In this document: positions 1 through 64,000 of the stretch, one piece after another
How positions within the stretch are numbered: the stretch's first letter is position 1
How the letters are laid out: each line of letters starts with the position of its first letter
From: a virus
Reading direction: 5' to 3' (one strand)
IMG/VR virus record: IMGVR_UViG_3300008050_008852
Span: 1-64,000 of that record
DNA length: 64,000 nucleotides
Program-made: the position numbers and the translations under genes
The notes under the pieces: model-generated
What the model was told of the DNA's origin: nothing
Seen by the model: the letters and a program-made list of their open reading frames with translations, nothing else
Database searches by the model: none

Positions 1-1
1 A

Positions 2-247
2 ACATGTATGTATATTACTGCTTCACCCAAAGAATTTCCTGGTTTCGTATATGATAAAATGAAAGAAGAGCTTGATGAGTTTATGGAAAACCCAAGCGTA
101 GAAGAGGCTGCCGATATTATGGAGGTGTTTGGTGCACTTTTAGATACATATGATATTGCATGGTGTGACGTTGCTCAATATGCAACGAAGAAATCACATG
201 ACCGTGGCAAGTTTGAGAATGGAATAATTTTAATGAGCGTGAAGTGA
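2..247 (+). CDS. MazG-like/PRA-PH nucleotide pyrophosphohydrolase, 5' end cut by window
   Basis: The visible 79-81 residues match the C-terminal two thirds of small phosphoribosyl-ATP pyrophosphohydrolase-like MazG proteins: a KxxEELDEF helix, then the metal-binding EEAADIMEV helix, then a K...RGKFENGIIL ending. These house-cleaning enzymes hydrolyse (d)NTPs to NMP and pyrophosphate, and phage versions are thought to tune host nucleotide pools. The reading frame is open to the left edge, and the usual N-terminal LVRDKIP segment is absent. The true start therefore probably lies upstream of the window, and the ATG at position 8 is probably internal. The stop codon ends at 247. The family call is from motif order only. 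Confidence 0.6.
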   Translation, partial: TCMYITASPKEFPGFVYDKMKEELDEFMENPSVEEAADIMEVFGALLDTYDIAWCDVAQYATKKSHDRGKFENGIILMSVK

Positions 248-304
248 AAAAACTAAATCTAAAATTTGAGCTAAAAAATATATTAAGAGGAGAATAAGTA
301 ATAT

Positions 305-583
305 ATGTCTTTAAAATCTGGCAAAAGTATTGATCAGGCGGGTCCTGATAATCATGTTGAAAAAATTGTAATTTTTAGGCTTGAAGCTGATCAAACATAC
401 ACAAAAATTATTAAATCAAAAGTTAGAGATTGGAAAACAAGTGCTGTAAAGACAGGAAGAATTAAGGACGTTGAAGAAGGGCCTTATATTATTGGTACAA
501 AAGATGATTTTGACGATTTTATGTTATATCAAGATATTAGTGGCGAAGAGAAAATGATGTATTTTAAGAAAGTGAGCGAATAG
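305..583 (+). CDS. Hypothetical protein, 92 aa
   Basis: This is a short lysine- and aspartate-rich soluble protein with no signal peptide or membrane segment. I do not recognise its family. It may form one small alpha/beta domain (a VIFRLEAD strand, then a charged helix, then a YIIGTKDDFDDFM segment). A good GGAG Shine-Dalgarno lies at 289-292, but it is 12 bases from the ATG, longer than usual. The next gene begins 13 bases after the stop, so it probably shares a transcript with the arginine-processing enzyme. It is real by coding density and RBS; its function is unknown. Confidence 0.6.
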   Translation: MSLKSGKSIDQAGPDNHVEKIVIFRLEADQTYTKIIKSKVRDWKTSAVKTGRIKDVEEGPYIIGTKDDFDDFMLYQDISGEEKMMYFKKVSE

Positions 584-596
584 CATATGTATTAAT

Positions 597-1376
597 ATGA
601 CTATTTTGATGTGTTCACCAGACTTTTTTGAAGTTATATACTCAATTAATCCCTGGATGACTGGTGAAAAAGTTAGTAAAGAAAATGCATTATTGCAGTG
701 GAACACATTAAAAAATGAAATTGAAAAGGCTGGTGGTAATGTAAAAACTATAAAGCCTATACGCGGATTGCCAGATATGGTTTTCACAGCAAATTCAGGC
801 GTTACATTTAAAAATAAATTTGTTACAGCAAACATGAAATTTTCAGAAAGGGTAGAAGAATCTAAACATTTTAAAAAATGGTTTAGTGATAATGGATACG
901 AGATTCTTGATTTACCTAAAGATATATCACTGGAAGGGTGTGGTGATGTTATAATTTGTGGTGACAATATTATAGGTGGTTATGGTTTTCGAAGTGATCT
1001 CCTGGGACTAGAAATAACAGCAGGCATGCTTAATCTAAATCTAATAGCCCTACAACTACAAAATCCGGCATATTATCACTTAGATACATGTCTTTGTATG
1101 CTAAATGAATTTGTCGGTATTTATTATCCAGGAGCATTTTTGGATAGTGATATTACAAAGCTCAAAAAGAAAATAAAATTAATCCCAGTCAGTAAGAACG
1201 ATGCAGAAAAATTTGTCTGCAATTCTATGATGGTTGGTAATACACTATTAACGTCATGTGACGATATATCAATAGAAAAACAAATTTTGAAATATGGTAT
1301 AGAAATAATTCATGTTCAAATGTCAGAATTTTTAAAATCGGGTGGCGGGATTCAATGTTTAAGCCTAAGCATTTAA
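597..1376 (+). CDS. ArgZ-like arginine dihydrolase / DDAH-family amidinohydrolase
   Basis: This is a guanidino-group-modifying enzyme of the amidinotransferase pentein fold. Visible signatures are an N-terminal SINPWM segment (16-21), GLPDMVFTANSG (57-68), EGCGDVI, the catalytic-His segment YYHLDTC (His161), YYPGAF, and a C-terminal GGGIQCLSL with the nucleophile Cys254. The order and wording of these motifs resemble the catalytic domain of cyanobacterial ArgZ/AgrE, which turns arginine into ornithine, ammonia and CO2, more closely than they resemble mammalian DDAH. The Asn of the TAN motif (Asn66 here) aligns with the Asn I recall as decisive for the dihydrolase reaction. Length (259 aa) fits a stand-alone catalytic domain. 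It could instead be an arginine deiminase or dimethylarginine hydrolase. In a phage it would free nitrogen and ornithine during infection. Confidence 0.85.
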   Translation: MTILMCSPDFFEVIYSINPWMTGEKVSKENALLQWNTLKNEIEKAGGNVKTIKPIRGLPDMVFTANSGVTFKNKFVTANMKFSERVEESKHFKKWFSDNGYEILDLPKDISLEGCGDVIICGDNIIGGYGFRSDLLGLEITAGMLNLNLIALQLQNPAYYHLDTCLCMLNEFVGIYYPGAFLDSDITKLKKKIKLIPVSKNDAEKFVCNSMMVGNTLLTSCDDISIEKQILKYGIEIIHVQMSEFLKSGGGIQCLSLSI

Positions 1377-1452
1377 AATAAATTTTATTGTATTGTAGAT
1401 GGTATTATTATTTGTTTTCAAGCTTTATTTGCTTGTAGATAAAGGATAAAAA

Positions 1453-1749
1453 ATGAATATTTTAAATAATAACACTTTTCGCATTATAACAGCTGGTCTT
1501 CTTGGTGTAATTGGAACCTTGGTTGTTCAAGGTCTTACCAATAGTGAGGAAGTACTTGTTAGTGATACCACGGCTGAAACAGTCCATGCAACTGGAGAAA
1601 CTAACGTAGATAATATCGTTAATACAGTTGACAATATTAATAATGCTGGAACTAATAATTTGGTAGACGAGACTAACGGAGTGGATGTCGAATTGGATGC
1701 CACAACAAATAGTGTAGCAGATACCGAGAAAACTAATAATAATCAATAA
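1453..1749 (+). CDS. Small single-pass membrane or secreted protein, 98 aa
   Basis: Residues 9-29 form one hydrophobic helix with few charges (RIITAGLLGVIGTLVVQGLT). They are followed by about 65 residues of low-complexity Asn/Thr/Asp/Val sequence ending in KTNNNQ. The arrangement suggests a membrane anchor with a disordered acidic tail, or an uncleaved signal. A GGAT-type RBS sits 6 bases before the ATG. The gene is followed at once by a strong rho-independent terminator, so it closes a transcription unit. Family and function are not recognised. An antisense frame covers the same stretch and is judged a shadow. Confidence 0.6.
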   Translation: MNILNNNTFRIITAGLLGVIGTLVVQGLTNSEEVLVSDTTAETVHATGETNVDNIVNTVDNINNAGTNNLVDETNGVDVELDATTNSVADTEKTNNNQ

Positions 1750-1774
1750 ATATTTGTAATTTGTAAGTTTTTTG

Positions 1775-1800
1775 GCCACCCTTAAGGGTGGCTTTTTTTT
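1775..1800 (+). terminator. Rho-independent terminator
   Basis: A perfect 7-bp GC-rich stem (GCCACCC at 1775-1781, GGGTGGC at 1786-1792) with a TTAA loop is followed by eight T residues at 1793-1800. It lies 25 bases after the stop of the small membrane-protein gene and should end the unit that holds the arginine enzyme. The T tract is on the plus side only, so it is not bidirectional. Confidence 0.92.
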
Positions 1801-1839
1801 GCGTAATACTTATTAATATCAAGTAGTGTGGAGTAAAAT

Positions 1840-2037
1840 ATGAAAAAACACTTCAAGTATTTTGTTGAAAAAAATGAAAATAATGAACAATTTCAAGACG
1901 ACTTTGATTTTGAGGCTGATGATTTAACAGATGAAATTGAAAAATCATTATTAGAGCTAAGACACTTCTTAAAAATTCCAGACAGTGAAATAAGCGACGC
2001 AATTAAATCAAGGCGAGCTCTTAGAAAAAAAGATTAA
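1840..2037 (+). CDS. Hypothetical acidic protein, 65 aa
   Basis: The first half is strongly acidic (DDFDFEADDLTDEIE), and the C-terminal tail is basic (KSRRALRKKD). The middle may form a helix (SLLELRHFL). There is no membrane segment. A GGAG RBS (1830-1833) stands 6 bases before the ATG. The stop overlaps by 4 bases the stop of the convergent minus-strand gene. The family is not recognised. Confidence 0.55.
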   Translation: MKKHFKYFVEKNENNEQFQDDFDFEADDLTDEIEKSLLELRHFLKIPDSEISDAIKSRRALRKKD

Positions 2038-2282
2038 CAAATGTCAGTTATATTAAACTTCTTTAAAATCTCTTTCTCAATTTGGCAGATACGCATTCTG
2101 GTCACATTAAAAACCGCTCCAATATCTCTTAAAATCCATTTTCCTTTGCTTGCTCCAACTACAGCACAATTTAATGAGCCTTTGTGATCCATCCAATTTT
2201 TACATTCCTTTTTTCTACAACACAAATTTCTATTTTTATGTTCTATAAAACATGTTGTATTTTTAATTATATTGTCTTTCAT
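2034..2282 (-). CDS. Small Cys-rich sigma region 4-like HTH protein
   Basis: This is the only convincing minus-strand gene in the window. The N-terminal half has a cysteine cluster (Cys11, 21, 22, 27, 39) that could bind zinc. The C-terminal half (about 48-77) reads like the helix-turn-helix of sigma-70 region 4: a W-x-L-R-D-I-G helix, a turn, then TRMRICQIEKEILKKF as the recognition helix. I recall similar short proteins in T4-like phages. A GGAG on the minus strand (complement of 2294-2297) lies 11 bases before the start, which supports translation. It is divergent from phoH across a 40-base gap and could regulate phoH or itself. Whether it binds DNA or RNA polymerase is inference. Confidence 0.7.
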   Translation of the reverse strand: MKDNIIKNTTCFIEHKNRNLCCRKKECKNWMDHKGSLNCAVVGASKGKWILRDIGAVFNVTRMRICQIEKEILKKFNITDIC

Positions 2283-2322
2283 CGATGATATTGCTCCACT
2301 TTTATATAGGTAAAAAGATTAC

Positions 2323-3627
2323 ATGAAAAATAATTCAAAAATTATGATTATTGATACTAGCGTATTATTATACGATATGAAATCTATCCATTCATTCTCT
2401 GATAACGAGGTTGTTATACCTTTAATTGTTTTGGACGAATTGGATAAGTTCAAAGATAAATCAAATTTACTTGGTGAATCGGCTCGATATGTTAATCGAT
2501 TTCTTGATTTTTTAAGGGTACATGGGGATTTAAGTGAGGGAGTTTTAGTACCTGATACTAATCAAAAAATTAGAGTTGAATTGAATTCCCGAGCAAGTTC
2601 AGCTATAGATGATTTTGATTGGTCAAAAGGTGATAATAAAATACTTGCAACTGCAAATTATTTAAAAATTAATAATCCAGAACGAGACGTTAAAGTTATA
2701 ACTAAAGATATTAATTTACGAGTAAAATGTGATGCATTAGGAATTAAGGCTGAAGATTATGAAAAAGATAATTTAGGGCCGGATGAAATTAATTATCGGG
2801 GTTTTTCAAGTATTGAAGTTTGTAACGATGATATAGATCGATTATTTAGTGATGGAGCAGTTAATACAGATGAACTTGAATTTAATTCAACCAATTTGTA
2901 TCATAATGAATTTATTGTAGCTACGGCTGGTACAAAAAGCTTTATAGGTGTACATAAAAAAGGTTTAATAAAGAAGTTGTCTAGAAATGTAACCAATGTT
3001 ATAAGACTGGAGGCTAAAAATAAAGAGCAGGCGTTTGCAATTGAGGCTTTATTAGATGAAAACATACCACTTGTCACATTGACAGGCCTTGCTGGGTCTG
3101 GAAAAACATTTCTAGCCATCATGGCTGGGCTTGAGTTGATTCAAAGTGGAACGTATGATAGGATTATCATTACAAGGTCTATCCAGCCTGTAGGGCGTGA
3201 TCTGGGGTTCTTACCTGGTACATTAGAAGAAAAAATGGATCCATGGCTAGCGCCGATATTAGATAATTTACGAGTAGCATTTAAAGATACGTCATATTTT
3301 AAATTAATGTTCGATAAAGGGATAATTGAAGTAGCCCCAATGTCATATATTCGAGGTAGAACATTCAATAATTCTATAGTGCTTGTAGACGAAGCTCAAA
3401 ATACCACAATTCATGAATTAAAAACAATTGTAACTAGGGTTGGAGATAACTCAAAAATTGTTTTGCTTGGGGACACAGATCAAATTGATACGCCATATAT
3501 CAACAAACAGTCAAATGGGCTTAGTATTGTAATTAGTAAATTTATGAATAGTGATCTTGCCGCGCACGTGCACCTTAGTAGAGGCCAACGATCAGAATTG
3601 GCAAGTACAGCCTCAAAAATTCTGTAA
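2323..3627 (+). CDS. phoH: PhoH-like protein with N-terminal PIN nuclease domain
   Basis: Residues 1-150 are a PIN domain, starting with MIIDTSVLL (Asp11) and carrying LDELDKF, DNKILATA and ITKDINLR acidic segments, so the metal-binding carboxylates look intact. After a linker, residues about 230-434 are the PhoH ATPase, with Walker A GLAGSGKT at 255-262 (Lys261) and Walker B LVDEAQN with Asp356-Glu357. PIN-PhoH proteins (PhoH2 type) are RNA helicases/ribonucleases in bacteria. phoH is one of the commonest auxiliary genes of marine phages, and its phage role is unsettled. At 434 aa it is full length for the fused form. The upstream AGG is about 12 bases from the ATG. Confidence 0.93.
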   Translation: MKNNSKIMIIDTSVLLYDMKSIHSFSDNEVVIPLIVLDELDKFKDKSNLLGESARYVNRFLDFLRVHGDLSEGVLVPDTNQKIRVELNSRASSAIDDFDWSKGDNKILATANYLKINNPERDVKVITKDINLRVKCDALGIKAEDYEKDNLGPDEINYRGFSSIEVCNDDIDRLFSDGAVNTDELEFNSTNLYHNEFIVATAGTKSFIGVHKKGLIKKLSRNVTNVIRLEAKNKEQAFAIEALLDENIPLVTLTGLAGSGKTFLAIMAGLELIQSGTYDRIIITRSIQPVGRDLGFLPGTLEEKMDPWLAPILDNLRVAFKDTSYFKLMFDKGIIEVAPMSYIRGRTFNNSIVLVDEAQNTTIHELKTIVTRVGDNSKIVLLGDTDQIDTPYINKQSNGLSIVISKFMNSDLAAHVHLSRGQRSELASTASKIL

Positions 3628-3656
3628 ATAGAGATATGTAATATAGTGATAAAAAT

Positions 3657-3953
3657 ATGCCAGTTATAGTAAAAAATCAAAACCGTTATCGTAAAGTTTA
3701 CCCTGCATCACGTAAAGGTGGGAAGGCGCAGGTATCATATACTGCAAATATTGAAGCCGGCGAAATTATAATGGCGGATACATTTGAAGGTACATATACG
3801 TTTACCACTACATTTATAACAACACCATCAGTCACCTTAAGTGCAAATTCAAATGTTAACGCCTTTATAACTGCACTAAGTACAACATCGGTTTCAATTG
3901 AAACAAGTGCGCCGATGACTGGTAAAATTTATGTGCAAATAATAGAGTTATAA
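3657..3953 (+). CDS. Small virion-like beta protein A, 98 aa
   Basis: The first 22 residues are basic (NQNRYRKVYPASRKGGK). The rest is a threonine-rich beta pattern ending TGKIYVQIIEL. Residues about 50-98 share a clear pattern with the next gene (F-x-x-PSVT, NS-x-V/I-N-x-FIT, V-x-I/V-E-x-SAP-x-TG-x-x-x-x-Q), so the two are tandem paralogues. The position directly before a giant fibre gene suggests a small structural protein, for example a capsid or fibre decoration. No strong RBS is seen before the ATG. Function is unproven. Confidence 0.6.
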   Translation: MPVIVKNQNRYRKVYPASRKGGKAQVSYTANIEAGEIIMADTFEGTYTFTTTFITTPSVTLSANSNVNAFITALSTTSVSIETSAPMTGKIYVQIIEL

Positions 3954-3954
3954 G

Positions 3955-4179
3955 ATGGCATATGTAATTGAAGGACGGAGTGAAGAAGTAATTGGTATGG
4001 AGTCAACAACAGTGATTTTAAATCAACAACATTTTTCTATACCAAGTGTAACCGTTACATTACAAAGTAATAGTGATATTAATGTTTTTATTACAAGTAT
4101 TTCAAGTAAAAGAGTTACAGTTGAATATTCAGCACCATTCACAGGCAGATTACATCTACAGGCAATTTCAGTAAAATAG
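3955..4179 (+). CDS. Small virion-like beta protein B, 74 aa
   Basis: This starts one base after the stop of its paralogue and shares the PSVT...NSDINVFIT...VTVEYSAPFTG pattern over about 50 residues, without the basic N-terminal tail of protein A. The sequence alternates polar and beta-branched residues, consistent with a small beta sandwich. It stands 10 bases before the fibre gene, so the three genes probably form one unit. It is likely a virion component; the exact role is unknown. Confidence 0.55.
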   Translation: MAYVIEGRSEEVIGMESTTVILNQQHFSIPSVTVTLQSNSDINVFITSISSKRVTVEYSAPFTGRLHLQAISVK

Positions 4180-4189
4180 GATAACAAGT

Positions 4190-7100
4190 ATGGCTATTAA
4201 AGATTTCGAAGCTAGCAAAATTAAGACTGCTACAATTACACCAGAAGATACGATCATTACAGCTGATGGTGATTTGCATGTCACCGGGGATCTCACTGTA
4301 GATGGTAGCGGAGGGGGAGGTGATGGAAGTGTTACATCAGGATCATTTAATGTGCCATCGGCGGCGAATTTTGTTACAACTGCATCATTATCTATCGCTG
4401 GTGAAGATGGCGTGACAGCCGCGGTAGGGGATATTGGTACAGATGTTTATTTTTATGTATCAGGTAGTAAAAGTAGTGTTGTTCAAAGAAGTACAGAGAC
4501 TGGAAAAATTGCAGTCTTTGGTGGCGACCTTGTAGTTTCAGGCACTCTTTACGCAGAGAGACAAGTCGTCGAAGTTGACGAAAATGTTGACGGTGACTTC
4601 TTAGTTTCTGGTTCGGCAGTTATTTCCAAATACTTGGAGATAAAAGATGCACAAACAGTTGGCGGATTTCAAGCGGCAATTAAACTCAGTGATGATGGCA
4701 TGGGAGCTATTGTATGGGATGAAGCGGATGCGGCTATTTATGAAGATACCGGCAAGCTTGTTCTGTCAGCAAGCGATGATATTGAGTTGCGGCCTGCTGC
4801 TACTGGTAAAATTGCAGTATATAGTCCGAATAATGGAACAAGCACTTATTTTCAAATATACCGGAGGAGTGGGGGAATACCCTATACTCAAATGGCTATC
4901 GACCCATACAGTGCGACGTTCAATCCGAGTAAACTTTCAGCATTCGACTTTAGAGTTGGAGCGTCTGGCTTAGAGGGGGCAATACTTGTTGATTCCGGTG
5001 AGGGGCAGGTAATACTTGGTGCTGACGCATCTAATGCCGCAACGGCACAGGGAAATAGTATAGCACTTGGTTCCGACGTTAGCATTTATCTGTCAGGAAC
5101 CATTGATAGTAGAGATGGATCATCCCCGGGGACAATTGTCGCTGCTGGTGATGTGCTTATATCGGGTTCATTATCCCTTGGCGCGGATGCTGGGATATGG
5201 GAAGACGGGCGCCAACTCTTTCTTAGTGGAGCTAAATCGATCTCCTTAGGGACCGGTCCAACGGATTCGTTGTATGGACATATATTCATTACCGGTTCGA
5301 ATGATCAAGGAGACGGAAAAGTTTATATAAACCCTAGTAGTCAAAATGTTGATTTTATTGCACTCACCGATGATGGCGCGAGTCTTAGAGTAGATGCTGG
5401 TGCAAATACTGTCTTGGCCAGATCATCCGATGGCGGTACTGGTGATATATTTAAAGTTCAACGATGGTCTACGTACACTTATGATCTTCTTAATGTTGCA
5501 ACTAGCGAAACTGTCATTAATGATGCAGGTATTCCTTCACACGACTTTAGAGTAGAAACTGATAGTAAGCAATATGCAATCTTTACCGACGGAGGAACAA
5601 ATCAGGTACTCATCCTTTCGGGTGGTGCGAGTGGTTCACCAAACGAAGCTGCTGCAACCGATGTAGCATTTTATGTTTCAGGTGCTAAGGGATCTAGAAA
5701 TGAATTAGGTAGACTAAAAGGCACTGCGTTATTTGGCGGGGATGTTGTTATGTCCGGGGCGCTTTATGTGCATGGGGCAGAGACCGATGCACAAGGGGTT
5801 TCGGCGGCAGCTATTACTTTAAATAATAGTGGCGGGAGTAAAATTGTTTGGGACAGTCCAGGAAATGACGATCCTGCTGAATGTGATGCGCAAATATATG
5901 AAACTGGTGGTGGACTCTACCTTTCTGGTACTACGAGTGTGAGGGTTAAAGCCAGCACTGGGAATGTGGAAGTCATCTCTAGAGATGCCGACGTGAGCAT
6001 CTCTTCTGGGGACGATGTGAGTATCTATCCAGGCGATATGTTGAATGTATACGGCCCTAACAATATCGCTGGTACCGTGGCAGGATTTTACTATCGAACT
6101 GGCGGTTTTCCCAGGTCAATTATGCGTCTTAGTGATACCGGTGTTGAAATAAATCCAACCGGATATGGGACACTTGATTTTAAAGTAGAAACTGATAATA
6201 AGGAAAATGCGTTATTGGTTAGTGGTTCTACAGATCAGGTCTTAATTCTGTCTGGAGGTGCGGCATTATCTAATAACGAAGCTGCAGCAGGAGATGTAGC
6301 ATTCTATGTTTCAGGATCTGTTGGTGGAAAGAATCATGGTCTTGAAACTCATGCCAAGATCTCTGTTTTTGGTGGAGATCTTCATGTTTCCGGAAACCTT
6401 ACTGTCGATGGTGGCTCACCTGGAGGAGGAGGCGGCGGCGCAATAGATGTTGGGTGGCTTGGACCATCAACTGGTCAAATTGATACTACTGGATCTTTGG
6501 GCGTATCCGGATCGTTATATGTTGCAAATGCTATACAGCATATTGGCGACCCAGATACTAAGATGTCTTTTACAAATGATAAAATAACGTTTACTGCTGG
6601 TAATAGAGAATTTGTTAGATTTTCAGAATCAACCATCGATAAGACAATTTTCAATAATGGCAATGGTCCAGTTCTGTTTATTGTTAATAACACTAATGGC
6701 GAAGTTATAACAGCGGATGCGAATGGTGTTCATATAAATAGTGTACACTCACCCGAAAACGATTTCAGAGTAGAAACTGATACTAAATCACACACATTCT
6801 TTGTAGATGCTGGCTCTGAAAGAATTGGTATTGATAATCCGTCTCCCAATGAGTTATTAGATGTTAATGGAAACATAGTTTCGTCTGGTTTTGTTACAGC
6901 ATCAATGGGTCTTAGTGGATCACTAACTAGACTAGCCGATAATACTTCGTATCTCATAGCAGGAAATAATGTTACAATAACATCTGCCTCAAATGGTGCA
7001 GTTACAATTGCTGCTGTAGATGGTGGTACAACAACGTCAGGTTCCTTCAATGTAGTGACGTCATTCTTAGACCCGGGGCAGTTTGTTACAACATCTTCTT

Positions 7101-7927
7101 TATCTCTGGCGGGTAATTTAGGTTTTGCGCATCCTGCTAACGCTGGCCGAGCAGACACATTTTTCTTTGTATCAGGAAATATTGGTGATTCTGGCGGATT
7201 AAAATCGGATTCGGGAATGGCGGTGTTTGGTGGAGATACAGTCATTTCCGGAAATTTACATCTTCCAACAGCCCAACGAGCACTATATTTCGGTACAGAT
7301 GTAACAAAGACGTATGTTAAAAGTCCGGGTCAAGATGCGCTTGATATGAGTGGTGATATTGTACGTTTTGGTGCCAACATATCACAACATGGAGCACCTG
7401 CAGGAGATACTAACTTCTTTGCGTCTGGTTCAATAAATTCAAAAAATACAGGAACAAAAGGAACCGCAGTATTTGGTGGTGATTTAGTTATTTCAGGTTC
7501 TTTAGTAGCAAGGCAAAGAGAAATTTTGTTATCAACATATTTTCAATCCGATTTGAGTCCTGTGGAGGAATATATTCCATTATTTGGCTCTATTGGTGAG
7601 CAAGCTTCTCCAAATTATATCACCTTTAGTGTTCGTCCATGTCCCGGAAGGCTTATGTCAATAACACTCAGATCGAATAATGCCTCAGGATTGGGAAGCA
7701 CAACAGTTAGAATGTATAAGGGTGTAGATGGTGATGCCACACTAAGTGGGGTGGCGACAGATTCAGTCACCAGACCATCGGTCGCGACAGATACAGCAAC
7801 AACATTTACATTTTCCAGCGTAGCAACATGGGAGGCTGGGGACATTATTGGTTTTAGTATTGAACCTACAAATGCGCATAGGAATATGAATGCTACCATC
7901 GTACTAGAAAATGATTGGGTAATATAG
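4190..7927 (+). CDS. Large modular tail fibre-like structural protein, 1245 aa
   Basis: This glycine/serine/aspartate-rich beta-repeat protein has glycine hinges (SGGGGDG near 38-46 and GGGGGG near 745). Its commonest module is a beta pair ending F/Y-Y/F-VSG followed about 12-20 residues later by VFGGDLVVSG; at least five copies are visible (VYFYVSGS, two VAFYVSG, TFFFVSGN, TNFFASGS). A second module, DFRVETDxK...VLILSGG, occurs about three times. Near 905-940 there is an LSGSLTRL...SYLIAGNNVTI block shared with the fibres at 48255 and 54033. The last 130 residues are non-repetitive and could be the trimeric tip. The combination is typical of marine myovirus fibres. The host receptor is unknown. 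RBS GGAT is 7 bases before the ATG. Confidence 0.8.
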   Translation: MAIKDFEASKIKTATITPEDTIITADGDLHVTGDLTVDGSGGGGDGSVTSGSFNVPSAANFVTTASLSIAGEDGVTAAVGDIGTDVYFYVSGSKSSVVQRSTETGKIAVFGGDLVVSGTLYAERQVVEVDENVDGDFLVSGSAVISKYLEIKDAQTVGGFQAAIKLSDDGMGAIVWDEADAAIYEDTGKLVLSASDDIELRPAATGKIAVYSPNNGTSTYFQIYRRSGGIPYTQMAIDPYSATFNPSKLSAFDFRVGASGLEGAILVDSGEGQVILGADASNAATAQGNSIALGSDVSIYLSGTIDSRDGSSPGTIVAAGDVLISGSLSLGADAGIWEDGRQLFLSGAKSISLGTGPTDSLYGHIFITGSNDQGDGKVYINPSSQNVDFIALTDDGASLRVDAGANTVLARSSDGGTGDIFKVQRWSTYTYDLLNVATSETVINDAGIPSHDFRVETDSKQYAIFTDGGTNQVLILSGGASGSPNEAAATDVAFYVSGAKGSRNELGRLKGTALFGGDVVMSGALYVHGAETDAQGVSAAAITLNNSGGSKIVWDSPGNDDPAECDAQIYETGGGLYLSGTTSVRVKASTGNVEVISRDADVSISSGDDVSIYPGDMLNVYGPNNIAGTVAGFYYRTGGFPRSIMRLSDTGVEINPTGYGTLDFKVETDNKENALLVSGSTDQVLILSGGAALSNNEAAAGDVAFYVSGSVGGKNHGLETHAKISVFGGDLHVSGNLTVDGGSPGGGGGGAIDVGWLGPSTGQIDTTGSLGVSGSLYVANAIQHIGDPDTKMSFTNDKITFTAGNREFVRFSESTIDKTIFNNGNGPVLFIVNNTNGEVITADANGVHINSVHSPENDFRVETDTKSHTFFVDAGSERIGIDNPSPNELLDVNGNIVSSGFVTASMGLSGSLTRLADNTSYLIAGNNVTITSASNGAVTIAAVDGGTTTSGSFNVVTSFLDPGQFVTTSSLSLAGNLGFAHPANAGRADTFFFVSGNIGDSGGLKSDSGMAVFGGDTVISGNLHLPTAQRALYFGTDVTKTYVKSPGQDALDMSGDIVRFGANISQHGAPAGDTNFFASGSINSKNTGTKGTAVFGGDLVISGSLVARQREILLSTYFQSDLSPVEEYIPLFGSIGEQASPNYITFSVRPCPGRLMSITLRSNNASGLGSTTVRMYKGVDGDATLSGVATDSVTRPSVATDTATTFTFSSVATWEAGDIIGFSIEPTNAHRNMNATIVLENDWVI

Positions 7928-7962
7928 AATATTAACCCTTAGATTAGATTTATATTAAATTT

Positions 7963-7993
7963 AGTTTATCTAGATCATAGTTTATCTAGATCA
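7963..7993 (+). repeat. Tandem direct repeat AGTTTATCTAGATCA
   Basis: The 15-base unit AGTTTATCTAGATCA occurs at 7963-7977 and again at 7979-7993, one base apart. The second copy runs into the first palindrome. It may be a pair of protein-binding sites. Confidence 0.85.
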
Positions 7994-8003
7994 ATTGATC
8001 TAG
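7986..8003. repeat. Perfect 18-bp palindrome CTAGATCAATTGATCTAG
   Basis: The 18 bases read the same on both strands. A second copy (16-bp perfect core) lies at 8104-8119, about 118 bp further on. Palindromes of this size suit a dimeric DNA-binding protein. With no loop, they would make poor RNA hairpins unless cruciform. Confidence 0.85.
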
Positions 8004-8068
8004 TAGATTAGAATTAGAATTATTAGATCTAGAATTAATTTTAATATTATGTAAATACTTGAATTGTA

Positions 8069-8076
8069 TAAATTTT
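8069..8076 (+). promoter_or_regulatory. Candidate T4-like late promoter box TATAAATT
   Basis: TATAAATT differs at one position from the T4 late -10 consensus TATAAATA read by gp55-type sigma factors, and a gp55-like gene is present at 31061. It is 84 bases before the ATG at 8160, a sensible leader length. A second TATAAATT at 8130-8137 is too close to the RBS to be the likely start. In such AT-rich DNA the match could be chance. Confidence 0.3.
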
Positions 8077-8103
8077 TTTTAATTAAAGATATTCTTATAC
8101 ATC

Positions 8104-8119
8104 TAGATCAATTGATCTA
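8104..8119. repeat. Second palindrome copy TAGATCAATTGATCTA
   Basis: This is identical to the core of the palindrome at 7986-8003, with its centre about 41 bases before the first codon of the island. Two spaced identical palindromes ahead of a 27-gene run suggest a paired operator. This is inferred only. Confidence 0.8.
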
Positions 8120-8159
8120 AATTAATTTCTATAAATTAGAATTATAGAGGTTGATTATA

Positions 8160-10073
8160 ATGCTAAATTCTCCATTTGATGAACAGAAAAAAGAACAGTT
8201 AATTCCTGAGGAATGTAATATAGTGTTTGTAGCAGATTTATTTGCTGAACAGTATGTTGGTGGAGCTGAATTAACTAGTGATGCTTTAATTAAATCTTCA
8301 AAGTTTCCAATTATCTGTATAAATTCAAAAGATGTAACACTTCAGACATTAGAAAGTGGATTTAAAAAATACTGGATATTTGGAAACTGTTCACAAATAG
8401 ATATTAACTTAATACCTTCAATTGTTGCTAATTTGAATTATTCTATTTTAGAATATGATTATAAATTTTGCAAGTACCGTTCAATAGAAAAACATGAGGC
8501 TAATGAAAAAGAAAGTTGCAATTGTCATGAAGAAATTCATGGTAAAATGATTTCTGCATTCTTCTATGGTGCAAAATCATTATGGTTCATGTCAGAAAAA
8601 CAACAAGAAATTTACTTTAATAGATTTCCGTTTCTAAAAGATAGAGAAAATTGGGTTCTATCCTCAGTTTTCGATGATCAGTTTTTTATTACATTAAAGA
8701 TGCTTAGAGAAAAGTATGATAATAATGATCGATCTGGCTGGCTGGTTCTTGGTTCTTCTTCTTGGGTTAAAGGTACACAACAAGCTTTAGACTGGTGTAA
8801 AGAAAATGGAAAAGAACACAAAATAATTCAGAATTGGCCTTATGGTAAGGTTCTTGAAGAAATGGCTCAAGCAGAAGGATTAGTATATCTACCTCAAGGT
8901 GGTGATACATGTCCTCGAATTGTAATTGAAGCTAAGCTACTTGGTTGTAAATTAGAGCTCAATGACAATGTTCAGCATAAAGACGAAGAATGGTTTTCCG
9001 ATGTCCCAGCATTTGATACTGAAGCATATTTATATGCTGCTAGAGATAAATTTTGGAATTCAATTACAAATTCAGTAAATTATGTTCCAGCAATCTCAGG
9101 TTATACAACGACCTTGAATTGTATTGATAACCAATATCCATACGAACAATCAATTGAGTCAATGCTTGGTTTTTGTACTGAAGTAGTAGTACTTGATGGC
9201 GGCTCAAGTGATGGAACCTGGCAACGTTTAGAAAAATTGGCACTAGAAAATGAAAGACTTATAATTCATAAAATTGAACGAGACTGGTCAGATTCAAGAT
9301 TTGCAGTATTTGATGGTGATCAAAAGGCAGCGGCTAGAAAATTATGCACAAATGAATACTGTTGGCAACAAGACGCTGATGAGGTGGTTCATGAAAATGA
9401 TTATCAAAAAATTATTAATATTGCAAAACAATTTCCAAAAAATGTGGATTTGGTTTCACTACCAGTGATAGAGTATTGGGGTTCAGAAAATAAAATTCGA
9501 CTAGATATCAATCCTTGGAAATGGCGTTTATCTAGAAATTTACCACATATAACACATGGTATACCTTCGGAATTAAGGTGTGTAGATGACTCCGGAAAAT
9601 TATATGCTAGCCAAGGTACTGATGGCTGCGACTATATAAATTCTGAAACATTTGAACGTATTAATCATGCCAGCTTTTATACTGAAGATGTACATAAAGC
9701 AAAAACAGCGGCATTAGATGGTAATCCAGATGCTCTAGATGCATATCAAAAATGGTTTAATAATGTCGTTGATATTCTTCCTGGTGTACATCACTATAGC
9801 TGGTTTAATATGGTAAGGAAAATAAACACATATAAGACATATTGGCAAACTCACTGGGAAAGTCTTTATAATATTAAACAAGAAGATACACCTGAAAATA
9901 ACATGTTCTTTCAAAAACCATGGTCAGATGTAACAGATGATGATATTACTTCTCTTGCCAATAGATTGTCAACTGAACTCGGTGGTTGGGTGTTTCATTC
10001 GCCAGTTGATTTTTCAGTCACCGTACCTTTCTTGGAACCATCTAGAAATCAACCTTTGGTAATGCTGAAATAA
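8160..10073 (+). CDS. Two-domain glycosyltransferase (GT-B-like + GT2)
   Basis: Residues about 1-300 look like a GT-B fold transferase (FVADLFAEQYVGGAE start, WLVLGSSSWVKG, LVYLPQGGDTCPRIVIEAK as the donor-binding segment). Residues about 305-637 are a family 2 GT-A domain with VVVLDGGSSDGTW (Asp346) and the metal motif QDADEV (Asp405, Asp407). Two transferases in one chain suggest two consecutive sugars added by one enzyme. An in-frame TTG exists at 8151, but the AGAGG at 8146-8150 fits the ATG at 8160 (9-base spacing). This is the first gene of the island, and the next gene starts 2 bases after its stop. Confidence 0.85.
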   Translation: MLNSPFDEQKKEQLIPEECNIVFVADLFAEQYVGGAELTSDALIKSSKFPIICINSKDVTLQTLESGFKKYWIFGNCSQIDINLIPSIVANLNYSILEYDYKFCKYRSIEKHEANEKESCNCHEEIHGKMISAFFYGAKSLWFMSEKQQEIYFNRFPFLKDRENWVLSSVFDDQFFITLKMLREKYDNNDRSGWLVLGSSSWVKGTQQALDWCKENGKEHKIIQNWPYGKVLEEMAQAEGLVYLPQGGDTCPRIVIEAKLLGCKLELNDNVQHKDEEWFSDVPAFDTEAYLYAARDKFWNSITNSVNYVPAISGYTTTLNCIDNQYPYEQSIESMLGFCTEVVVLDGGSSDGTWQRLEKLALENERLIIHKIERDWSDSRFAVFDGDQKAAARKLCTNEYCWQQDADEVVHENDYQKIINIAKQFPKNVDLVSLPVIEYWGSENKIRLDINPWKWRLSRNLPHITHGIPSELRCVDDSGKLYASQGTDGCDYINSETFERINHASFYTEDVHKAKTAALDGNPDALDAYQKWFNNVVDILPGVHHYSWFNMVRKINTYKTYWQTHWESLYNIKQEDTPENNMFFQKPWSDVTDDDITSLANRLSTELGGWVFHSPVDFSVTVPFLEPSRNQPLVMLK

Positions 10074-10075
10074 AA

Positions 10076-10846
10076 ATGTCGAAATTAAGAGTATTCTCAC
10101 CATCATATAATTCACATAAATTTTGTATTAATTGTATAGATTCAGTAGCTGCTCAGACAAAATTACCTGATGAACATTTTTTTATAGATGACTCTAGTCC
10201 TGATGATACTAGGGAATGGTTGTCAAAACATTACACTAGAATGCAAAATAATGCATCAAACAAGTATGATTTAAACATTGTTGTTAGTCAAGATAGAAAA
10301 TGGAAATTGCTTAACTTATATGAATATGTTATTAAGTGTGATCCAGATGACGTAATTTGTGTTTTAGACGGAGATGATTGGTTAGTAGATAATTCGGTTC
10401 TTGAAAAAGTTTGGAAAGAATATCAAGATCCAACAGTTGATTATGTATATACAAATTGGAAATATTCTCATAATGGAGAAATAGGAATATCAAAACAAAT
10501 TCCTGAAAACTTTAAAGATTGGGATCCGTACTCTGGTCCATGGGTAACTTCTGCCATGTCTACATTTAGGGTTAAACAGTTTTTAAAGATTCCAATAACA
10601 AACTTTTTCAGATGGGATCATAAGTGGTTTACTATGGGTAACGATCAAGCTTATGTATTACCAATAATTCATCAAATAATGCGCCAAGAAAATGGTTATA
10701 ACAAAATCAAGTTTATTGATGAACCACTGTATGTGTATCAATTTACTGAAAACCCTAACAAACCAAGAACTCAAAATGATGGCGGAATGCGCCAAGACGC
10801 TCATGATTCAGTAACATACATTCGTCAAAGAGGTTATATTAGATGA
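10076..10846 (+). CDS. Family 2 glycosyltransferase
   Basis: A GT-A fold transferase of 256 aa begins with RVFSPSYNSHKFC, the usual nucleotide-binding strand. It has FFIDDSSPDDT at about 35-45 and the metal-binding motif VLDGDDW (Asp98, Asp100, Asp101). It should transfer one sugar from a nucleotide donor in the cytoplasm; donor and acceptor cannot be read from sequence. The stop overlaps the start of hldD by 4 bases, which implies translational coupling with heptose synthesis. Confidence 0.88.
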   Translation: MSKLRVFSPSYNSHKFCINCIDSVAAQTKLPDEHFFIDDSSPDDTREWLSKHYTRMQNNASNKYDLNIVVSQDRKWKLLNLYEYVIKCDPDDVICVLDGDDWLVDNSVLEKVWKEYQDPTVDYVYTNWKYSHNGEIGISKQIPENFKDWDPYSGPWVTSAMSTFRVKQFLKIPITNFFRWDHKWFTMGNDQAYVLPIIHQIMRQENGYNKIKFIDEPLYVYQFTENPNKPRTQNDGGMRQDAHDSVTYIRQRGYIR

Positions 10847-11709
10847 CAGCTTTGATTACAGGCGCAAATGGTTTTATAGGCTCAAACCTCGCCGCGGCAA
10901 TTCCAGATAGTTTATTGTGTGATATTAACAACAACAAGATGTATCCACCTGATGAAGCTATAAAAAACATCACTGCCGGTAATGTAACAGTAGTTTATCA
11001 TTTAGGTGCAATTTCAGCTACGACGGAAACTGATATAGCACTAATATCTAAAACAAACATAGAATTTCCATCTAGATTACTTGAAGCCAGTTTAGAAGCT
11101 CAGATTCCATTTGTATATGCCTCATCAGCGTCTGTTTATGGTTTAGGCACTAACGGATTTAAAGAGGATTGTGAGTTAACTCCATTGAATTATTATGCAA
11201 TTAGTAAGGCTTCATTCGATATGTTTGTTAGACAGAAAATAATAGATAATCCAGATGCTAAAATTATTGGTTTAAGGTATTTTAATGTTTATGGCCATAA
11301 CGAAGATCATAAGGGTGATATGGCAAGCCCTGTTCATAAATTTTTAGAACAGGCTAGAATAGCTGGTACTATTAAAGTTTTTGAAGGTAGTGAAAATTAC
11401 TATCGTGACTTTATTCATATTAGTGACGTCATTGAATTAACTCAAGCCGCTGTAAATTTTGCTTCTGGCATTTATAATATAGGTACGGGTCAAAGTAGAT
11501 CATTTGCAAATGTTGCTGCCGAAATTGCGCAATTAACAAATTCGCAAATTAAAGAAATTTCTTTTCCAGAACACTTAAAAGGAAAGTATCAAGAATTCAC
11601 CTGTAGTGATAATAAACTTATATCAAGTGAATATAGAAAAATTTACACTACTCTCCGGGAAGGAGTAAAGAAAACATATGAAGATAGGATTCACAAACGG
11701 TTGTTTTGA
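10843..11709 (+). CDS. hldD: ADP-L-glycero-D-manno-heptose 6-epimerase-like
   Basis: This extended short-chain dehydrogenase/epimerase has a Rossmann TGANGFIG (6-13), the Tyr-x3-Lys pair Tyr118-Lys122, and two wordings typical of HldD/RfaD: GAISATTETD near 51-60 and RYFNVYGHNEDHKGDMASP near 146. HldD converts ADP-D-glycero-D-manno-heptose to the L-glycero form used in LPS inner core. At 288 aa it is a little shorter than bacterial HldD (about 310). The next two genes are the other late enzymes of the same pathway, which strengthens the call. The 3' end overlaps the following gene by 32 bases. Confidence 0.85.
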   Translation: MTALITGANGFIGSNLAAAIPDSLLCDINNNKMYPPDEAIKNITAGNVTVVYHLGAISATTETDIALISKTNIEFPSRLLEASLEAQIPFVYASSASVYGLGTNGFKEDCELTPLNYYAISKASFDMFVRQKIIDNPDAKIIGLRYFNVYGHNEDHKGDMASPVHKFLEQARIAGTIKVFEGSENYYRDFIHISDVIELTQAAVNFASGIYNIGTGQSRSFANVAAEIAQLTNSQIKEISFPEHLKGKYQEFTCSDNKLISSEYRKIYTTLREGVKKTYEDRIHKRLF

Positions 11710-12076
11710 TATTTTACATGTAGGTCATATTAGAATGTTGGCCTTTGCCAAAAGTCAATGTGATTATTTAATTGTTGCAATTGATAGTGATTCTAGGGTT
11801 AAAGAGCTAAAAGGTTCGTCAAGACCTATAAACAGTCAAGATATTAGAACAGAAATTTTAAATGCTATTTCTGCTGTTGATGAAGTTAAGCTTTTCGATT
11901 CAGCTATTGGTTTAGAGAATCTGGTTTATAAAATAAAACCAGACATAATGATTGTAGGCGCAGAATATAAAAATAAGACAGTTATAGGATCAAAACATGC
12001 AAAAAAACTTATTTTCTTCGAAAGAGTTGGAAATTATTCAACAAGCAAAATCATTAAAGATACTTGTTGTAGGTGA
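11678..12076 (+). CDS. hldE: HldE C-domain-like heptose-1-phosphate adenylyltransferase
   Basis: This is a cytidylyltransferase-fold protein of 132 aa. It has the nucleotide-binding FTNGCFDILHVGH (5-17, HxGH at 14-17), VAIDSDSRVKELKG and SSRPINSQDIR, and a C-terminal STSKII segment. All are in the order and wording of the adenylyltransferase half of bifunctional HldE, which makes ADP-heptose from heptose 1-phosphate and ATP. Here it is a separate protein. AGGAG at 11661-11665 is 12 bases from the ATG. Its last 26 codons are read again in another frame as the start of the kinase gene. Confidence 0.85.
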   Translation: MKIGFTNGCFDILHVGHIRMLAFAKSQCDYLIVAIDSDSRVKELKGSSRPINSQDIRTEILNAISAVDEVKLFDSAIGLENLVYKIKPDIMIVGAEYKNKTVIGSKHAKKLIFFERVGNYSTSKIIKDTCCR

Positions 12077-12803
12077 TAGTTGCACCGATCGCTTTATATA
12101 TGGAACATGTGATCGGCTCTCCCCAGAAGCACCTATTCCAGTATTAAAGCATAGTCATACAAAAGAGATGCCGGGGATGGCGGCAAATGTACTTGAAAAT
12201 ATTAGGGCATTTACATCTAGCACTGATATTATTACACAAACAAGTAATATTATAAAAACACGTTATATAGATGAAAGATCAAATCAGCATATTTTAAGAT
12301 TTGATTCTGGGTCATACATCCAAGTATCCGATAAATTAACAGCCTCAGCACTTACTATAATTTGTGATTCATATGACTATCTATTGATATCTGATTATGC
12401 AAAGGGGTTTTTATGTAAAGACGAATTGAAAATATTTACATCACAAAATATAATAAAAACATATGTTGATACAAAAAAAGAAGATATAGCGTGTTATGAA
12501 AATTCAATTATAAAATTAAATGAATATGAAACACAGTGTATTAAGAGTACTCTTCAAGAAAATAGTACACTAATTACAACCTTGGGTTCTAAAGGCGCTA
12601 AATATATGAATAAAATTATTCCAACAAAAAATGTTGAAGTTTTTGATGTCTCCGGAGCTGGCGATACATTTTTGGCGTCTTTTTCTATTTTTCATTATTT
12701 AACTAATAATATTGAAGAGTCTATAATTTTTGCAAATAAGTGTGCGGCAATAGTAGTACAAAGATCTGGTACTTATGCTATTAAGAAAAGTGATTTATTA
12801 TGA
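11997..12803 (+). CDS. hldE: HldE N-domain-like heptose-7-phosphate kinase (PfkB family)
   Basis: This ribokinase/PfkB-fold kinase has LVVGDSCTDRFIYG near 23-36, RLSPEAPIPVLK, PGMAANVLEN (anion-hole region of HldE, usually PGGAANV) and the catalytic SGAGDTF with Asp223. HldE kinase phosphorylates C1 of D-glycero-D-manno-heptose 7-phosphate. At 268 aa it is shorter than the bacterial kinase half (about 315). AGGA is 7 bases before the ATG at 11997, and no later ATG precedes the core strand, so the 80-base overlap with the adenylyltransferase seems real. The order is adenylyltransferase then kinase, the reverse of the bacterial fusion. Confidence 0.8.
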   Translation: MQKNLFSSKELEIIQQAKSLKILVVGDSCTDRFIYGTCDRLSPEAPIPVLKHSHTKEMPGMAANVLENIRAFTSSTDIITQTSNIIKTRYIDERSNQHILRFDSGSYIQVSDKLTASALTIICDSYDYLLISDYAKGFLCKDELKIFTSQNIIKTYVDTKKEDIACYENSIIKLNEYETQCIKSTLQENSTLITTLGSKGAKYMNKIIPTKNVEVFDVSGAGDTFLASFSIFHYLTNNIEESIIFANKCAAIVVQRSGTYAIKKSDLL

Positions 12804-12854
12804 TAATTGAAATTTCTCAAAAAGCTAAGAACGATAACTGCAGGAAGATTATCA

Positions 12855-13490
12855 ATGAACAAAATTAATTTAGGGCAGAATTTAAATCATATTGTTGATC
12901 TTGATTTAATTTCAGATAAGTCAGTCATCATCGATGCCGGCGCAAACGTAGGTCAATTTATCACCCGAATGCGCGAATTTACAGATGCAAAGATATTGTC
13001 TATAGAACCATCATCTAGAAATTGCAAAATTATGAAAGCTAGAGATTTTAAAAATGTTGAAATTATTGAAAAAGCCATTGTAGGGACTAATTCTGGTCCA
13101 GTTGTTTTTACCGAATATTCAGGTCATAAAAAAGCCGGCGGCCTTCACCGTTATCATCAATGGTCTAATATATTTGGAAATCATAAGAATAAGTTTGAAA
13201 ACGATTCAACTGTAATAGTCAATGAATATGAGGTTGAAACAACAACACTGAAGGCTCTTATTGATGATTATGATATACAATCCATAGATTATTTAAAGAT
13301 GGATTTAGAAGGTGCAGAGTATGGTATATTTGAAAGTCTAGACCAGAATATAGCATCGAAAATCAAACAAATATCTTTAGAATTTCATGACGAATCAAAG
13401 AACTGGATTATTCTTGAAAAATTAAAAGAGCTTGGTTTCGAATACAGTCTCGAGCCTGGAAACGAAATATACGCTAAGAAAGTAACATGA
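12855..13490 (+). CDS. FkbM-family methyltransferase
   Basis: This SAM-dependent O-methyltransferase has the SAM-binding VIIDAGANVGQF near 24-35, SIEPSS as the second motif, and the FkbM-type YLKMDLEGAEYGIFE followed by ISLEFHD. FkbM enzymes methylate hydroxyls of sugars or polyketides; here a sugar cap is likely. I chose ATG 12855 because AGGA at 12842-12845 is well placed; an in-frame TTG at 12807 would add 16 residues. It is the first of three unrelated-looking FkbM genes in the island. Confidence 0.85.
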   Translation: MNKINLGQNLNHIVDLDLISDKSVIIDAGANVGQFITRMREFTDAKILSIEPSSRNCKIMKARDFKNVEIIEKAIVGTNSGPVVFTEYSGHKKAGGLHRYHQWSNIFGNHKNKFENDSTVIVNEYEVETTTLKALIDDYDIQSIDYLKMDLEGAEYGIFESLDQNIASKIKQISLEFHDESKNWIILEKLKELGFEYSLEPGNEIYAKKVT

Positions 13491-13575
13491 ACAAATGTGG
13501 ACATGCTTTATTGATAATTTTAAGAAAAGATTATTTTGTGCTATAGATAATCGAATAACAAAATAAGGAAAATAT

Positions 13576-14544
13576 ATGAAGACGGCACTAATTACTGGAA
13601 TAAACGGTCAGGATGGAAGTTATCTTGCTGATTTTTTACTAGAAAAAGGCTATACCATATATGGTATGGAGCGCAGATGCTCTACAAAAATTAGATTAAA
13701 TACCAAACACTTAGAAGGTAAAATTAACTTTATTAATGGTGATCTTGCTGATCAAAATTCGTTACTTAGGTGTATTAAGGAATGTGATCCTGATGAGGTT
13801 TATAATCTTGGGGCCATGTCTTTTGTTGGTGAAAGCTGGAATACACCTGAAACGACTGGCGACATCGACGCCCTTGGGGTACTTCGAATGCTTGAAGCAA
13901 TTAGGGAATATGGGAAAAATATAAAATTCTATCAAGCTTCAACATCTGAAATGTTTGGAAAGGTTACTGAAAATCCACAAAAAGAGACAACTAGATTTTA
14001 TCCAAGAAGCCCTTATGGCGTCGCAAAGCTGTATGGTCACTGGATAACAAAAAATTATCGTGAATCTTATAATATATTTGCGTGCAGTGGTATTTTATTC
14101 AATCATGAGTCTGAGCGCCGCGGCAAGGAATTTGTAACAAGAAAAATTACTGACGGAATTGCAAAAATCCATCTTGGGCTTGAAGACAAAATTGTGCTCG
14201 GAAACCTTGACGCCGAAAGAGATTGGGGTTATGCACCTGATTATGTTGAAGCAATGTGGCGCATGCTTCAGCAAGATGTTGCCGATGATTATGTAATCGC
14301 AACAGGTCAAAAACATTCAATTAGAGATTTCTTAGATCAGGCGTTTAAATGTGTGGGAATAGAAGATTGGTCAAACTATGTATGTCAGCACGAAAAATAT
14401 TTTCGCCCAGCAGAAGTCGATTTTCTTATTGGTGACTATTCTAAGGCAAAAGCAAAATTAGGGTGGGAACCAAAAACATCTTTCGCAGAAATGGTTCAGA
14501 AAATGGTTACGAATGATATAATATTGAATGAGAACCAGAAATGA
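13576..14544 (+). CDS. gmd: GDP-mannose 4,6-dehydratase
   Basis: This is an extended SDR enzyme. It has [20 protein letters not shown] at the N terminus, [12 protein letters not shown], the catalytic STSEMFG, and the Tyr147-x3-Lys151 pair in [12 protein letters not shown]. The later [16 protein letters not shown] and [20 protein letters not shown] segments are diagnostic for Gmd. It makes GDP-4-keto-6-deoxy-D-mannose, the precursor of fucose, rhamnose, perosamine and related sugars. It is 322 aa, slightly shorter than bacterial Gmd but with all key motifs. It follows an 85-base gap, the first break in the island, so it may have its own promoter. A GDP-fucose synthase is not visible. Confidence 0.95.
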
Positions 14545-15245
14545 AGATACTGGTTGCTACATCTAACAAATATTCATTTCTTCTTGAGCCATATTCTGTT
14601 TTGCTTAATAAATACTGGCCGGGCCAAGAGGTAGTATTTTTAGGTTTTGAAGAAAGCAAAAGTATTATCCCTAATCTTCCGGAAAATTTTTCATTCCATT
14701 CATTGGGCCCTCAAGAGTCGTTTGGCGGTTTATGGACAGATCCTTTAATTCCGTATATAGATTCTTTACCTGACGAATATTTTGTGTTTACAGTTGAAGA
14801 CATGATGCCTATGTGTCTTGTCGAGCAAGAGAAAATGGATATTTTAGAATTTGAAATAAAAAATAATCTTGCCGATAAAGCACTTTTAGATTCACATATG
14901 CTTCCGCTTTGTGTACCTCATAAAGATGGCCTTGTAAAACTACATCAAGAAGCTGACTATAGGACCACCTTGCATCCTTCAATCTGGAGAAAAGACTATT
15001 TTAGCAGATATCTAAAACCGGGAATGTCAGCATGGGATTTTGAAGTAAAAAATATGCCAGAATCAAAGATGGATAGCGCAACAATCTTGTTGTTAGATCA
15101 GAAAAAGAATTTATTTGAAGCTGCGAATGTATATCGAAAAGGTGTTCCGTTCCCTCGGTGGAACTGCCCTCGGCCTTATGGCGGAGATAATGTGAACATG
15201 CAAGATATTGAGTATATACTTGAATTTATAAATGCTCAAAAATAG
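14541..15245 (+). CDS. Probable glycosyltransferase of unrecognised family
   Basis: This 234-aa protein begins with a Rossmann-like [13 protein letters not shown] strand and contains an acidic FTVEDMMPM segment near 89-97. That segment could play the metal-binding role of a DxD motif in a GT-A fold. Later [11 protein letters not shown] and SAWDFE segments resemble acceptor-side motifs of phage and capsule glycosyltransferases. Overlapping gmd by 4 bases, it may use the sugar that gmd begins. The assignment rests on context more than on motifs. Confidence 0.5.
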
Positions 15246-15258
15246 ATAGAGGTAGGCT

Positions 15259-15906
15259 TTGATTTACAAACCAAAAGATGGCTACTATGGCCAGTTTAGC
15301 ACAGATATGTTAATAGAACTATATTTTTCTAATAAGAAAGACGGTGTGTGTGTTGAAGTCGGTGCTGCAAATGGCGTCCGCGGTTCTAATACGCTGTTTT
15401 TTGAAAAACTTGGATGGAGAACACTTTGTGTTGAACCAAATCCACTATATATTGAAGAAATAAAAAGCTGCAGAAAAGAATATGTTCAGTATGCATGTGG
15501 AAGTAGCAATGAACAATCAATTCCATTTACTGTTTTTGACATTGGTGACAAAAATATTATGTCATCACTAAGCAGCTTATGCCCTGACTCTCGTCTTTTA
15601 AAGACTCATGGCCATGTTATAAATTCATCATATACCATAGATGTTTCAGTTAGAACACTTGATAAAATTTTAGAAGATTCAAATTTTCCAACAGATATTG
15701 ATTTTATTTCTATAGATACTGAAGGAACTGAATTAGACGTCTTAAAAGGCCTAGATCTTAATAGATGGAATATTTCTTTATTGGTTGTAGAAAATAACTT
15801 TGATGATGAAGACATTAAAGAATATATGCTACAGCACGGTTACACAAAAGATGCGCGCTGGAAAATAAACGATTTTTATGTAAAGGGAGAAAATAGTTAT
15901 GCCTGA
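15259..15906 (+). CDS. FkbM-family methyltransferase (TTG start)
   Basis: The SAM-binding segment VCVEVGAANGVRGSNT (about 30-45), FFEKLGW and CVEPNP, and the later FISIDTEGTELDVLKGL are standard FkbM motifs. The protein begins at TTG 15259: GAGG at 15249-15252 is 6 bases away, and the conserved YYGQFSTD segment before the SAM site would be lost if a later ATG were used. It probably O-methylates a sugar. Its stop overlaps the next start by 8 bases. Confidence 0.87.
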   Translation: MIYKPKDGYYGQFSTDMLIELYFSNKKDGVCVEVGAANGVRGSNTLFFEKLGWRTLCVEPNPLYIEEIKSCRKEYVQYACGSSNEQSIPFTVFDIGDKNIMSSLSSLCPDSRLLKTHGHVINSSYTIDVSVRTLDKILEDSNFPTDIDFISIDTEGTELDVLKGLDLNRWNISLLVVENNFDDEDIKEYMLQHGYTKDARWKINDFYVKGENSYA

Positions 15907-17140
15907 TAATACACTGCTAGATTTAGGTGACATTTACGTGTCTGACTTCTTAGATGACACTGATGGATTATATGATGATAGAACTCAGGAGCCACTCAAG
16001 TTAATTCTTGATAAAAGTATTGGGGCTCCTCGCCTAACCCAGGCTGTAGATTCAGATAAAATGTATGGAAAATACTGGTACCGTTCCGGAACAAATGCAT
16101 CAATGACAAACCAGTTGAAAGAAATTGTCGCTGAAGTTTGTGATAGAGTTAAGCATGAAGATGGTGACTTATGGCTTGATATTGCATGTAATGATGGCAC
16201 AATGTTTCGGTTTATTCCAGATCATTTTACGAAAATAGGGATTGATCCTTGTGATGATTCATATCTTGAGATATCTTCTAGTGTAGCCGATGTTGTAATT
16301 CAAGATTATTTTTCCGCATCCGCGTTTGACCAGACCGGTTATGGCGATAAAAAGTGCAAGGTTATTACCACCATCGCAATGTTTTATGATTTAGATGAAC
16401 CTATTCCATTTATTGATGATGTCTATGATATTTTAGATGATAACGGTGTGTGGGTTGTACAGTTGTCATACACACCGCTGATGTTAAAGCAAATGGCTTT
16501 TGATAATATTTGTCATGAGCATGTTTACTATTATTCTCTTTCTAGTATTAAAAAACTAATGGAAGGAAGAGGCTTTAAGGTTGTTGACTGTTCACTTAAT
16601 GATACAAATGGCGGAAGTTTTAGAGTCTACCTTCAAAAGAAAGAAGCTTCTGAATTGTCATTTGGAACAAAGCCGTTACGTGATGTATGCAATTTTAGAG
16701 TAGAGTCACTGCTGAACTATGAGTCAACATCAGCCGATTCAGCCAATCCAGAAGCATGGAACAAGTTTTATGAACAACTCCAGCGAATGAAGACCCAAAC
16801 TGTAGAATTTGTAAGGGCTGAAGTTGCAAAAGGTAAAACCGTATACGGCTATGGTGCATCTACAAAGGGAAATACTCTACTACAGTATTATGGTCTTGAT
16901 CACAATGATATTGTAGCAATCGCTGAAAGAAGCCCAGTTAAGTTTGGATTAAAGACTGTTGGAACTCATATTCCAATAGTGTCTGAGGCTGAGATGAGAA
17001 AGGCAAAGCCGGACTATCTTTTAGTTTTGCCATGGCATTTTATAAAAGAGTTTGTAGAGAGAGAGTCAAAATTTCTTGCCGATGGTGGGAAGTTTATTGT
17101 TCCATGCCCTGAATTTCAGATAATTGGAGAAAGCAAATGA
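15899..17140 (+). CDS. Sugar C-methyltransferase (NovU/TylCIII-like)
   Basis: This is a 413-aa protein with the three-part plan of deoxysugar C-methyltransferases. The N-terminal domain (about 1-65) is where a zinc site normally sits, the SAM-binding core has LWLDIACNDGTMF near 91-103 and ICHEHVYYYS, and the C-terminal Methyltransf_14 domain has VYGYGASTKGNTLLQYYGL near 316-334. Family members add a methyl to carbon 3 of 4-keto-6-deoxy sugars, the kind made by Gmd or RmlB here. The N-terminal cysteines that hold zinc in the family are absent, although the surrounding pattern (PLKLIL...YWYRSGTN) is kept. It overlaps its neighbours by 8 and 4 bases. Confidence 0.85.
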   Translation: MPDNTLLDLGDIYVSDFLDDTDGLYDDRTQEPLKLILDKSIGAPRLTQAVDSDKMYGKYWYRSGTNASMTNQLKEIVAEVCDRVKHEDGDLWLDIACNDGTMFRFIPDHFTKIGIDPCDDSYLEISSSVADVVIQDYFSASAFDQTGYGDKKCKVITTIAMFYDLDEPIPFIDDVYDILDDNGVWVVQLSYTPLMLKQMAFDNICHEHVYYYSLSSIKKLMEGRGFKVVDCSLNDTNGGSFRVYLQKKEASELSFGTKPLRDVCNFRVESLLNYESTSADSANPEAWNKFYEQLQRMKTQTVEFVRAEVAKGKTVYGYGASTKGNTLLQYYGLDHNDIVAIAERSPVKFGLKTVGTHIPIVSEAEMRKAKPDYLLVLPWHFIKEFVERESKFLADGGKFIVPCPEFQIIGESK

Positions 17141-17808
17141 GTGAAAAAGTCAATTGCATTCAGCTTGGTGCCAACTGTGGCCGCACAGAGACTGACATGG
17201 TATGGATATATTGTCAAAAAGAAAATTGGAACTGTATTTTTGTCGAGCCTTTGCCGGCATCATTTAATTCATTAAAAACATACTATAATACTCCAGAATC
17301 TGGTACTGGCACTCATATTTTTGAAAATGTTGCTATTATTCCAGAAACAAAATTAAGAAATGCTAATGGAGATGTCACTCTCCACTTTTCTGAAAAACCA
17401 CAGCTTTCTGTCATGGCTTCTCTTAATTCTAGCCACCGATCAGATCACAACACTCTTTCTGTTGACGTTCCGGCATTAACACTTGATGAGTTAATCGACA
17501 AGCACAATATGAGAAATATACCTTTTGATATATTGCAAGTTGATATTGAAGGATTTGATGCGGCGATACTTCTGGCGTCCGATTTTTCTACTATTAATCC
17601 CAAGTATATTAGATATGAAAGTCACCATATTTCACCACACACTCAAACAGAAGTGGCGATGTATTTAAATGGTTATGGCTACGAAGCTGTTCAAGATAAA
17701 TTCTGGAATACATATCAAACCGTTCTTAAAGAAGAAGTTGAAAAAGTATGGGACCCTGAGGCGCTATCAATGAACACTTTATTTGAAAGGAAAGAAGATA
17801 ATGGTTGA
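17137..17808 (+). CDS. FkbM-family methyltransferase
   Basis: This third FkbM gene (223 aa) has CIQLGANCGRTETD at the N terminus as the SAM site, FVEPLPASF, and FDILQVDIEGFDAAIL near 128-143. The SHHISPHT segment in the C-terminal half could hold acceptor-site histidines. It is coupled to the C-methyltransferase by a 4-base ATGA overlap. It probably O-methylates a different sugar hydroxyl from the other two; substrates cannot be read from sequence. Confidence 0.85.
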   Translation: MSEKVNCIQLGANCGRTETDMVWIYCQKENWNCIFVEPLPASFNSLKTYYNTPESGTGTHIFENVAIIPETKLRNANGDVTLHFSEKPQLSVMASLNSSHRSDHNTLSVDVPALTLDELIDKHNMRNIPFDILQVDIEGFDAAILLASDFSTINPKYIRYESHHISPHTQTEVAMYLNGYGYEAVQDKFWNTYQTVLKEEVEKVWDPEALSMNTLFERKEDNG

Positions 17809-18058
17809 TACTCTTGGTAATTTAATTGACAAACTTACAATTGCAAATATTAGAATTTGGAATGCAGAAGATATTAAAAGAAAATCCAATGCAACTGATA
17901 AAGAAATTGCTGATGCGTGTAGAATCACAAACGTTGTTAATTCACTCCGCAATGACTTAATTCAAGACATTGACGAGACAATCAATCATTTAATTTCAAC
18001 AGGCGAACTTCAAAAATTATATAAGCAAGGTAGCACTAAGATTTATGGTAAAAAATAA
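17801..18058 (+). CDS. Small helical protein, DUF4254-like
   Basis: An 85-aa, largely helical protein with LGNLIDKLTIANIRIWNAED at the start, a pattern I associate with small phage and LPS-cluster proteins of the DUF4254 type (LIDKLxIxxLKIWHxE). No enzymatic motif is seen. The ATG at 17801 has an AAGGA about 9 bases upstream; an in-frame TTG at 17783 is less likely. It overlaps the FkbM gene by 8 bases and ends one block of the island. The family link is tentative and the function unknown. Confidence 0.5.
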   Translation: MVDTLGNLIDKLTIANIRIWNAEDIKRKSNATDKEIADACRITNVVNSLRNDLIQDIDETINHLISTGELQKLYKQGSTKIYGKK

Positions 18059-18114
18059 CTACGCCTTGATGAAAATAAGCGTTTAAGGTAATAAAATAAA
18101 ATAAGGGCTATGTA

Positions 18115-18795
18115 ATGAGTGTTTTAATTTTTAGTTGTGGTAGAACTGGCACAAATATGCTGCTTGAAACAATGAGAGGGTCAAGTATGCTAAGGGCAAC
18201 AACTGTCACTGAAGACAAACAAGTTTTTCGAGAATGTCGTAATTTACCGCTTGATTATTTGAGTAAGTGTGACACAGTGTATGTTGATGACACAAATCAA
18301 GTCTCTGAATTACTGAATAAAAACCCAGATTTAAAAATTCTTTGGACAATAAGAGACATTCGTGATATGGCACTGTCAAAGATTTACCGTGGTCAACCTG
18401 GAAATGACTGCCCGGTAGTTGCTGATGATGCAACTTTTGATGGGTGTATTGATGATATTAGTCGAATGACTATGTTTTATCGATATGTAATGAAAAATTT
18501 TCCTGATCGTGTGATGCTTGTAAGGGTGGAGGATATGGTTTTAAGATTTGACGAAACCGTATTGTCAATTTGCGATTTTTGTAATATTAAATTTGAAGAT
18601 AATATGAAAAATTTCGTCCGACGCTACCGGAATCGACACCAAGCAAAAAGATATTCTAACCTTGACAAGAGCCAGGTCGAACTGTATAAAAGAAAATATG
18701 AAATTTATAATGGATTTTTTAAGACTCACAATATTGATCTTGAAAATTTATTTGATAAATTACATATTTACTTGCAAGAATTCGGGTATGAGTAA
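18115..18795 (+). CDS. Sulfotransferase-like protein
   Basis: A 226-aa protein with FSCGRTGTNMLLETM (6-20), the 5'-phosphosulfate loop of PAPS-dependent sulfotransferases, and ILWTIRDIRDMALSKIY near 75-91, matching the 3'-phosphate-binding Arg...Ser segment. The C-terminal helices resemble bacterial carbohydrate sulfotransferases. It would move sulfate from PAPS onto a sugar hydroxyl and would depend on host PAPS synthesis, since no PAPS genes are seen here. It follows a 56-base gap, possibly a new transcript start. Confidence 0.75.
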   Translation: MSVLIFSCGRTGTNMLLETMRGSSMLRATTVTEDKQVFRECRNLPLDYLSKCDTVYVDDTNQVSELLNKNPDLKILWTIRDIRDMALSKIYRGQPGNDCPVVADDATFDGCIDDISRMTMFYRYVMKNFPDRVMLVRVEDMVLRFDETVLSICDFCNIKFEDNMKNFVRRYRNRHQAKRYSNLDKSQVELYKRKYEIYNGFFKTHNIDLENLFDKLHIYLQEFGYE

Positions 18796-18815
18796 GATAA
18801 TATCCTGAGGAAAAA

Positions 18816-19442
18816 ATGAAACATAATCCATATCAATCAGTAAGAAATTTCGAAGAAAATGTAGCAGAATATTGTGGCTCAAAATATGCCGTTGCAGTTG
18901 ACAATGCGACAAATGGCTTATTTTTGTGTATGAAGTATTTAAAGCTTAAAGATAAGGAAATAACAATACCCGCCCGCACATTCATGTCAGTTCCTTGTGC
19001 AATTATTCATGCTGGAAATAAAGTTGTATTTGATAAAGATCATCCTGCAATTCATGGCAATAAATTAAAGGGTCAATATCAATTAGCACCATATCCAATT
19101 TGGGATAGTGCTTTAACATTTCATAAAGGTATGTATATGCCTTGCCAAATGATGTGTCTTTCATTTAGTGGCCCACATAAATTTCTAAAGCTTGGTAAAG
19201 GTGGAATGATCCTAACTGATGATAAAAATGCATATGAATGGCTTCAAAGAGCCATTTATTTTGGCCGGCGACCAGTAGATCATTTGGAAGAGAAATTTGA
19301 TATGCTTGGTTGGAATTATTATATGCTCCCTGAAATTGCAGTAAAAGGTTCGGTTTTAATGATGGGTATTAGCGACTATAATAAAGATCTAGAAAGAGAA
19401 TATCAGGATTTATCTGTTTATAAAGTGTATACTGGAGAGTAG
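18816..19442 (+). CDS. Short DegT/DnrJ/EryC1-like aminotransferase, 208 aa
   Basis: The N-terminal GSKYAVAVDNATNGLFLCM fits the phosphate-binding start of sugar aminotransferases, followed by TIPARTFMSVPCAI. PIWDSALTFHKG holds the Asp that pairs with the PLP ring nitrogen, and SFSGPHKFLKLGKGG holds the lysine in the Schiff-base position. The family is normally about 370 aa, and the whole C-terminal small domain is missing. The stop is clean and the next gene starts 2 bases later, so this looks like a settled short form and not a recent break. It could still aminate a 4-keto sugar, or act as a non-catalytic partner. Confidence 0.7.
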   Translation: MKHNPYQSVRNFEENVAEYCGSKYAVAVDNATNGLFLCMKYLKLKDKEITIPARTFMSVPCAIIHAGNKVVFDKDHPAIHGNKLKGQYQLAPYPIWDSALTFHKGMYMPCQMMCLSFSGPHKFLKLGKGGMILTDDKNAYEWLQRAIYFGRRPVDHLEEKFDMLGWNYYMLPEIAVKGSVLMMGISDYNKDLEREYQDLSVYKVYTGE

Positions 19443-19444
19443 TT

Positions 19445-20779
19445 ATGACAAAAGTTGTTTTAGTTCAACCTTATTATGAAAATATTTGGGAGCCAATTGG
19501 TCTTGGGTTTATAGCAGGTTATTTAAAAAAGCACTTCATCGGCGATATCGAGATAGAGTGTTATCAAGGGAATTTTGATACAGATGATGTAATAATCAAC
19601 GGTTCGCTCGACGCCGACGTCGTCGGATTTTCTTGTACCTCACCTGCCTGGCCACATGCCCTACGTTTGGCAGAAGAAATTAAGAAAAAGAACACCACTG
19701 TTAGAACTGTTTTTGGTGGTTTCCACCCTTCTGCTCTACCACAAGAGTGTGTAGCTTATCCACAAGTAGATCAGGTGGTGGTTGGTGAAGGAGAAGAAGT
19801 ATTTTTAGAAATTGTTAATGGCAGAGAAGACGCCGTTATTCAAGGTACAAAACCATCAATGCAAGAAATTACTTGGCCTGATCGTGATATAATTAAAAAT
19901 TATAGGACAGTAGATTTATGTGAATCTATGAATGGAAAAAGGATTGCGTCATTTCAGTGTAATCGCGTTTGTCCTGTTAATTGTGCGTTTTGTGCAGAGA
20001 GGATTGTTACAGGTAGATTCAATCGCCGAAATAATCCTATTAGAAGTAGAGAAGTTAGTGAATTATGTGATGAGATCGAGTCAGTTATTGAGAAACTAGA
20101 CTTAAATTATTTTAAGTTTGTAGATGCCACTTTTGATATATCTGCTAAATTTGTTATAGAATTTTGTAAAGAAAAAATTAAGAGAGGAATAACCACAGAA
20201 TGGGAATGTCTTATTCATGCTAGTTTTGCTAATGAAGAAATGTTTAAGTGGTTAAAAGATTCACAGTGTCATCAAGTTAATATTGGCTGTGAAAGTGGTA
20301 GTAACAAAATTTTAAGAGATATCGGTAAAGGCTTACAGATTAAAACAATAAAGAACGTTTTTATGTGGGCAAAGAAGTATGGGGTAGAAAGAAGAGGTTT
20401 CTTTTTGTTTGGTATGCCAAATGAAACCCGTGATGATTTACTTTTGACTGAAAAATTAATTGATGAAATATGTCCTGACGTTGTTGGGTTTACTATCTTG
20501 TGTCCATATCCCGGTACCGCCCTCTATAATGCTGAGCTACATAAAGATGTAGATTGGGAATTGGCTGATGAATATTCAAATAATTTTTGGTGTACAGAGC
20601 ATTTTACGAATATCGAATTAAAAGCGCAACAGGCATATTTTAAAACAAAATATGATCTATTATTATGCGAGCGCCAAGAGGATTCATCACAATTTGGTGG
20701 TTTTGGAGATATGAGAGAATTAGAGGCTCAGTCAACATCAACACCAATTGGTACAAACATAAAGAACATCAAAAAGTGA
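19445..20779 (+). CDS. B12-binding-type radical SAM protein
   Basis: Residues 1-150 form a cobalamin-binding-like Rossmann domain (VVLVQPYYENIWEPIGLGFIA start, VVGFSCTSPAW, TVFGGFHPSALP). Residues about 165-400 are the radical SAM barrel with the cluster motif CPVNCAFC, C-x3-C-x2-C at Cys176, 180 and 183. GCESGSN and GFFLFGMPNET are typical class B strands. Such enzymes methylate unactivated carbons or rearrange substrates. In this setting a sugar or fatty-acyl modification is likely, but the substrate is unknown. The His of the usual DxHxxG cobalamin motif is not obvious, so B12 use is not certain. Confidence 0.8.
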   Translation: MTKVVLVQPYYENIWEPIGLGFIAGYLKKHFIGDIEIECYQGNFDTDDVIINGSLDADVVGFSCTSPAWPHALRLAEEIKKKNTTVRTVFGGFHPSALPQECVAYPQVDQVVVGEGEEVFLEIVNGREDAVIQGTKPSMQEITWPDRDIIKNYRTVDLCESMNGKRIASFQCNRVCPVNCAFCAERIVTGRFNRRNNPIRSREVSELCDEIESVIEKLDLNYFKFVDATFDISAKFVIEFCKEKIKRGITTEWECLIHASFANEEMFKWLKDSQCHQVNIGCESGSNKILRDIGKGLQIKTIKNVFMWAKKYGVERRGFFLFGMPNETRDDLLLTEKLIDEICPDVVGFTILCPYPGTALYNAELHKDVDWELADEYSNNFWCTEHFTNIELKAQQAYFKTKYDLLLCERQEDSSQFGGFGDMRELEAQSTSTPIGTNIKNIKK

Positions 20780-20783
20780 AATA

Positions 20784-21737
20784 ATGAACATACTTGTAAC
20801 GGGAGGTTGCGGATTTATTGGCTCCAATCTCATAAAGCTTATATTAGAACAGAAAGCGGATGAGGTGTCCAGTGTTGTAAACCTGGATTGTCTGACATAC
20901 GCGGCTAATTTAAAAAACACAAAGCAGTTTGCTGATAATCCAAAATATGCTCTTGCGACGGTTAATTTATGTGACATTGAGAATCTTAGAGAAATAATTT
21001 GGAACAATAAAATTACACATATAATCCACCTCGCCGCAGAAAGCCACGTTGACAATTCTATTAAAGATGCGAGTGCATTTGTTCAGAGCAATATTGTGGG
21101 TACCTTTAATTTATTGAAGATGTGTATGGAATTCGATATTCAAAGGTTTCATCATGTATCGACTGATGAGGTATATGGGGATCTGGGGCCAACTGGCAAG
21201 TTTGATGAAAATACGCCATATGATCCAAAGAACCCATATTCTGCATCGAAAGCATCATCAGATATGTTAGTCCGTGCATATTATCATACACATGGTCTTC
21301 CAATAACAATTTCTAATTGTTCAAATAACTATGGACCAAACCAACATCGAGAAAAATTTATACCAACAGTAATCAATTGTATTATGGAAAATAGAAAAAT
21401 ACCTCTTTATGGTACTGGTACCAATATTAGAGATTGGATTTATGTTGACGATCATTGTTTAGCACTGTGGGAGGTTTTCTTAAAAGGTTCCATTGGCGAA
21501 ACATATTGTATAGGTTCAGATTCGGAAAGGGAAAATATTGAAGTTATTGAAGAAATATGCGGCATAATGAACGTTGATCCGGACAAGAATATTGAGTATG
21601 TAGTTGATCGATTGGGCCACGACGTACGTTACGCAATTGATAATACAAAGATGAAAACCAAGTTAGGTTGGAAGCCAGCAACTTCTTTTAAAGAAGGACT
21701 TGAGAAAACTATTAAGTGGTATTATGAAAGATATTAA
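20784..21737 (+). CDS. rmlB: dTDP-glucose 4,6-dehydratase
   Basis: This extended SDR enzyme has GGCGFIGSNLI at the N terminus, NLDCLTYAAN, HLAAESHVDNSI, the catalytic STDEVYGDLG, and Tyr152-x3-Lys156 in NPYSASKASSD. NNYGPNQHREKFIPTVI and DWIYVDDHC are diagnostic of RmlB. It makes dTDP-4-keto-6-deoxy-D-glucose. At 317 aa it lacks about 30 residues of the bacterial length, with no motif lost. It is followed, with a 14-base overlap, by rmlA, which supplies its substrate. No rmlC or rmlD is visible, so the end product is probably not plain rhamnose unless the host helps. Confidence 0.95.
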   Translation: MNILVTGGCGFIGSNLIKLILEQKADEVSSVVNLDCLTYAANLKNTKQFADNPKYALATVNLCDIENLREIIWNNKITHIIHLAAESHVDNSIKDASAFVQSNIVGTFNLLKMCMEFDIQRFHHVSTDEVYGDLGPTGKFDENTPYDPKNPYSASKASSDMLVRAYYHTHGLPITISNCSNNYGPNQHREKFIPTVINCIMENRKIPLYGTGTNIRDWIYVDDHCLALWEVFLKGSIGETYCIGSDSERENIEVIEEICGIMNVDPDKNIEYVVDRLGHDVRYAIDNTKMKTKLGWKPATSFKEGLEKTIKWYYERY

Positions 21738-22461
21738 AGGAATTATTTTGGCCGGTGGTAAAGGAACACGCCTTTACCCTCTTACAAAAGTAACAAATAA
21801 GCACCTATTACCGCTTGGTGATGAAACAATGATAAATTACCCAATTCAGCGCCTTGTCTCAGCCGGTGTTAAGGATATTATGATTGTCACCGGTGTTGAG
21901 CATTGCGGAGCCATGATGACATTTCTTGGTTCTGGTAAAGAATATGGTTGTTCATTTACTTATAAGATTCAAGATCACCCCGACGGAATCGGCGGCGCTT
22001 TAAAATTATGTCAAGACTTTGTAGGGACATCAAATTGTATTGTTGTTCTTGGCGACAATATTTTTACTGAAGATTTATCACCTGCAATTGAAATGTTTAC
22101 AAATAAACCTTGTGACAGCCTACTGTTCTTTAAGGAGGTTAATGATCCAAGCCGTTACGGTGTTGGTACATTTAAAGACAATAAGTTAATTTGCCTTGAG
22201 GAAAAACCTAAAAATCCAGTATCAAATTTGGCGTGTGTTGGCATTTATATTTATACAAACGCTGTCTTTGATATTTTAAATACAATAACACCCTCGCAAC
22301 GAGGGGAATATGAAATAACTGCCGTTAATAATCATTTCGTTGAAAATAAATCATGTGAGTATATAATATTAGCTGGTGATTGGTCTGACGCAGGTACGAT
22401 GTTGTCGTATCATAAAACCAACATAATGCTAAGCAGTGTTAAGGAAATGGAACATAAATGA
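21724..22461 (+). CDS. rmlA: Glucose-1-phosphate thymidylyltransferase
   Basis: A nucleotidyltransferase with IILAGGKGTRLYPLT (7-21), KHLLPLGDETMINYPI, VVLGDNIF and LEEKPKNP in RmlA order. It joins glucose 1-phosphate and dTTP to dTDP-glucose for RmlB. I chose ATG 21724 because the Rossmann strand follows within six residues; a TTG at 21700 would add an unlikely leader. The length is 245 aa, shorter than bacterial RmlA (about 290), missing the C-terminal helical allosteric segment. That loss may free it from feedback control by dTDP-rhamnose, as an inference. Confidence 0.92.
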   Translation: MKDIKGIILAGGKGTRLYPLTKVTNKHLLPLGDETMINYPIQRLVSAGVKDIMIVTGVEHCGAMMTFLGSGKEYGCSFTYKIQDHPDGIGGALKLCQDFVGTSNCIVVLGDNIFTEDLSPAIEMFTNKPCDSLLFFKEVNDPSRYGVGTFKDNKLICLEEKPKNPVSNLACVGIYIYTNAVFDILNTITPSQRGEYEITAVNNHFVENKSCEYIILAGDWSDAGTMLSYHKTNIMLSSVKEMEHK

Positions 22462-23165
22462 AATTATTAATAACAACACGTTCGGATAAAACTGTTACCA
22501 ATTGGGCAAATTTAACACATCCTCTATTAGAGGCATATGCAAAAAAAGCCGGCGCTGATTTTTTGGTTCTTGATGAAAAATATGACGCACTAGACGCCAC
22601 CGGCGGTATTGGTAATGGTATATATCAGTTTAGAATATTTGAACATTATAATTTACATGCTAAATATGATCGAATATTACATTTTGATAATGATATGCTT
22701 TTAACACCTACATGCCCAAATTTGTTTGATCTTGTTCCATATAATTGTATTGGTACAATTTATGAAGATAAGGGTTCCCGACAATATGCCAGACAAAATT
22801 GCATGGCTGTGGCCCAAAATCAATTTGGTGATGTTGGCTGGAGAAATGGTTATATTAATACCGGTGTATTTTTAACGTCTGCATGTCATAGAGATATATA
22901 CCAAAAAATAAATGGAAAATATTTTGTAGACTGGGGAACCGACGATGTTCATATTGCATATCTGATAAATAAATATGGGTATGATGTAAAAGAATTATCA
23001 TATCACTGGAACCATATGACAATGTTTTCAGAGCCATGGAATAATAACGCCGATAGGTTTAAGTCACATATTATACATTATGCCGGCAATGGTGTATTTA
23101 ACAAGGAACAAGCAGCAAACAAGCTTGAACAAGCAAAACATGATTTTAAGGTTCTGTACGGATGA
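22458..23165 (+). CDS. Family 8-like glycosyltransferase
   Basis: A 235-aa GT-A transferase with ILHFDNDMLL (Asp77-Asn-Asp79) as the metal/nucleotide site, INTGVFL in the middle, and HIIHYAGNG near the C terminus, the His-x-x-GxxKPW-like end motif of GT8 in reduced form. It would be a retaining transferase that uses a UDP- or similar donor. It overlaps rmlA and the next gene by 4 bases each (ATGA type). Confidence 0.75.
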   Translation: MKLLITTRSDKTVTNWANLTHPLLEAYAKKAGADFLVLDEKYDALDATGGIGNGIYQFRIFEHYNLHAKYDRILHFDNDMLLTPTCPNLFDLVPYNCIGTIYEDKGSRQYARQNCMAVAQNQFGDVGWRNGYINTGVFLTSACHRDIYQKINGKYFVDWGTDDVHIAYLINKYGYDVKELSYHWNHMTMFSEPWNNNADRFKSHIIHYAGNGVFNKEQAANKLEQAKHDFKVLYG

Positions 23166-24055
23166 AGATAGTATTTGTTGCCGTTTTTGATAATGAAGGT
23201 ATATCGTCAAATTCGTCTCAAGCAATTGGTCTTGAGCAACTTGGTCACAACGTTATTAGATACAATTACAGAATACGGGCAAATAAAATTGGTCCCGAAA
23301 ACCGGGACATGGAATTGGTTGATATTGTCGCAACTCATCACCCTGATTTAGTAATTTTTGCAAAGACAAATACTATCAACATATCGGTATTTCATGCATG
23401 TAAAAAATATAGCAAGGTATGTTATTGGTTTCCTGATCCATTGTCAACGTTTGACAACGATGAATTTTTATTGAAAACAAAAGTATCTGATTTCTTTTGC
23501 TGCGATATGCAAAAGCAAAATGTTTTTGATTATGCTAGTAATTTAAACGACAAGTGTTTTAAAATTGCGGATGGCTATGATCCTGACGTTGAGAAACCTC
23601 GTAATCTTAAGCAGGATATTGATACATCATTTATTGGCAATTTATATAGTGATAGACAGGAGAAGCTTCGAGACCTTAATAGAAATATTACGGTTGTTTC
23701 AAATGCCTTCGGAATAACGCATTCAGAAATTGTAAGTAGAAGTAAGATAAACATAAATTTTTGTACGGCCAATTCATCATCAGATAGAACGTATAAGGTT
23801 TTAGCAGCCGGCGGATTTTATATAACTGAAGATTGGGAAAACCGTAAAGAGTATTTCATTGATGGTCGAGACTTAATAATATGTAATGATATTGATGATC
23901 TTAGGGCTAAAATTGATTATTATTTAGATCACCCCAATGAAAGAACTGAAATTGCTAAAAATGGTTTAGTAGCTGTTAGAAAATTTAGTCGCCATAATTG
24001 GGCCAAGCAAATTGTCGAAATTTATAACACACTTTTTCTTGATGGTAGTAAATAA
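23162..24055 (+). CDS. CgeB-like (GT-B) glycosyltransferase
   Basis: A 297-aa protein with MKIVFVAVFDNEG at the start, the WFPDPLSTFDN segment, DTSFIGNLYSDRQEKL and a C-terminal donor-site pattern (SSSDRTYKVLAAGGFYITEDW) followed by DLRAKIDYYLDHPNER. These fit the CgeB/DUF3880 group of GT-B transferases common in surface-glycan clusters. The N-terminal acceptor domain is short. It abuts the next gene exactly, stop then ATG. Donor and acceptor are unknown. Confidence 0.72.
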   Translation: MKIVFVAVFDNEGISSNSSQAIGLEQLGHNVIRYNYRIRANKIGPENRDMELVDIVATHHPDLVIFAKTNTINISVFHACKKYSKVCYWFPDPLSTFDNDEFLLKTKVSDFFCCDMQKQNVFDYASNLNDKCFKIADGYDPDVEKPRNLKQDIDTSFIGNLYSDRQEKLRDLNRNITVVSNAFGITHSEIVSRSKININFCTANSSSDRTYKVLAAGGFYITEDWENRKEYFIDGRDLIICNDIDDLRAKIDYYLDHPNERTEIAKNGLVAVRKFSRHNWAKQIVEIYNTLFLDGSK

Positions 24056-24898
24056 ATGAATAAAAAAGCCGTAATATTTGGTCCTTGGGTCGGTGAATTT
24101 GGTTGGGAATTATTTGCGTGGCAAGGTCATATTAGACAGATTGCAAAATCGTTTGATTTTGTCATTGTAATTGGCAGACCAGGAAATAATTTTCTTTATA
24201 ATGACTTTTCTGATATTTTTGTACCATTCGATCCACCACCTGGAACCACTGATTCACATACAAATTCGGCCTTTAATATAAGTTCATTTAATATACAACA
24301 ATTTATGCAGTCGACAGTAGATAATAGTATACTGGCTAAATATAATTGGGTATATTTGCCACCTGTTAAAATTGGTCATCCACCATATAATCACTGGCGT
24401 GCTTCGACAAATATATCTCCATTTGGTGAAATATGTCCTGATTATCGTTTTTTACGTTCGGCAGACAATTTTTGTTCTATAGACATTGTAATTCATGCAA
24501 GAAGTAGATCAATTAGGGAAATTGATAATTGGGATATAGACAACTGGAATAAATTAGTCAAAGCACTGTCGGCAAAATCTTTATCTGTAGCATCAATTGG
24601 TACAAGTGAACAATCTAAACATATTGATGGAACTTTAGATATGAGGGGGAGCTCTATTGATAAAACGATAGGTCTTCTTAATTCGGCAAAATGTATAGTA
24701 GGTTCGTCTTCCGGACCAATGCATCTTGCCACACTATCAGGTTGTCCACAAGTTGTTTGGACTAGTAATTATAGACAAAATTATTCCCGGTACCATGATA
24801 CATGGAACCCATTTAATATAAAATGTATTATGGTTCCAAATGAAACTCCAGATCCTTTAGTTGTATTAGGCGCAATTATGGAGATAATAAAAGATTAA
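24056..24898 (+). CDS. GT9-like heptosyltransferase-type protein
   Basis: A 280-aa protein that begins IFGPWVGEFGWELFAWQGH and ends with a donor-binding GSSSGPMHLATLSGCPQVVW segment. The second is the hallmark of family 9 ADP-heptose transferases (SGPMHLA). Because HldD and both HldE activities are encoded in the same island, ADP-heptose is a reasonable donor. The FGWEL N terminus is not standard for WaaC/WaaF, so the acceptor is probably different. It abuts its neighbours with zero spacing on both sides. Confidence 0.68.
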   Translation: MNKKAVIFGPWVGEFGWELFAWQGHIRQIAKSFDFVIVIGRPGNNFLYNDFSDIFVPFDPPPGTTDSHTNSAFNISSFNIQQFMQSTVDNSILAKYNWVYLPPVKIGHPPYNHWRASTNISPFGEICPDYRFLRSADNFCSIDIVIHARSRSIREIDNWDIDNWNKLVKALSAKSLSVASIGTSEQSKHIDGTLDMRGSSIDKTIGLLNSAKCIVGSSSGPMHLATLSGCPQVVWTSNYRQNYSRYHDTWNPFNIKCIMVPNETPDPLVVLGAIMEIIKD

Positions 24899-25762
24899 AT
24901 GAAAAATATAGGAATAATTGGAAATGGTTTTGTAGGTTCCGCTATTGCAGCCGGCTTCGCTTTACATGCAAATGTAAGAATTTATGACAAAGATGTTGGT
25001 AGATCTACGCATACGTTAGTAGAGACAATAAATAAATCAGATTTTATTTTTATTTCAGTACCAACTCCAATGACTGGTTTAAGGGGTGGAAAAATAGATC
25101 TTACGATTATGGACAGCGTGTTTGAAGAGATATCTTTAGCACAAAAAGATAGCGCCTTTTCGTATAAAGATGTAACCTTTATCGTTAAATCAACTGTTAT
25201 TCCTGGCACGATTGAAAGATATATTAACAAATACCCTCATATGCGAATCGCATTTAGTCCAGAATTTTTGACAGAACGTTCAGCTTATCTAGATTTTATT
25301 AATACAGCAAGAATTGTAGTCGGCGCAAACGAAGAAGCTGTTACTAATGATATTGAATCTTTGTTTAGGACAAGATTTCCTTATACAACAATTATTAAGA
25401 CAGACGTCGGCACCGCGCAATTTATAAAATATATGGCAAATTGTTTCTTCTCGGTTAAATTGTCATTTATGAATGAGATGTTACAAGCCGCAGAAGCATT
25501 CGGTGTTAATTGGAATGATGCTCAGCGTGGGTTTATAACTGATGGTAGAATTGGTAATTCACATATTGACGTTCCTGGCCATGATGGGTCGAGAGGTTTT
25601 GGGGGAAAATGTTTTCCGAAAGATCTCAATGCATTTATTGATTTCTTTGAAGAAATAGGTGTAGAACCAACAGTTATGAAGGCTACATGGAAAAAGAATC
25701 TTGAAGTTAGAGAAAATTTGGATTGGAAAGATATTCCTGGTGCAGTGTCAAATAAGGATTGA
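24899..25762 (+). CDS. UDP-sugar 6-dehydrogenase-like, C-terminally short
   Basis: The NAD-binding GIIGNGFVGSA (5-15), FIFISVPTPM, IVKSTVIPGT, FSPEFLTERSA, the Lys-Ala/Asn helix FIKYMANCFFSVKLSFMNE, and the catalytic thiol site GFGGKCFPKDLNAF (Cys238) all match the UDP-glucose/GDP-mannose dehydrogenase family. It is 287 aa against about 390-440, so the C-terminal nucleotide-binding domain is missing. The catalytic residues are present. It may need a partner, accept a different donor, or have lost full oxidation. It lies between the GT9-like and HAD genes. Confidence 0.82.
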   Translation: MKNIGIIGNGFVGSAIAAGFALHANVRIYDKDVGRSTHTLVETINKSDFIFISVPTPMTGLRGGKIDLTIMDSVFEEISLAQKDSAFSYKDVTFIVKSTVIPGTIERYINKYPHMRIAFSPEFLTERSAYLDFINTARIVVGANEEAVTNDIESLFRTRFPYTTIIKTDVGTAQFIKYMANCFFSVKLSFMNEMLQAAEAFGVNWNDAQRGFITDGRIGNSHIDVPGHDGSRGFGGKCFPKDLNAFIDFFEEIGVEPTVMKATWKKNLEVRENLDWKDIPGAVSNKD

Positions 25763-25765
25763 AAT

Positions 25766-26119
25766 ATGATAACATATGTTTTTGATATTGATGGTACAAT
25801 TTGTACTAAAGTTGATGATGGTGATTATTCAAAGGCCCGGCCTTTCGAAGATAGAATTAATATAGTTAATATGCTATACAATCAAGGTAATATAATTATA
25901 TTTCAAACAGCACGAGGTATGGGTCGTTCTGGAAATTCACAGGCTTTTGCATGGGAATTTTTTGAAAAAGATACTAAGACTCAATTAATTAAATGGGGTG
26001 TTAAATTTCACTCCCTGTATATGGGTAAACCATCAGCTGATGTTTATGTTGATGATAAGGCCCTCGACGATAATAAATTTTTTGATATTCATAGAAGAAT
26101 TAAACAAACGGGAGAATAA
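25766..26119 (+). CDS. HAD-superfamily phosphatase of capsule/LPS type
   Basis: The nucleophile motif is VFDIDGTIC (Asp7, Asp9), followed by FQTARGMGRSG as motif II, and then MGKPSADVYVDDKALDD with the motif III lysine and the motif IV Asp pair. The wording is that of small HAD phosphatases in capsule and LPS loci. It is 117 aa with no cap domain. It could remove a phosphate from a sugar phosphate, and a role like GmhB in heptose synthesis is possible, but it is not of the GmhB subfamily by its motifs. RBS: AGGATTG region overlapping the previous stop. Confidence 0.75.
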   Translation: MITYVFDIDGTICTKVDDGDYSKARPFEDRINIVNMLYNQGNIIIFQTARGMGRSGNSQAFAWEFFEKDTKTQLIKWGVKFHSLYMGKPSADVYVDDKALDDNKFFDIHRRIKQTGE

Positions 26120-26120
26120 A

Positions 26121-26540
26121 ATGGGTGATGGTCATAGTGATGGTTTTCGAATGTTTGATAGAGGACCAGTATTTTTACCTCAAACAGTAGAACTTCCAAT
26201 GAAGCACGTCGACAAGGGGTGGGGTTGGGAACGCTGGATCTGCAATGGCCCTGAGTATTGTGGAAAATTATTATTTTTTAATAAGGGAAAGAAGTGTTCT
26301 TGGCATGTTCATAGATTAAAGGACGAGGTATTCTACCTTCAGTCTGGAAAGATGCTAGTAAAGTATTCTGATGAAGATGACATAACACGAGCAGAAGAGC
26401 TAATTTTAAATCCAGGTGATAACTTTCATGTTTATCGTGGCCTCCGGCATCGAATGATTGCTCTAGAAGATTCTGAATTATTTGAATTTTCAACACAACA
26501 TTTTGACTCTGATAGCTATAGGCTTGAAAAAGGCGATTGA
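26121..26540 (+). CDS. Cupin, phosphomannose isomerase C-domain-like
   Basis: A 139-aa single-cupin protein. It has KGWGWERWI near 33, YCGKLLFFNKG, the metal site SWHVHRLKDEVFYL with two His and a Glu, LILNPGDNFHVYRGLRHRM with the second His, and a tail STQHFDSDSYRLEKGD. This is close to the C-terminal cupin of type II mannose-6-phosphate isomerase/GDP-mannose pyrophosphorylase, without the nucleotidyl domain. It may isomerise or epimerise a sugar phosphate or keto-sugar. GGAG at 26111-26114 sets the ATG start at 26121. Confidence 0.75.
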   Translation: MGDGHSDGFRMFDRGPVFLPQTVELPMKHVDKGWGWERWICNGPEYCGKLLFFNKGKKCSWHVHRLKDEVFYLQSGKMLVKYSDEDDITRAEELILNPGDNFHVYRGLRHRMIALEDSELFEFSTQHFDSDSYRLEKGD

Positions 26541-27430
26541 TGAACGCTTTAGTTACCGGTGGCTGCGGATTTATTGGTAGTCATACCGTTGATAAGCTAA
26601 TTTCAGAAGGCCATTCAGTTACTGTAATTGATGATCTATCTGCTCCAGAAAATGCTAAGTTTTATTATAATAATAGCGCAAAATATTTTCATTTTGATAT
26701 ATTAGATCTTAATACAACATTCGATCTTGGTTCAATTGATGTAATATATCACTTAGCTGCTCGCTCTAGAATTCAACCAACATTTAAAAACCCTTCGTCT
26801 GCATTTGACACTAATGTTTCTGGAACCCAAAGGGTCTTAGAATGGGCCAGAATGAATGATGTAAAGAAAATAATATATTCAGGTACATCATCACTTTATG
26901 GATACTCAAATCCTACACCATATACTCCAGACATGTCAATTGAGTGTAATACACCATATGCAATGTCAAAGTGGCTTGGAGAGTGCCTTTGCGAATTTTA
27001 TTCACGAACGTACAGCCTTGACACCGTTGTTTTAAGATACTTTAATGTGTATGGCCCACGTGAACCTATTAATGGTCATTATGCTCCAGTAGTAGGCTTA
27101 TTTAAGCGTCAAAAAAAGCTTGGTAAAAAAATAACAATTGTTGGATCTGGCGAACAACGCCGGGATTTTACTTATATTACTGATGTGGTTCAAGCAAACA
27201 TGCATGCATTAAATGCAGAAAAAAAATTCACAATATTAAATGTTGGTACTGGAAAAAATTATAGTATAAATGAATTGGCTTATATGATTTGTAGTGATAA
27301 GTCACAATTTGAATATATTTCCGATCGAAGATCGGAGTTAAAAGAAACATTGGCAGATATAACTAAAACACAAAAAGAAATTGGGTGGTCACCATCCAAA
27401 GCGTTAGAAGACATGTTGATGTCATATTAA
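26540..27430 (+). CDS. NDP-sugar epimerase (GalE/WbpP-like SDR)
   Basis: A 296-aa extended SDR protein with TGGCGFIGSHTVDKL (6-20), VIDDLSAP, YHLAARSRIQP, the catalytic SGTSSLYGY, and the Tyr-x3-Lys in PYAMSKWLGE. LRYFNVYGPREP and FTYITDVVQAN resemble UDP-glucose/GlcNAc 4-epimerases. It would switch a C4 configuration. The start is ATG 26540, overlapping the previous stop by one base; a TTG three bases upstream is less likely. It ends the tightly packed part of the island. Confidence 0.85.
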   Translation: MNALVTGGCGFIGSHTVDKLISEGHSVTVIDDLSAPENAKFYYNNSAKYFHFDILDLNTTFDLGSIDVIYHLAARSRIQPTFKNPSSAFDTNVSGTQRVLEWARMNDVKKIIYSGTSSLYGYSNPTPYTPDMSIECNTPYAMSKWLGECLCEFYSRTYSLDTVVLRYFNVYGPREPINGHYAPVVGLFKRQKKLGKKITIVGSGEQRRDFTYITDVVQANMHALNAEKKFTILNVGTGKNYSINELAYMICSDKSQFEYISDRRSELKETLADITKTQKEIGWSPSKALEDMLMSY

Positions 27431-27464
27431 TGTACAATGTGCTATATTTTGTTAATTTTAGTAT

Positions 27465-28307
27465 ATGATATTTCCAACAAATAAACCGCACGTATCCTAC
27501 TCAGAAATTAGAACATGGAGGGAATGCCCTTATAGACATAAACTTGCCTACATTGATAAGATTGAGGCTGATGATCCATCACAATATCTGGATTACGGTG
27601 TTATTCTTCATGAACATTTAGAAAATTTTCTAAAGACAAAAGAAGTAGATATAGAGAAATTAAAGGTCGACCTAACATCAGCGTGGCAAGAAAAAGGTTA
27701 TGATACACCTGAATATATTGATAAAATAACAAAAGCCGCTGAAGCTAAAGGTGAAAAACCAAGAATTTTAGAACCTCTGGCTGAATGGCTTAAATGGGGC
27801 GAATTTGCCTTATCAAATATTTCAGAATTCATGGATGAAAATTTTCCAAATTGGGTGACACTTTCAGCAGAACATCAGTTGTATGAAAAAATACCAGCGT
27901 CAGATATTAAATTTAAAGGCTTCATCGATGCCGTTATAGAATGTGACTATAGAAAGACAAAACGTAAAATTTGGATACTTGATTGGAAAACGGCACCTGC
28001 ATATGGTTGGCATGCTAGAAAAAAGCAGGATTGGATGGTTCAGGCTCAAATCGCATTATATAAAAAGTTTTGGCGTAAAAAGTTTGAAAAGGATTGTAAT
28101 GAAGTTGGCGCAGGCTTTGTTTTGTTAAAACGAGGTGCCAAGAAAAATCCAATCGATGTGTTTAAGGTTTCTGTTGGACCAAAAACTGAGGAAAAGGCGG
28201 ACAAGCTTTTAAGAAGTATGTTAAAGACCGTTAAGACAGGTTTGTATTTAAAAAATAGAAATTCGTGTAAATATTGTCCATATTTTAACACAGAACATTG
28301 TAAATAA
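27465..28307 (+). CDS. PD-(D/E)XK nuclease with Fe-S-type cysteines (Cas4/RecB-like)
   Basis: A 280-aa protein that starts with VSYSEIRTWRECPYRHKLAY (Cys21), then GVILHEHLENFL, GFIDAVI with the active-site Asp, WILDWKTA (the D-x-K pair), and QAQIALYKK (QxxxY motif IV). The C-terminal CKYCPYFNTEHC adds three cysteines (268, 271, 279). Four cysteines framing a RecB-type nuclease is the pattern of Cas4, AddB and related 4Fe-4S exonucleases. It probably processes DNA ends in phage replication or recombination. It sits among glycosyltransferases, separated from them by 34- and 52-base gaps. Confidence 0.85.
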   Translation: MIFPTNKPHVSYSEIRTWRECPYRHKLAYIDKIEADDPSQYLDYGVILHEHLENFLKTKEVDIEKLKVDLTSAWQEKGYDTPEYIDKITKAAEAKGEKPRILEPLAEWLKWGEFALSNISEFMDENFPNWVTLSAEHQLYEKIPASDIKFKGFIDAVIECDYRKTKRKIWILDWKTAPAYGWHARKKQDWMVQAQIALYKKFWRKKFEKDCNEVGAGFVLLKRGAKKNPIDVFKVSVGPKTEEKADKLLRSMLKTVKTGLYLKNRNSCKYCPYFNTEHCK

Positions 28308-28359
28308 ATTTATACGTATAGACATTTTTTGATATGTTTATTGCGGTGGAGTATAGTAT

Positions 28360-29613
28360 ATGAATAAGAAAAAAATACTGATGTTATCAGATCATGCACT
28401 TAGCACATCTGGTGTTGGTGTACAAAGTAGACACCTCATAAACGGCTTGATACAAAAAGGTGATTGGACTGTTAGACAATTCGGCGCCGCCATTAAGCAT
28501 AATAATTATGATGTTGTTAAAGTAACAGATGACTTTATAATTAAGCCGGTTGATGGTTTTGGCACTGTTGACATGATTAGACAAACCATAGCCGCAGAAA
28601 AACCAGACATTTTGTTACTATTTACAGATCCACGTTTCTTTATTTGGTTGTGGCAAATTGAAGATGAAATACATCAAATTTGTCCAATTGCTTATTGGCA
28701 TGTGTGGGATAATTATCCGTTTCCAAAATATAATGAACCATATTATGAAGCAACTGATTTAATAAATTGTCATAGCCATTTAACATACACGATGCTAAAA
28801 GAGCATTATCCAGATAAAACTAATTTTGTCCCCCATGCACTTCCAGATGAATTATACTATAAAATGAATCCGGACGAAATTAAAGACGCTAAAATTAAGG
28901 CTTTGGGTTATGATAAGAAAGATCATTTTGTTGCATTTTGGATGAATCGAAACGCCCGCCGGAAGCGTCCAAACGATGTTCTGGCGGCCTGGAAAACGTT
29001 TTTAGAAGAACAAGAAGAACTCCTTGGCGAAAAACCAAAGGCTCTACTTTTAATGCATACCGATCCTAATGATTCGGAGGGCCCAAATTTATTTGCGACA
29101 GCTGATCATCTTGGTATTGGTAACACAATAGTTTTTTCAACTGACCGGATCGATTTTGCACAAATAAATGTTTTACATAATATATCCGACGTTTGTCTTA
29201 ATATGTCTTATGCAGAAGGTTTTGGTTTGGCTACTTTAGAAGCAATGCAAACAGGAACACCAATTATAGCTGCAAAAACCGGTGGTCTAACCCGTCAAGT
29301 TGTTGATCACAGAGACGGCACTGAAAATGGTGTGGCTGTTGATATTAGCTTGCGTTCTCTGGTAGGCTCTCAGGCAGTTCCTTATATTTATGAAGATTAC
29401 GTTGATTGTAATGATATTGCAAAGGCAATAACAAAAATTTATAATATGAATGAACAAGATAGAGATGAATTAAGTAATAAAGTCTTAAGTTATGTAAAGT
29501 CAGAATTTAATTTTCAAACAACAATTGATTTGTGGGACGAAACACTTAATGAAACAATTAACAATTGGAAGGACAGATATGATCGAATTGTACTTGAGGA
29601 GATTACATCATGA
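28360..29613 (+). CDS. Family 4-type (GT-B) glycosyltransferase
   Basis: The 417-aa protein has MLSDHALSTSGVGVQSRHL at the start, the linker strand HFVAFWMNRNARRKRP, and the donor site NMSYAEGFGLATLEAMQTG near 285-303 with the two-Glu spacing of retaining GT4 enzymes. The domain lengths fit a full GT-B enzyme. A GGTGGAG RBS lies 9 bases before the ATG. It is followed by a second GT4 gene with a 4-base overlap. Confidence 0.88.
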   Translation: MNKKKILMLSDHALSTSGVGVQSRHLINGLIQKGDWTVRQFGAAIKHNNYDVVKVTDDFIIKPVDGFGTVDMIRQTIAAEKPDILLLFTDPRFFIWLWQIEDEIHQICPIAYWHVWDNYPFPKYNEPYYEATDLINCHSHLTYTMLKEHYPDKTNFVPHALPDELYYKMNPDEIKDAKIKALGYDKKDHFVAFWMNRNARRKRPNDVLAAWKTFLEEQEELLGEKPKALLLMHTDPNDSEGPNLFATADHLGIGNTIVFSTDRIDFAQINVLHNISDVCLNMSYAEGFGLATLEAMQTGTPIIAAKTGGLTRQVVDHRDGTENGVAVDISLRSLVGSQAVPYIYEDYVDCNDIAKAITKIYNMNEQDRDELSNKVLSYVKSEFNFQTTIDLWDETLNETINNWKDRYDRIVLEEITS

Positions 29614-30764
29614 ATATTTGTGTTAGAGGCCCTTTATTATCAATGAGCGGCTATGGAAATCACACCAGACAAGTTTATAGATGGCTATCACTACACCAAG
29701 AACATAAAATCGCAACACAAATACTACCGTGGGGTATTACTCCATGGCATGTAAATCCTAATTCTGAAAATGGTATGATAGGTAAAATCATGACCGAGTC
29801 AACAACAATGGAAGCGACAGGTTTTGATTTATCATTTCAGGTTCAATTACCTAATGAGTGGGATCCTAATCTTGCAAAATTCAATGTAGGGGTCACCGCT
29901 GCTGTAGAGACAGATATTTGTAATCCAGCCTGGATTCAATGTTGTAATAGAATGAATTTAATAGTTGTACCATCGCACCACACAAAGCAAACTATTGAAA
30001 CATCTGGTACATTAACTACACCAATTGTCGTAATTCCTGAATCGTTTCCAGATTCCCTTAGTGAAAAAAATATTAAACCATTTGAGCTTGATGTTAAGAC
30101 TAAATTTAATTTTTTAATATTTGGTCAAATAACAGGTAATAATGCGTTTATTGATAGAAAGAATACCTTCTTCGCACTTAAGTGGATTGTTGAAGAATTT
30201 GCCAATGATCCGGATGTTGGTATAATAATTAAAACAAATCATGGCCGTAATACAACAATTGATCGTAAATCATGTAGTCGAATGTTAAGAAAAATTGGTG
30301 CCGAATTAAATTCAACAATTCCAGTATATCTATTACATGGCACAATGTCAGATCATGAACTTGCTGGACTGTACAGAAGTGATTCCATAAAGGCTCTGGT
30401 TGCTCCAACTAGAGGTGAAGGATATGGTTTACCACTTTTAGAAGCCGCCGCCACTGGATTACCTGTACTAGCAACTAACTGGTCTGGTCATAAAGATTTT
30501 TTAAATGCTGGTAAATGGATAAAATTTGATTATAAGTTGTCTGATGTACCAAAAGAAAAAATAGATTCTGCAATTTTTATTGAGGGTTCTAAGTGGGCAG
30601 AAGTTGATGAGGCGGATTTTAAAAACAAAATTAGAAAATTTAGAAAAAAGCCGCACCAACCAATGCAGTGGGCCGAAGATCTATCAAGAACACTTCAGAA
30701 TACACATTCATTTGAAGCAATTGCCAGACTTTGGTCGGCAACTATGAGTGACTATATAAGATGA
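29610..30764 (+). CDS. Family 4-type (GT-B) glycosyltransferase
   Basis: The 384-aa protein starts NICVRGPLLSMSGYGNHTRQ, has KFNFLIFGQITGNN as the mid-protein strand, and APTRGEGYGLPLLEAAATG as the donor-binding segment with the conserved Glu pair. It differs enough from its upstream neighbour to be a separate lineage. It is the last sugar gene of the island. Its stop overlaps the start of a small membrane protein that leads into the late/baseplate genes, so the island and baseplate regions are transcriptionally continuous. Confidence 0.88.
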   Translation: MNICVRGPLLSMSGYGNHTRQVYRWLSLHQEHKIATQILPWGITPWHVNPNSENGMIGKIMTESTTMEATGFDLSFQVQLPNEWDPNLAKFNVGVTAAVETDICNPAWIQCCNRMNLIVVPSHHTKQTIETSGTLTTPIVVIPESFPDSLSEKNIKPFELDVKTKFNFLIFGQITGNNAFIDRKNTFFALKWIVEEFANDPDVGIIIKTNHGRNTTIDRKSCSRMLRKIGAELNSTIPVYLLHGTMSDHELAGLYRSDSIKALVAPTRGEGYGLPLLEAAATGLPVLATNWSGHKDFLNAGKWIKFDYKLSDVPKEKIDSAIFIEGSKWAEVDEADFKNKIRKFRKKPHQPMQWAEDLSRTLQNTHSFEAIARLWSATMSDYIR

Positions 30765-31048
30765 CGTATTGGTTATTATGCGCATTTTTAGCAATTATAG
30801 GTACACTTTTGTGTATTTCTATTTATTTTAACTACAAGCACGGTATTCTTATTATAAGGACGGTTGATGAAATTGAAGTTGCGTTAGATGTTTTAGATCA
30901 AAAATATGAGTCAGTTTCTAAAATTTTGGAAATCCCTCTCTTTTTTGATTCACCTCAAATAAAACAACTTCATAATGATATTGGCGCCTGCCGTGACTCA
31001 ATCCTTCAAGTTGCATCATCACTTGGGAATGTTGATATAAAAAAATAA
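30761..31048 (+). CDS. Small membrane-anchored protein, 95 aa
   Basis: Residues 4-23 form one strong hydrophobic helix (YWLLCAFLAIIGTLLCISIY). The rest is a charged, helical cytoplasmic part with a possible coiled coil (VALDVLDQKYESVSKIL) and an IKQLHNDIGACRDSIL segment. I recall similar one-pass proteins just upstream of the late sigma factor in other T4-like marine phages. No enzymatic motif is seen. It overlaps the last glycosyltransferase by 4 bases and precedes the sigma factor by 12. Confidence 0.65.
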   Translation: MTYWLLCAFLAIIGTLLCISIYFNYKHGILIIRTVDEIEVALDVLDQKYESVSKILEIPLFFDSPQIKQLHNDIGACRDSILQVASSLGNVDIKK

Positions 31049-31060
31049 CAAGAGTCATTG

Positions 31061-31792
31061 ATGATTGTAAAGAAAAAAGTAGTTAAACGCAGAAAAATTA
31101 AGAGAAAGCCAGGAAAAAGTAAATTATACTTTACGGCTGATACTCAAGCCTCGATAGAGAAATTTCAGGTCGAAGAGAGTGAAGCAGAGAAAGATAGAAT
31201 TTATACAAATGAGATAATGCCGGCTTTTGTTAAGTTGGTTGAAAATCTTATATTGATTTATGGTTTTGCTAAAGGCCGACATGATTTTGGCAGCCTAAAG
31301 AATGATTGTATAACATTTTTGTATGAAACTCTTCATAAGTTTGATGCATCAAAAGGAACAAAGGCTTTTTCGTATTTTAATGTTGTTGGTAAAAATTGGT
31401 TAATATTAAACACTAGAAAAAGAAAAAAAGTTCAAGATAATTCATACCCAATTCATGATCTTGAATCGTTTAGTGCGGCAGATCGTCATATGATATCGAA
31501 TCATATGTTAGCAGCAGCTCCAGATGATATAATGATATCAGCTGAACAACGAGATGAAATTCAGGAAATATTAAAAATTCTCCGCACAAAAGTGGTAAAC
31601 ACAAACGATGTTGCCTGTGTTGAAGCTGTCACTGTTGTTTTTAATAAAATTGACGAACTTGACTTATTAAATAAACGAGCCGTATATGTTTATATTAGGG
31701 AAATATCTGGTTTAAATTCAAAACAGTTATCAACATCAATGTCGACAGTGCGTCGCTTATATAAACAAATTAAGGGCGAGGAATTATTTTGA
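31061..31792 (+). CDS. T4 gp55-like late sigma factor
   Basis: The protein has a basic N terminus (KKKVVKRRKIKRKPGKSK). It then has a sigma region 2-like core near 60-125 (IMPAFVKLVENLI, DCITFLYETLHKFDASKGTKAFSYFNVVGKNWLI), the pattern of gp55 of T4-like phages. gp55 replaces sigma-70 on host RNA polymerase and reads TATAAATA late promoters together with gp33 and gp45. At 243 aa it is longer than T4 gp55 (185). It sits directly before the baseplate genes it would turn on. I use ATG 31061; the TTG just before it is less likely. Confidence 0.8.
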   Translation: MIVKKKVVKRRKIKRKPGKSKLYFTADTQASIEKFQVEESEAEKDRIYTNEIMPAFVKLVENLILIYGFAKGRHDFGSLKNDCITFLYETLHKFDASKGTKAFSYFNVVGKNWLILNTRKRKKVQDNSYPIHDLESFSAADRHMISNHMLAAAPDDIMISAEQRDEIQEILKILRTKVVNTNDVACVEAVTVVFNKIDELDLLNKRAVYVYIREISGLNSKQLSTSMSTVRRLYKQIKGEELF

Positions 31793-32148
31793 CAATCACT
31801 GCTTTAACAAAAAAACAAAAAAAACAACAAAAGAAGATAGATGCGTTTTCTGAGCTGCTTGAAGACTTAGCTAGCTCTACAGATAAAAAGAAGATGCTTT
31901 GGAAGGAGATCTATGAAAATGCTCTTTTCGATCGTTCAAGCGCAGAAATATTATTTAATGAAGCATATACTACAATGCAAACAACTACAACAGATCATAT
32001 TACTGTTGGACCAATGTTGACAAAGTATTTAGAGCGAATGAATAAGTCAAATGATCAGCTTTTAAAGCTTGCCGAATTGATATCAAAATCAGAAGAAAAT
32101 TCAGGAAAAATTAATTCCGACGATATTTTCTCACAGATTTCGGAGTAA
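31789..32148 (+). CDS. Hypothetical helical protein, 119 aa (TTG start)
   Basis: This all-helical, lysine-rich protein contains MLTKYLERMNKSNDQLLKLAELI near 79-101, a segment I recall in unnamed proteins next to the baseplate genes of marine T4-like phages. The start is TTG at 31789: GAGG at 31778-31781 is well spaced, and the next Met (residue 36) would lose a third of the chain. It overlaps the sigma gene by 4 bases. It could be a DNA-binding or assembly factor in the place of T4 uvsY, but no UvsY motif is visible. Confidence 0.6.
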   Translation: MTITALTKKQKKQQKKIDAFSELLEDLASSTDKKKMLWKEIYENALFDRSSAEILFNEAYTTMQTTTTDHITVGPMLTKYLERMNKSNDQLLKLAELISKSEENSGKINSDDIFSQISE

Positions 32149-32150
32149 AT

Positions 32151-33701
32151 ATGGCAGAGATTACACAGGGCCCTCAAAATCCTATTGGGGCAGGTAGTTC
32201 TATATATAAAGCTGTTGTCTTGGATGTTATTAATGATTTATCACAAATTAATAAACACGCTGCCACAATGCAGATCAGATATAAGGTAAAGAATTCTACT
32301 CGAATTTTAGAGGCTCCACTTAATTCATGTATTATTAAATTTTATGGTACTTCTGGGCCTATAGGTGAAAATGGTATAGTTGCTTATCCATTCTTTCCAC
32401 CCCATTTAGCCTTACCAGTTAAACCAGGGGAAGTTGTTTGGGTTATTTCACCACCCTTAAATTCTCCAAGCCCAGAGGATTGTTTTTGGGTTTGTAGGAT
32501 TACTGCCAACAATAAAAGCGACGATATTAATTTTACACATTTATTTCGTCAATCAAAAACACCACCACCAAGCGAATTAATTCCTACAAGCGAAAAACTA
32601 GTATCAGCCCAGGCAGGTCAATTTATTACAAACATCGTTGAAGGTTTTCAGAATAGTCTGGGTGGTGAACCAATTTTAAAAACCGGCCCCAATCCTGAAA
32701 TAAATCCATTTGATACGATTGTGACACAATCTATTGCTAGAAAAACGTTTGTTGGCGAACCGGCACCTTATTTTTCAAAACGACCTAGTGATTTAATAAT
32801 TCAAGGCAGCAATAATTCGTTAATTTGTCTTGGCCAAGATAGAGCTTATGATTTTGATTTTGATGGTGCATACTTAAGTGGGCTAACGGGTAGTCTATCA
32901 ACAACAAAACCAGCACTAGGGACAGGAACAATTGATATTGTTACCGGTCGTTCTAGGTATATGCCTTTAAGTTCTACAACGGCAAAAACCAATGGTACAG
33001 AATCAGAACGAACTGGTATTAAGACAAAAGTAAATACAAGAGAATATAACGAAATTGACAAAAGAAGCTTCAACCCCCCATCCGGTGAGCTAGACTTCAC
33101 GGTAGATGCTTCTAGAATTTATGTTTCAATGAAAACAAATGGTGATAAGTGTTTTGGTTTGACATCTGAGCTTGGCAGAATGCCTGTAGGGTTTGTTAGT
33201 GGTTCAATAGTCCCCGTTGATGATGCGGCATATATTACATTAAAGTCAGATGAACTTCGTTTAATTGCTAGAAAACAAAATGAAAATGAATATTTTCCAG
33301 AATCAACCAATCCTGAGATAAATGGCAGTATTAAAATTATAAAAGAAGGTGTCGTTAATGAAGATTTCGCAGCCGTGATGTTATTACCTGATGGCACAAT
33401 TCAAATTAATGGTTCGAAGATTTTCTTAGGAAGAACTATTGCTGATGGTGGCATCGGCGGCGGCCCTGGTGAAGATGAATCACAACCATATGTCAAGTAT
33501 CAAGATTTAGAAAATCTTTGGAATGCAACAATGGACGCGCTTGACAGTTTTTGCCAGACTCTCTCAACTCATACAACACCAGGTTATGGCGCGCCATCAC
33601 CACAGATTATTGAAGCAGCCGCCACCCTAAAAGCTGAAATTGCCTCTGCGCTAAAGCCAGATATTGTAAATATACAGTCGACAAGAATTTTTGGAGAGTG
33701 A
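32151..33701 (+). CDS. gp5-like baseplate hub/spike protein
   Basis: The N-terminal 130 residues look like the OB-fold of T4 gp5, with YPFFPPHLALPVKPGEVVWV and a CFWVCRI...DDINFTHL segment characteristic of marine myovirus hubs. The centre has RIYVSMKTNGDKCFGL. The C terminus has a glycine hinge (GGIGGGPGEDE) and a helix (LWNATMDALDSFCQTL). There is no lysozyme domain, unlike T4 gp5, so cell-wall cutting must come from elsewhere. At 516 aa it is of the cyanophage hub type. It heads the wedge gene group. Confidence 0.8.
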   Translation: MAEITQGPQNPIGAGSSIYKAVVLDVINDLSQINKHAATMQIRYKVKNSTRILEAPLNSCIIKFYGTSGPIGENGIVAYPFFPPHLALPVKPGEVVWVISPPLNSPSPEDCFWVCRITANNKSDDINFTHLFRQSKTPPPSELIPTSEKLVSAQAGQFITNIVEGFQNSLGGEPILKTGPNPEINPFDTIVTQSIARKTFVGEPAPYFSKRPSDLIIQGSNNSLICLGQDRAYDFDFDGAYLSGLTGSLSTTKPALGTGTIDIVTGRSRYMPLSSTTAKTNGTESERTGIKTKVNTREYNEIDKRSFNPPSGELDFTVDASRIYVSMKTNGDKCFGLTSELGRMPVGFVSGSIVPVDDAAYITLKSDELRLIARKQNENEYFPESTNPEINGSIKIIKEGVVNEDFAAVMLLPDGTIQINGSKIFLGRTIADGGIGGGPGEDESQPYVKYQDLENLWNATMDALDSFCQTLSTHTTPGYGAPSPQIIEAAATLKAEIASALKPDIVNIQSTRIFGE

Positions 33702-33704
33702 GAT

Positions 33705-34499
33705 ATGCCTCTTGGTTCTGCCGTGACAGGCTTATTAAATGGTGTACAGTCGGCTTATGAGAACGCGGTTGATAATGGCTCTGAGAATAACAACACCAAC
33801 GAAACACTTCGGTCACTGGCAAGCGATTTTGGTGATGCCATTGATATATACTATTCCTCTGCAGACGTTTTTACTGACGTAACGATAGATTCAGGTCAGA
33901 GTGATTCTGTTGGTGGAAGTACAGTATCGGAAGGTCAAGGCTTAGGAACTGGTTTTTTGGAAAGTTTAGATATAGATATTTTAAAGAGTGATTTATATCA
34001 AGCTTTCAAAACAGCCGCCGACACGGGAGCAACTACAGATCCCATTCCTCACCTGGCCCAAGATATTGGGAACGCAATTCATGCGTATATGATATCCCCT
34101 ACAGTTGTAACGTCTGTTAACACTCCTGGTGGGCAGACATCAAACGCAGCCGCTGCAACGGCAAATCCAGTCGGTGCTGTAGCATCTCCTGGAACAGGCA
34201 TCGGCGAGGGAAAAGTCAGCTTTGAATCAGGTGATGTTAGTACATTAAAGTCAGATGTTGAAACTGCGTATAATACTGCAAAGTCAAATGGTGAAACTGG
34301 ATCATCATTAGAGACACTGGCTTTTGATATCCACACCGCCGTTCATCTCTTCGCATTAAGTGCTATTATCAATACAGGTGTAGATATTTTTCCAGGACAG
34401 GTGGTTGCAGGTTACATGGTGCTCGCCGGTGTAGCTCCTGTCCCATTACCTGCAGTTACACTCATGGGTGCCGGCACAGGAGAAGGTACAATTAGTTAG
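33705..34499 (+). CDS. Triple-repeat structural protein, 264 aa
   Basis: Three repeats of about 85 residues are visible (about 6-85, 88-175, 176-264). Each has an alpha part with AY/AF...A...G...L-A-x-D-F/I-G-x-A-I/V-x-x-Y/F, then V-x-T-x-V...GQ, and a glycine-rich close (GLGTGF, GTGIGEG, GAGTGEG). Similar proteins lie beside gp5 in other marine myoviruses. It may be part of the spike or hub. No catalytic motif is present. The three copies have diverged strongly, so the repetition is old. Confidence 0.65.
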   Translation: MPLGSAVTGLLNGVQSAYENAVDNGSENNNTNETLRSLASDFGDAIDIYYSSADVFTDVTIDSGQSDSVGGSTVSEGQGLGTGFLESLDIDILKSDLYQAFKTAADTGATTDPIPHLAQDIGNAIHAYMISPTVVTSVNTPGGQTSNAAAATANPVGAVASPGTGIGEGKVSFESGDVSTLKSDVETAYNTAKSNGETGSSLETLAFDIHTAVHLFALSAIINTGVDIFPGQVVAGYMVLAGVAPVPLPAVTLMGAGTGEGTIS

Positions 34500-34541
34500 C
34501 GACGAAAAACTTAATTGGCATATTTAAGATATGGAGAAATA

Positions 34542-35033
34542 ATGGCTGGTGCAACAACATATGATTTTGGTTCTGTAGGTGATAGATTACCTACACTTCG
34601 AAGCCATGAACAGACTTTTGATGATCCAGTTAAGATAAATTTTAATCCGGCAACTCCGCTTAAATTATCAACCAACAAGTCAGATTTATTTGTTATGAAC
34701 ACAGATCTCGGTGATGCTATAGCTGATAATTTAAAAAACTTATTATTGACCAATCGCGGTGAGAGGATCATGGAACCAGATTTTGGTGCAAATTTAAAAT
34801 CTATCTTGACTGAATTTGGGACTTCTGGCTTTGAGGGTGAGGTCATGGCAAGAATAAAAACATCGGTGGCGAAATATTTGCCATATGTTATATTACAACA
34901 AATGAAATTAGAGAAGCTACCAGCACCAATATCATCAGGTCTTGTTATTATACGCATAGAAATAATGTACTCTGTTGCTAAAGCAAATTTATCAAATCAG
35001 CAAATGACAATTACACTGAATACAGTCGCATAA
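34542..35033 (+). CDS. gp25-like baseplate wedge protein
   Basis: The key segment is AIADNLKNLLLTNRGERIMEPDFGANLKSIL near 64-94, which is the gp25/GPW signature found in contractile tails, type VI secretion (TssE) and R-type pyocins. This protein helps start sheath assembly on the baseplate. ATG 34542 is chosen because GGAG at 34533-34536 is 5 bases away; an upstream TTG would add nine residues. It is 163 aa against 132 in T4, with an N-terminal extension. Confidence 0.9.
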   Translation: MAGATTYDFGSVGDRLPTLRSHEQTFDDPVKINFNPATPLKLSTNKSDLFVMNTDLGDAIADNLKNLLLTNRGERIMEPDFGANLKSILTEFGTSGFEGEVMARIKTSVAKYLPYVILQQMKLEKLPAPISSGLVIIRIEIMYSVAKANLSNQQMTITLNTVA

Positions 35034-35049
35034 ATTGGATATTCTATAA

Positions 35050-36888
35050 ATGGCAAAAAACACAAAAAATATAAAGAAAGAAACCGAAAAGAATTATCTT
35101 GCAAAAGATTATAACTCTTTTAAACAGGAATTGGCTTCATATGCCAAGACATACTTTTCTGATAAAAATTCTGATTTTTCTGAGGCTAGCCTTGGTGGGA
35201 TGTTTGTAGATCTTGCAGCATATATCGGCGATAGCATGTCGTTCTTTTTAGATCATCAATTTAACGAATTAAATCCGCTTACGGCGATAGAATCAGTCAA
35301 TGTTCTTGCACACGCTAAAAACGCAGGTGTAAAAATAACTGGTGCATCGCCTGCAAGTGCTGACGTCGATATTTTTATTGAAGTTCCAGCAATTAAAACT
35401 AGAGGTCGTTATAGACCATCACGCCTATCGCTTCCAATTATTCTAGAAGGAACGACATGTAAATCAACATCTGGTATAACGTTTACAACAACAGAAGATA
35501 TAGATTTTTCTGAAGTAGATTTTAATGGCGAATATACATGCCAAGCTACAGTTTCACAAATTAATTCTTCTGGTAATCCAGCGTACTTTATTTTAACAAA
35601 ACCTGTTGGGGTGACATCTGGAAAATTAAATATAGAATCAATTCCAGTCGGATCCGCGTCCGGTTTTAAGAAAATAACACTAGCAAATACAAATGTATCA
35701 GAAATTATATCAATTGTTGATCTTGATGGAAACGTATATTATGAAGTAGATTACTTAACTCAGAACACTGTTTTTAAAAAGACTAAAAATATAAGTTCTG
35801 ATCAATTTGAGGTTCCTGCTGTATTAGAAGTTATTAATGCTAGCAGAAGATTTATTTCACAAACAGATTATAATACAATGTTAACTACGTTGACTTTTGG
35901 ATCTGGTGATCCAGATTTAAGTGACAATGATATAATTCCAGACCCATCAGAATTGGCTTTACCACTATATGGTAGATCGACATTCCAGCGCTTCTCGATT
36001 GATCCAAAGAATTTATTGCGCTCAAAGACTTTGGGCACTTCGCCAGTAAATACAACTTTAATAATTACATATAGATCCGGTGGTGGCCTATCTCACAATG
36101 TCTCAGCCGAATCAATTAAATTTATTGATAATCTTAGAATTGAATTTCCAAAAAATGCTTCATCAATTATTTCGTCAGGTGTTGTTAATTCAATCGATGT
36201 AAAAAATAAATCCGCCGCAGCCGGCGGCATGCGAAGACCAAATTTGGCAGAATTAAGGTCACAAATATTTTCGTCCCGCAATGAACAATCTAGAATTGTT
36301 ACTAACGATGATTTGTTGGCCCGTCTATATACTCTCCCAGTTCAATTTGGCAAAGTGTTTCGAGCTTCTATCCGAAAATCTTCTAGAAACCCCCTCGCCT
36401 CGGAATTATATATGATTTGTCAAGATAGATCTGGTAATTTAACTATAGCTCCTGATACACTAAAAAGAAACATAGCAATATACTTGAATGAATTTAGATT
36501 AATATCTGATGCAATTGATGTTTTAGATACAACAGTTGTAAACTATGGTGTAGAGTACTCAATAGTTGTGACACCAGAATCGAACAAATCAATTGTTTCG
36601 TCAATGGTTGCAAAATCAATTGCTTTGTTAACAGATATTAATTCATATCAAATTGATCAACCATTAATTGAGGCAGATTTTATAAATGCCATTATCAATA
36701 CACCTGGGGTTTTGTCGCTACAAGATTTTACGTTTTTTAATAGATCTGGAAAGATATCTGGTAAAAATTACAGCAGCTATAGCTATGACTTACAATCTAA
36801 TAAATTTAAAGGTATGATAGTTGGTCCACCTGGATCAATATTTGAATTAAAATATTCATCATTTGACATTGTTGGGAGCGCAGAGTAA
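35050..36888 (+). CDS. gp6-like baseplate wedge protein
   Basis: The N-terminal YLAKDYNSFKQELASYAKTYF and DFSEASLGGMFVDLAAYIGDSMSFFLDHQFNELNP segments are highly typical of gp6 of cyanophage-type T4-like phages. In the C-terminal half, GVEYSIVVTPESNKS and FINAIINTPGVLSLQDF match the Baseplate J-like core. gp6 dimers form the ring that joins the wedges. The 612-aa length is near T4 gp6 (660). It follows gp25, the classical order. Confidence 0.9.
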   Translation: MAKNTKNIKKETEKNYLAKDYNSFKQELASYAKTYFSDKNSDFSEASLGGMFVDLAAYIGDSMSFFLDHQFNELNPLTAIESVNVLAHAKNAGVKITGASPASADVDIFIEVPAIKTRGRYRPSRLSLPIILEGTTCKSTSGITFTTTEDIDFSEVDFNGEYTCQATVSQINSSGNPAYFILTKPVGVTSGKLNIESIPVGSASGFKKITLANTNVSEIISIVDLDGNVYYEVDYLTQNTVFKKTKNISSDQFEVPAVLEVINASRRFISQTDYNTMLTTLTFGSGDPDLSDNDIIPDPSELALPLYGRSTFQRFSIDPKNLLRSKTLGTSPVNTTLIITYRSGGGLSHNVSAESIKFIDNLRIEFPKNASSIISSGVVNSIDVKNKSAAAGGMRRPNLAELRSQIFSSRNEQSRIVTNDDLLARLYTLPVQFGKVFRASIRKSSRNPLASELYMICQDRSGNLTIAPDTLKRNIAIYLNEFRLISDAIDVLDTTVVNYGVEYSIVVTPESNKSIVSSMVAKSIALLTDINSYQIDQPLIEADFINAIINTPGVLSLQDFTFFNRSGKISGKNYSSYSYDLQSNKFKGMIVGPPGSIFELKYSSFDIVGSAE

Positions 36889-38429
36889 TGTATCTAATTT
36901 ATACTGGAAGCAAAGACACTTATATTACAAACAAGATCATTGATGGCGCCTTCTCTGCTTCTGATGCTAATGTCGGCCAAGCAGGTACTATTGATATATT
37001 TAAGCTCTATGATGAAACATCATTAAATGGTACAACTAAGTTGGCGGAGATATCTAGAGGTCTTATTAAGTTTGATTTATTACCACTACACGCTTTAACA
37101 GGCTCATCCATCGACGTTAATGCAAGTTCATTTAGCGCAAAGATTAAATTACATAATTTGCTTGCCGGAACAGCCACACCATCGAATTTTACGCTTGTCA
37201 TTGCTCCACTATCTAGATCGTTTACTGAAGGTACCGGCCGTGATCTTTCTGCGTTTGCTGATTTAGATGTTGCGAATTTTTACACCTCGTCTATGAGTTC
37301 TGGTTCTCCAGTGACATGGCATTTATCGGGTGCAAATAAGGGTGGCTTGCTTGATTCCAGTAATATTGACTATATAATTTCTGGTACAATTGATGGAACC
37401 TTGCAGTCTTTATCACCAGAACAGACATTTGTTGATGGCACCGAAGACTTATTTATTGATGTCACAACTATAGTTTCTGCTACCTTGGCTGGAAACATTC
37501 CAGATCACGGTTTTAGACTGGCGTTCACCGGTAGTGAGGAAAATGATGCAAAATCTAGGTTTGTAAAACGCTTTGCAAGCCTACAGTCGTCTAACCCTTT
37601 AAAATACCCTACGCTTCATATTACATATGATGATTCAATATCTGATGCTACAAATAATTTTGTTTTTGATTCATCCGGATCAATGTATTTAAACAACTTT
37701 GTTCGTGGTACAAGAACAAATTTTGTGTCAGGAACAGCCGCATCAGATATTACTGGTGCTAATTGCATGCTATTACGCCTTGAAAAAAATGATTTTGAGA
37801 AAACTTATGCAGTCTCCCAAGTATCCGAAGGTACAGATAGTACATTAGTATCTGGTCTATATTCGGCATCTTTTGCATTATCGTTGGCCAATCAAACTAA
37901 AATAAATAATTCGAATGAAACAGTATTAAATTTTGTAAATGCTAGTGGTTCTATTACGTTTGACGCAATATGGTGCTCAAATGATGAAACTGTCGGGTTT
38001 CATACTGGTTCACTTGAAATAACCAGATCAAAATCAACCATGTCAAATTCAGCTCCTGCAGACTTTATAATAAAATCAGTATCAATGCCTTCAACAATTA
38101 ATATTGATGAAGAATTAAGAGTACTCTTTTTTGTTGTTGATAAAAATATTAAACGGAAAGCCAGTAAGATACCACATAGATTAGCTAGCGTACCACTACA
38201 GCAAGTTTATTACCAAATTCGTGATATTGGCTCTAATCAAATTGTTGTTCCATTTGAAACAATAAATTCTGGTACAAAATTATCGAATGATACTTCAGGT
38301 CTATATTTCGACCTCCGTGCCAACACCCTTCAAGCCGGCTATAGCTATACTATTGACCTGCTTGTAAAAGATTTTGATAGACAAAGAATAATCACCGGTG
38401 TTTGCCAGAGCTTTAAGGTAATTAAATAA
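36888..38429 (+). CDS. Structural protein with DNRLRE-like beta domain, 513 aa
   Basis: The first 250 residues follow the plan of DNRLRE-type beta sandwiches: DTYITNK near 10, RGLIKFDLLPLHAL, a conserved lysine/leucine strand, FTEGTGRD, TWHLSGANKGG, a short VTTIVSATL segment and a closing PTLHITYDDS strand. Such domains are often sugar-binding. The rest is beta-rich and may contact the wedge. It starts on the last base of the gp6 stop. It probably sits at the baseplate periphery; the T4 equivalent is unclear. Confidence 0.65.
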   Translation: MYLIYTGSKDTYITNKIIDGAFSASDANVGQAGTIDIFKLYDETSLNGTTKLAEISRGLIKFDLLPLHALTGSSIDVNASSFSAKIKLHNLLAGTATPSNFTLVIAPLSRSFTEGTGRDLSAFADLDVANFYTSSMSSGSPVTWHLSGANKGGLLDSSNIDYIISGTIDGTLQSLSPEQTFVDGTEDLFIDVTTIVSATLAGNIPDHGFRLAFTGSEENDAKSRFVKRFASLQSSNPLKYPTLHITYDDSISDATNNFVFDSSGSMYLNNFVRGTRTNFVSGTAASDITGANCMLLRLEKNDFEKTYAVSQVSEGTDSTLVSGLYSASFALSLANQTKINNSNETVLNFVNASGSITFDAIWCSNDETVGFHTGSLEITRSKSTMSNSAPADFIIKSVSMPSTINIDEELRVLFFVVDKNIKRKASKIPHRLASVPLQQVYYQIRDIGSNQIVVPFETINSGTKLSNDTSGLYFDLRANTLQAGYSYTIDLLVKDFDRQRIITGVCQSFKVIK

Positions 38430-41400
38430 TGGCTCGAAAAGGTGTAACAATAACAAATTCAGGCTTATTTAGTACCTCAACTGTATCTGATTTTTCCGCA
38501 CCGGGTGGGCGCACAAGTTTTGATGGCTTGGCTTCATTATCTGGTTCTATAACAACCGGAAGTTCAGTGTTTGAAGATTTTTCTTCCGCGCTTAAATCAA
38601 CACAACAAATTCCGATAGATTGGTCAAAATTTGAAAAACATACGTTTTTTGATTCTGCTGAGAGTAAAATAAATGTTGCGTTCGATACAATTATTAACTT
38701 TTATCCATTCGACAGTCCAGAGTCAGAACGAGCAGAATATATTCAAGGCCTAACCGGATTCGAAAAATATATATATGATACACTCTGGCCAAAGCATAAA
38801 GGGTATTTACATTTTTCTGGAACACAAAAGGGTGAAGATCCATCAGCCGGCCATGCCCCGAATTTAGGTAGTCATATAAGTATTGTTGATCAAGCCGGTA
38901 ATTTATATCCAACCATTAGCAAGAGATCTGATGCTGCTCCAATTATTGATTTTTCTTCTTCCCCATTTACATGCGCGTTTCATTTAAATTTACCGCCACA
39001 GGCAAATGATAATGCCACAATTATACAGAAATTAACACAAAGCCATGGCTTTTCACTTTTTATAAGTGAATCAGCCAGTTTAACAGAAGCCTCTGTTGTA
39101 TTTGCAATTTCGTCTGGTTCGACCGCGATTAGCGCTAGCGTCGCGTTTGAAAAATCAAGTACTGATTTTCATCACTGTGCCGCAGTGCTGACCCGCCGTA
39201 TAAACGAAAATCCTGGGTTATTAATTTATAAAGACGGCCGACTTCTTGCTACATCTTCACAAACTGCCAATATTGGACAATTAAACTTTAAGACAGCAAA
39301 TATTCTAATTGGCTCAGGCTCTAGTCATAATTTGGGTACGTATTCAACAACATTTGATGCCATAACAACATTTTCTGGTTCATTAGATGATTTAAGACTT
39401 TATAAGACTGAGAAAAATATTACTCAAATAAAAAATATAGCTTCAGGAACATATGGTCACGTTCCTGATTTATTGGCATATTATAAATTTAATGAAGCCA
39501 CCGGTTCGTATGACAACAATGAGATAGTTTTAGATCACTCTGGTAATTCACTACATGGTTCAATTACTAATTATACTTCAAGCTTAAGGGTTAAGGGCGA
39601 TCTTGTTGATCCAATGCCTAATGAAGATATTGATAATAATCCCGTTCTATTCCCTTCGTTTCCTAAACTAGTCGCATTAAATAGAAATTTGTTATTAACT
39701 GCGTCAAATTATGACGCAAATAACCCTAATCTTATTACAAAAATGATTCCTCGACATTATCTTGAAGAGGAAGCATATACGATGGGTTATCCAAATGCCC
39801 GAGCCGGCTTAGGTGAAGAGTACTCCTATACATCTGATTTTCCTGGCGGTGGTGATCCAGGATCACCGCAATTGATTGCTTCATTATTGTTTATGTGGGC
39901 TAAATTTTTCGATGAAATAAAATTATTCATTGATCACTTTGGATCGTTATTAAAAATAGATTATGATGACCCCGGAACAGTTGCTGATGTAATGTTACCA
40001 TTTTTTGCAAAGTATTATGGCATCGCTCTACCAAATATGTTTTCAGATGCAACTGCAGAGCAGTATCTTAAAGGTCAAAATGTTCTGTTAGATGCTCAAA
40101 AGTCAGATATGAGTCTTGCTAAAATTCAAGCTACAATCTGGCGTCGTATTTTAATAAATATTCAGGATTCAATTAGATCTAAGGGAACAATTCACGGTAT
40201 AAAGTCAGTCATGCGCGCCACTGGAATTAATCCAGATACAATGTTTAGATTTAGAGAATCTGGTGGCCCTCGTGAATTAAGCATTACGGATTCTAGAATA
40301 TTTAGAAATGAAACGAGTTCTATGCTTCATTTTGCTTCTTCGAGTATACTAGTTAGTAAGTTTTTAAGTGGAAGTAGAGTCGAACCAGGTCTACCAATAA
40401 TATCCACCGAAGGAACAATGGTTGAAAAAACTGTTACTTCACCTCATGGTATATCAAATTGGAAATGGGATGGTTTATTCACTAGTGGTTCTTGGACAAC
40501 TGAATTTATAACCAAACAAAATCCACCAAAATTAATCACATCTGCATCAATAAGTAGAATGTGTTCAACAGGTTCGCTTGGTCTAACAATGCTATCAAAT
40601 TGCATTGCTGTCGGAGCAAGTAAAAAAACAACCTCAACTGGTTCATTAACATTATTTCATAATCCAGTTGGTATATCTGGTATATCTCCACTTGAGCTTC
40701 ATTTAACTGGTACAGATATATTTGATGGAGGTATCTGGCACATTTCTTATGGAAGAGAAGTCCAGCAAGATATGACGGCCAGCTATTTCCTCCGCGCCGG
40801 TAGACAATCCAACGGTACATTGACAGAATATAAGTCAGTGTCAACAACGGCTAGCTTTGGTGTTGAGGATCTCTATTCAAGCGGATCCACTCAGGCAAAT
40901 GTATCTGGTTCATTTATGCAATTTGGTACATCACAATTTGACACATTCTCTGCTGGCTTAAACAATGCCGCAGTTACGTCTCATGCAAAGGTAAGCACAT
41001 GTACAGGTTCGGTCGGTAGAATTCGGTTTTGGTCAAAGGCACTAACTCCCGCTGAGACAAAGGAACATATAAGGAATTTTAAATCCGTCGGTGTCGAAGA
41101 TCCTCTTTTAAACTTTAATTTTGTTGTAAATAGTTCTGGTTCATTTGAACGTATGCGCTTTGATGCTCAATGTGATCAAATAACAACGTCCTCTGATACT
41201 CTTGGAAATGTTGATATTTTCGACTATTCACAAAACAATTTCCATATGTCAGGAACCTTGTTTCCAGCTGCAAAAGAAATAATAAAGCCTCAAGATTTTA
41301 GATTTTCTTCATTAAATACAAAATTTGATGAGCGCTCAACAACAAACAAGATTAGAATAGCCGGTTTCTTGGCTGATGAAAACATTGAAATGTTCAATAC

Positions 41401-41875
41401 TTTGAAGTCTCCAGTAAGAACAATTCCACTTGGTACACCAGTCGAAGATGATACAAGATTTTCTATAGAAATATCGTCTTGTAAGGCTTTAAATGACGAT
41501 ATTATTTTGCTGCTTGGAACTCTTGATTTCTTTAATGATGCCTTGGGATCACCAGAATTAATGTTTGCACAAGATTACCCTAATATCATTGCTTTAAGAC
41601 AAGTTTATTTTAATAGATTAACAGGTAAGATTAATTACAAAAATTTAGTATCATTCTATAAATGGGTCGACGATACAATTGGTTTTTTAATAAATAGAAT
41701 GATACCAAGTAATACGAGTTTTCATGGTATGAATTTTGTAATTGAATCTCATATGCTTGAAAGAAGTAAGCTTAGATATTTACAGGAAGATATTTATTTA
41801 GGTGAGAATGATCGTAGAGGCCTACAAACAGATCTTAATCTGCAACAAGTAGTAGGTCAATTAAAGAGGTTTTAG
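38429..41875 (+). CDS. Giant baseplate-associated protein with LamG-like domains, 1148 aa
   Basis: Residues about 170-337 form a LamG/concanavalin-like domain ending in SGSLDDLRLYKTEKN. A second one (about 690-895) ends GRIRFWSKALTPAETKEHI. Between them, about 490-615, lies a helical block (FFDEIKLFIDHFGSLL, PFFAKYYGIALPNMFSDA, IQATIWRRILINIQDSIRSKGTIHGIKSVMRATGI). I recall that block from wedge proteins of marine and flavobacterial phages, where it anchors the protein to the baseplate. LamG domains commonly bind polysaccharide. The layout suggests an anchored glycan-binding arm. Confidence 0.75.
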   Translation: MARKGVTITNSGLFSTSTVSDFSAPGGRTSFDGLASLSGSITTGSSVFEDFSSALKSTQQIPIDWSKFEKHTFFDSAESKINVAFDTIINFYPFDSPESERAEYIQGLTGFEKYIYDTLWPKHKGYLHFSGTQKGEDPSAGHAPNLGSHISIVDQAGNLYPTISKRSDAAPIIDFSSSPFTCAFHLNLPPQANDNATIIQKLTQSHGFSLFISESASLTEASVVFAISSGSTAISASVAFEKSSTDFHHCAAVLTRRINENPGLLIYKDGRLLATSSQTANIGQLNFKTANILIGSGSSHNLGTYSTTFDAITTFSGSLDDLRLYKTEKNITQIKNIASGTYGHVPDLLAYYKFNEATGSYDNNEIVLDHSGNSLHGSITNYTSSLRVKGDLVDPMPNEDIDNNPVLFPSFPKLVALNRNLLLTASNYDANNPNLITKMIPRHYLEEEAYTMGYPNARAGLGEEYSYTSDFPGGGDPGSPQLIASLLFMWAKFFDEIKLFIDHFGSLLKIDYDDPGTVADVMLPFFAKYYGIALPNMFSDATAEQYLKGQNVLLDAQKSDMSLAKIQATIWRRILINIQDSIRSKGTIHGIKSVMRATGINPDTMFRFRESGGPRELSITDSRIFRNETSSMLHFASSSILVSKFLSGSRVEPGLPIISTEGTMVEKTVTSPHGISNWKWDGLFTSGSWTTEFITKQNPPKLITSASISRMCSTGSLGLTMLSNCIAVGASKKTTSTGSLTLFHNPVGISGISPLELHLTGTDIFDGGIWHISYGREVQQDMTASYFLRAGRQSNGTLTEYKSVSTTASFGVEDLYSSGSTQANVSGSFMQFGTSQFDTFSAGLNNAAVTSHAKVSTCTGSVGRIRFWSKALTPAETKEHIRNFKSVGVEDPLLNFNFVVNSSGSFERMRFDAQCDQITTSSDTLGNVDIFDYSQNNFHMSGTLFPAAKEIIKPQDFRFSSLNTKFDERSTTNKIRIAGFLADENIEMFNTLKSPVRTIPLGTPVEDDTRFSIEISSCKALNDDIILLLGTLDFFNDALGSPELMFAQDYPNIIALRQVYFNRLTGKINYKNLVSFYKWVDDTIGFLINRMIPSNTSFHGMNFVIESHMLERSKLRYLQEDIYLGENDRRGLQTDLNLQQVVGQLKRF

Positions 41876-42822
41876 TGACAACAATTACTCCGCCTTTCAC
41901 TGGCTCATATGCTATAAACCTTCAAGGTATAAATGTTTCGAGTTTTGATTTATTCGGAATGTCGATTTCACCTAAACTTGGAAGAAATGGTATAAAGACA
42001 TTTTTATCATCAAGTACAACAATTCTTGATGTGTCGCAAAATGCTAGAACGTTTTTTGATGATTCAATTCGTCTTCCAAAGCAAATTAGTTCTATTACTG
42101 CCTTATCATCTAGTAACGTTGAGGTAATATCTGACGATACATTTAAGGTTCAACAATTTCCAAATTATATGCTTTCTAGACAAACATTTGGGCTAGAAAG
42201 AAACGATCAAGGTGGTCCTTTTACTGAACTTGATTCGTACAGCGCAGTAAGTTATATCAAAGAGCAAACTGATTATTTGGCACCTGTAATAATTGATTCG
42301 CCATCAACAATAGATATATCAGAATTTTCTGGTGTAATAGAACCATTTGCTCTCCGAAAAGTGATAGATAACGCTTCAACGTTTTTAGGAACCTTTGATG
42401 ATCCTGAACCCACAGGTGTACGAGGTTCTTTGGATTCTGGTATTAGCCAAACAGATAGAAAAACAAAAACAGTAAAGTCAGATAATTTTTATGATATAAG
42501 ACAAAGTACTAGCAATTATTTTGAAGAAGTTGGCCTCCGCCCAGAAGATGAATTATTTGCTGGTGATTCTTTTACACTTGAGGTACCACTAGAATCTGTT
42601 GATATTGTCACCGTAGTACCATTTATTGATACGACATCAATTAATGAATCATATAACAATATAACGAGTGTTGAAATTAAGAATATTTTAATAAGTAGTT
42701 CGCTACGTTCTGATTTACCAAATGGCTTTCCGGGGTTAAATTTTAAAAGTGCACCGACAGGCTTTGAGTATGATAATTCTAGAGGCGTCGATTCAATTAC
42801 ATACGGCGGACAATTAAAGTGA
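41875..42822 (+). CDS. Structural protein of unknown family, 315 aa (GTG start)
   Basis: No known domain is recognised. The sequence is beta-rich with many Ser/Thr/Asp residues, and the first segment (PPFTGSYAINLQGINVSSFDLFGMSI) is unusual. The start is GTG inside TAGTG, with AGAGG about 5 bases before, so translation is coupled to the upstream gene. Its place between two LamG-bearing giants suggests a connector or chaperone of the same complex. It is real by size and gene packing; its function is unknown. Confidence 0.65.
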   Translation: MTTITPPFTGSYAINLQGINVSSFDLFGMSISPKLGRNGIKTFLSSSTTILDVSQNARTFFDDSIRLPKQISSITALSSSNVEVISDDTFKVQQFPNYMLSRQTFGLERNDQGGPFTELDSYSAVSYIKEQTDYLAPVIIDSPSTIDISEFSGVIEPFALRKVIDNASTFLGTFDDPEPTGVRGSLDSGISQTDRKTKTVKSDNFYDIRQSTSNYFEEVGLRPEDELFAGDSFTLEVPLESVDIVTVVPFIDTTSINESYNNITSVEIKNILISSSLRSDLPNGFPGLNFKSAPTGFEYDNSRGVDSITYGGQLK

Positions 42823-45800
42823 AAAAAAATAGTAGAATATCAAGATATTATGACCTAACAAAAGATTTTGGTGAGTATAAATCGTCTAATTCATTAATTG
42901 GTTGGTGGACATTTAATAATAAGGACTCACCTTCAGCACAACAAATACCTTCAAAAGGAACTACGAGTCTTCCAGGAAAATTTATTGATGGCTGGGATGA
43001 TCAGGTTGTTTTAGGCCCTTCTTCATTTGAATCTCCAACTTTTTTAAAGGGTTTGCAACATTTAAATAAAGCTTCAGCTACTATTAGCAATGGTATTAAA
43101 GGTTTTCAGGTTGATGGTTTTGCAGATCAATCAAGTTATCCGACTAAAACATTTACACTATCAATCACATTTAGAATACTTCAAGATTATCCTCAACCAA
43201 TCGGCGCTGGCGCCGGCGATAAAAAAATTAATATTGCAACTATTTGTGATACCAATCCCGATACCCAAGACGGCCGTTTAGGCTTGTATTTTGATAGTGA
43301 TGGAGCCCCAGGCGGTCTTCCAAGCTTTTCTACTGCCCTTGCAATAGATGATGGTACAGTGAAAATATGGCAGTCCTATTTCGATCCCACACACCCAAGA
43401 TTTTCATCAATAAAACATTTAAGGGAATGGATTAGGATTGATTTTGTTGTTAACGACATCATCCGCGCAGAGTCGAAAGGCTGGTTGGGAAGTCAATATG
43501 CCGAAATATATATTAATGGTTTACCACCAGAGACAAAACAGTCCATCAACACCGCCGCGGTCAGCAGCTTCGACATAACCAAGCTTTTAATTGGGGGGGT
43601 GGAGGACAACTTTGCCCCGCTGGCAGGTAAACCAGGTATTCAATTGGGTGAGGTTGCCATCTTCTCCGCGGCCCTCACATCAAACGAAATTAGTTATCTT
43701 TATGATAAAACACAGTCATCTGAAAATTCTGGAAAATTAACAAATTCTCCAAGATCACAATTGACCTGTGGCGAATGTGAACATGATAGTTATCCAACAA
43801 TTAATCGATCCACTGACTGGAGAAGAACAGGCAGAAGAATACCTGTGTTTTCTGAAGATGAAGGGTTTACGGTACCTACCCAAACCGGCGTAATTAATTA
43901 TCCCACACTATTATTGTCCGGCACAGAAGCCGATGCAGCAATTGGTACAATTTTAACAAATAATAATTCGTTACCAACAATAGAAACTGTTATTGATACA
44001 CCTTCTGGTTCAATTGGTAGATCAAATATTGTTAAATCATATAAAAAATGTAGTTCTACAACAGATTCATCAGATATATACAGACCATTCAACGACCTGA
44101 TCGCCCCAACTAATATTGCGACTCAAAATAGTCATATGGCACACAGTTATCCAGGGTTTACAAATACTCTTGGTGATAGAGTTATAATAGATATTGACAT
44201 AACTCCCACAAGTGCAAAAGTTTTGCGTGTTGTGACTGGATCTGACGGTGAGACATTTGATGGCCCCAATACTTTATCAAGTATAGAAAATACTGGTTTG
44301 GCATATTTTAATTTTGTTAATGGTAATTTTGAATCAATAGGTGGTATAAATTCAGAAACAGGCGTGCGTAGTAACTGGAATTTACCAGGCGCTCGTTCCG
44401 GTTCCGCCTGTATCGGGAATAAAGCTGCATACGATGCCGGCCCCCTATATCAAAAATTTAATTCATTAACTGATGAGGATTGGTTAAAAATCCCACGAAT
44501 ATTTCAGCCCTATTCATCAATTATTTCTCATCGTGGTACGTTTAATCATCCTCATACGACCGACTTTAATAGTTTTCAATTTTTTAAAGGAAAGTCGTCA
44601 GCAGTATTAGATATTGACACCTCCGCCCCACTCTCCGCTCCAACAGCCACCCAGCCTCTTTTTCCAGATCCAGATAGTTGGTTTGAGTCTACAGTCGGGT
44701 ACCCCAACTCTCCAGGCTACGGCGGTTATAATCGCGTTAACAATGAATGGTCTCCATATAATTCTGACGTTTCCGGCCGTGGTTGGTGGTTCTTTAAATT
44801 CAAAAACGATCCAAAAAAATATCCAGACCCGCAGATGAAAACTCCATCGCTAATTTGGAATCGCTCAACAGCCCCTGTAGATTTAGGATTAAAATTTCTA
44901 TCAACACTTTCAACATTAGGTAAACCAATAGTATACACAAATTGGTGTAATAACAGTTTGTTTCATGCTTCTTCTTCCCAAACGTTGAAAATGAGTGATT
45001 ATATTAATTCTCCATTACTTTTAGAATCATTTGAGGTTAATGTTGATGTAGAGGCCAAACGTTTACAGCGCCCTTTTCTTAAGGAGATAGGCTCTGGTAA
45101 ATTTGCAATGGCAAGTAATACAAATAACCACATTGATTGTTTAACATTTTTCTTATTGCGTCAAGAAAATCCACATGTCAATTCTTTTACACCTTTAATA
45201 AGAAGTCAGGGTTCAAAACGTGAATTAGTATCTTATTCAAATCATATTTTTGCTTCTACATATGTTGGATATGATTGGCTTGATAGATCTCGCATTGCAG
45301 TAGATTGGAATACCGGTGACCAAACAACAGTGCCTTATTGTGGTTCTCGAACTTCAAGGGTTTTTGCTGTTCGAGAGGATGAGGTTCTTGATACAGTTGC
45401 TGCAAGCGATTCGTTTTCATATTATAAAAAATCGGACGGCACATCCCAAACCTCCCATGGCCCAAACGGCATATTTTTCTCAAAATTCAATGATTATACT
45501 ATTTTAGGGCATCCAGATCCAGATATCCCCTTGGACACCCGGGATATTAAAGCCTCGAAGCAACCTTTTGAGCAATATGTTACTGCGTCTAAAACAATTT
45601 CAACTATAGCCCCAGTACGAATAACTGAAGCATATGCACAAAAAATAACACCTGTATTACCTTCAATGCAAAGTACAGTGCCTCAAAGGGTTGGGGTTTC
45701 TAATGTTCAAGGACCATTCTTTAATTTTCATACCATGGGCAGCACCATCGATTATTTTTTTAGAAAGACATCAACTCCAATTCAACCACGTTTATTTTTG

Positions 45801-48245
45801 GACTGTATGGGCACTTACTGGCCTGGAGGAACAACTACTAAAAATAGAAAGAGGTTTGATAGTGATTTACTTTCTATTTATGCTTACACTAGCCCCGCCT
45901 ATCAATGGCCATTTGAAAAGATCGAAGATAGATTTTCTCATCCATATTCTAGAATTCTTACGTATAAAACCGGGTCTGTTAATACTTTGACATTTGAACC
46001 AGCAGCTGACATTATTTCAAAAATGTATACACCTCCAACCCGTAATATAGTTGGACCTGCAGGTTCTGCTAGAAAATATCTAAAAGATCGTGGAGGGGTC
46101 TTACCTGCAACACCAACAAGAACAGTAGCTCCATCGCAGTACTTGGCATATGATCCTACATATGCCCAGTCAGCTTATCCACCGTCTAATGTTATGGCTG
46201 GCAATCAAACACACAATCCAGCTCCAGGCTATATGTATTTTGATATGACTGGTTCTGTTAAAGAATCTGGCTACGTCTTATTACCACAAGATGAATTAAT
46301 TCTTGGAGTACAATGGTCTCCTGCAGACGCAGTACATAGATCATTTAAGGCAATCTCACATAATGCAAAGAATCTAACCTTTAAAAATCAATTGGCCGTC
46401 GGCCTCGGCGAGGTGCCTTATTTCAATAATGCAACCGCATTTGAAACAGCATGTTCGTCGTCAATTTCTGCTCCAGAAGTAGGTGCTCATACATATCGAA
46501 ATGCTGGATATTGTAATACAAATGATTTAACAATGTATGCTTCTGCATCATGTACAATCCTTCAAAAACCTGCCACGTTGAGACTTTATGGGACGCTTAT
46601 TAAAAATAATAAGCAGAAACAACATGTCCTACCTCAGCAATTAGTTACAAATTGCATACATGAAGCCATTGGAGATGAGCCTATTTTAGATGTATATGAG
46701 ATATCTTCCACCCATCTTCTATCAACATCCCCAGCAGCAAAATATGTTAGTGGTTCACTTTCTTCTGAATCTATATACTTTGATGTATCAACCAGCAAGA
46801 CACTTAATCATAGATATGACTTAGGCCGCGGCGAACGTAGATCTTATGCTAATTCAAACTTATTTGATGTAGGTTCGGTTAAGAGAGTGTCAAAGGCTTT
46901 TGATATGTCTGAATATTATTATGACTCTTTGGCGCCAAGTATAGAAGAGATGTTTAATATAGATGAAGTTCCACAAGTCTCATGTAGTGGTTCACTAAGT
47001 ATGTTCCCCGGGGGTGATATATTGCGCTCTCCCGATCCAGCCATCCTTAAGAAATATGACGCCACCAATGGAACATTTGTACCTATCTCTAGAGATTTTT
47101 ATCCCATCGCTGTAGATTCACACAACCGGAGTGAATATATTATAAGTGGCATCAATAATGCACCAGCACCTACAAATAAAGTTTTTGGTAGATCATTTCC
47201 TTTTGAACCTCGTTATTCAAGTGTTAAACGCATGTTTTATCAAAATCCCCAAGCTGGATATTTTTTCGGATGGCAAGAAGGCAGCACAAAATCCACAGAA
47301 AAACCATTTTATCCGACCATGTATTCTGGTTCACTTAATTGGCTCGGTCTCACCGGCGCATCGCATCTATCACAAGTTGGTTTTACTTCCGCCTCTCTCC
47401 ACATGGACCCCGGGATCATCCCAAATAACGGTTATACCTACCTCGACGGTCAATATGGAAGCACCGTGAGCCCAGCAGAAACAAAAGAATGGGATAAATA
47501 TAAGGGGCTTTTATTGCCACCTTCGATAGAAAAAATAAATAGATCTAGGGATATGGGTCCATCAACAGCTGTTGTATCACCAAACTTACCTGGGAGCCTC
47601 TTTAGAAAAGATTTCTTCCAAGGTGACTATACCGATCCAGGCGGCCCGGATTCTGTTGGGCATATTGTAACAAATTTTGAATTAACTTCGAGTAATAAAA
47701 CAAATTTACAGGCATTTTTTGGTGTTGGTGACAATCGCTATGGCTTACTAAACCATTATTATTATTATCTTGAATTTATCCCAGTCGGCAAAAACCACCC
47801 ACTCGAAGTCTTCAATTTTATTCGACATGCTTCGTTATTAACTCATAAACCTCGAGGGTATCGTTATGGTTTAATATCATCTTCACCAAAAAAACTAGAT
47901 GCTACATATCGACGAAATAATTATGGTCAGTTTCGCGACCTTCTTGAACAAAGAAAATATTCTGCATTATTTATCAATGATCCAATTGACGTTGTAATAG
48001 GTCGTAATAATAATAATTTACAACATCGAAGTAATTTAGTTACTACGCCAGCAGTGACTTGTACTTTTCGAGAACCAATTTTTAAAAATCCAATTATAAC
48101 AGGTCAGGCTGCTCAAGTATCTCCGGTACAAACAAATTCGTCAAATTTAAGTAATGCGGCAACGTCGTCACTTCCTTTCTACGACGGCGAATTAAAAAAT
48201 AGAGATACCGCCCCAGCCTCAGATACAGAAACTATTGTTTTGTAG
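42819..48245 (+). CDS. Giant structural protein with N-terminal LamG-like domain, 1808 aa
   Basis: Residues about 20-295 look like a LamG/concanavalin domain: LIGWWTFNNKD start, QYAEIYINGLPPE, LLIGGVEDNF and a VAIFSAALTSNEISYLYDK ending. The rest is long, Pro/Tyr/Ser-rich and without repeats, so it is probably a large folded virion protein. The start is GTG overlapping the previous stop (GTGA). It may be a baseplate arm or a central tail-tip protein. A G7 tract (43593-43599) and visibly GC-richer patches near 43540-43690 and 47340-47470 stand out in the AT-rich gene. I see no enzyme motif. Confidence 0.7.
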   Translation: MKKNSRISRYYDLTKDFGEYKSSNSLIGWWTFNNKDSPSAQQIPSKGTTSLPGKFIDGWDDQVVLGPSSFESPTFLKGLQHLNKASATISNGIKGFQVDGFADQSSYPTKTFTLSITFRILQDYPQPIGAGAGDKKINIATICDTNPDTQDGRLGLYFDSDGAPGGLPSFSTALAIDDGTVKIWQSYFDPTHPRFSSIKHLREWIRIDFVVNDIIRAESKGWLGSQYAEIYINGLPPETKQSINTAAVSSFDITKLLIGGVEDNFAPLAGKPGIQLGEVAIFSAALTSNEISYLYDKTQSSENSGKLTNSPRSQLTCGECEHDSYPTINRSTDWRRTGRRIPVFSEDEGFTVPTQTGVINYPTLLLSGTEADAAIGTILTNNNSLPTIETVIDTPSGSIGRSNIVKSYKKCSSTTDSSDIYRPFNDLIAPTNIATQNSHMAHSYPGFTNTLGDRVIIDIDITPTSAKVLRVVTGSDGETFDGPNTLSSIENTGLAYFNFVNGNFESIGGINSETGVRSNWNLPGARSGSACIGNKAAYDAGPLYQKFNSLTDEDWLKIPRIFQPYSSIISHRGTFNHPHTTDFNSFQFFKGKSSAVLDIDTSAPLSAPTATQPLFPDPDSWFESTVGYPNSPGYGGYNRVNNEWSPYNSDVSGRGWWFFKFKNDPKKYPDPQMKTPSLIWNRSTAPVDLGLKFLSTLSTLGKPIVYTNWCNNSLFHASSSQTLKMSDYINSPLLLESFEVNVDVEAKRLQRPFLKEIGSGKFAMASNTNNHIDCLTFFLLRQENPHVNSFTPLIRSQGSKRELVSYSNHIFASTYVGYDWLDRSRIAVDWNTGDQTTVPYCGSRTSRVFAVREDEVLDTVAASDSFSYYKKSDGTSQTSHGPNGIFFSKFNDYTILGHPDPDIPLDTRDIKASKQPFEQYVTASKTISTIAPVRITEAYAQKITPVLPSMQSTVPQRVGVSNVQGPFFNFHTMGSTIDYFFRKTSTPIQPRLFLDCMGTYWPGGTTTKNRKRFDSDLLSIYAYTSPAYQWPFEKIEDRFSHPYSRILTYKTGSVNTLTFEPAADIISKMYTPPTRNIVGPAGSARKYLKDRGGVLPATPTRTVAPSQYLAYDPTYAQSAYPPSNVMAGNQTHNPAPGYMYFDMTGSVKESGYVLLPQDELILGVQWSPADAVHRSFKAISHNAKNLTFKNQLAVGLGEVPYFNNATAFETACSSSISAPEVGAHTYRNAGYCNTNDLTMYASASCTILQKPATLRLYGTLIKNNKQKQHVLPQQLVTNCIHEAIGDEPILDVYEISSTHLLSTSPAAKYVSGSLSSESIYFDVSTSKTLNHRYDLGRGERRSYANSNLFDVGSVKRVSKAFDMSEYYYDSLAPSIEEMFNIDEVPQVSCSGSLSMFPGGDILRSPDPAILKKYDATNGTFVPISRDFYPIAVDSHNRSEYIISGINNAPAPTNKVFGRSFPFEPRYSSVKRMFYQNPQAGYFFGWQEGSTKSTEKPFYPTMYSGSLNWLGLTGASHLSQVGFTSASLHMDPGIIPNNGYTYLDGQYGSTVSPAETKEWDKYKGLLLPPSIEKINRSRDMGPSTAVVSPNLPGSLFRKDFFQGDYTDPGGPDSVGHIVTNFELTSSNKTNLQAFFGVGDNRYGLLNHYYYYLEFIPVGKNHPLEVFNFIRHASLLTHKPRGYRYGLISSSPKKLDATYRRNNYGQFRDLLEQRKYSALFINDPIDVVIGRNNNNLQHRSNLVTTPAVTCTFREPIFKNPIITGQAAQVSPVQTNSSNLSNAATSSLPFYDGELKNRDTAPASDTETIVL

Positions 48246-48254
48246 GTTTTTATA

Positions 48255-51200
48255 ATGGCAACTGCATCAAAAGGCGAGTTAAGAAAAACCGATATATTAA
48301 AGCTTGAAGATTCAAGTGGTAATATAACAAGAGTTATTTCTCCAAACAATTTACAAGTTGGTTTGGATGATCCGGATTTTTTGTCATCATTGACAGTGAA
48401 GGGTCCAGTCGTCGCACAACTTGGTATTACTGGTTCAATTACACAGGTTACCGATGGTGTTGATTTTCTACAGCCTGGTACAAATATATCAATTACAAAA
48501 AATTCTGACGGTTCATTAACAATTGGGGCTACAGGTTTTCCAGCCACCGCAGCATTGAGCCTTGGCGATGGTCTTGCATATAATGCTGGTACAACGTTTG
48601 ATGGTTCTACTGCTAGAACACTTTCTCCAAAGTTTGTAAACATGGGAGGCTTAGCATCACCGAGTTCAGCTGGATTAAGAATTGATTTTAACAACTTAGC
48701 TACTCGTGCTATAGAAACTGAAGATATACTCTTGTTTGGAGAGACAGACAATGCTGTTTCTTATTTTCCAAAAAAATGTACAGTCGCCGATTTATTAGCT
48801 CTAGGTACAGCAGCAACTCTTACAAATGCAATAACTCTTGGAAATGGAATAGAAGATTCTGCCGGAGCCGCTTCAAGTTATAATAATACTGCTGCTATAA
48901 CATTAGCTATAACTGCAGAATCTTCTAAGGGAATAGGGATAACTTCCAGTGGAGTAAAAATAGATCCATCAACTCTTTCTTCTGCTACAGTAGCTACAGG
49001 AGACAAAGTTTTAATTGGTGACATAAATGATAGTGATAATATAAAATATGTTACTGCACAGTCGATCGCAAATTTAGCAACTGTTGGAACATTAACAAAT
49101 GCCCTCACCATTGGAGATGGTTTACAATTAAACTCAGGCACTACCTTTGATGGAACATCAGCAAGAACCTTAACTGTTCAAGCTGCAGACTCAACAATTT
49201 CTGCGGCTGCTGGTGGAATAAGCGTTTTAAAAGTGCCATCAATACTTTCCCACGGCCAAGGAATCGTAACATTTTCGTATGACGGCTCGTCATCAACACA
49301 AATTCAGGTCGATTTAAGCTCAGCTGGTGGATTAAACTTTAACGGTTCTGATGAAATTAAACTCGATATTAACAATTTGCCTGCCGGCACAATTCCTGCA
49401 GGATCAGACGAAATTTCTGTGGCATTTGGTCCAAATGATACCAGAAAGATAGATATATCAACCTTAGGTTCAGTAATAACAGCTGGTATAAATTCAAGCA
49501 CGGTTTGGATCGATGGCCGCAACAAAGCATATACAACCTCTTCAATAGCAGTATCAAATACTGGTGGATATGCTACATCATATGGTTTAGACAATTATTT
49601 TTATATATCAGGTTCAATAGGTAACATCACAAATTCAGCAAAGATTTCAGTTTTCGGTGGTGATACAGTAATAAGCGGTAGTGCTACTGCTCTTATGGGT
49701 TTATCTGGTTCATTAACTAGATTGCATGATGGCTCTTCATATATAGTCGCTGGTGACGGAATAACCGTTGCTTCATCATCAAATGGTCAAATTACTATTA
49801 CTGGAAACGTTGGTGATATAACTGGCGTCACTGCAGGAACTGGTCTTTCCGGTGGTGGCACATCTGGTGATTTAACTATTACAATAGATGATTCTGTTAC
49901 TGCCACTCTTACAGGCTCTCAGTTTTCTGGAAACGTTGGGGTGACTGGTTCTATAGGATCAACCTCTACAGTAACTTCACCGGCGCTATCTGGTTCCTTA
50001 ACACGTCTTCAGGATGGTTCATCCTATCTTCGTGAAGGTGCAAATGTTACAATATCTTCATCCTCTGCTGGTTATATTACTGTAGCGTCTACAAATACTA
50101 ACACAACATACACTGCTGGTACCGGACTCGATTTGACAGCTACAGAATTTAGTGTAGACGACTCTATTGTAGCCACCCTCACCGGGTCTCAGTTTTCTGG
50201 AAATATTGGAGTTACCGGCTCAATAGAAGCGACTAGCTTCTTTAGTGGCAGCATGTTTAAAGCACCTGTCTTATCGGGATCGCTTACGAAGCTTCATGAT
50301 GGATCTTCTTATCTTGTAGCTGGAAGTAATATTACCATTGCTACAGCTTCTTCAGGGGCAGTAACTATTGCAGGTGCTGCTTCAATGACAGCAGTGTCAG
50401 GATCAGCTTCCGTTACAGATGTTTCCACGATTAATTTTTCCAAGGCCGGTATTATTCAAGATTTAGGTTCGGGTGATATTGCTATTACAAGTTCAATAGG
50501 CGTGCCAGAAGATGGAACTTATGGCGATGGGTTATTTACTGATTTCAAAGAAGCAACACCTGTAGGAACAGCTGTGGATAGATTTAACGAAGTGCTAAAA
50601 GCACTTGCTCCATCACCTGCTCCATCGTTAGATGATCTAAATTCAAAAGAGACTGGCGCAACTACATTACTTTCATTTGGTGCAAGTAATAACCAGCAGG
50701 GTGCAATACCTCCATACTTTTCAGTAGATTCCTCCGCTGGACTAAAATCTGCGGTAGACGTAAATGGTAGTTATACAGTTGCAACAAGTAGCAACAATAT
50801 TCGAATTGCTACTTTTACCGGTACTACACACATTAGTGGTGTCTTAAATGCAGATGTTTCCTCCAACAGTCAAGGCAATAATATTCAGAATTATCCATTC
50901 TATTCGTTTGGCGATGGCGATTCAGGAGTGTTAAGATTAATTGTTAATGGAAGCACAATTAAAGAGATTGATCTTACATCTAATTTAATTGGTAGTGGCA
51001 CCTCCGGATTAGGAACAGGATCGTATGTAGACGCCAATGGGTCTGGATTTATTCTTCTTTCAACTGCTACCACAGGAACATTTTCCAACGGTAATCCCTT
51101 TAATTCATTCAAGCATCGAACAGGACAATACGTGGTGGCCCATCAAAGTCAAAGGGATGGATGGAATTATGCTCAAATTCAGCATGTTAGAACCGGTTCT

Positions 51201-54023
51201 ACACAAACGACAAATTATATTGAGTGGGTAAACGACAGCAATTCAGATGCATTAACCTCAGCCGGGGAATCTATAAGTTTCGCTGGCAGCGGGAGTGCTG
51301 ACCTCTCCGGAATTACTTATTATCGTAGTGGAACAGCAACATACAAGGTACGTGTTACCAATGCCTATAAATATACATACGACAATAACAACATTACGTT
51401 TAACACCACAAATAGTGCAGCAGCTAGTTCTAGTCCAACATTTTCCCTCAGTAGCCAATTTAAACCATCAATCGATACTGGCGTAGGGGAGACACAAAAT
51501 AAAGTATTACACCTCACAGGATCGTCAACAGTTAATGCCACTTATTTTTTAAGCGGTGCAGTTACCGCTAGTGTAAATGTAACAAGTCCACTTAAGTCCA
51601 ACTTATCCGCCGGCGGCCCTGCAGTGGTAGGCGAAATCCTGATGTACAATAGCACTGATACCAACACTGCGATTGCTGAAACATTTATGTCAGAAAGTTA
51701 TAGGTTACAATCCGGTTCCTTCGATACTCAGGCTACCGTTACAAACGCAAGTTATGATTGGAATTCATCAATTCATATGACCGGATCTAATACCAATTAT
51801 TTAAATGGTCTTCAATATTATAGGGATCGCTTATATTCTCCCTTGAATACTACTAATGCTGGTGACTTTTCTACATTTGTAAATGGACCTACCAATCCGG
51901 ATTATTCGGGTATTTCTGGTTTACGCACCTTTTATCGAAAATTCCAAAACACATCTGGTGTTCCAGTACGAGATATATCCTACCTTATTACTGGTAATGG
52001 GACAATTGAAGATGCTGGAACAGTTGTCGGGGCAAATAATAAATTCCGTGTATTCTTTAAATTACCAAGTAATGGCACCAACAATTCAGGGTGGATGGAT
52101 GTTGCATCAGCGTTTACATATAACGAAACAGGTAATAGAGAAGGGTGTTATATAGGGACGTTTACCGACACTGTAGGTACTACAAATTACGTAACATGGG
52201 GCACTGGTTCAATTGCTAACAACGAATTTATTGTGGCTAAAGTTGAGGCCGACGCATCTTGGACGGGTTATATTGACAGTATGGCAGTTTCTTTTGGTGC
52301 GGTGGGTTCAGTAATATCAGCGCCAAATGTCAATAATATCGACGTCAATACTGGCGGTACTGGAGCTGAATTAAGTTTTGGATCGTCCCTTGCACTTGCG
52401 GAGTACACTAATGTAGGAACAGCCGCCGGTAATTCAGCTGTGAATGCCAATGGTACATATAACATATCAGGAAACAGATATGGGATATATGGGCCTACAA
52501 TTACTTCCCGCGTCGGTACTATCAATGAGACTACTACTAGTCCTGGTAACAGTTATCCTGTCGATGCATTCGGCGGTGGTAATGCTAATACCGGTTCACT
52601 TAAATTAGAGGTGAATGGTGCTATTATTCAAACAACCAATTTGGCAACATTTACAAACGGTAGTGATTTTAATGGCGATGGTTCAGGATTTACACTCACT
52701 GCCGCCATACCCGGCGAAGATAGTAGTGAATTACCAGACTATACTAAATTTTATCGTACCGGCATTTACACTGTGGTTTCTGCCTCACAGGTAGATGGTT
52801 GGAACTATGCCAGGGTGACCCATACTGTTACTGGAAGTGATTATGAATCTACATATGTTGAATGGGTCAATGATATCTCTAATCCTTCAATTTCATTAAA
52901 TGATGTAACAATTGGAAATTTTGGTTCCGCCACTTCAAATTCTCTTTCAGGAATTAAATATTTTATATCGCCTTCTGGATCATTTAGAATGAGAACATCT
53001 AATGTATACAAGTATGTTTATAGTAGTAATTCAAACGCCATTAGTTTCCCAACGACAACAAATTCCACCATAACTTCTATTACAGGAAGTGGCCCGGGCG
53101 TAAATACAATCACAACTGCGGCAACCTATACTACCTTACCAAATTTAAATACAGGTGTCGCAACAGCTTATGATTACGATCTTTTCATTACAGGTGCTTT
53201 TAGTTTCGATCGAGCAACATCCATTCCTGGTGGAACGGCATATACGGCTACGGTGAGTGGTAGAGTGAATCATCCATTAAAAGGTAATACAACAACTTCA
53301 TCAACACAAAGTAATAAAGTGCTGGCTGCAACAATATCTGACACATCTACTACTACATCTGAATCCTTTACAGGCGAAGCAAAAAGATTAATTTCGGGAT
53401 CATATACCATCCAAGCAAATGTAACAAACGGTGCGAATGCATGGAATAGCACAATTTCACTAAACGGCGTGGATGCTTCTTATAATACGGGTCTTGCGAT
53501 CTATAATGGAGAATTAGCATCTCCTCAAAACATTGGTTTATCTAGTGATAAAGGAGACTTTAGGAATGTGTCTGAAGGCGGTTCCCTCGAAGCACCAACG
53601 GGTAATCCGGATTATAGTTCGTTAACAAATCCCACCCGCGATTATATTCGATCATTTACACAAACTGTCGCAGGCTCAAAATCTGGGTTTGATGTTACAA
53701 TCACAGGAACAGGTACAATCGTCTCAGCCGGTACAAGTTTAGCAAGTGGTAATAACTTTAATGTATTTTTCAAATTACCTCAAACATCTGCAGGATTCTC
53801 CACTGGGTGGATGGATCTTGCAACGGCATTTGCAACAGGTCAATATGGCGACAATGCCGGTTGTTTGAATGGCACCCTAACCAGCAATATTGCTGGTGGT
53901 GCAACCAATACTGCAACACTGGGTGTAAAATCAGTGGATCAGAACGAATATATTGTTGTTAAAATTGTTGCCGATAAAACATGGACCGGAAACCTCGAAT
54001 CCGTGTCAGTGTCATGGTCGTGA
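48255..54023 (+). CDS. Very long tail fibre-like protein, 1922 aa
   Basis: The first 750 residues are beta-repeat modules. Many are the LSGSLTRL-x-DGSSYL-x-AG unit, plus TLTGSQFSGN-x-GVTGSI and one YFYISGS...VFGGDTVISG unit like the fibre at 4190. From about residue 804 to the end there are two diverged copies of a roughly 550-residue segment (about 804-1348 and 1371-1922), each with GWNYA...EWVND, PDYS, ITGxGTI, VFFKLP, GWMD, GC and WTG landmarks. The second half is probably the distal, receptor-facing part. It shares modules with the next gene. RBS is weak (TAGG 12 bases upstream). Confidence 0.78.
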   Translation: MATASKGELRKTDILKLEDSSGNITRVISPNNLQVGLDDPDFLSSLTVKGPVVAQLGITGSITQVTDGVDFLQPGTNISITKNSDGSLTIGATGFPATAALSLGDGLAYNAGTTFDGSTARTLSPKFVNMGGLASPSSAGLRIDFNNLATRAIETEDILLFGETDNAVSYFPKKCTVADLLALGTAATLTNAITLGNGIEDSAGAASSYNNTAAITLAITAESSKGIGITSSGVKIDPSTLSSATVATGDKVLIGDINDSDNIKYVTAQSIANLATVGTLTNALTIGDGLQLNSGTTFDGTSARTLTVQAADSTISAAAGGISVLKVPSILSHGQGIVTFSYDGSSSTQIQVDLSSAGGLNFNGSDEIKLDINNLPAGTIPAGSDEISVAFGPNDTRKIDISTLGSVITAGINSSTVWIDGRNKAYTTSSIAVSNTGGYATSYGLDNYFYISGSIGNITNSAKISVFGGDTVISGSATALMGLSGSLTRLHDGSSYIVAGDGITVASSSNGQITITGNVGDITGVTAGTGLSGGGTSGDLTITIDDSVTATLTGSQFSGNVGVTGSIGSTSTVTSPALSGSLTRLQDGSSYLREGANVTISSSSAGYITVASTNTNTTYTAGTGLDLTATEFSVDDSIVATLTGSQFSGNIGVTGSIEATSFFSGSMFKAPVLSGSLTKLHDGSSYLVAGSNITIATASSGAVTIAGAASMTAVSGSASVTDVSTINFSKAGIIQDLGSGDIAITSSIGVPEDGTYGDGLFTDFKEATPVGTAVDRFNEVLKALAPSPAPSLDDLNSKETGATTLLSFGASNNQQGAIPPYFSVDSSAGLKSAVDVNGSYTVATSSNNIRIATFTGTTHISGVLNADVSSNSQGNNIQNYPFYSFGDGDSGVLRLIVNGSTIKEIDLTSNLIGSGTSGLGTGSYVDANGSGFILLSTATTGTFSNGNPFNSFKHRTGQYVVAHQSQRDGWNYAQIQHVRTGSTQTTNYIEWVNDSNSDALTSAGESISFAGSGSADLSGITYYRSGTATYKVRVTNAYKYTYDNNNITFNTTNSAAASSSPTFSLSSQFKPSIDTGVGETQNKVLHLTGSSTVNATYFLSGAVTASVNVTSPLKSNLSAGGPAVVGEILMYNSTDTNTAIAETFMSESYRLQSGSFDTQATVTNASYDWNSSIHMTGSNTNYLNGLQYYRDRLYSPLNTTNAGDFSTFVNGPTNPDYSGISGLRTFYRKFQNTSGVPVRDISYLITGNGTIEDAGTVVGANNKFRVFFKLPSNGTNNSGWMDVASAFTYNETGNREGCYIGTFTDTVGTTNYVTWGTGSIANNEFIVAKVEADASWTGYIDSMAVSFGAVGSVISAPNVNNIDVNTGGTGAELSFGSSLALAEYTNVGTAAGNSAVNANGTYNISGNRYGIYGPTITSRVGTINETTTSPGNSYPVDAFGGGNANTGSLKLEVNGAIIQTTNLATFTNGSDFNGDGSGFTLTAAIPGEDSSELPDYTKFYRTGIYTVVSASQVDGWNYARVTHTVTGSDYESTYVEWVNDISNPSISLNDVTIGNFGSATSNSLSGIKYFISPSGSFRMRTSNVYKYVYSSNSNAISFPTTTNSTITSITGSGPGVNTITTAATYTTLPNLNTGVATAYDYDLFITGAFSFDRATSIPGGTAYTATVSGRVNHPLKGNTTTSSTQSNKVLAATISDTSTTTSESFTGEAKRLISGSYTIQANVTNGANAWNSTISLNGVDASYNTGLAIYNGELASPQNIGLSSDKGDFRNVSEGGSLEAPTGNPDYSSLTNPTRDYIRSFTQTVAGSKSGFDVTITGTGTIVSAGTSLASGNNFNVFFKLPQTSAGFSTGWMDLATAFATGQYGDNAGCLNGTLTSNIAGGATNTATLGVKSVDQNEYIVVKIVADKTWTGNLESVSVSWS
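50175..50212 (+). repeat. 38-bp sequence repeated exactly in the next gene
   Basis: Bases 50175-50212 recur exactly at 54804-54841, in the adjacent fibre gene. They encode part of the LTGSQFSGNIGV module. Flanking codons for the same peptide differ, so this short tract may mark recent gene conversion. Confidence 0.8.
50665..54020 (+). repeat. Internal tandem duplication of a ~550-residue fibre domain
   Basis: The two halves start near 50665 and 52366 and share ordered landmarks at protein level: LSFGxS, SAVxxNGxY, LxVNG, GWNYAxxxHxxTGS, EWVND, PDYS, ITGxGTI, FxVFFKLP, GWMDxAxAF, WTGxxxS. DNA identity is low, so the duplication is old and both copies have been kept. Confidence 0.8.
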
Positions 54024-54032
54024 GTGTGAATA

Positions 54033-57000
54033 ATGGGATATGATGCCAAAACAGAAAGACTAGTATCAATAAAGAAGTTAGCTGGTAAAGCCCAAACCTC
54101 TAATGATAAAGGTTTATCAAATGAAGGGCTTCCTTCTGGGCTTACGGTCGCCGCTGCCTCTGTTTTTGGTGAATCAATTTCAACAACTCCTGCATCTACT
54201 GCCTTATATGATATTACTGGTAAAGTTGAGTTTCTTCGCCTACAGGTAACATTCATTCCCGGTACCGGCACACCAACCGGCCGCCATGGTTTTGAATTAA
54301 AACTTCCTGCCGATTATGAAGCAAATTCTTCTAATTCATCTAAAGGTACTTACCCTTTTATTAATGATCAAACGATTAATATAACGTCTGGGGCCTTGCA
54401 GCTTGTACCACCAGCATTTGCTATAGCATATGAAGCAAAACCATTCTATGGAGGTTCTTCGGCTAAAGATTCTGGTACTCAAATTCCTGTTTTGGACTCC
54501 CGGGATTGGTATTTAGATTATTTTAATGGAGTATTTTTTCAGCAGGATCCACCAGGTACTGGTGATCATGCTAATAACCCTGACTATGTTGAAGCATTTC
54601 TTTATGTTGGTGATATGCTAGATACTGTAGTCGCCAACGCTGGTGGCACCGGAGGTGCAGATGCAGACGCTCAATATTTAGTACTTCAGGCCACATCATC
54701 TTTAGGTGCTGAAAGAGTATTCAATCCTTCTACTGGTATTTCTGTCGTAGATGCCGGCCCCGGCGAAAATTATACACTTAGCATAAATAACGCTATTGTC
54801 GCTACCCTCACCGGGTCTCAGTTTTCTGGAAATATTGGAGTGACCGGTTCTATTGGTGCAACAACTGTAGTCACCTCACCGGCCATCACCGGTTCTTTAA
54901 CACAACTTCAAGACGGTTCCTCATACTTAATCGCTGGTTCTGGAATTACAATAGCTTCTGCCTCAAACGGTGCAATCACTATCACAAATGATGGTACAGT
55001 TGGAGATATTACTGGAGTAACGGCTGGTGCTGGATTAAGTGGTGGAGGGACATCTGGTACAGTAGCGTTAAATATTGACAATTCTGTAGTTGCTACTCTT
55101 TCTGGTTCTCAGTTCTCTGGAAATATCGGAACAACAGGGTCAATTGGATCTACTACAGTCATAACTTCGCCGGCATTTTCAGGATCTTTAACAAATCTTC
55201 AAGATGGCACTTCATATCTTGTTGCTGGAAACAACATTCAGATAGTAACAGGATCTTCTGGCGCAATTACAATTACTGGTACTTCAACTGGGGACATAAC
55301 CTCAATTGTTGCAGGAGCAGGGCTCACTGGCGGCGGCGCCTCTGGTGACGTTACATTAAATATAAATGACGGTATTGTAGCAACACTAACAGGATCTCAA
55401 TTCTCTGGAAACATCGGAGTGACTGGCTCAATAGAAGCAACCAGTTTTTTCAGTGGTAGCATGTTCAAAGCGCCTATTTTGTCTGGGTCACTTACAAAAC
55501 TTCATGATGGATCTTCTTATCTGCTCGCCGGCCCCGGAATATCCATAACCTCTGCCTCATCTGGCGCAATTACAATTACAAATGATGGAACAGCTGGGGA
55601 TATAACGTCCGTCATAGCCGGAACAGGCTTGAGTGGTGGTGGCTCATCCGGTGATGTAACATTGAATATAAATGATTCAGTTGTTGCAACATTAACAGGA
55701 TCTATCTTTAGTGGTAATGTCGTAGCACAATCAGGACTTACAGGCTCATTGCAGTCATTGACTGATGGTACTTCTTATTTACGGCCCGGTAATGTTAATG
55801 TTACTATCACAACAGCATCCGCTGGTTATATTTCAATATCTTCGACCGATACCAACACAACATATACGGCTGGAGATGGTCTAGATTTAAGTGGTACAGA
55901 GTTTAGCATAGATCTTAAGTCTTCTGGCGGCTTAAAAATAGATTCTACAGAGTTGGCTATTGATAATTCTATTGTCGCCACTCTTACAGGTTCTCAATTT
56001 TCTGGTAATATCGGAATAACTGGGTCAATAACTGCGACTTCTGGTATTTCTGGATCTCTTACACATCTTTCTAATGGGACCAGCTATCTAATTGCTGGAA
56101 ACAATATTCAGATTTCCACCGGTTCGAGTGGAGCTGTTACTATCACCGGGACTTCAACTGGAGACATAACCTCAATTGTTGCAGGAGCAGGGCTCACTGG
56201 CGGCGGCGCCTCTGGTGACGTTACTCTAAGCATCGACGATTCAGTGACCGCTACGTTAACAGGTTCAGTGTTTAGCGGTATCATCTCAGCTCCGGCACTT
56301 TCTGGTTCATTGACTACATTACAAAATGGTTCACCATTTTTAATATCAGGTACCGGAATATCTCTAACAACCGGCTCTTCTGGAGCAATAACAATAAATT
56401 CAACCGCCGCCGGCGGATCTGGTGATCAAAATGCCGAATTTATTGTTGCAGCCCCAACCGGCTCACTACCATCTGCTAAAACAATATCAGCAGGGTCCGG
56501 AATAACAATAACTACCGGTTCCAATTCAATGATAGTATCTGCAACGTCAATATTGTCAAAGGGTCGAAGTAAAGAAAGTTACTTTGTAACAGCTTCTCAT
56601 CCGGCTGTAACAGAATTCTCAACACCTTTGTCTAATTATTCTGACGTATTACAGGCACCAGATCTTATTGATATTTTGGTTAATGGAGTATTATTACATT
56701 CCGGCTCTTCTGCTCAAATTGCTTCTAGTTTAATGGATTATAGAATTGCCTCTTCCGGTTCACTTGAATTTTCGTTTGGTTTAGAAACAGACGACGTCGT
56801 GGACGCAATTATAATAGTAACTTCATCCGGTTCAATTGATAATACAGCAAGTTACTTATTGCAGCAAGCAACTTCATCATTACCAAATAGTCGAACATTC
56901 ACGACAGGTTCTGGTACAACGCTGCAAGATTCAGGCCCTCAGGGCACTTTTGTTTTTGATACAAGTCCCACAACAAATTTATACGTTTTGACTGCTTCTC

Positions 57001-57206
57001 ATGCTCTGCTTAATTCTCTCACTATCCCCAATATTAATTTTGTAATTAACGAAAGAAGTTTTCATAAAAATCAAGTTTTTTTGAACGGTGTGTTGATGGC
57101 TTCTGGCTCATCTCTTGACTATACTATTGACACTCCTGCTACAGGCTCACTGACGTTTAACCTTCCCCTTGAGGAAGATGACGTAGTAATAATTAGACAG
57201 ACTTGA
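54033..57206 (+). CDS. Long modular tail fibre-like protein, 1057 aa
   Basis: The N-terminal 200 residues are unique (YDAKTERLVSIKKLAGKAQ start, WYLDYFNGVFFQQDPPGTGD). They are followed by at least six copies of the GSQFSGN...GSLTxLxDGSSYLxAG...GITI..SGAITI...AGLSGGGxSGDVTLNI module. The C-terminal part has two copies of a small NGVLxxSGSS...DY-I...F-L-ED/TDDV-V knob, the last ending the chain. That closing knob is also the C terminus of the protein at 57595. It is a fibre or fibre-like adhesin; the trimeric state is inferred. Close DNA repeats at 55281 and 56151 show recent internal exchange. Confidence 0.78.
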   Translation: MGYDAKTERLVSIKKLAGKAQTSNDKGLSNEGLPSGLTVAAASVFGESISTTPASTALYDITGKVEFLRLQVTFIPGTGTPTGRHGFELKLPADYEANSSNSSKGTYPFINDQTINITSGALQLVPPAFAIAYEAKPFYGGSSAKDSGTQIPVLDSRDWYLDYFNGVFFQQDPPGTGDHANNPDYVEAFLYVGDMLDTVVANAGGTGGADADAQYLVLQATSSLGAERVFNPSTGISVVDAGPGENYTLSINNAIVATLTGSQFSGNIGVTGSIGATTVVTSPAITGSLTQLQDGSSYLIAGSGITIASASNGAITITNDGTVGDITGVTAGAGLSGGGTSGTVALNIDNSVVATLSGSQFSGNIGTTGSIGSTTVITSPAFSGSLTNLQDGTSYLVAGNNIQIVTGSSGAITITGTSTGDITSIVAGAGLTGGGASGDVTLNINDGIVATLTGSQFSGNIGVTGSIEATSFFSGSMFKAPILSGSLTKLHDGSSYLLAGPGISITSASSGAITITNDGTAGDITSVIAGTGLSGGGSSGDVTLNINDSVVATLTGSIFSGNVVAQSGLTGSLQSLTDGTSYLRPGNVNVTITTASAGYISISSTDTNTTYTAGDGLDLSGTEFSIDLKSSGGLKIDSTELAIDNSIVATLTGSQFSGNIGITGSITATSGISGSLTHLSNGTSYLIAGNNIQISTGSSGAVTITGTSTGDITSIVAGAGLTGGGASGDVTLSIDDSVTATLTGSVFSGIISAPALSGSLTTLQNGSPFLISGTGISLTTGSSGAITINSTAAGGSGDQNAEFIVAAPTGSLPSAKTISAGSGITITTGSNSMIVSATSILSKGRSKESYFVTASHPAVTEFSTPLSNYSDVLQAPDLIDILVNGVLLHSGSSAQIASSLMDYRIASSGSLEFSFGLETDDVVDAIIIVTSSGSIDNTASYLLQQATSSLPNSRTFTTGSGTTLQDSGPQGTFVFDTSPTTNLYVLTASHALLNSLTIPNINFVINERSFHKNQVFLNGVLMASGSSLDYTIDTPATGSLTFNLPLEEDDVVIIRQT
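55281..55354 (+). repeat. 74-bp near-identical internal repeat (partner 56151-56224)
   Basis: These bases match 56151-56224 at 73 of 74 positions and encode the same TGDITSIVAGAGLTGGGA segment, while flanking module copies are far more diverged. This fits recent duplication or gene conversion inside the fibre gene. Confidence 0.9.
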
Positions 57207-57240
57207 ATACTTAGATGTGTACCAATTAGGAATAACACAT

Positions 57241-57453
57241 ATGTTCACATCGAATGATCTTGGCCTTTCTGCTTTTTTAATGTTGAAGGGTCATAAATTA
57301 CATAATGCATATATTAATGAGAGAAAAGTTTTCGTTTTTGAATTTATAGATACAGACAACAAAATTCATCAAACAGCCATTGAATATTTAAATTCTGACT
57401 GCTCAACGTTTGATACACAGGTGAAAAAATTAAAGAAAATACTTCACAAATAG
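57241..57453 (+). CDS. DUF5659-like small protein, 70 aa
   Basis: The MFTSNDLGLSAFLMLKGHKL start, the FVFEFIDTDN strand and the YLNSDCSTFDTQVKKLKKILH end follow the plan of the small DUF5659 family seen in phages. The function is not established; it is often found near structural genes. ATG 57241 has AGGA 9 bases before it; a GTG at 57217 lacks a comparable RBS. It lies between the fibre gene and the regulatory gap at 57454. Confidence 0.6.
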   Translation: MFTSNDLGLSAFLMLKGHKLHNAYINERKVFVFEFIDTDNKIHQTAIEYLNSDCSTFDTQVKKLKKILHK

Positions 57454-57482
57454 TATATATATTAGCAAATGCACTATGTGTA

Positions 57483-57524
57483 TTTTAGTTTTAGCTTTAG
57501 TTTAGTTTTAATTTAGTTTTAGTT
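57483..57524 (+). repeat. TTTTAG-type short repeat run
   Basis: About seven imperfect copies of TTTTAG/TTTAG follow one another in this 42-base stretch just upstream of the candidate promoter. Such phased T-rich tracts could bend DNA or act as an UP-like element. The unit is irregular. Confidence 0.75.
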
Positions 57525-57544
57525 TTGTCCAGTTTGGTACTAAA

Positions 57545-57565
57545 TGCATAATACTCTATTATGCA
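57545..57565 (+). promoter_or_regulatory. Hairpin TGCATAAT-ACTCT-ATTATGCA
   Basis: A perfect 8-bp inverted repeat (57545-57552 and 57558-57565) with a 5-base loop lies 30 bases before the ATG of the 841-aa gene. It may be an operator overlapping the -10 box or a 5' mRNA-stabilising hairpin. There is no T tract, so it is not a terminator. Confidence 0.6.
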
Positions 57566-57594
57566 AGCCATATTAAATTATAAGGAGAAAAATA

Positions 57595-60120
57595 ATGGCT
57601 ATTAGAACACAAATTAGGCTTGATCAAGTATCAGGCTCATTGAACGATGGTGGATCCGAAGTTGGTTCCCAAATTCCATTCGCTGCTGACTCACTTCAAG
57701 GATCACTTGATAAACTTGCAGTAGCTGTAAGGGATATCCACGGAGCTGGTAGCTTCACAGGTGCCCCTAATGGAAAGATGTATCAGGATTTCCTTCCATC
57801 AGCTGACGGCAGCTTTGATCTTGGATCGAATCTTGCTGAGTGGCAAGATCTCTGGATTGATGGTACTGCAAATATTGATTCATTAGTTGCTGACACAGCT
57901 GATATCAACGGTGGTTCAATAGATGGTGCTATTATCGGTGGCGCCTCCACAGCCGCTGCTAGTGTCACCACACTCGACACCTCAGGTGTAGTGAATCTTA
58001 ACGACACAACTGAATCAACCTCTGCAACTTCTGGTGCTTTGATTGTTGATGGCGGTGTTGGTATTGCCAAGGACTTGTACGTCGGTATCGACCTCGATGT
58101 TGAAGGAACTGCGAATCTTGATATCGTTGATATCGATGGTGCTGTAGATATGGCATCAACACTTCAAGTAGATGGTGTTGGTACTTTTACAGCTCAATCT
58201 GTTCATACAGGCGGTATACAATCAGGCGGAGATATTCTTTCTGACACGGATAGCACAGATTCACTCGGTTCAACCGGCGTTAGATGGTTGAAGCTATGGG
58301 CTGATGATGTGGAAACCACTTCTGATGTTGTTGTTGGCGGAGAAATTAATGTTACCGGTACCTCAACGCAAGCTGTTATCAACGCTTCTGGTGTTGTTGC
58401 AATTACTGATGCTACTGCCGCCTCAAGTTCAACAACTGGTGCCCTAAAGGTCACCGGTGGCGTATCCACTCAGGCTGATCTTTGGGTCGGTGACGACCTC
58501 AATGTCGTTGGTGATACTGCTACTGTTGGTCTTACTGCAACTGGTACCTCAGCACAAGTTGCTATCAACGCTTCTGGTGTTGTTGCAATTACTGATGCTA
58601 CTGCCGCCTCAAGTTCAACAACTGGTGCCCTAAAGGTCACCGGTGGTATTTCTACTCAGGCTGATCTTTGGGTCGGTGACGACCTCAATGTCCTTGGTGA
58701 TGTAATAATTACTGGTGGTTTAGATGTTAATGGTACAACAACTACTATTGATTCAACAATTGTTTCAATTGGTGACACATTAATGGAACTGGCGTCAGGC
58801 AATGAAGCGAACGTAAAAGACCTTGGTTGGTATGCTAAGTATAATGACGGAACCTCCAAAAAGGCTGGTATGTACTATGATACCTCTGAAACGGAATTCC
58901 GCCTTGCAAAAGAACTCGGTACTGAAACAAACGGTGTTTTTGCTGCTCCAGGTGCGTATGGTACCCTTCGTGTACTTGATGCTCATGCTGAAGGTACTTT
59001 GGACGTAACTGGTGATGCTACATTCACTAGTGCTATTGATAGTAATGATGCCACTGATGCCTCAGATGCAACCGGTGCGACTGGAGCAATCCAGACTCTT
59101 GGTGGTGTTTCAATCGCTAAGAAATTGTATGTCGGTACTGATCTTGATGTTGATGGAACCACGAATCTTGATGCTGTTGATATTGATGGTAATGTGCAAG
59201 CTGACGGAACAATTACTGTTGGTGTAAACGATACTGGTTATGACGTTAAGTTCTTTGGCGATACCGCAGCAGCATACATGCTGTGGGATACATCGATTGA
59301 TGATCTCGTCCTCGCCGGTGCTGCTGGTCTTAATGTTGCTAGCAACGCTGTATTCCAATCAGACGTTCAGATTGATGGAAACATCGATGTCTCTGACTCT
59401 TCCTGCTCTGTGGCTCTGAAAGATGCTACTGCTGGTGCGTTAGTTATTGGTGAAGGCGGCACTGCATATATGACATTCAGCACAACTGATGGTAGTGAAG
59501 GGATTCGATCCTCAAAAAATCATCAATTCCTCGGTGTCATTGATGCTGACAGTACTTCAGATTTCCAGGGCGAAATGAACTTGCAAGCTGGAATTACCGT
59601 TGCCGGTGTCATTAATGCTGATGGATCGCTTGCTGCCGATGTTTCCACTTGGGACGTTGATGCATCCGGATTAATTAGCTTAAATTCCTCAGCTGGTCAG
59701 GTTAGGTTTAGAGACCAATATGCCGCTTCTTGGTCTAATGCCGCTGGTATTCCAATTGCTGATGCTACTTCCGATTGGGTAAACTATGAGTCCGCATACG
59801 GCGAAGTATCACTGCTTAATGCTATTGTGGCAGCCGGTGGTGGAGCTGGTACATTGCAGAAACGAACGTTAGAAGTAACAGGTTCAGGCTTCGTCTCTGG
59901 ACTCGTCGCGCCATTGGCACTTGATCTTGATGGTTTAGATTTTGATGGAGTAAATGAACGCGTTGATTTATATGTCAATGGTCAGCTTCTTCTTTCTTCA
60001 TCTGAGGTTGCCGGTAATGGAGACTATAGTCTTACAGAACCAGTCAACGCCGGTGCTGTAGGTGCTTCTTTCACGTTCGCCTTACTTGAAGATGATGTTA
60101 TTCAGGCTGTTGTTCGATAA
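57595..60120 (+). CDS. Abundant-type repeat structural protein, 841 aa
   Basis: The N terminus (AIRTQIRLDQVSGSLNDGGSE) is followed by an LGSNLAEWQDLWIDGTANIDSL beta-helix-like start. At least four copies of a TGALxVxGGVxxxxxLYVGxDLDVxG module follow, two of them nearly identical in DNA. The C terminus (YVNGQLLLSSSEV...DYSL...FALLEDDVI) matches the knob at the end of the fibre at 54033. GC content and codon choice look richer in GGT, GCT and GAT than in neighbours, consistent with high expression. It has its own leader and a strong terminator, so it is a single-gene unit. Fibre or virion surface protein. Confidence 0.78.
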   Translation: MAIRTQIRLDQVSGSLNDGGSEVGSQIPFAADSLQGSLDKLAVAVRDIHGAGSFTGAPNGKMYQDFLPSADGSFDLGSNLAEWQDLWIDGTANIDSLVADTADINGGSIDGAIIGGASTAAASVTTLDTSGVVNLNDTTESTSATSGALIVDGGVGIAKDLYVGIDLDVEGTANLDIVDIDGAVDMASTLQVDGVGTFTAQSVHTGGIQSGGDILSDTDSTDSLGSTGVRWLKLWADDVETTSDVVVGGEINVTGTSTQAVINASGVVAITDATAASSSTTGALKVTGGVSTQADLWVGDDLNVVGDTATVGLTATGTSAQVAINASGVVAITDATAASSSTTGALKVTGGISTQADLWVGDDLNVLGDVIITGGLDVNGTTTTIDSTIVSIGDTLMELASGNEANVKDLGWYAKYNDGTSKKAGMYYDTSETEFRLAKELGTETNGVFAAPGAYGTLRVLDAHAEGTLDVTGDATFTSAIDSNDATDASDATGATGAIQTLGGVSIAKKLYVGTDLDVDGTTNLDAVDIDGNVQADGTITVGVNDTGYDVKFFGDTAAAYMLWDTSIDDLVLAGAAGLNVASNAVFQSDVQIDGNIDVSDSSCSVALKDATAGALVIGEGGTAYMTFSTTDGSEGIRSSKNHQFLGVIDADSTSDFQGEMNLQAGITVAGVINADGSLAADVSTWDVDASGLISLNSSAGQVRFRDQYAASWSNAAGIPIADATSDWVNYESAYGEVSLLNAIVAAGGGAGTLQKRTLEVTGSGFVSGLVAPLALDLDGLDFDGVNERVDLYVNGQLLLSSSEVAGNGDYSLTEPVNAGAVGASFTFALLEDDVIQAVVR
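58378..58692 (+). repeat. 186-bp tandem repeat inside the structural gene
   Basis: Bases 58378-58506 recur at 58564-58692. The first 83 bases are identical (58378-58460 with 58564-58646) and the following part differs at a few positions. The unit length of 186 bases is 62 codons, so frame is kept. It encodes the TDATAASSSTTGALKVTGG module. Confidence 0.9.
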
Positions 60121-60154
60121 GTAACATAATATACGGTTATATTTTATAACTGTT

Positions 60155-60187
60155 GGAGACCCGATTTATTCGGGTCTCCTTTTTTTT
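60155..60187 (+). terminator. Rho-independent terminator
   Basis: A perfect 9-bp stem (GGAGACCCG at 60155-60163, CGGGTCTCC at 60171-60179) with a 7-base loop is followed by eight T residues. A small hairpin GTTATA/TATAAC precedes it at 60136-60150. It ends the 841-aa gene 35 bases after the stop. Confidence 0.95.
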
Positions 60188-60240
60188 ACTTTTTTTTTCT
60201 TTACGATAAAATAAAACAGAAAATATTATGGAGTTTTTTG

Positions 60241-60783
60241 ATGGAAGAAAATGATAATTCGTCAAGTGCATTGATGGAGATTCAACAAATTATGGCTGAA
60301 TCTAAAAAACAATTTGAACTATTGAACGATTGTAATAAGCAACTTTTTAATATGGCAAATACTGTCGATGAATATGTCATACAAGTACTGCAAACTGTTG
60401 CAGAAAATGAAGACATTGCCAGTGTTAATGAAACATTGGCAAATTCATTACTACAAATTAAGAATTTTGTTTCATCTAGACCAAATGAGATTGGTCTTAC
60501 GAAATTGAAACTAGAACAGCGATTAGTGGCATATGAACAATGCATAGCTATTTTACATAAAGAGAGCTCTTCTACTGCAATTAATGAAAAAACAACAGAT
60601 TTTCAGGCAGAATCTGAAGAAGTGTTAACAACTGAAAAAAAAAATAGAATTGCTGAAAAAATTGATAAAGACGGAAAATATCCATCTCGCCGCCAAAAAG
60701 GTGTCAGGCCTGAAAAATTACGTGATATTAGGCGCGTCGAGGCTGAAATTGAAACCTCAAAGAATTTTAAGGAAGATATTTAA
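60241..60783 (+). CDS. Hypothetical helical protein, 180 aa
   Basis: An acidic, largely helical N-terminal half (about 10-110, with heptad-like LMEIQQIMAESKKQFELL) is followed by a basic C-terminal tail (KKNRIAEK...YPSRRQKGVRPEKLRDIRRVE). The design suggests a coiled-coil assembly factor or nucleic-acid-contacting structural protein. GGAG at 60229-60232 favours ATG 60241 over the TTG at 60238. It begins a new unit after the terminator. The family is not recognised. Confidence 0.6.
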   Translation: MEENDNSSSALMEIQQIMAESKKQFELLNDCNKQLFNMANTVDEYVIQVLQTVAENEDIASVNETLANSLLQIKNFVSSRPNEIGLTKLKLEQRLVAYEQCIAILHKESSSTAINEKTTDFQAESEEVLTTEKKNRIAEKIDKDGKYPSRRQKGVRPEKLRDIRRVEAEIETSKNFKEDI

Positions 60784-60799
60784 TTCCATGAGGTAGAAT

Positions 60800-61687
60800 A
60801 TGGCGGGTATTTTAGATCCAAAGGAGCGAGTGCTTGACACAATTATTACTCCAACTGGTCGATCACAAATTGCAACTGGCGAATTAAAGATAGAATATGC
60901 ATCATTTTCTGATCGACAAGTGTATTACACCGTTAAGTCGAATGGTGAAATTACTGATCCTGGTGATAGATTATTGTTTGAAGCATACGCAACTGATTCA
61001 GATGTTATAATTCAGGAAATTAGTGATAATGTAAGTCTGGCACCATTTAAGACAGATTCATTTGTTCTTAGGGATGGAAATATAATCTCCGGATCAGCAC
61101 AACAGAGAAATATTAGAGCGTTCGGTGATGCACTTGCTATTGATTCAATTGATAGCTTGAACCGACAGATGCTAATAGGCACAAGAAATTTATTAAAGAA
61201 TGTATTGAATGAAAATTTTGCAATAACACCTACTGATGCTACATTTTATTTAGATCAAATTGACACAACGTCATCTACAACCATCGCAACTGCAAGTTTA
61301 GATGATGTTGAATCTTTGTGGCAAGATTACAGAGTTACCAATACGCCAAATTACAAATTCCTTCCTCCTCAGGCAAATGGCGGTGATATGGGTACATTTA
61401 CAAAAATAAATCAAGATCCACCCACAACATTTGGTGCCATATTGTCTAATTTGGCCGGTTTACAATCACAGAAGTTTGTATTTTCAAACACTAGAACAAC
61501 AAATGATATACTTGGACAGGTTTTTGAAATAAGCAACGATAAATTAACAAAGCTTGTTATTATTGATGGTGGAACCTTCGAGGTTAACAACGCAGTTAAT
61601 CCTCACGTTTTTTATGCTGGTAAATTATATCGTGATTCACAACAGGTATTGACATTTGTTAATATATTTACGCTGGTATTTAGATAA
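60800..61687 (+). CDS. Virion structural protein, 295 aa
   Basis: The start GILDPKERVLDTIITPTGRSQIATGELKIEYASFSD follows a pattern I recall from structural proteins of marine T4-like phages (D-x-ILDxxxTxxGRxxIAxGxLxIxxAxF). The rest is beta-rich, with a DSFVLRDGNIISGSAQQRN segment. It is probably a tail or baseplate component. GAGG stands 8 bases before the ATG, and its stop overlaps the next start by one base. The T4 equivalent is unclear. Confidence 0.65.
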   Translation: MAGILDPKERVLDTIITPTGRSQIATGELKIEYASFSDRQVYYTVKSNGEITDPGDRLLFEAYATDSDVIIQEISDNVSLAPFKTDSFVLRDGNIISGSAQQRNIRAFGDALAIDSIDSLNRQMLIGTRNLLKNVLNENFAITPTDATFYLDQIDTTSSTTIATASLDDVESLWQDYRVTNTPNYKFLPPQANGGDMGTFTKINQDPPTTFGAILSNLAGLQSQKFVFSNTRTTNDILGQVFEISNDKLTKLVIIDGGTFEVNNAVNPHVFYAGKLYRDSQQVLTFVNIFTLVFR

Positions 61688-64000
61688 TGTTTGTTAAAGA
61701 ATTAACGTCTAATGCTGATTATTTTTTGGTTGATGATAATTTTGCATCTATAAACTATACTGGATCAACACTAGAATATACGTTTAGTGTTTATGCAAAA
61801 CTTATACAGGCGATGATATCTGGCCATGACACAATCAGAATAAGCTTAATTAAAAAAACTGAACCAAAAATTAAATATTTCGTTGGTTCATCCCCATCTG
61901 AAGTTGAAATATCAAATATTGGTTTTGTCAAAAACGTAAAGGATACTTTACAAAAAAATTTAGATGAGGCAACTATAAAAACTCAAGATATTGAAATAAG
62001 CAGTCTTTTGTCTGACGAAATTGTTGGTAAAATCGGTTCAGGTATTATAAATTCAACAAATTATTCTAACTTTTTACCAAAAATTGAACAAATTAATGTT
62101 CGCCAAACTAGGGCAAGGCAAAGAAACTTTGCTGGTTACGATGTAGATAATTTTGATGTATTAACAAAAAAAATATTTCAGAAGTTTGGTTTACATCCAG
62201 CACTAGTAGCATCAATTCCATTCCCGGCTTTGAAAATAAAGTCTAATAATGATGGTACCAAAAATTCTGTAAGTAATAAATCTCCAGTTAATTTTAAGGC
62301 CTTATTAAAAAATCAAGAATTTCGAGATTATTATGATACATTCTACTTAAAACAAGTTAATACAAACAACAATATACGTTTTATTAAAAAGAAAGCTGAA
62401 TATCAAAGGTTTAATACAAAGCTTTCGTTTGACTTGTCAGACACCCCCCTTGTAACATTAACATCTGCAGTAACTCTTTCGATTAGATTATCGTTATTAA
62501 AATCTGAAATTGAAACATCTAGTGACATATTTCGGTTTAGTAATATTGAGGCTCTTGAAGAAGCTACAGCCGGTGTTAAAAGTGTTGATGCCAATATTAT
62601 AACGACAGATTCAAAATTTGTGTTACCAGATAAAATTAGCGTTACAAATAATGAGAATTTTCCAATTGATGTCACAGCATTTGAATATACAATGGCTGAT
62701 TCATACTTTGACAAACAGCGACTCGATATCGTTACGTTGGCCCCTGGCGAAAATTATAATTTTAATAGTACAAAAATATTTTTCGATGCAGCAGAAACTA
62801 GAAGCTATATTTTAACATCAAATAAAACAATTCCTGGAATCAATGGCGTGTCTAATGTTTTAAAGGTCTTAACACCACCTGAAGCATCATCTCCACCTAA
62901 GCAAATAGATACATTTGATATTGCAATTAAACCTTCTGGTGGTACATCTACGTCGGCTGAAATAATTGTTTCTGGCCTTTCATCTAATGAATATACGGCT
63001 ACGATATATAAACGAAAAATTGGCTCATCTAAAGCAAAAATGTTAACTCGTGTTTCAATGGGTAAACAAGGGTTTACTGATAAAAAAATTCAACCAGGTG
63101 ATGTATATGTCTACACCGCGGATTTAGAATTTAATGGCGCCAAAGGTTATGCTCGAGCCTCAACCGGGTTAGTGTCATTAGATTCAGGTGGTTTAAATAG
63201 GGTTTCGTTTTCAATAACTGATAAAAGTTCTTCTGGCACTACAAATAGTCAAAGGCACAACTTTAAAATTGTAGAATCAATATCTTCAACTGCAGCTTCA
63301 AAATTACTTGAAGCAGCAACAGAATCAGCCCAGGCAGGTATATTTAGCTCTGAATTAGAAATAGCTAAAGTTGATACTAGTGTAATAACAAGTTATTCTG
63401 TTTATCGTATGGAAACAACAACTGGTGACATCGAATATCTTGGTCAAAGAACGGCTGGTAAAAAATTACGTTTTTCTGTAACAGGCCACAACGTTAAGAA
63501 TAATATATACGAGTACATTGTATTCCCTCGCGCAACCGCGGTCTCTTCTCTTTCATATACTACAGTTGTTGCAGACACCGATATATATACTGGCAATACA
63601 TACAATTATAGATATAAGAAATTTAGGGATAAAAATTTCCCTAGAGCAACATTACTTCCATCATATTCAGAAGTGCTAGAAAACGATTTAAATGCTGCTC
63701 TTCAAAATTTACCAGACGGCGCATCAGAGTCTGTAACTTTTAGTACATCTAGTAGACAAGGTCAGATTAGATCGCTTGATGCTGTGTCAAAAGAAAATCT
63801 CGACTGTACTTTTTTATCATGGCGCTATATTGGTGATTTATCTAGTGTATCACATTTTGTAATTTTTGCTAAATATAATAAGTATAAGGCACCCATTGGT
63901 ATCGCAATACCAGACGAGAATCAGAAACAATATTCGTATTGTGACGACAAATTAGGCGACGTCGAGGGTGGTGTGGCATATAGTATTTTGCCAATCTTAA
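61687..64000 (+). CDS. Large structural protein with FN3-like repeats, cut at right edge
   Basis: An open frame runs from ATG 61687 to the window end without a stop (771 codons visible). The N-terminal 300 residues are mixed alpha/beta (FVKELTSNADYFLVDDNF start, QINVRQTRARQRNFAGYDVDNFDV). Later segments (SAEIIVSGLSSNEYTATIYKRKIGSS, PGDVYVYTADLEFNGAKG, ITSYSVYRMETTTGDIEYLGQ) have the strand order of fibronectin type III-like domains, common in phage tails. Probably a tail/baseplate component; the C-terminal part is outside the window. Confidence 0.7.
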   Translation, partial: MFVKELTSNADYFLVDDNFASINYTGSTLEYTFSVYAKLIQAMISGHDTIRISLIKKTEPKIKYFVGSSPSEVEISNIGFVKNVKDTLQKNLDEATIKTQDIEISSLLSDEIVGKIGSGIINSTNYSNFLPKIEQINVRQTRARQRNFAGYDVDNFDVLTKKIFQKFGLHPALVASIPFPALKIKSNNDGTKNSVSNKSPVNFKALLKNQEFRDYYDTFYLKQVNTNNNIRFIKKKAEYQRFNTKLSFDLSDTPLVTLTSAVTLSIRLSLLKSEIETSSDIFRFSNIEALEEATAGVKSVDANIITTDSKFVLPDKISVTNNENFPIDVTAFEYTMADSYFDKQRLDIVTLAPGENYNFNSTKIFFDAAETRSYILTSNKTIPGINGVSNVLKVLTPPEASSPPKQIDTFDIAIKPSGGTSTSAEIIVSGLSSNEYTATIYKRKIGSSKAKMLTRVSMGKQGFTDKKIQPGDVYVYTADLEFNGAKGYARASTGLVSLDSGGLNRVSFSITDKSSSGTTNSQRHNFKIVESISSTAASKLLEAATESAQAGIFSSELEIAKVDTSVITSYSVYRMETTTGDIEYLGQRTAGKKLRFSVTGHNVKNNIYEYIVFPRATAVSSLSYTTVVADTDIYTGNTYNYRYKKFRDKNFPRATLLPSYSEVLENDLNAALQNLPDGASESVTFSTSSRQGQIRSLDAVSKENLDCTFLSWRYIGDLSSVSHFVIFAKYNKYKAPIGIAIPDENQKQYSYCDDKLGDVEGGVAYSILPIL

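Follow-up and report, generated by a model that had tools for sequence, protein, structure and literature searches.

The gene at positions 597 to 1,376 (plus strand) of the window, the 64,000 nucleotides analyzed here, which are bases 1 to 64,000 of a 128,008-bp virus record, probably encodes a working arginine dihydrolase of a large T4-type tailed phage, and the nitrogen and ornithine released from arginine would feed nucleotide and amino-acid supply. The reading starts from an intact ORF, the family of its product, the predicted fold, the catalytic residues, the location on a phage genome and the conservation within a viral lineage; enzymatic activity, product and use of the nitrogen are predictions made from these features.

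An argZ-like gene on the genome of a large tailed phage

The ORF of the putative stand-alone arginine dihydrolase (argZ-like gene) is uninterrupted and encodes a single-domain protein of 259 aa. Genes for a T4-type terminase, a portal protein, a major head protein, a tail sheath and a baseplate are located on the same record, together with genes for a UvsX-like recombinase and a DnaB-like helicase, and terminase, capsid or sheath genes were also detected on many other records harboring argZ. Host contamination was rejected because of the phage hallmark genes on the record and because of a synteny that is common to other viral contigs. The argZ-like gene is located upstream of a phoH-like gene (2,323 to 3,627, plus strand) with PIN and PhoH domains (PF13638, 6e-31; PF02562, 1e-55), and in the viral loci L005 and L008-L016 argZ likewise precedes phoH on the same strand. 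Two small ORFs are situated between both genes: one (1,840 to 2,037, plus strand) is 44% identical to an ORF in the same place in L005, and the other (2,034 to 2,282, minus strand), which codes for a sigma-70 region-4-like helix (PF04545, 1.5e-5), is 71% identical in L005. The order argZ, small ORF, reverse-strand small ORF, phoH is therefore kept in L005, where phoH is 75% identical and where DnaJ-like and Hsp20-like ORFs are present in addition. A possible intrinsic terminator (1,774 to 1,793, plus strand), formed by an 8-bp stem and a T-run, lies 3' of argZ and of a small ORF at 1,453 to 1,749; three terminator-like sites were found when 2.0 were expected by chance. For pairs of related viral copies in which it was measurable, the window gene itself not being among them, dN/dS ranged from 0.04 to 0.19, indicating that the gene is kept by selection. 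Location on a viral genome, conservation in related viruses and purifying selection support the prediction of an auxiliary metabolic gene of a large T4-type tailed phage, and the earlier proposal of a phage-borne metabolic gene, made from the sequence only, is borne out by the terminase, portal, major head protein and tail sheath of the record.

Several other features of these genomes were recorded. Three tandem tail-sheath-like genes of about 1,050 aa each are found at about 95.4-105.0 kb of the record of the window's phage (G000), that is, from position 11,463 of L151 to its end and on into L152, and at least two tail-sheath-like genes also occur on G001, a related record of 235 kb. An HNH/homing-endonuclease-like gene (L152, 1,043 to 2,686, minus strand; about 105.0-106.7 kb of the record) is located inside the tail region. 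In the window, several glycosyltransferase- and nucleotide-sugar-type genes occupy positions 8,151 to 30,764, and L008-L010, L015 and L016 have kept two of them (28,360 to 30,764) downstream of phoH. A 1,245-aa ORF (4,190 to 7,927) with repeated VSGS-type stretches and a G+C content above that of its surroundings looks fibre- or adhesin-like by eye. Genes for a PrkA-type serine kinase and/or DUF444/YhbH are found close to argZ in the viral loci L011, L047, L055, L059 and L061.

The encoded protein is a member of the wider ArgZ/AgrE family

When the 259-aa protein was compared with NCBIfam models, matches below the respective cut-offs were obtained for the arginine dihydrolase NF052232 (8e-68, 228.5 bits; cut-off 450), the Mtb-type 'dimethylargininase' NF045659 (3e-67, 226.6 bits; cut-off 300) and the bifunctional ArgZ/AgrE NF052231 (4e-66, 223.6 bits; cut-off 1025). 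That the score for the dihydrolase model stays far short of its cut-off (228 of 450) and almost ties with that for the dimethylargininase model (226.6 of 300) counts against the main reading. Pfam matches were PF19420 DDAH_eukar (3e-20) and ADI (2e-9). In a phmmer search of the PDB, the only strong matches were ArgZ (Sll1336) and AgrE (Alr4995), at 1e-51, and DDAHs appeared at 1e-4 or worse. A fused C-terminal ornithine-cyclodeaminase domain is absent from the phage protein. As this domain is absent and the cut-offs of NF052232 and NF045659 are missed, the protein was placed in the wider family and is termed a predicted arginine dihydrolase: judged by these comparisons, it is an intact single-domain member of the ArgZ/AgrE arginine-dihydrolase family and not an NF052232 equivalog.

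In order to collect relatives, viral and genome contigs were scanned with single sequences, which gave no usable match, and an alignment with phiXF1, ArgZ and AgrE was used instead. This alignment-based scan yielded 65 viral loci, reducing to 54 distinct sequences, and 80 bacterial loci were kept; a fused cyclodeaminase was found in none of the distinct viral sequences. When 28 bacterial genomes were searched with PF02274, no match was obtained. The phage protein contains both family motifs, INPWM and FTAN. Its putative catalytic residues are Asn66 of the FTAN signature (codon 792 to 794), corresponding to Asn71 of ArgZ in the alignment, Glu113 of the EGxGD motif (933 to 935), the catalytic acid in the superfamily, His161 of the YHLDT motif (1,077 to 1,079), the catalytic histidine, and Cys254 (1,356 to 1,358), corresponding to the nucleophile Cys264 of ArgZ, all of them encoded on the plus strand. 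The sequence-only reading had named Asn66 in a TAN motif and the pair His161/Cys254, and these were all recovered when the codons were checked against the DNA. Asn66, Arg85, Glu113, Arg132, His161, Asp163 and Cys254 do not vary in any of the viral (54/54), stand-alone bacterial (62/62) or bifunctional (20/20) sequences, and a single exception across the same set occurs at Asp117. Asn71 and Cys264 are the residues mutated in the ArgZ structures 6juz and 6jv1, respectively, and the equivalent of Cys254 is also mutated in the AgrE structure 6lrh. The role of Asn71, and hence of Asn66, is presumed here from the titles of PDB entries.

In the infected cell, free arginine would be hydrolyzed by the Cys254/His161/Glu113 machinery, Asn66 would let hydrolysis continue beyond citrulline, and each arginine would yield ornithine, CO2 and two ammonia. 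Enzymes of the host or of the phage would then use ammonia and ornithine for glutamine synthesis, for conversion of ornithine to glutamate and for formation of carbamoyl phosphate, and nucleotide and amino-acid supply would be backed during phage replication. We know of no member of the stand-alone viral clade that has been assayed. Regarding relatives, cyanobacterial AgrE converts arginine to proline via ornithine with release of ammonia (PMC8262935), and M. tuberculosis requires the DDAH-annotated Rv2323c to grow on arginine and to channel arginine carbon into proline (PMC4569260).

An AlphaFold2 model of the phage protein, obtained with an input alignment of window and locus proteins, had a mean pLDDT of 95.3 and a pTM of 0.91. 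In a Foldseek search of the PDB, chains of ArgZ and AgrE ranked first (TM 0.94-0.95 for most, 1.4-1.6 Å), followed by DDAHs (P. aeruginosa 1h70 and human DDAH-1) with TM of about 0.78-0.84, about 3-4 Å and 16-18% identity; arginine deiminase reached a TM of about 0.78, and amidinotransferases were likewise clearly farther than ArgZ/AgrE. Both sequence and predicted fold of the phage protein are nearer to the ArgZ/AgrE domain than to DDAH, ADI or amidinotransferases. Just three matches below 0.001 were obtained against predicted viral structures, the best of them with 20% identity, and this viral structure library therefore contains no close relative.

Gene context of relatives and possible uses of the products

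No partner gene for the use of ornithine or ammonia was found beside argZ in the window itself, and the context of relatives was considered. Among bacterial loci, the order aldehyde dehydrogenase-argZ-class III aminotransferase is found in a Methylomirabilota locus (L109), argZ-aminotransferase in L131 and L105, and aldehyde dehydrogenase followed by a separate AgrE-type cyclodeaminase and then argZ in a Nitrospirae locus (L129), whose cyclodeaminase shows 42-44% identity to the AgrE-type cyclodeaminase domain. A Streptomyces plasmid carries in a row genes for an arginine deiminase, an ArgZ-type protein and a monooxygenase of the SidA/IucD/PvdA family, which includes ornithine hydroxylases. 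The context of these stand-alone relatives fits ornithine, and not citrulline, as the predicted product. Two viral contigs (L020 and L046) have an aldehyde dehydrogenase-argZ-aminotransferase arrangement, the aminotransferase being lysine-6-transaminase-like (lysine/ornithine type), and L020 has in addition a gene assigned at the family level to ornithine cyclodeaminases, its specificity being unsettled. The same type of aminotransferase is encoded elsewhere on two records (G013 and G017) with argZ and clear phage hallmark genes. The assignment of L020 and L046 to viruses derives from IMG/VR and from weak terminase-like matches in G012 and G034, where no capsid or sheath matches were obtained, and these weak matches were judged insufficient to establish L020 and L046 as phages.

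A carbamoyltransferase gene is present in 8 of 47 argZ records and in all 8 (viral loci L017, L021, L022, L027, L029, L030, L033 and L052) it lies no more than 2.3 kb from argZ, on the same or the opposite strand. Three of the carbamoyltransferases were tested and fitted aspartate carbamoyltransferase (ATCase) far better than ornithine carbamoyltransferase. The probability of such closeness by chance is about 1e-7, a rough value calculated with one near-copy dropped and for cases that, owing to shared descent, are not fully independent. No ATCase gene was found in the window's own record, which is incomplete. The adjoining ATCase genes in 8 viral records point to pyrimidine supply, and ornithine is known to activate carbamoyl-phosphate synthetase from E. 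coli. Taken from other viral lineages, the ATCase and the aldehyde dehydrogenase-argZ-aminotransferase neighbors favor a predicted role in nitrogen, glutamate or pyrimidine supply.

It had also been proposed that a phage copy could release ornithine for polyamines used in DNA packaging. That the same enzyme would serve to provide ornithine for putrescine and spermidine, employed in DNA packaging or translation, appears unlikely. Phages do encode polyamine enzymes and ornithine can limit putrescine synthesis, and a survey of viral polyamine genes detected arginase homologues in giant viruses and none in phages (PMC9992855), a gap that an ArgZ, forming ornithine from arginine without urea, could fill. 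Putrescine rises on infection by phage JBD44 (PMC11898732), and host enzymes could use the ornithine. However, genes for PLP-type ornithine/arginine/lysine decarboxylases were detected in none of the argZ records, the window record included (0/47 for PF02784 and 0/38 for PF01276), a gene for AdoMet decarboxylase occurs in only 4 of 38, and none of the identified recurrent neighbors of argZ is a polyamine gene, so that the proposal of polyamine supply for packaging finds little support.

Arginine lowers carbamoyl-phosphate supply via repression in many bacteria. A phage might therefore profit from the removal of arginine as such, by depriving host translation, or signalling that depends on arginine, of this amino acid or by relieving repression of carbamoyl-phosphate synthesis, with the products left unused; carbamoyl phosphate made available in this way would be consumed by the ATCase encoded close to argZ in 8 viral records. 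We consider this improbable, slightly more so than a polyamine role: a phage requires arginine for its own proteins as well, and the sequence context that speaks for such a drain hardly separates it from the preferred reading of a dihydrolase supplying nitrogen and ornithine.

The phage protein is separated from deiminases and dimethylarginine hydrolases

A tree that included outgroups set the ArgZ family apart from DDAH, ADI and an amidinotransferase-like protein (support 84/89). The window protein groups with the viral proteins from L005-L007 (98/97) and, in a wider viral set, with those from L009, L011, L015 and L019 (87/91), its nearest relatives thus being viral, and the bifunctional ArgZ/AgrE proteins form a clade of their own (97/95). 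Support in the tree extends to these clades and not to their deep branching order. Membership in the DDAH, ADI or amidinotransferase families was rejected on the basis of tree, motifs and predicted fold, and the phage protein falls outside the DDAH clade. The identification as an ArgZ-type enzyme is thereby upheld by sequence, predicted fold, tree and the complete set of catalytic residues. The likeness to the cyanobacterial ArgZ stands with respect to type and residues but does not amount to a close relationship, as identity is 36%, the viral clade is separate and the bifunctional proteins form their own clade. A recent transfer from a cyanobacterial ArgZ was rejected since the window protein does not fall into the cyanobacterial clade of the tree; the protein is ArgZ-type without demonstrated descent from cyanobacterial ArgZ. 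The ornithine-ammonia cycle of cyanobacteria, which had been invoked as well, concerns the pathway of a host, and nothing found indicates a cyanobacterial host.

The phage protein might alternatively be an arginine deiminase that stops after the first ammonia and forms citrulline, since the superfamily and the Cys/His/Glu machinery are common to both and weak matches to PF02274 and arcA were obtained. This is quite improbable: the ADI compared has FTRD in place of FTAN, lacks INPWM and comprises 411 residues, the predicted fold is much nearer to ArgZ (TM 0.95 versus 0.78), the tree separates ADI with moderate support (84/89), and the gene neighbors of stand-alone relatives in bacteria agree with ornithine as product. 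A dimethylarginine hydrolase, as which the homologue from phage phiXF1 is annotated and for which the nearly equal score of NF045659 might speak, is the least probable reading and very unlikely, as the Bacillus DDAH-family protein has FTRD, lacks INPWM and falls outside in the tree (84/89), solved DDAHs are farther in sequence and fold, and the Mtb-type proteins themselves cluster with ArgZ and have both INPWM and an Asn in position 66.

The label 'dimethylargininase' of the Mtb-type proteins itself looks doubtful in view of Asn66, INPWM, the grouping with ArgZ and the requirement of Rv2323c for arginine use (PMC4569260). Actinobacterial proteins with this label fall inside the ArgZ family in the tree, among them proteins encoded on plasmids (L156, L157, L158 and L161) that display ArgZ-type motifs and group with ArgZ, and many such actinobacterial proteins may be misnamed.

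Occurrence of argZ in phages

No PHROGs family is named arginine dihydrolase or ArgZ, and no phage arginine dihydrolase was described in the open-licence literature searched, so that a known enzyme family apparently occurs here in an unusual and undescribed carrier. With no PHROG name, no viral structure entry and one copy annotated as DDAH, phage argZ genes are probably overlooked or wrongly labelled in surveys of viruses. No amino acid is richer in nitrogen than arginine. Relatives of the gene on dozens of other viral contigs suggest that many phages could draw nitrogen from host arginine with an ArgZ-like enzyme, and the link to ATCase may mean that host arginine is burnt by phages to pay for pyrimidines. 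A broader proposal, to which we give somewhat less than an even chance, is that argZ is a widespread, unrecognised gene of large tailed phages, built by different lineages into modules with phoH, with ATCase (pyrimidines) or with aldehyde dehydrogenase and aminotransferase (arginine to glutamate).

Comparison with known systems

The phage protein shows about 36% identity over its whole length to ArgZ from Synechocystis (Sll1336; PDB 6juy, 6juz, 6jv0 and 6jv1), and it has in common with the N-terminal domain of ArgZ the motifs INPWM, FTAN, EGxGD and YHLDT, the C-terminal Cys and the predicted fold (TM 0.94-0.95), whereas the C-terminal domain of ArgZ of roughly 430 residues is missing and the phage protein belongs to a separate clade. 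AgrE from Anabaena (Alr4995; PDB 6lrf, 6lrg and 6lrh), a bifunctional dihydrolase/ornithine cyclodeaminase, has the same catalytic domain and residues, but its cyclodeaminase domain is absent from the phage protein. DDAHs (P. aeruginosa 1h70 and human DDAH-1) have the superfamily fold and the Cys/His chemistry in common with it. The Rv2323c-type 'dimethylargininases' (NF045659) resemble the phage protein in being single-domain proteins with INPWM, Asn at position 66 and a similar HMM score, although those plasmid-encoded members that were tested cluster apart from it in a clade of their own (100/100). Among isolated phages, a full-length match of ArgZ type was obtained only for phiXF1_67 from Xanthomonas phage phiXF1 (WZX06591.1), a protein that is 34% identical and possesses all catalytic residues; it is annotated as DDAH, falls outside the viral clade of the window protein and has no phoH annotated beside it.
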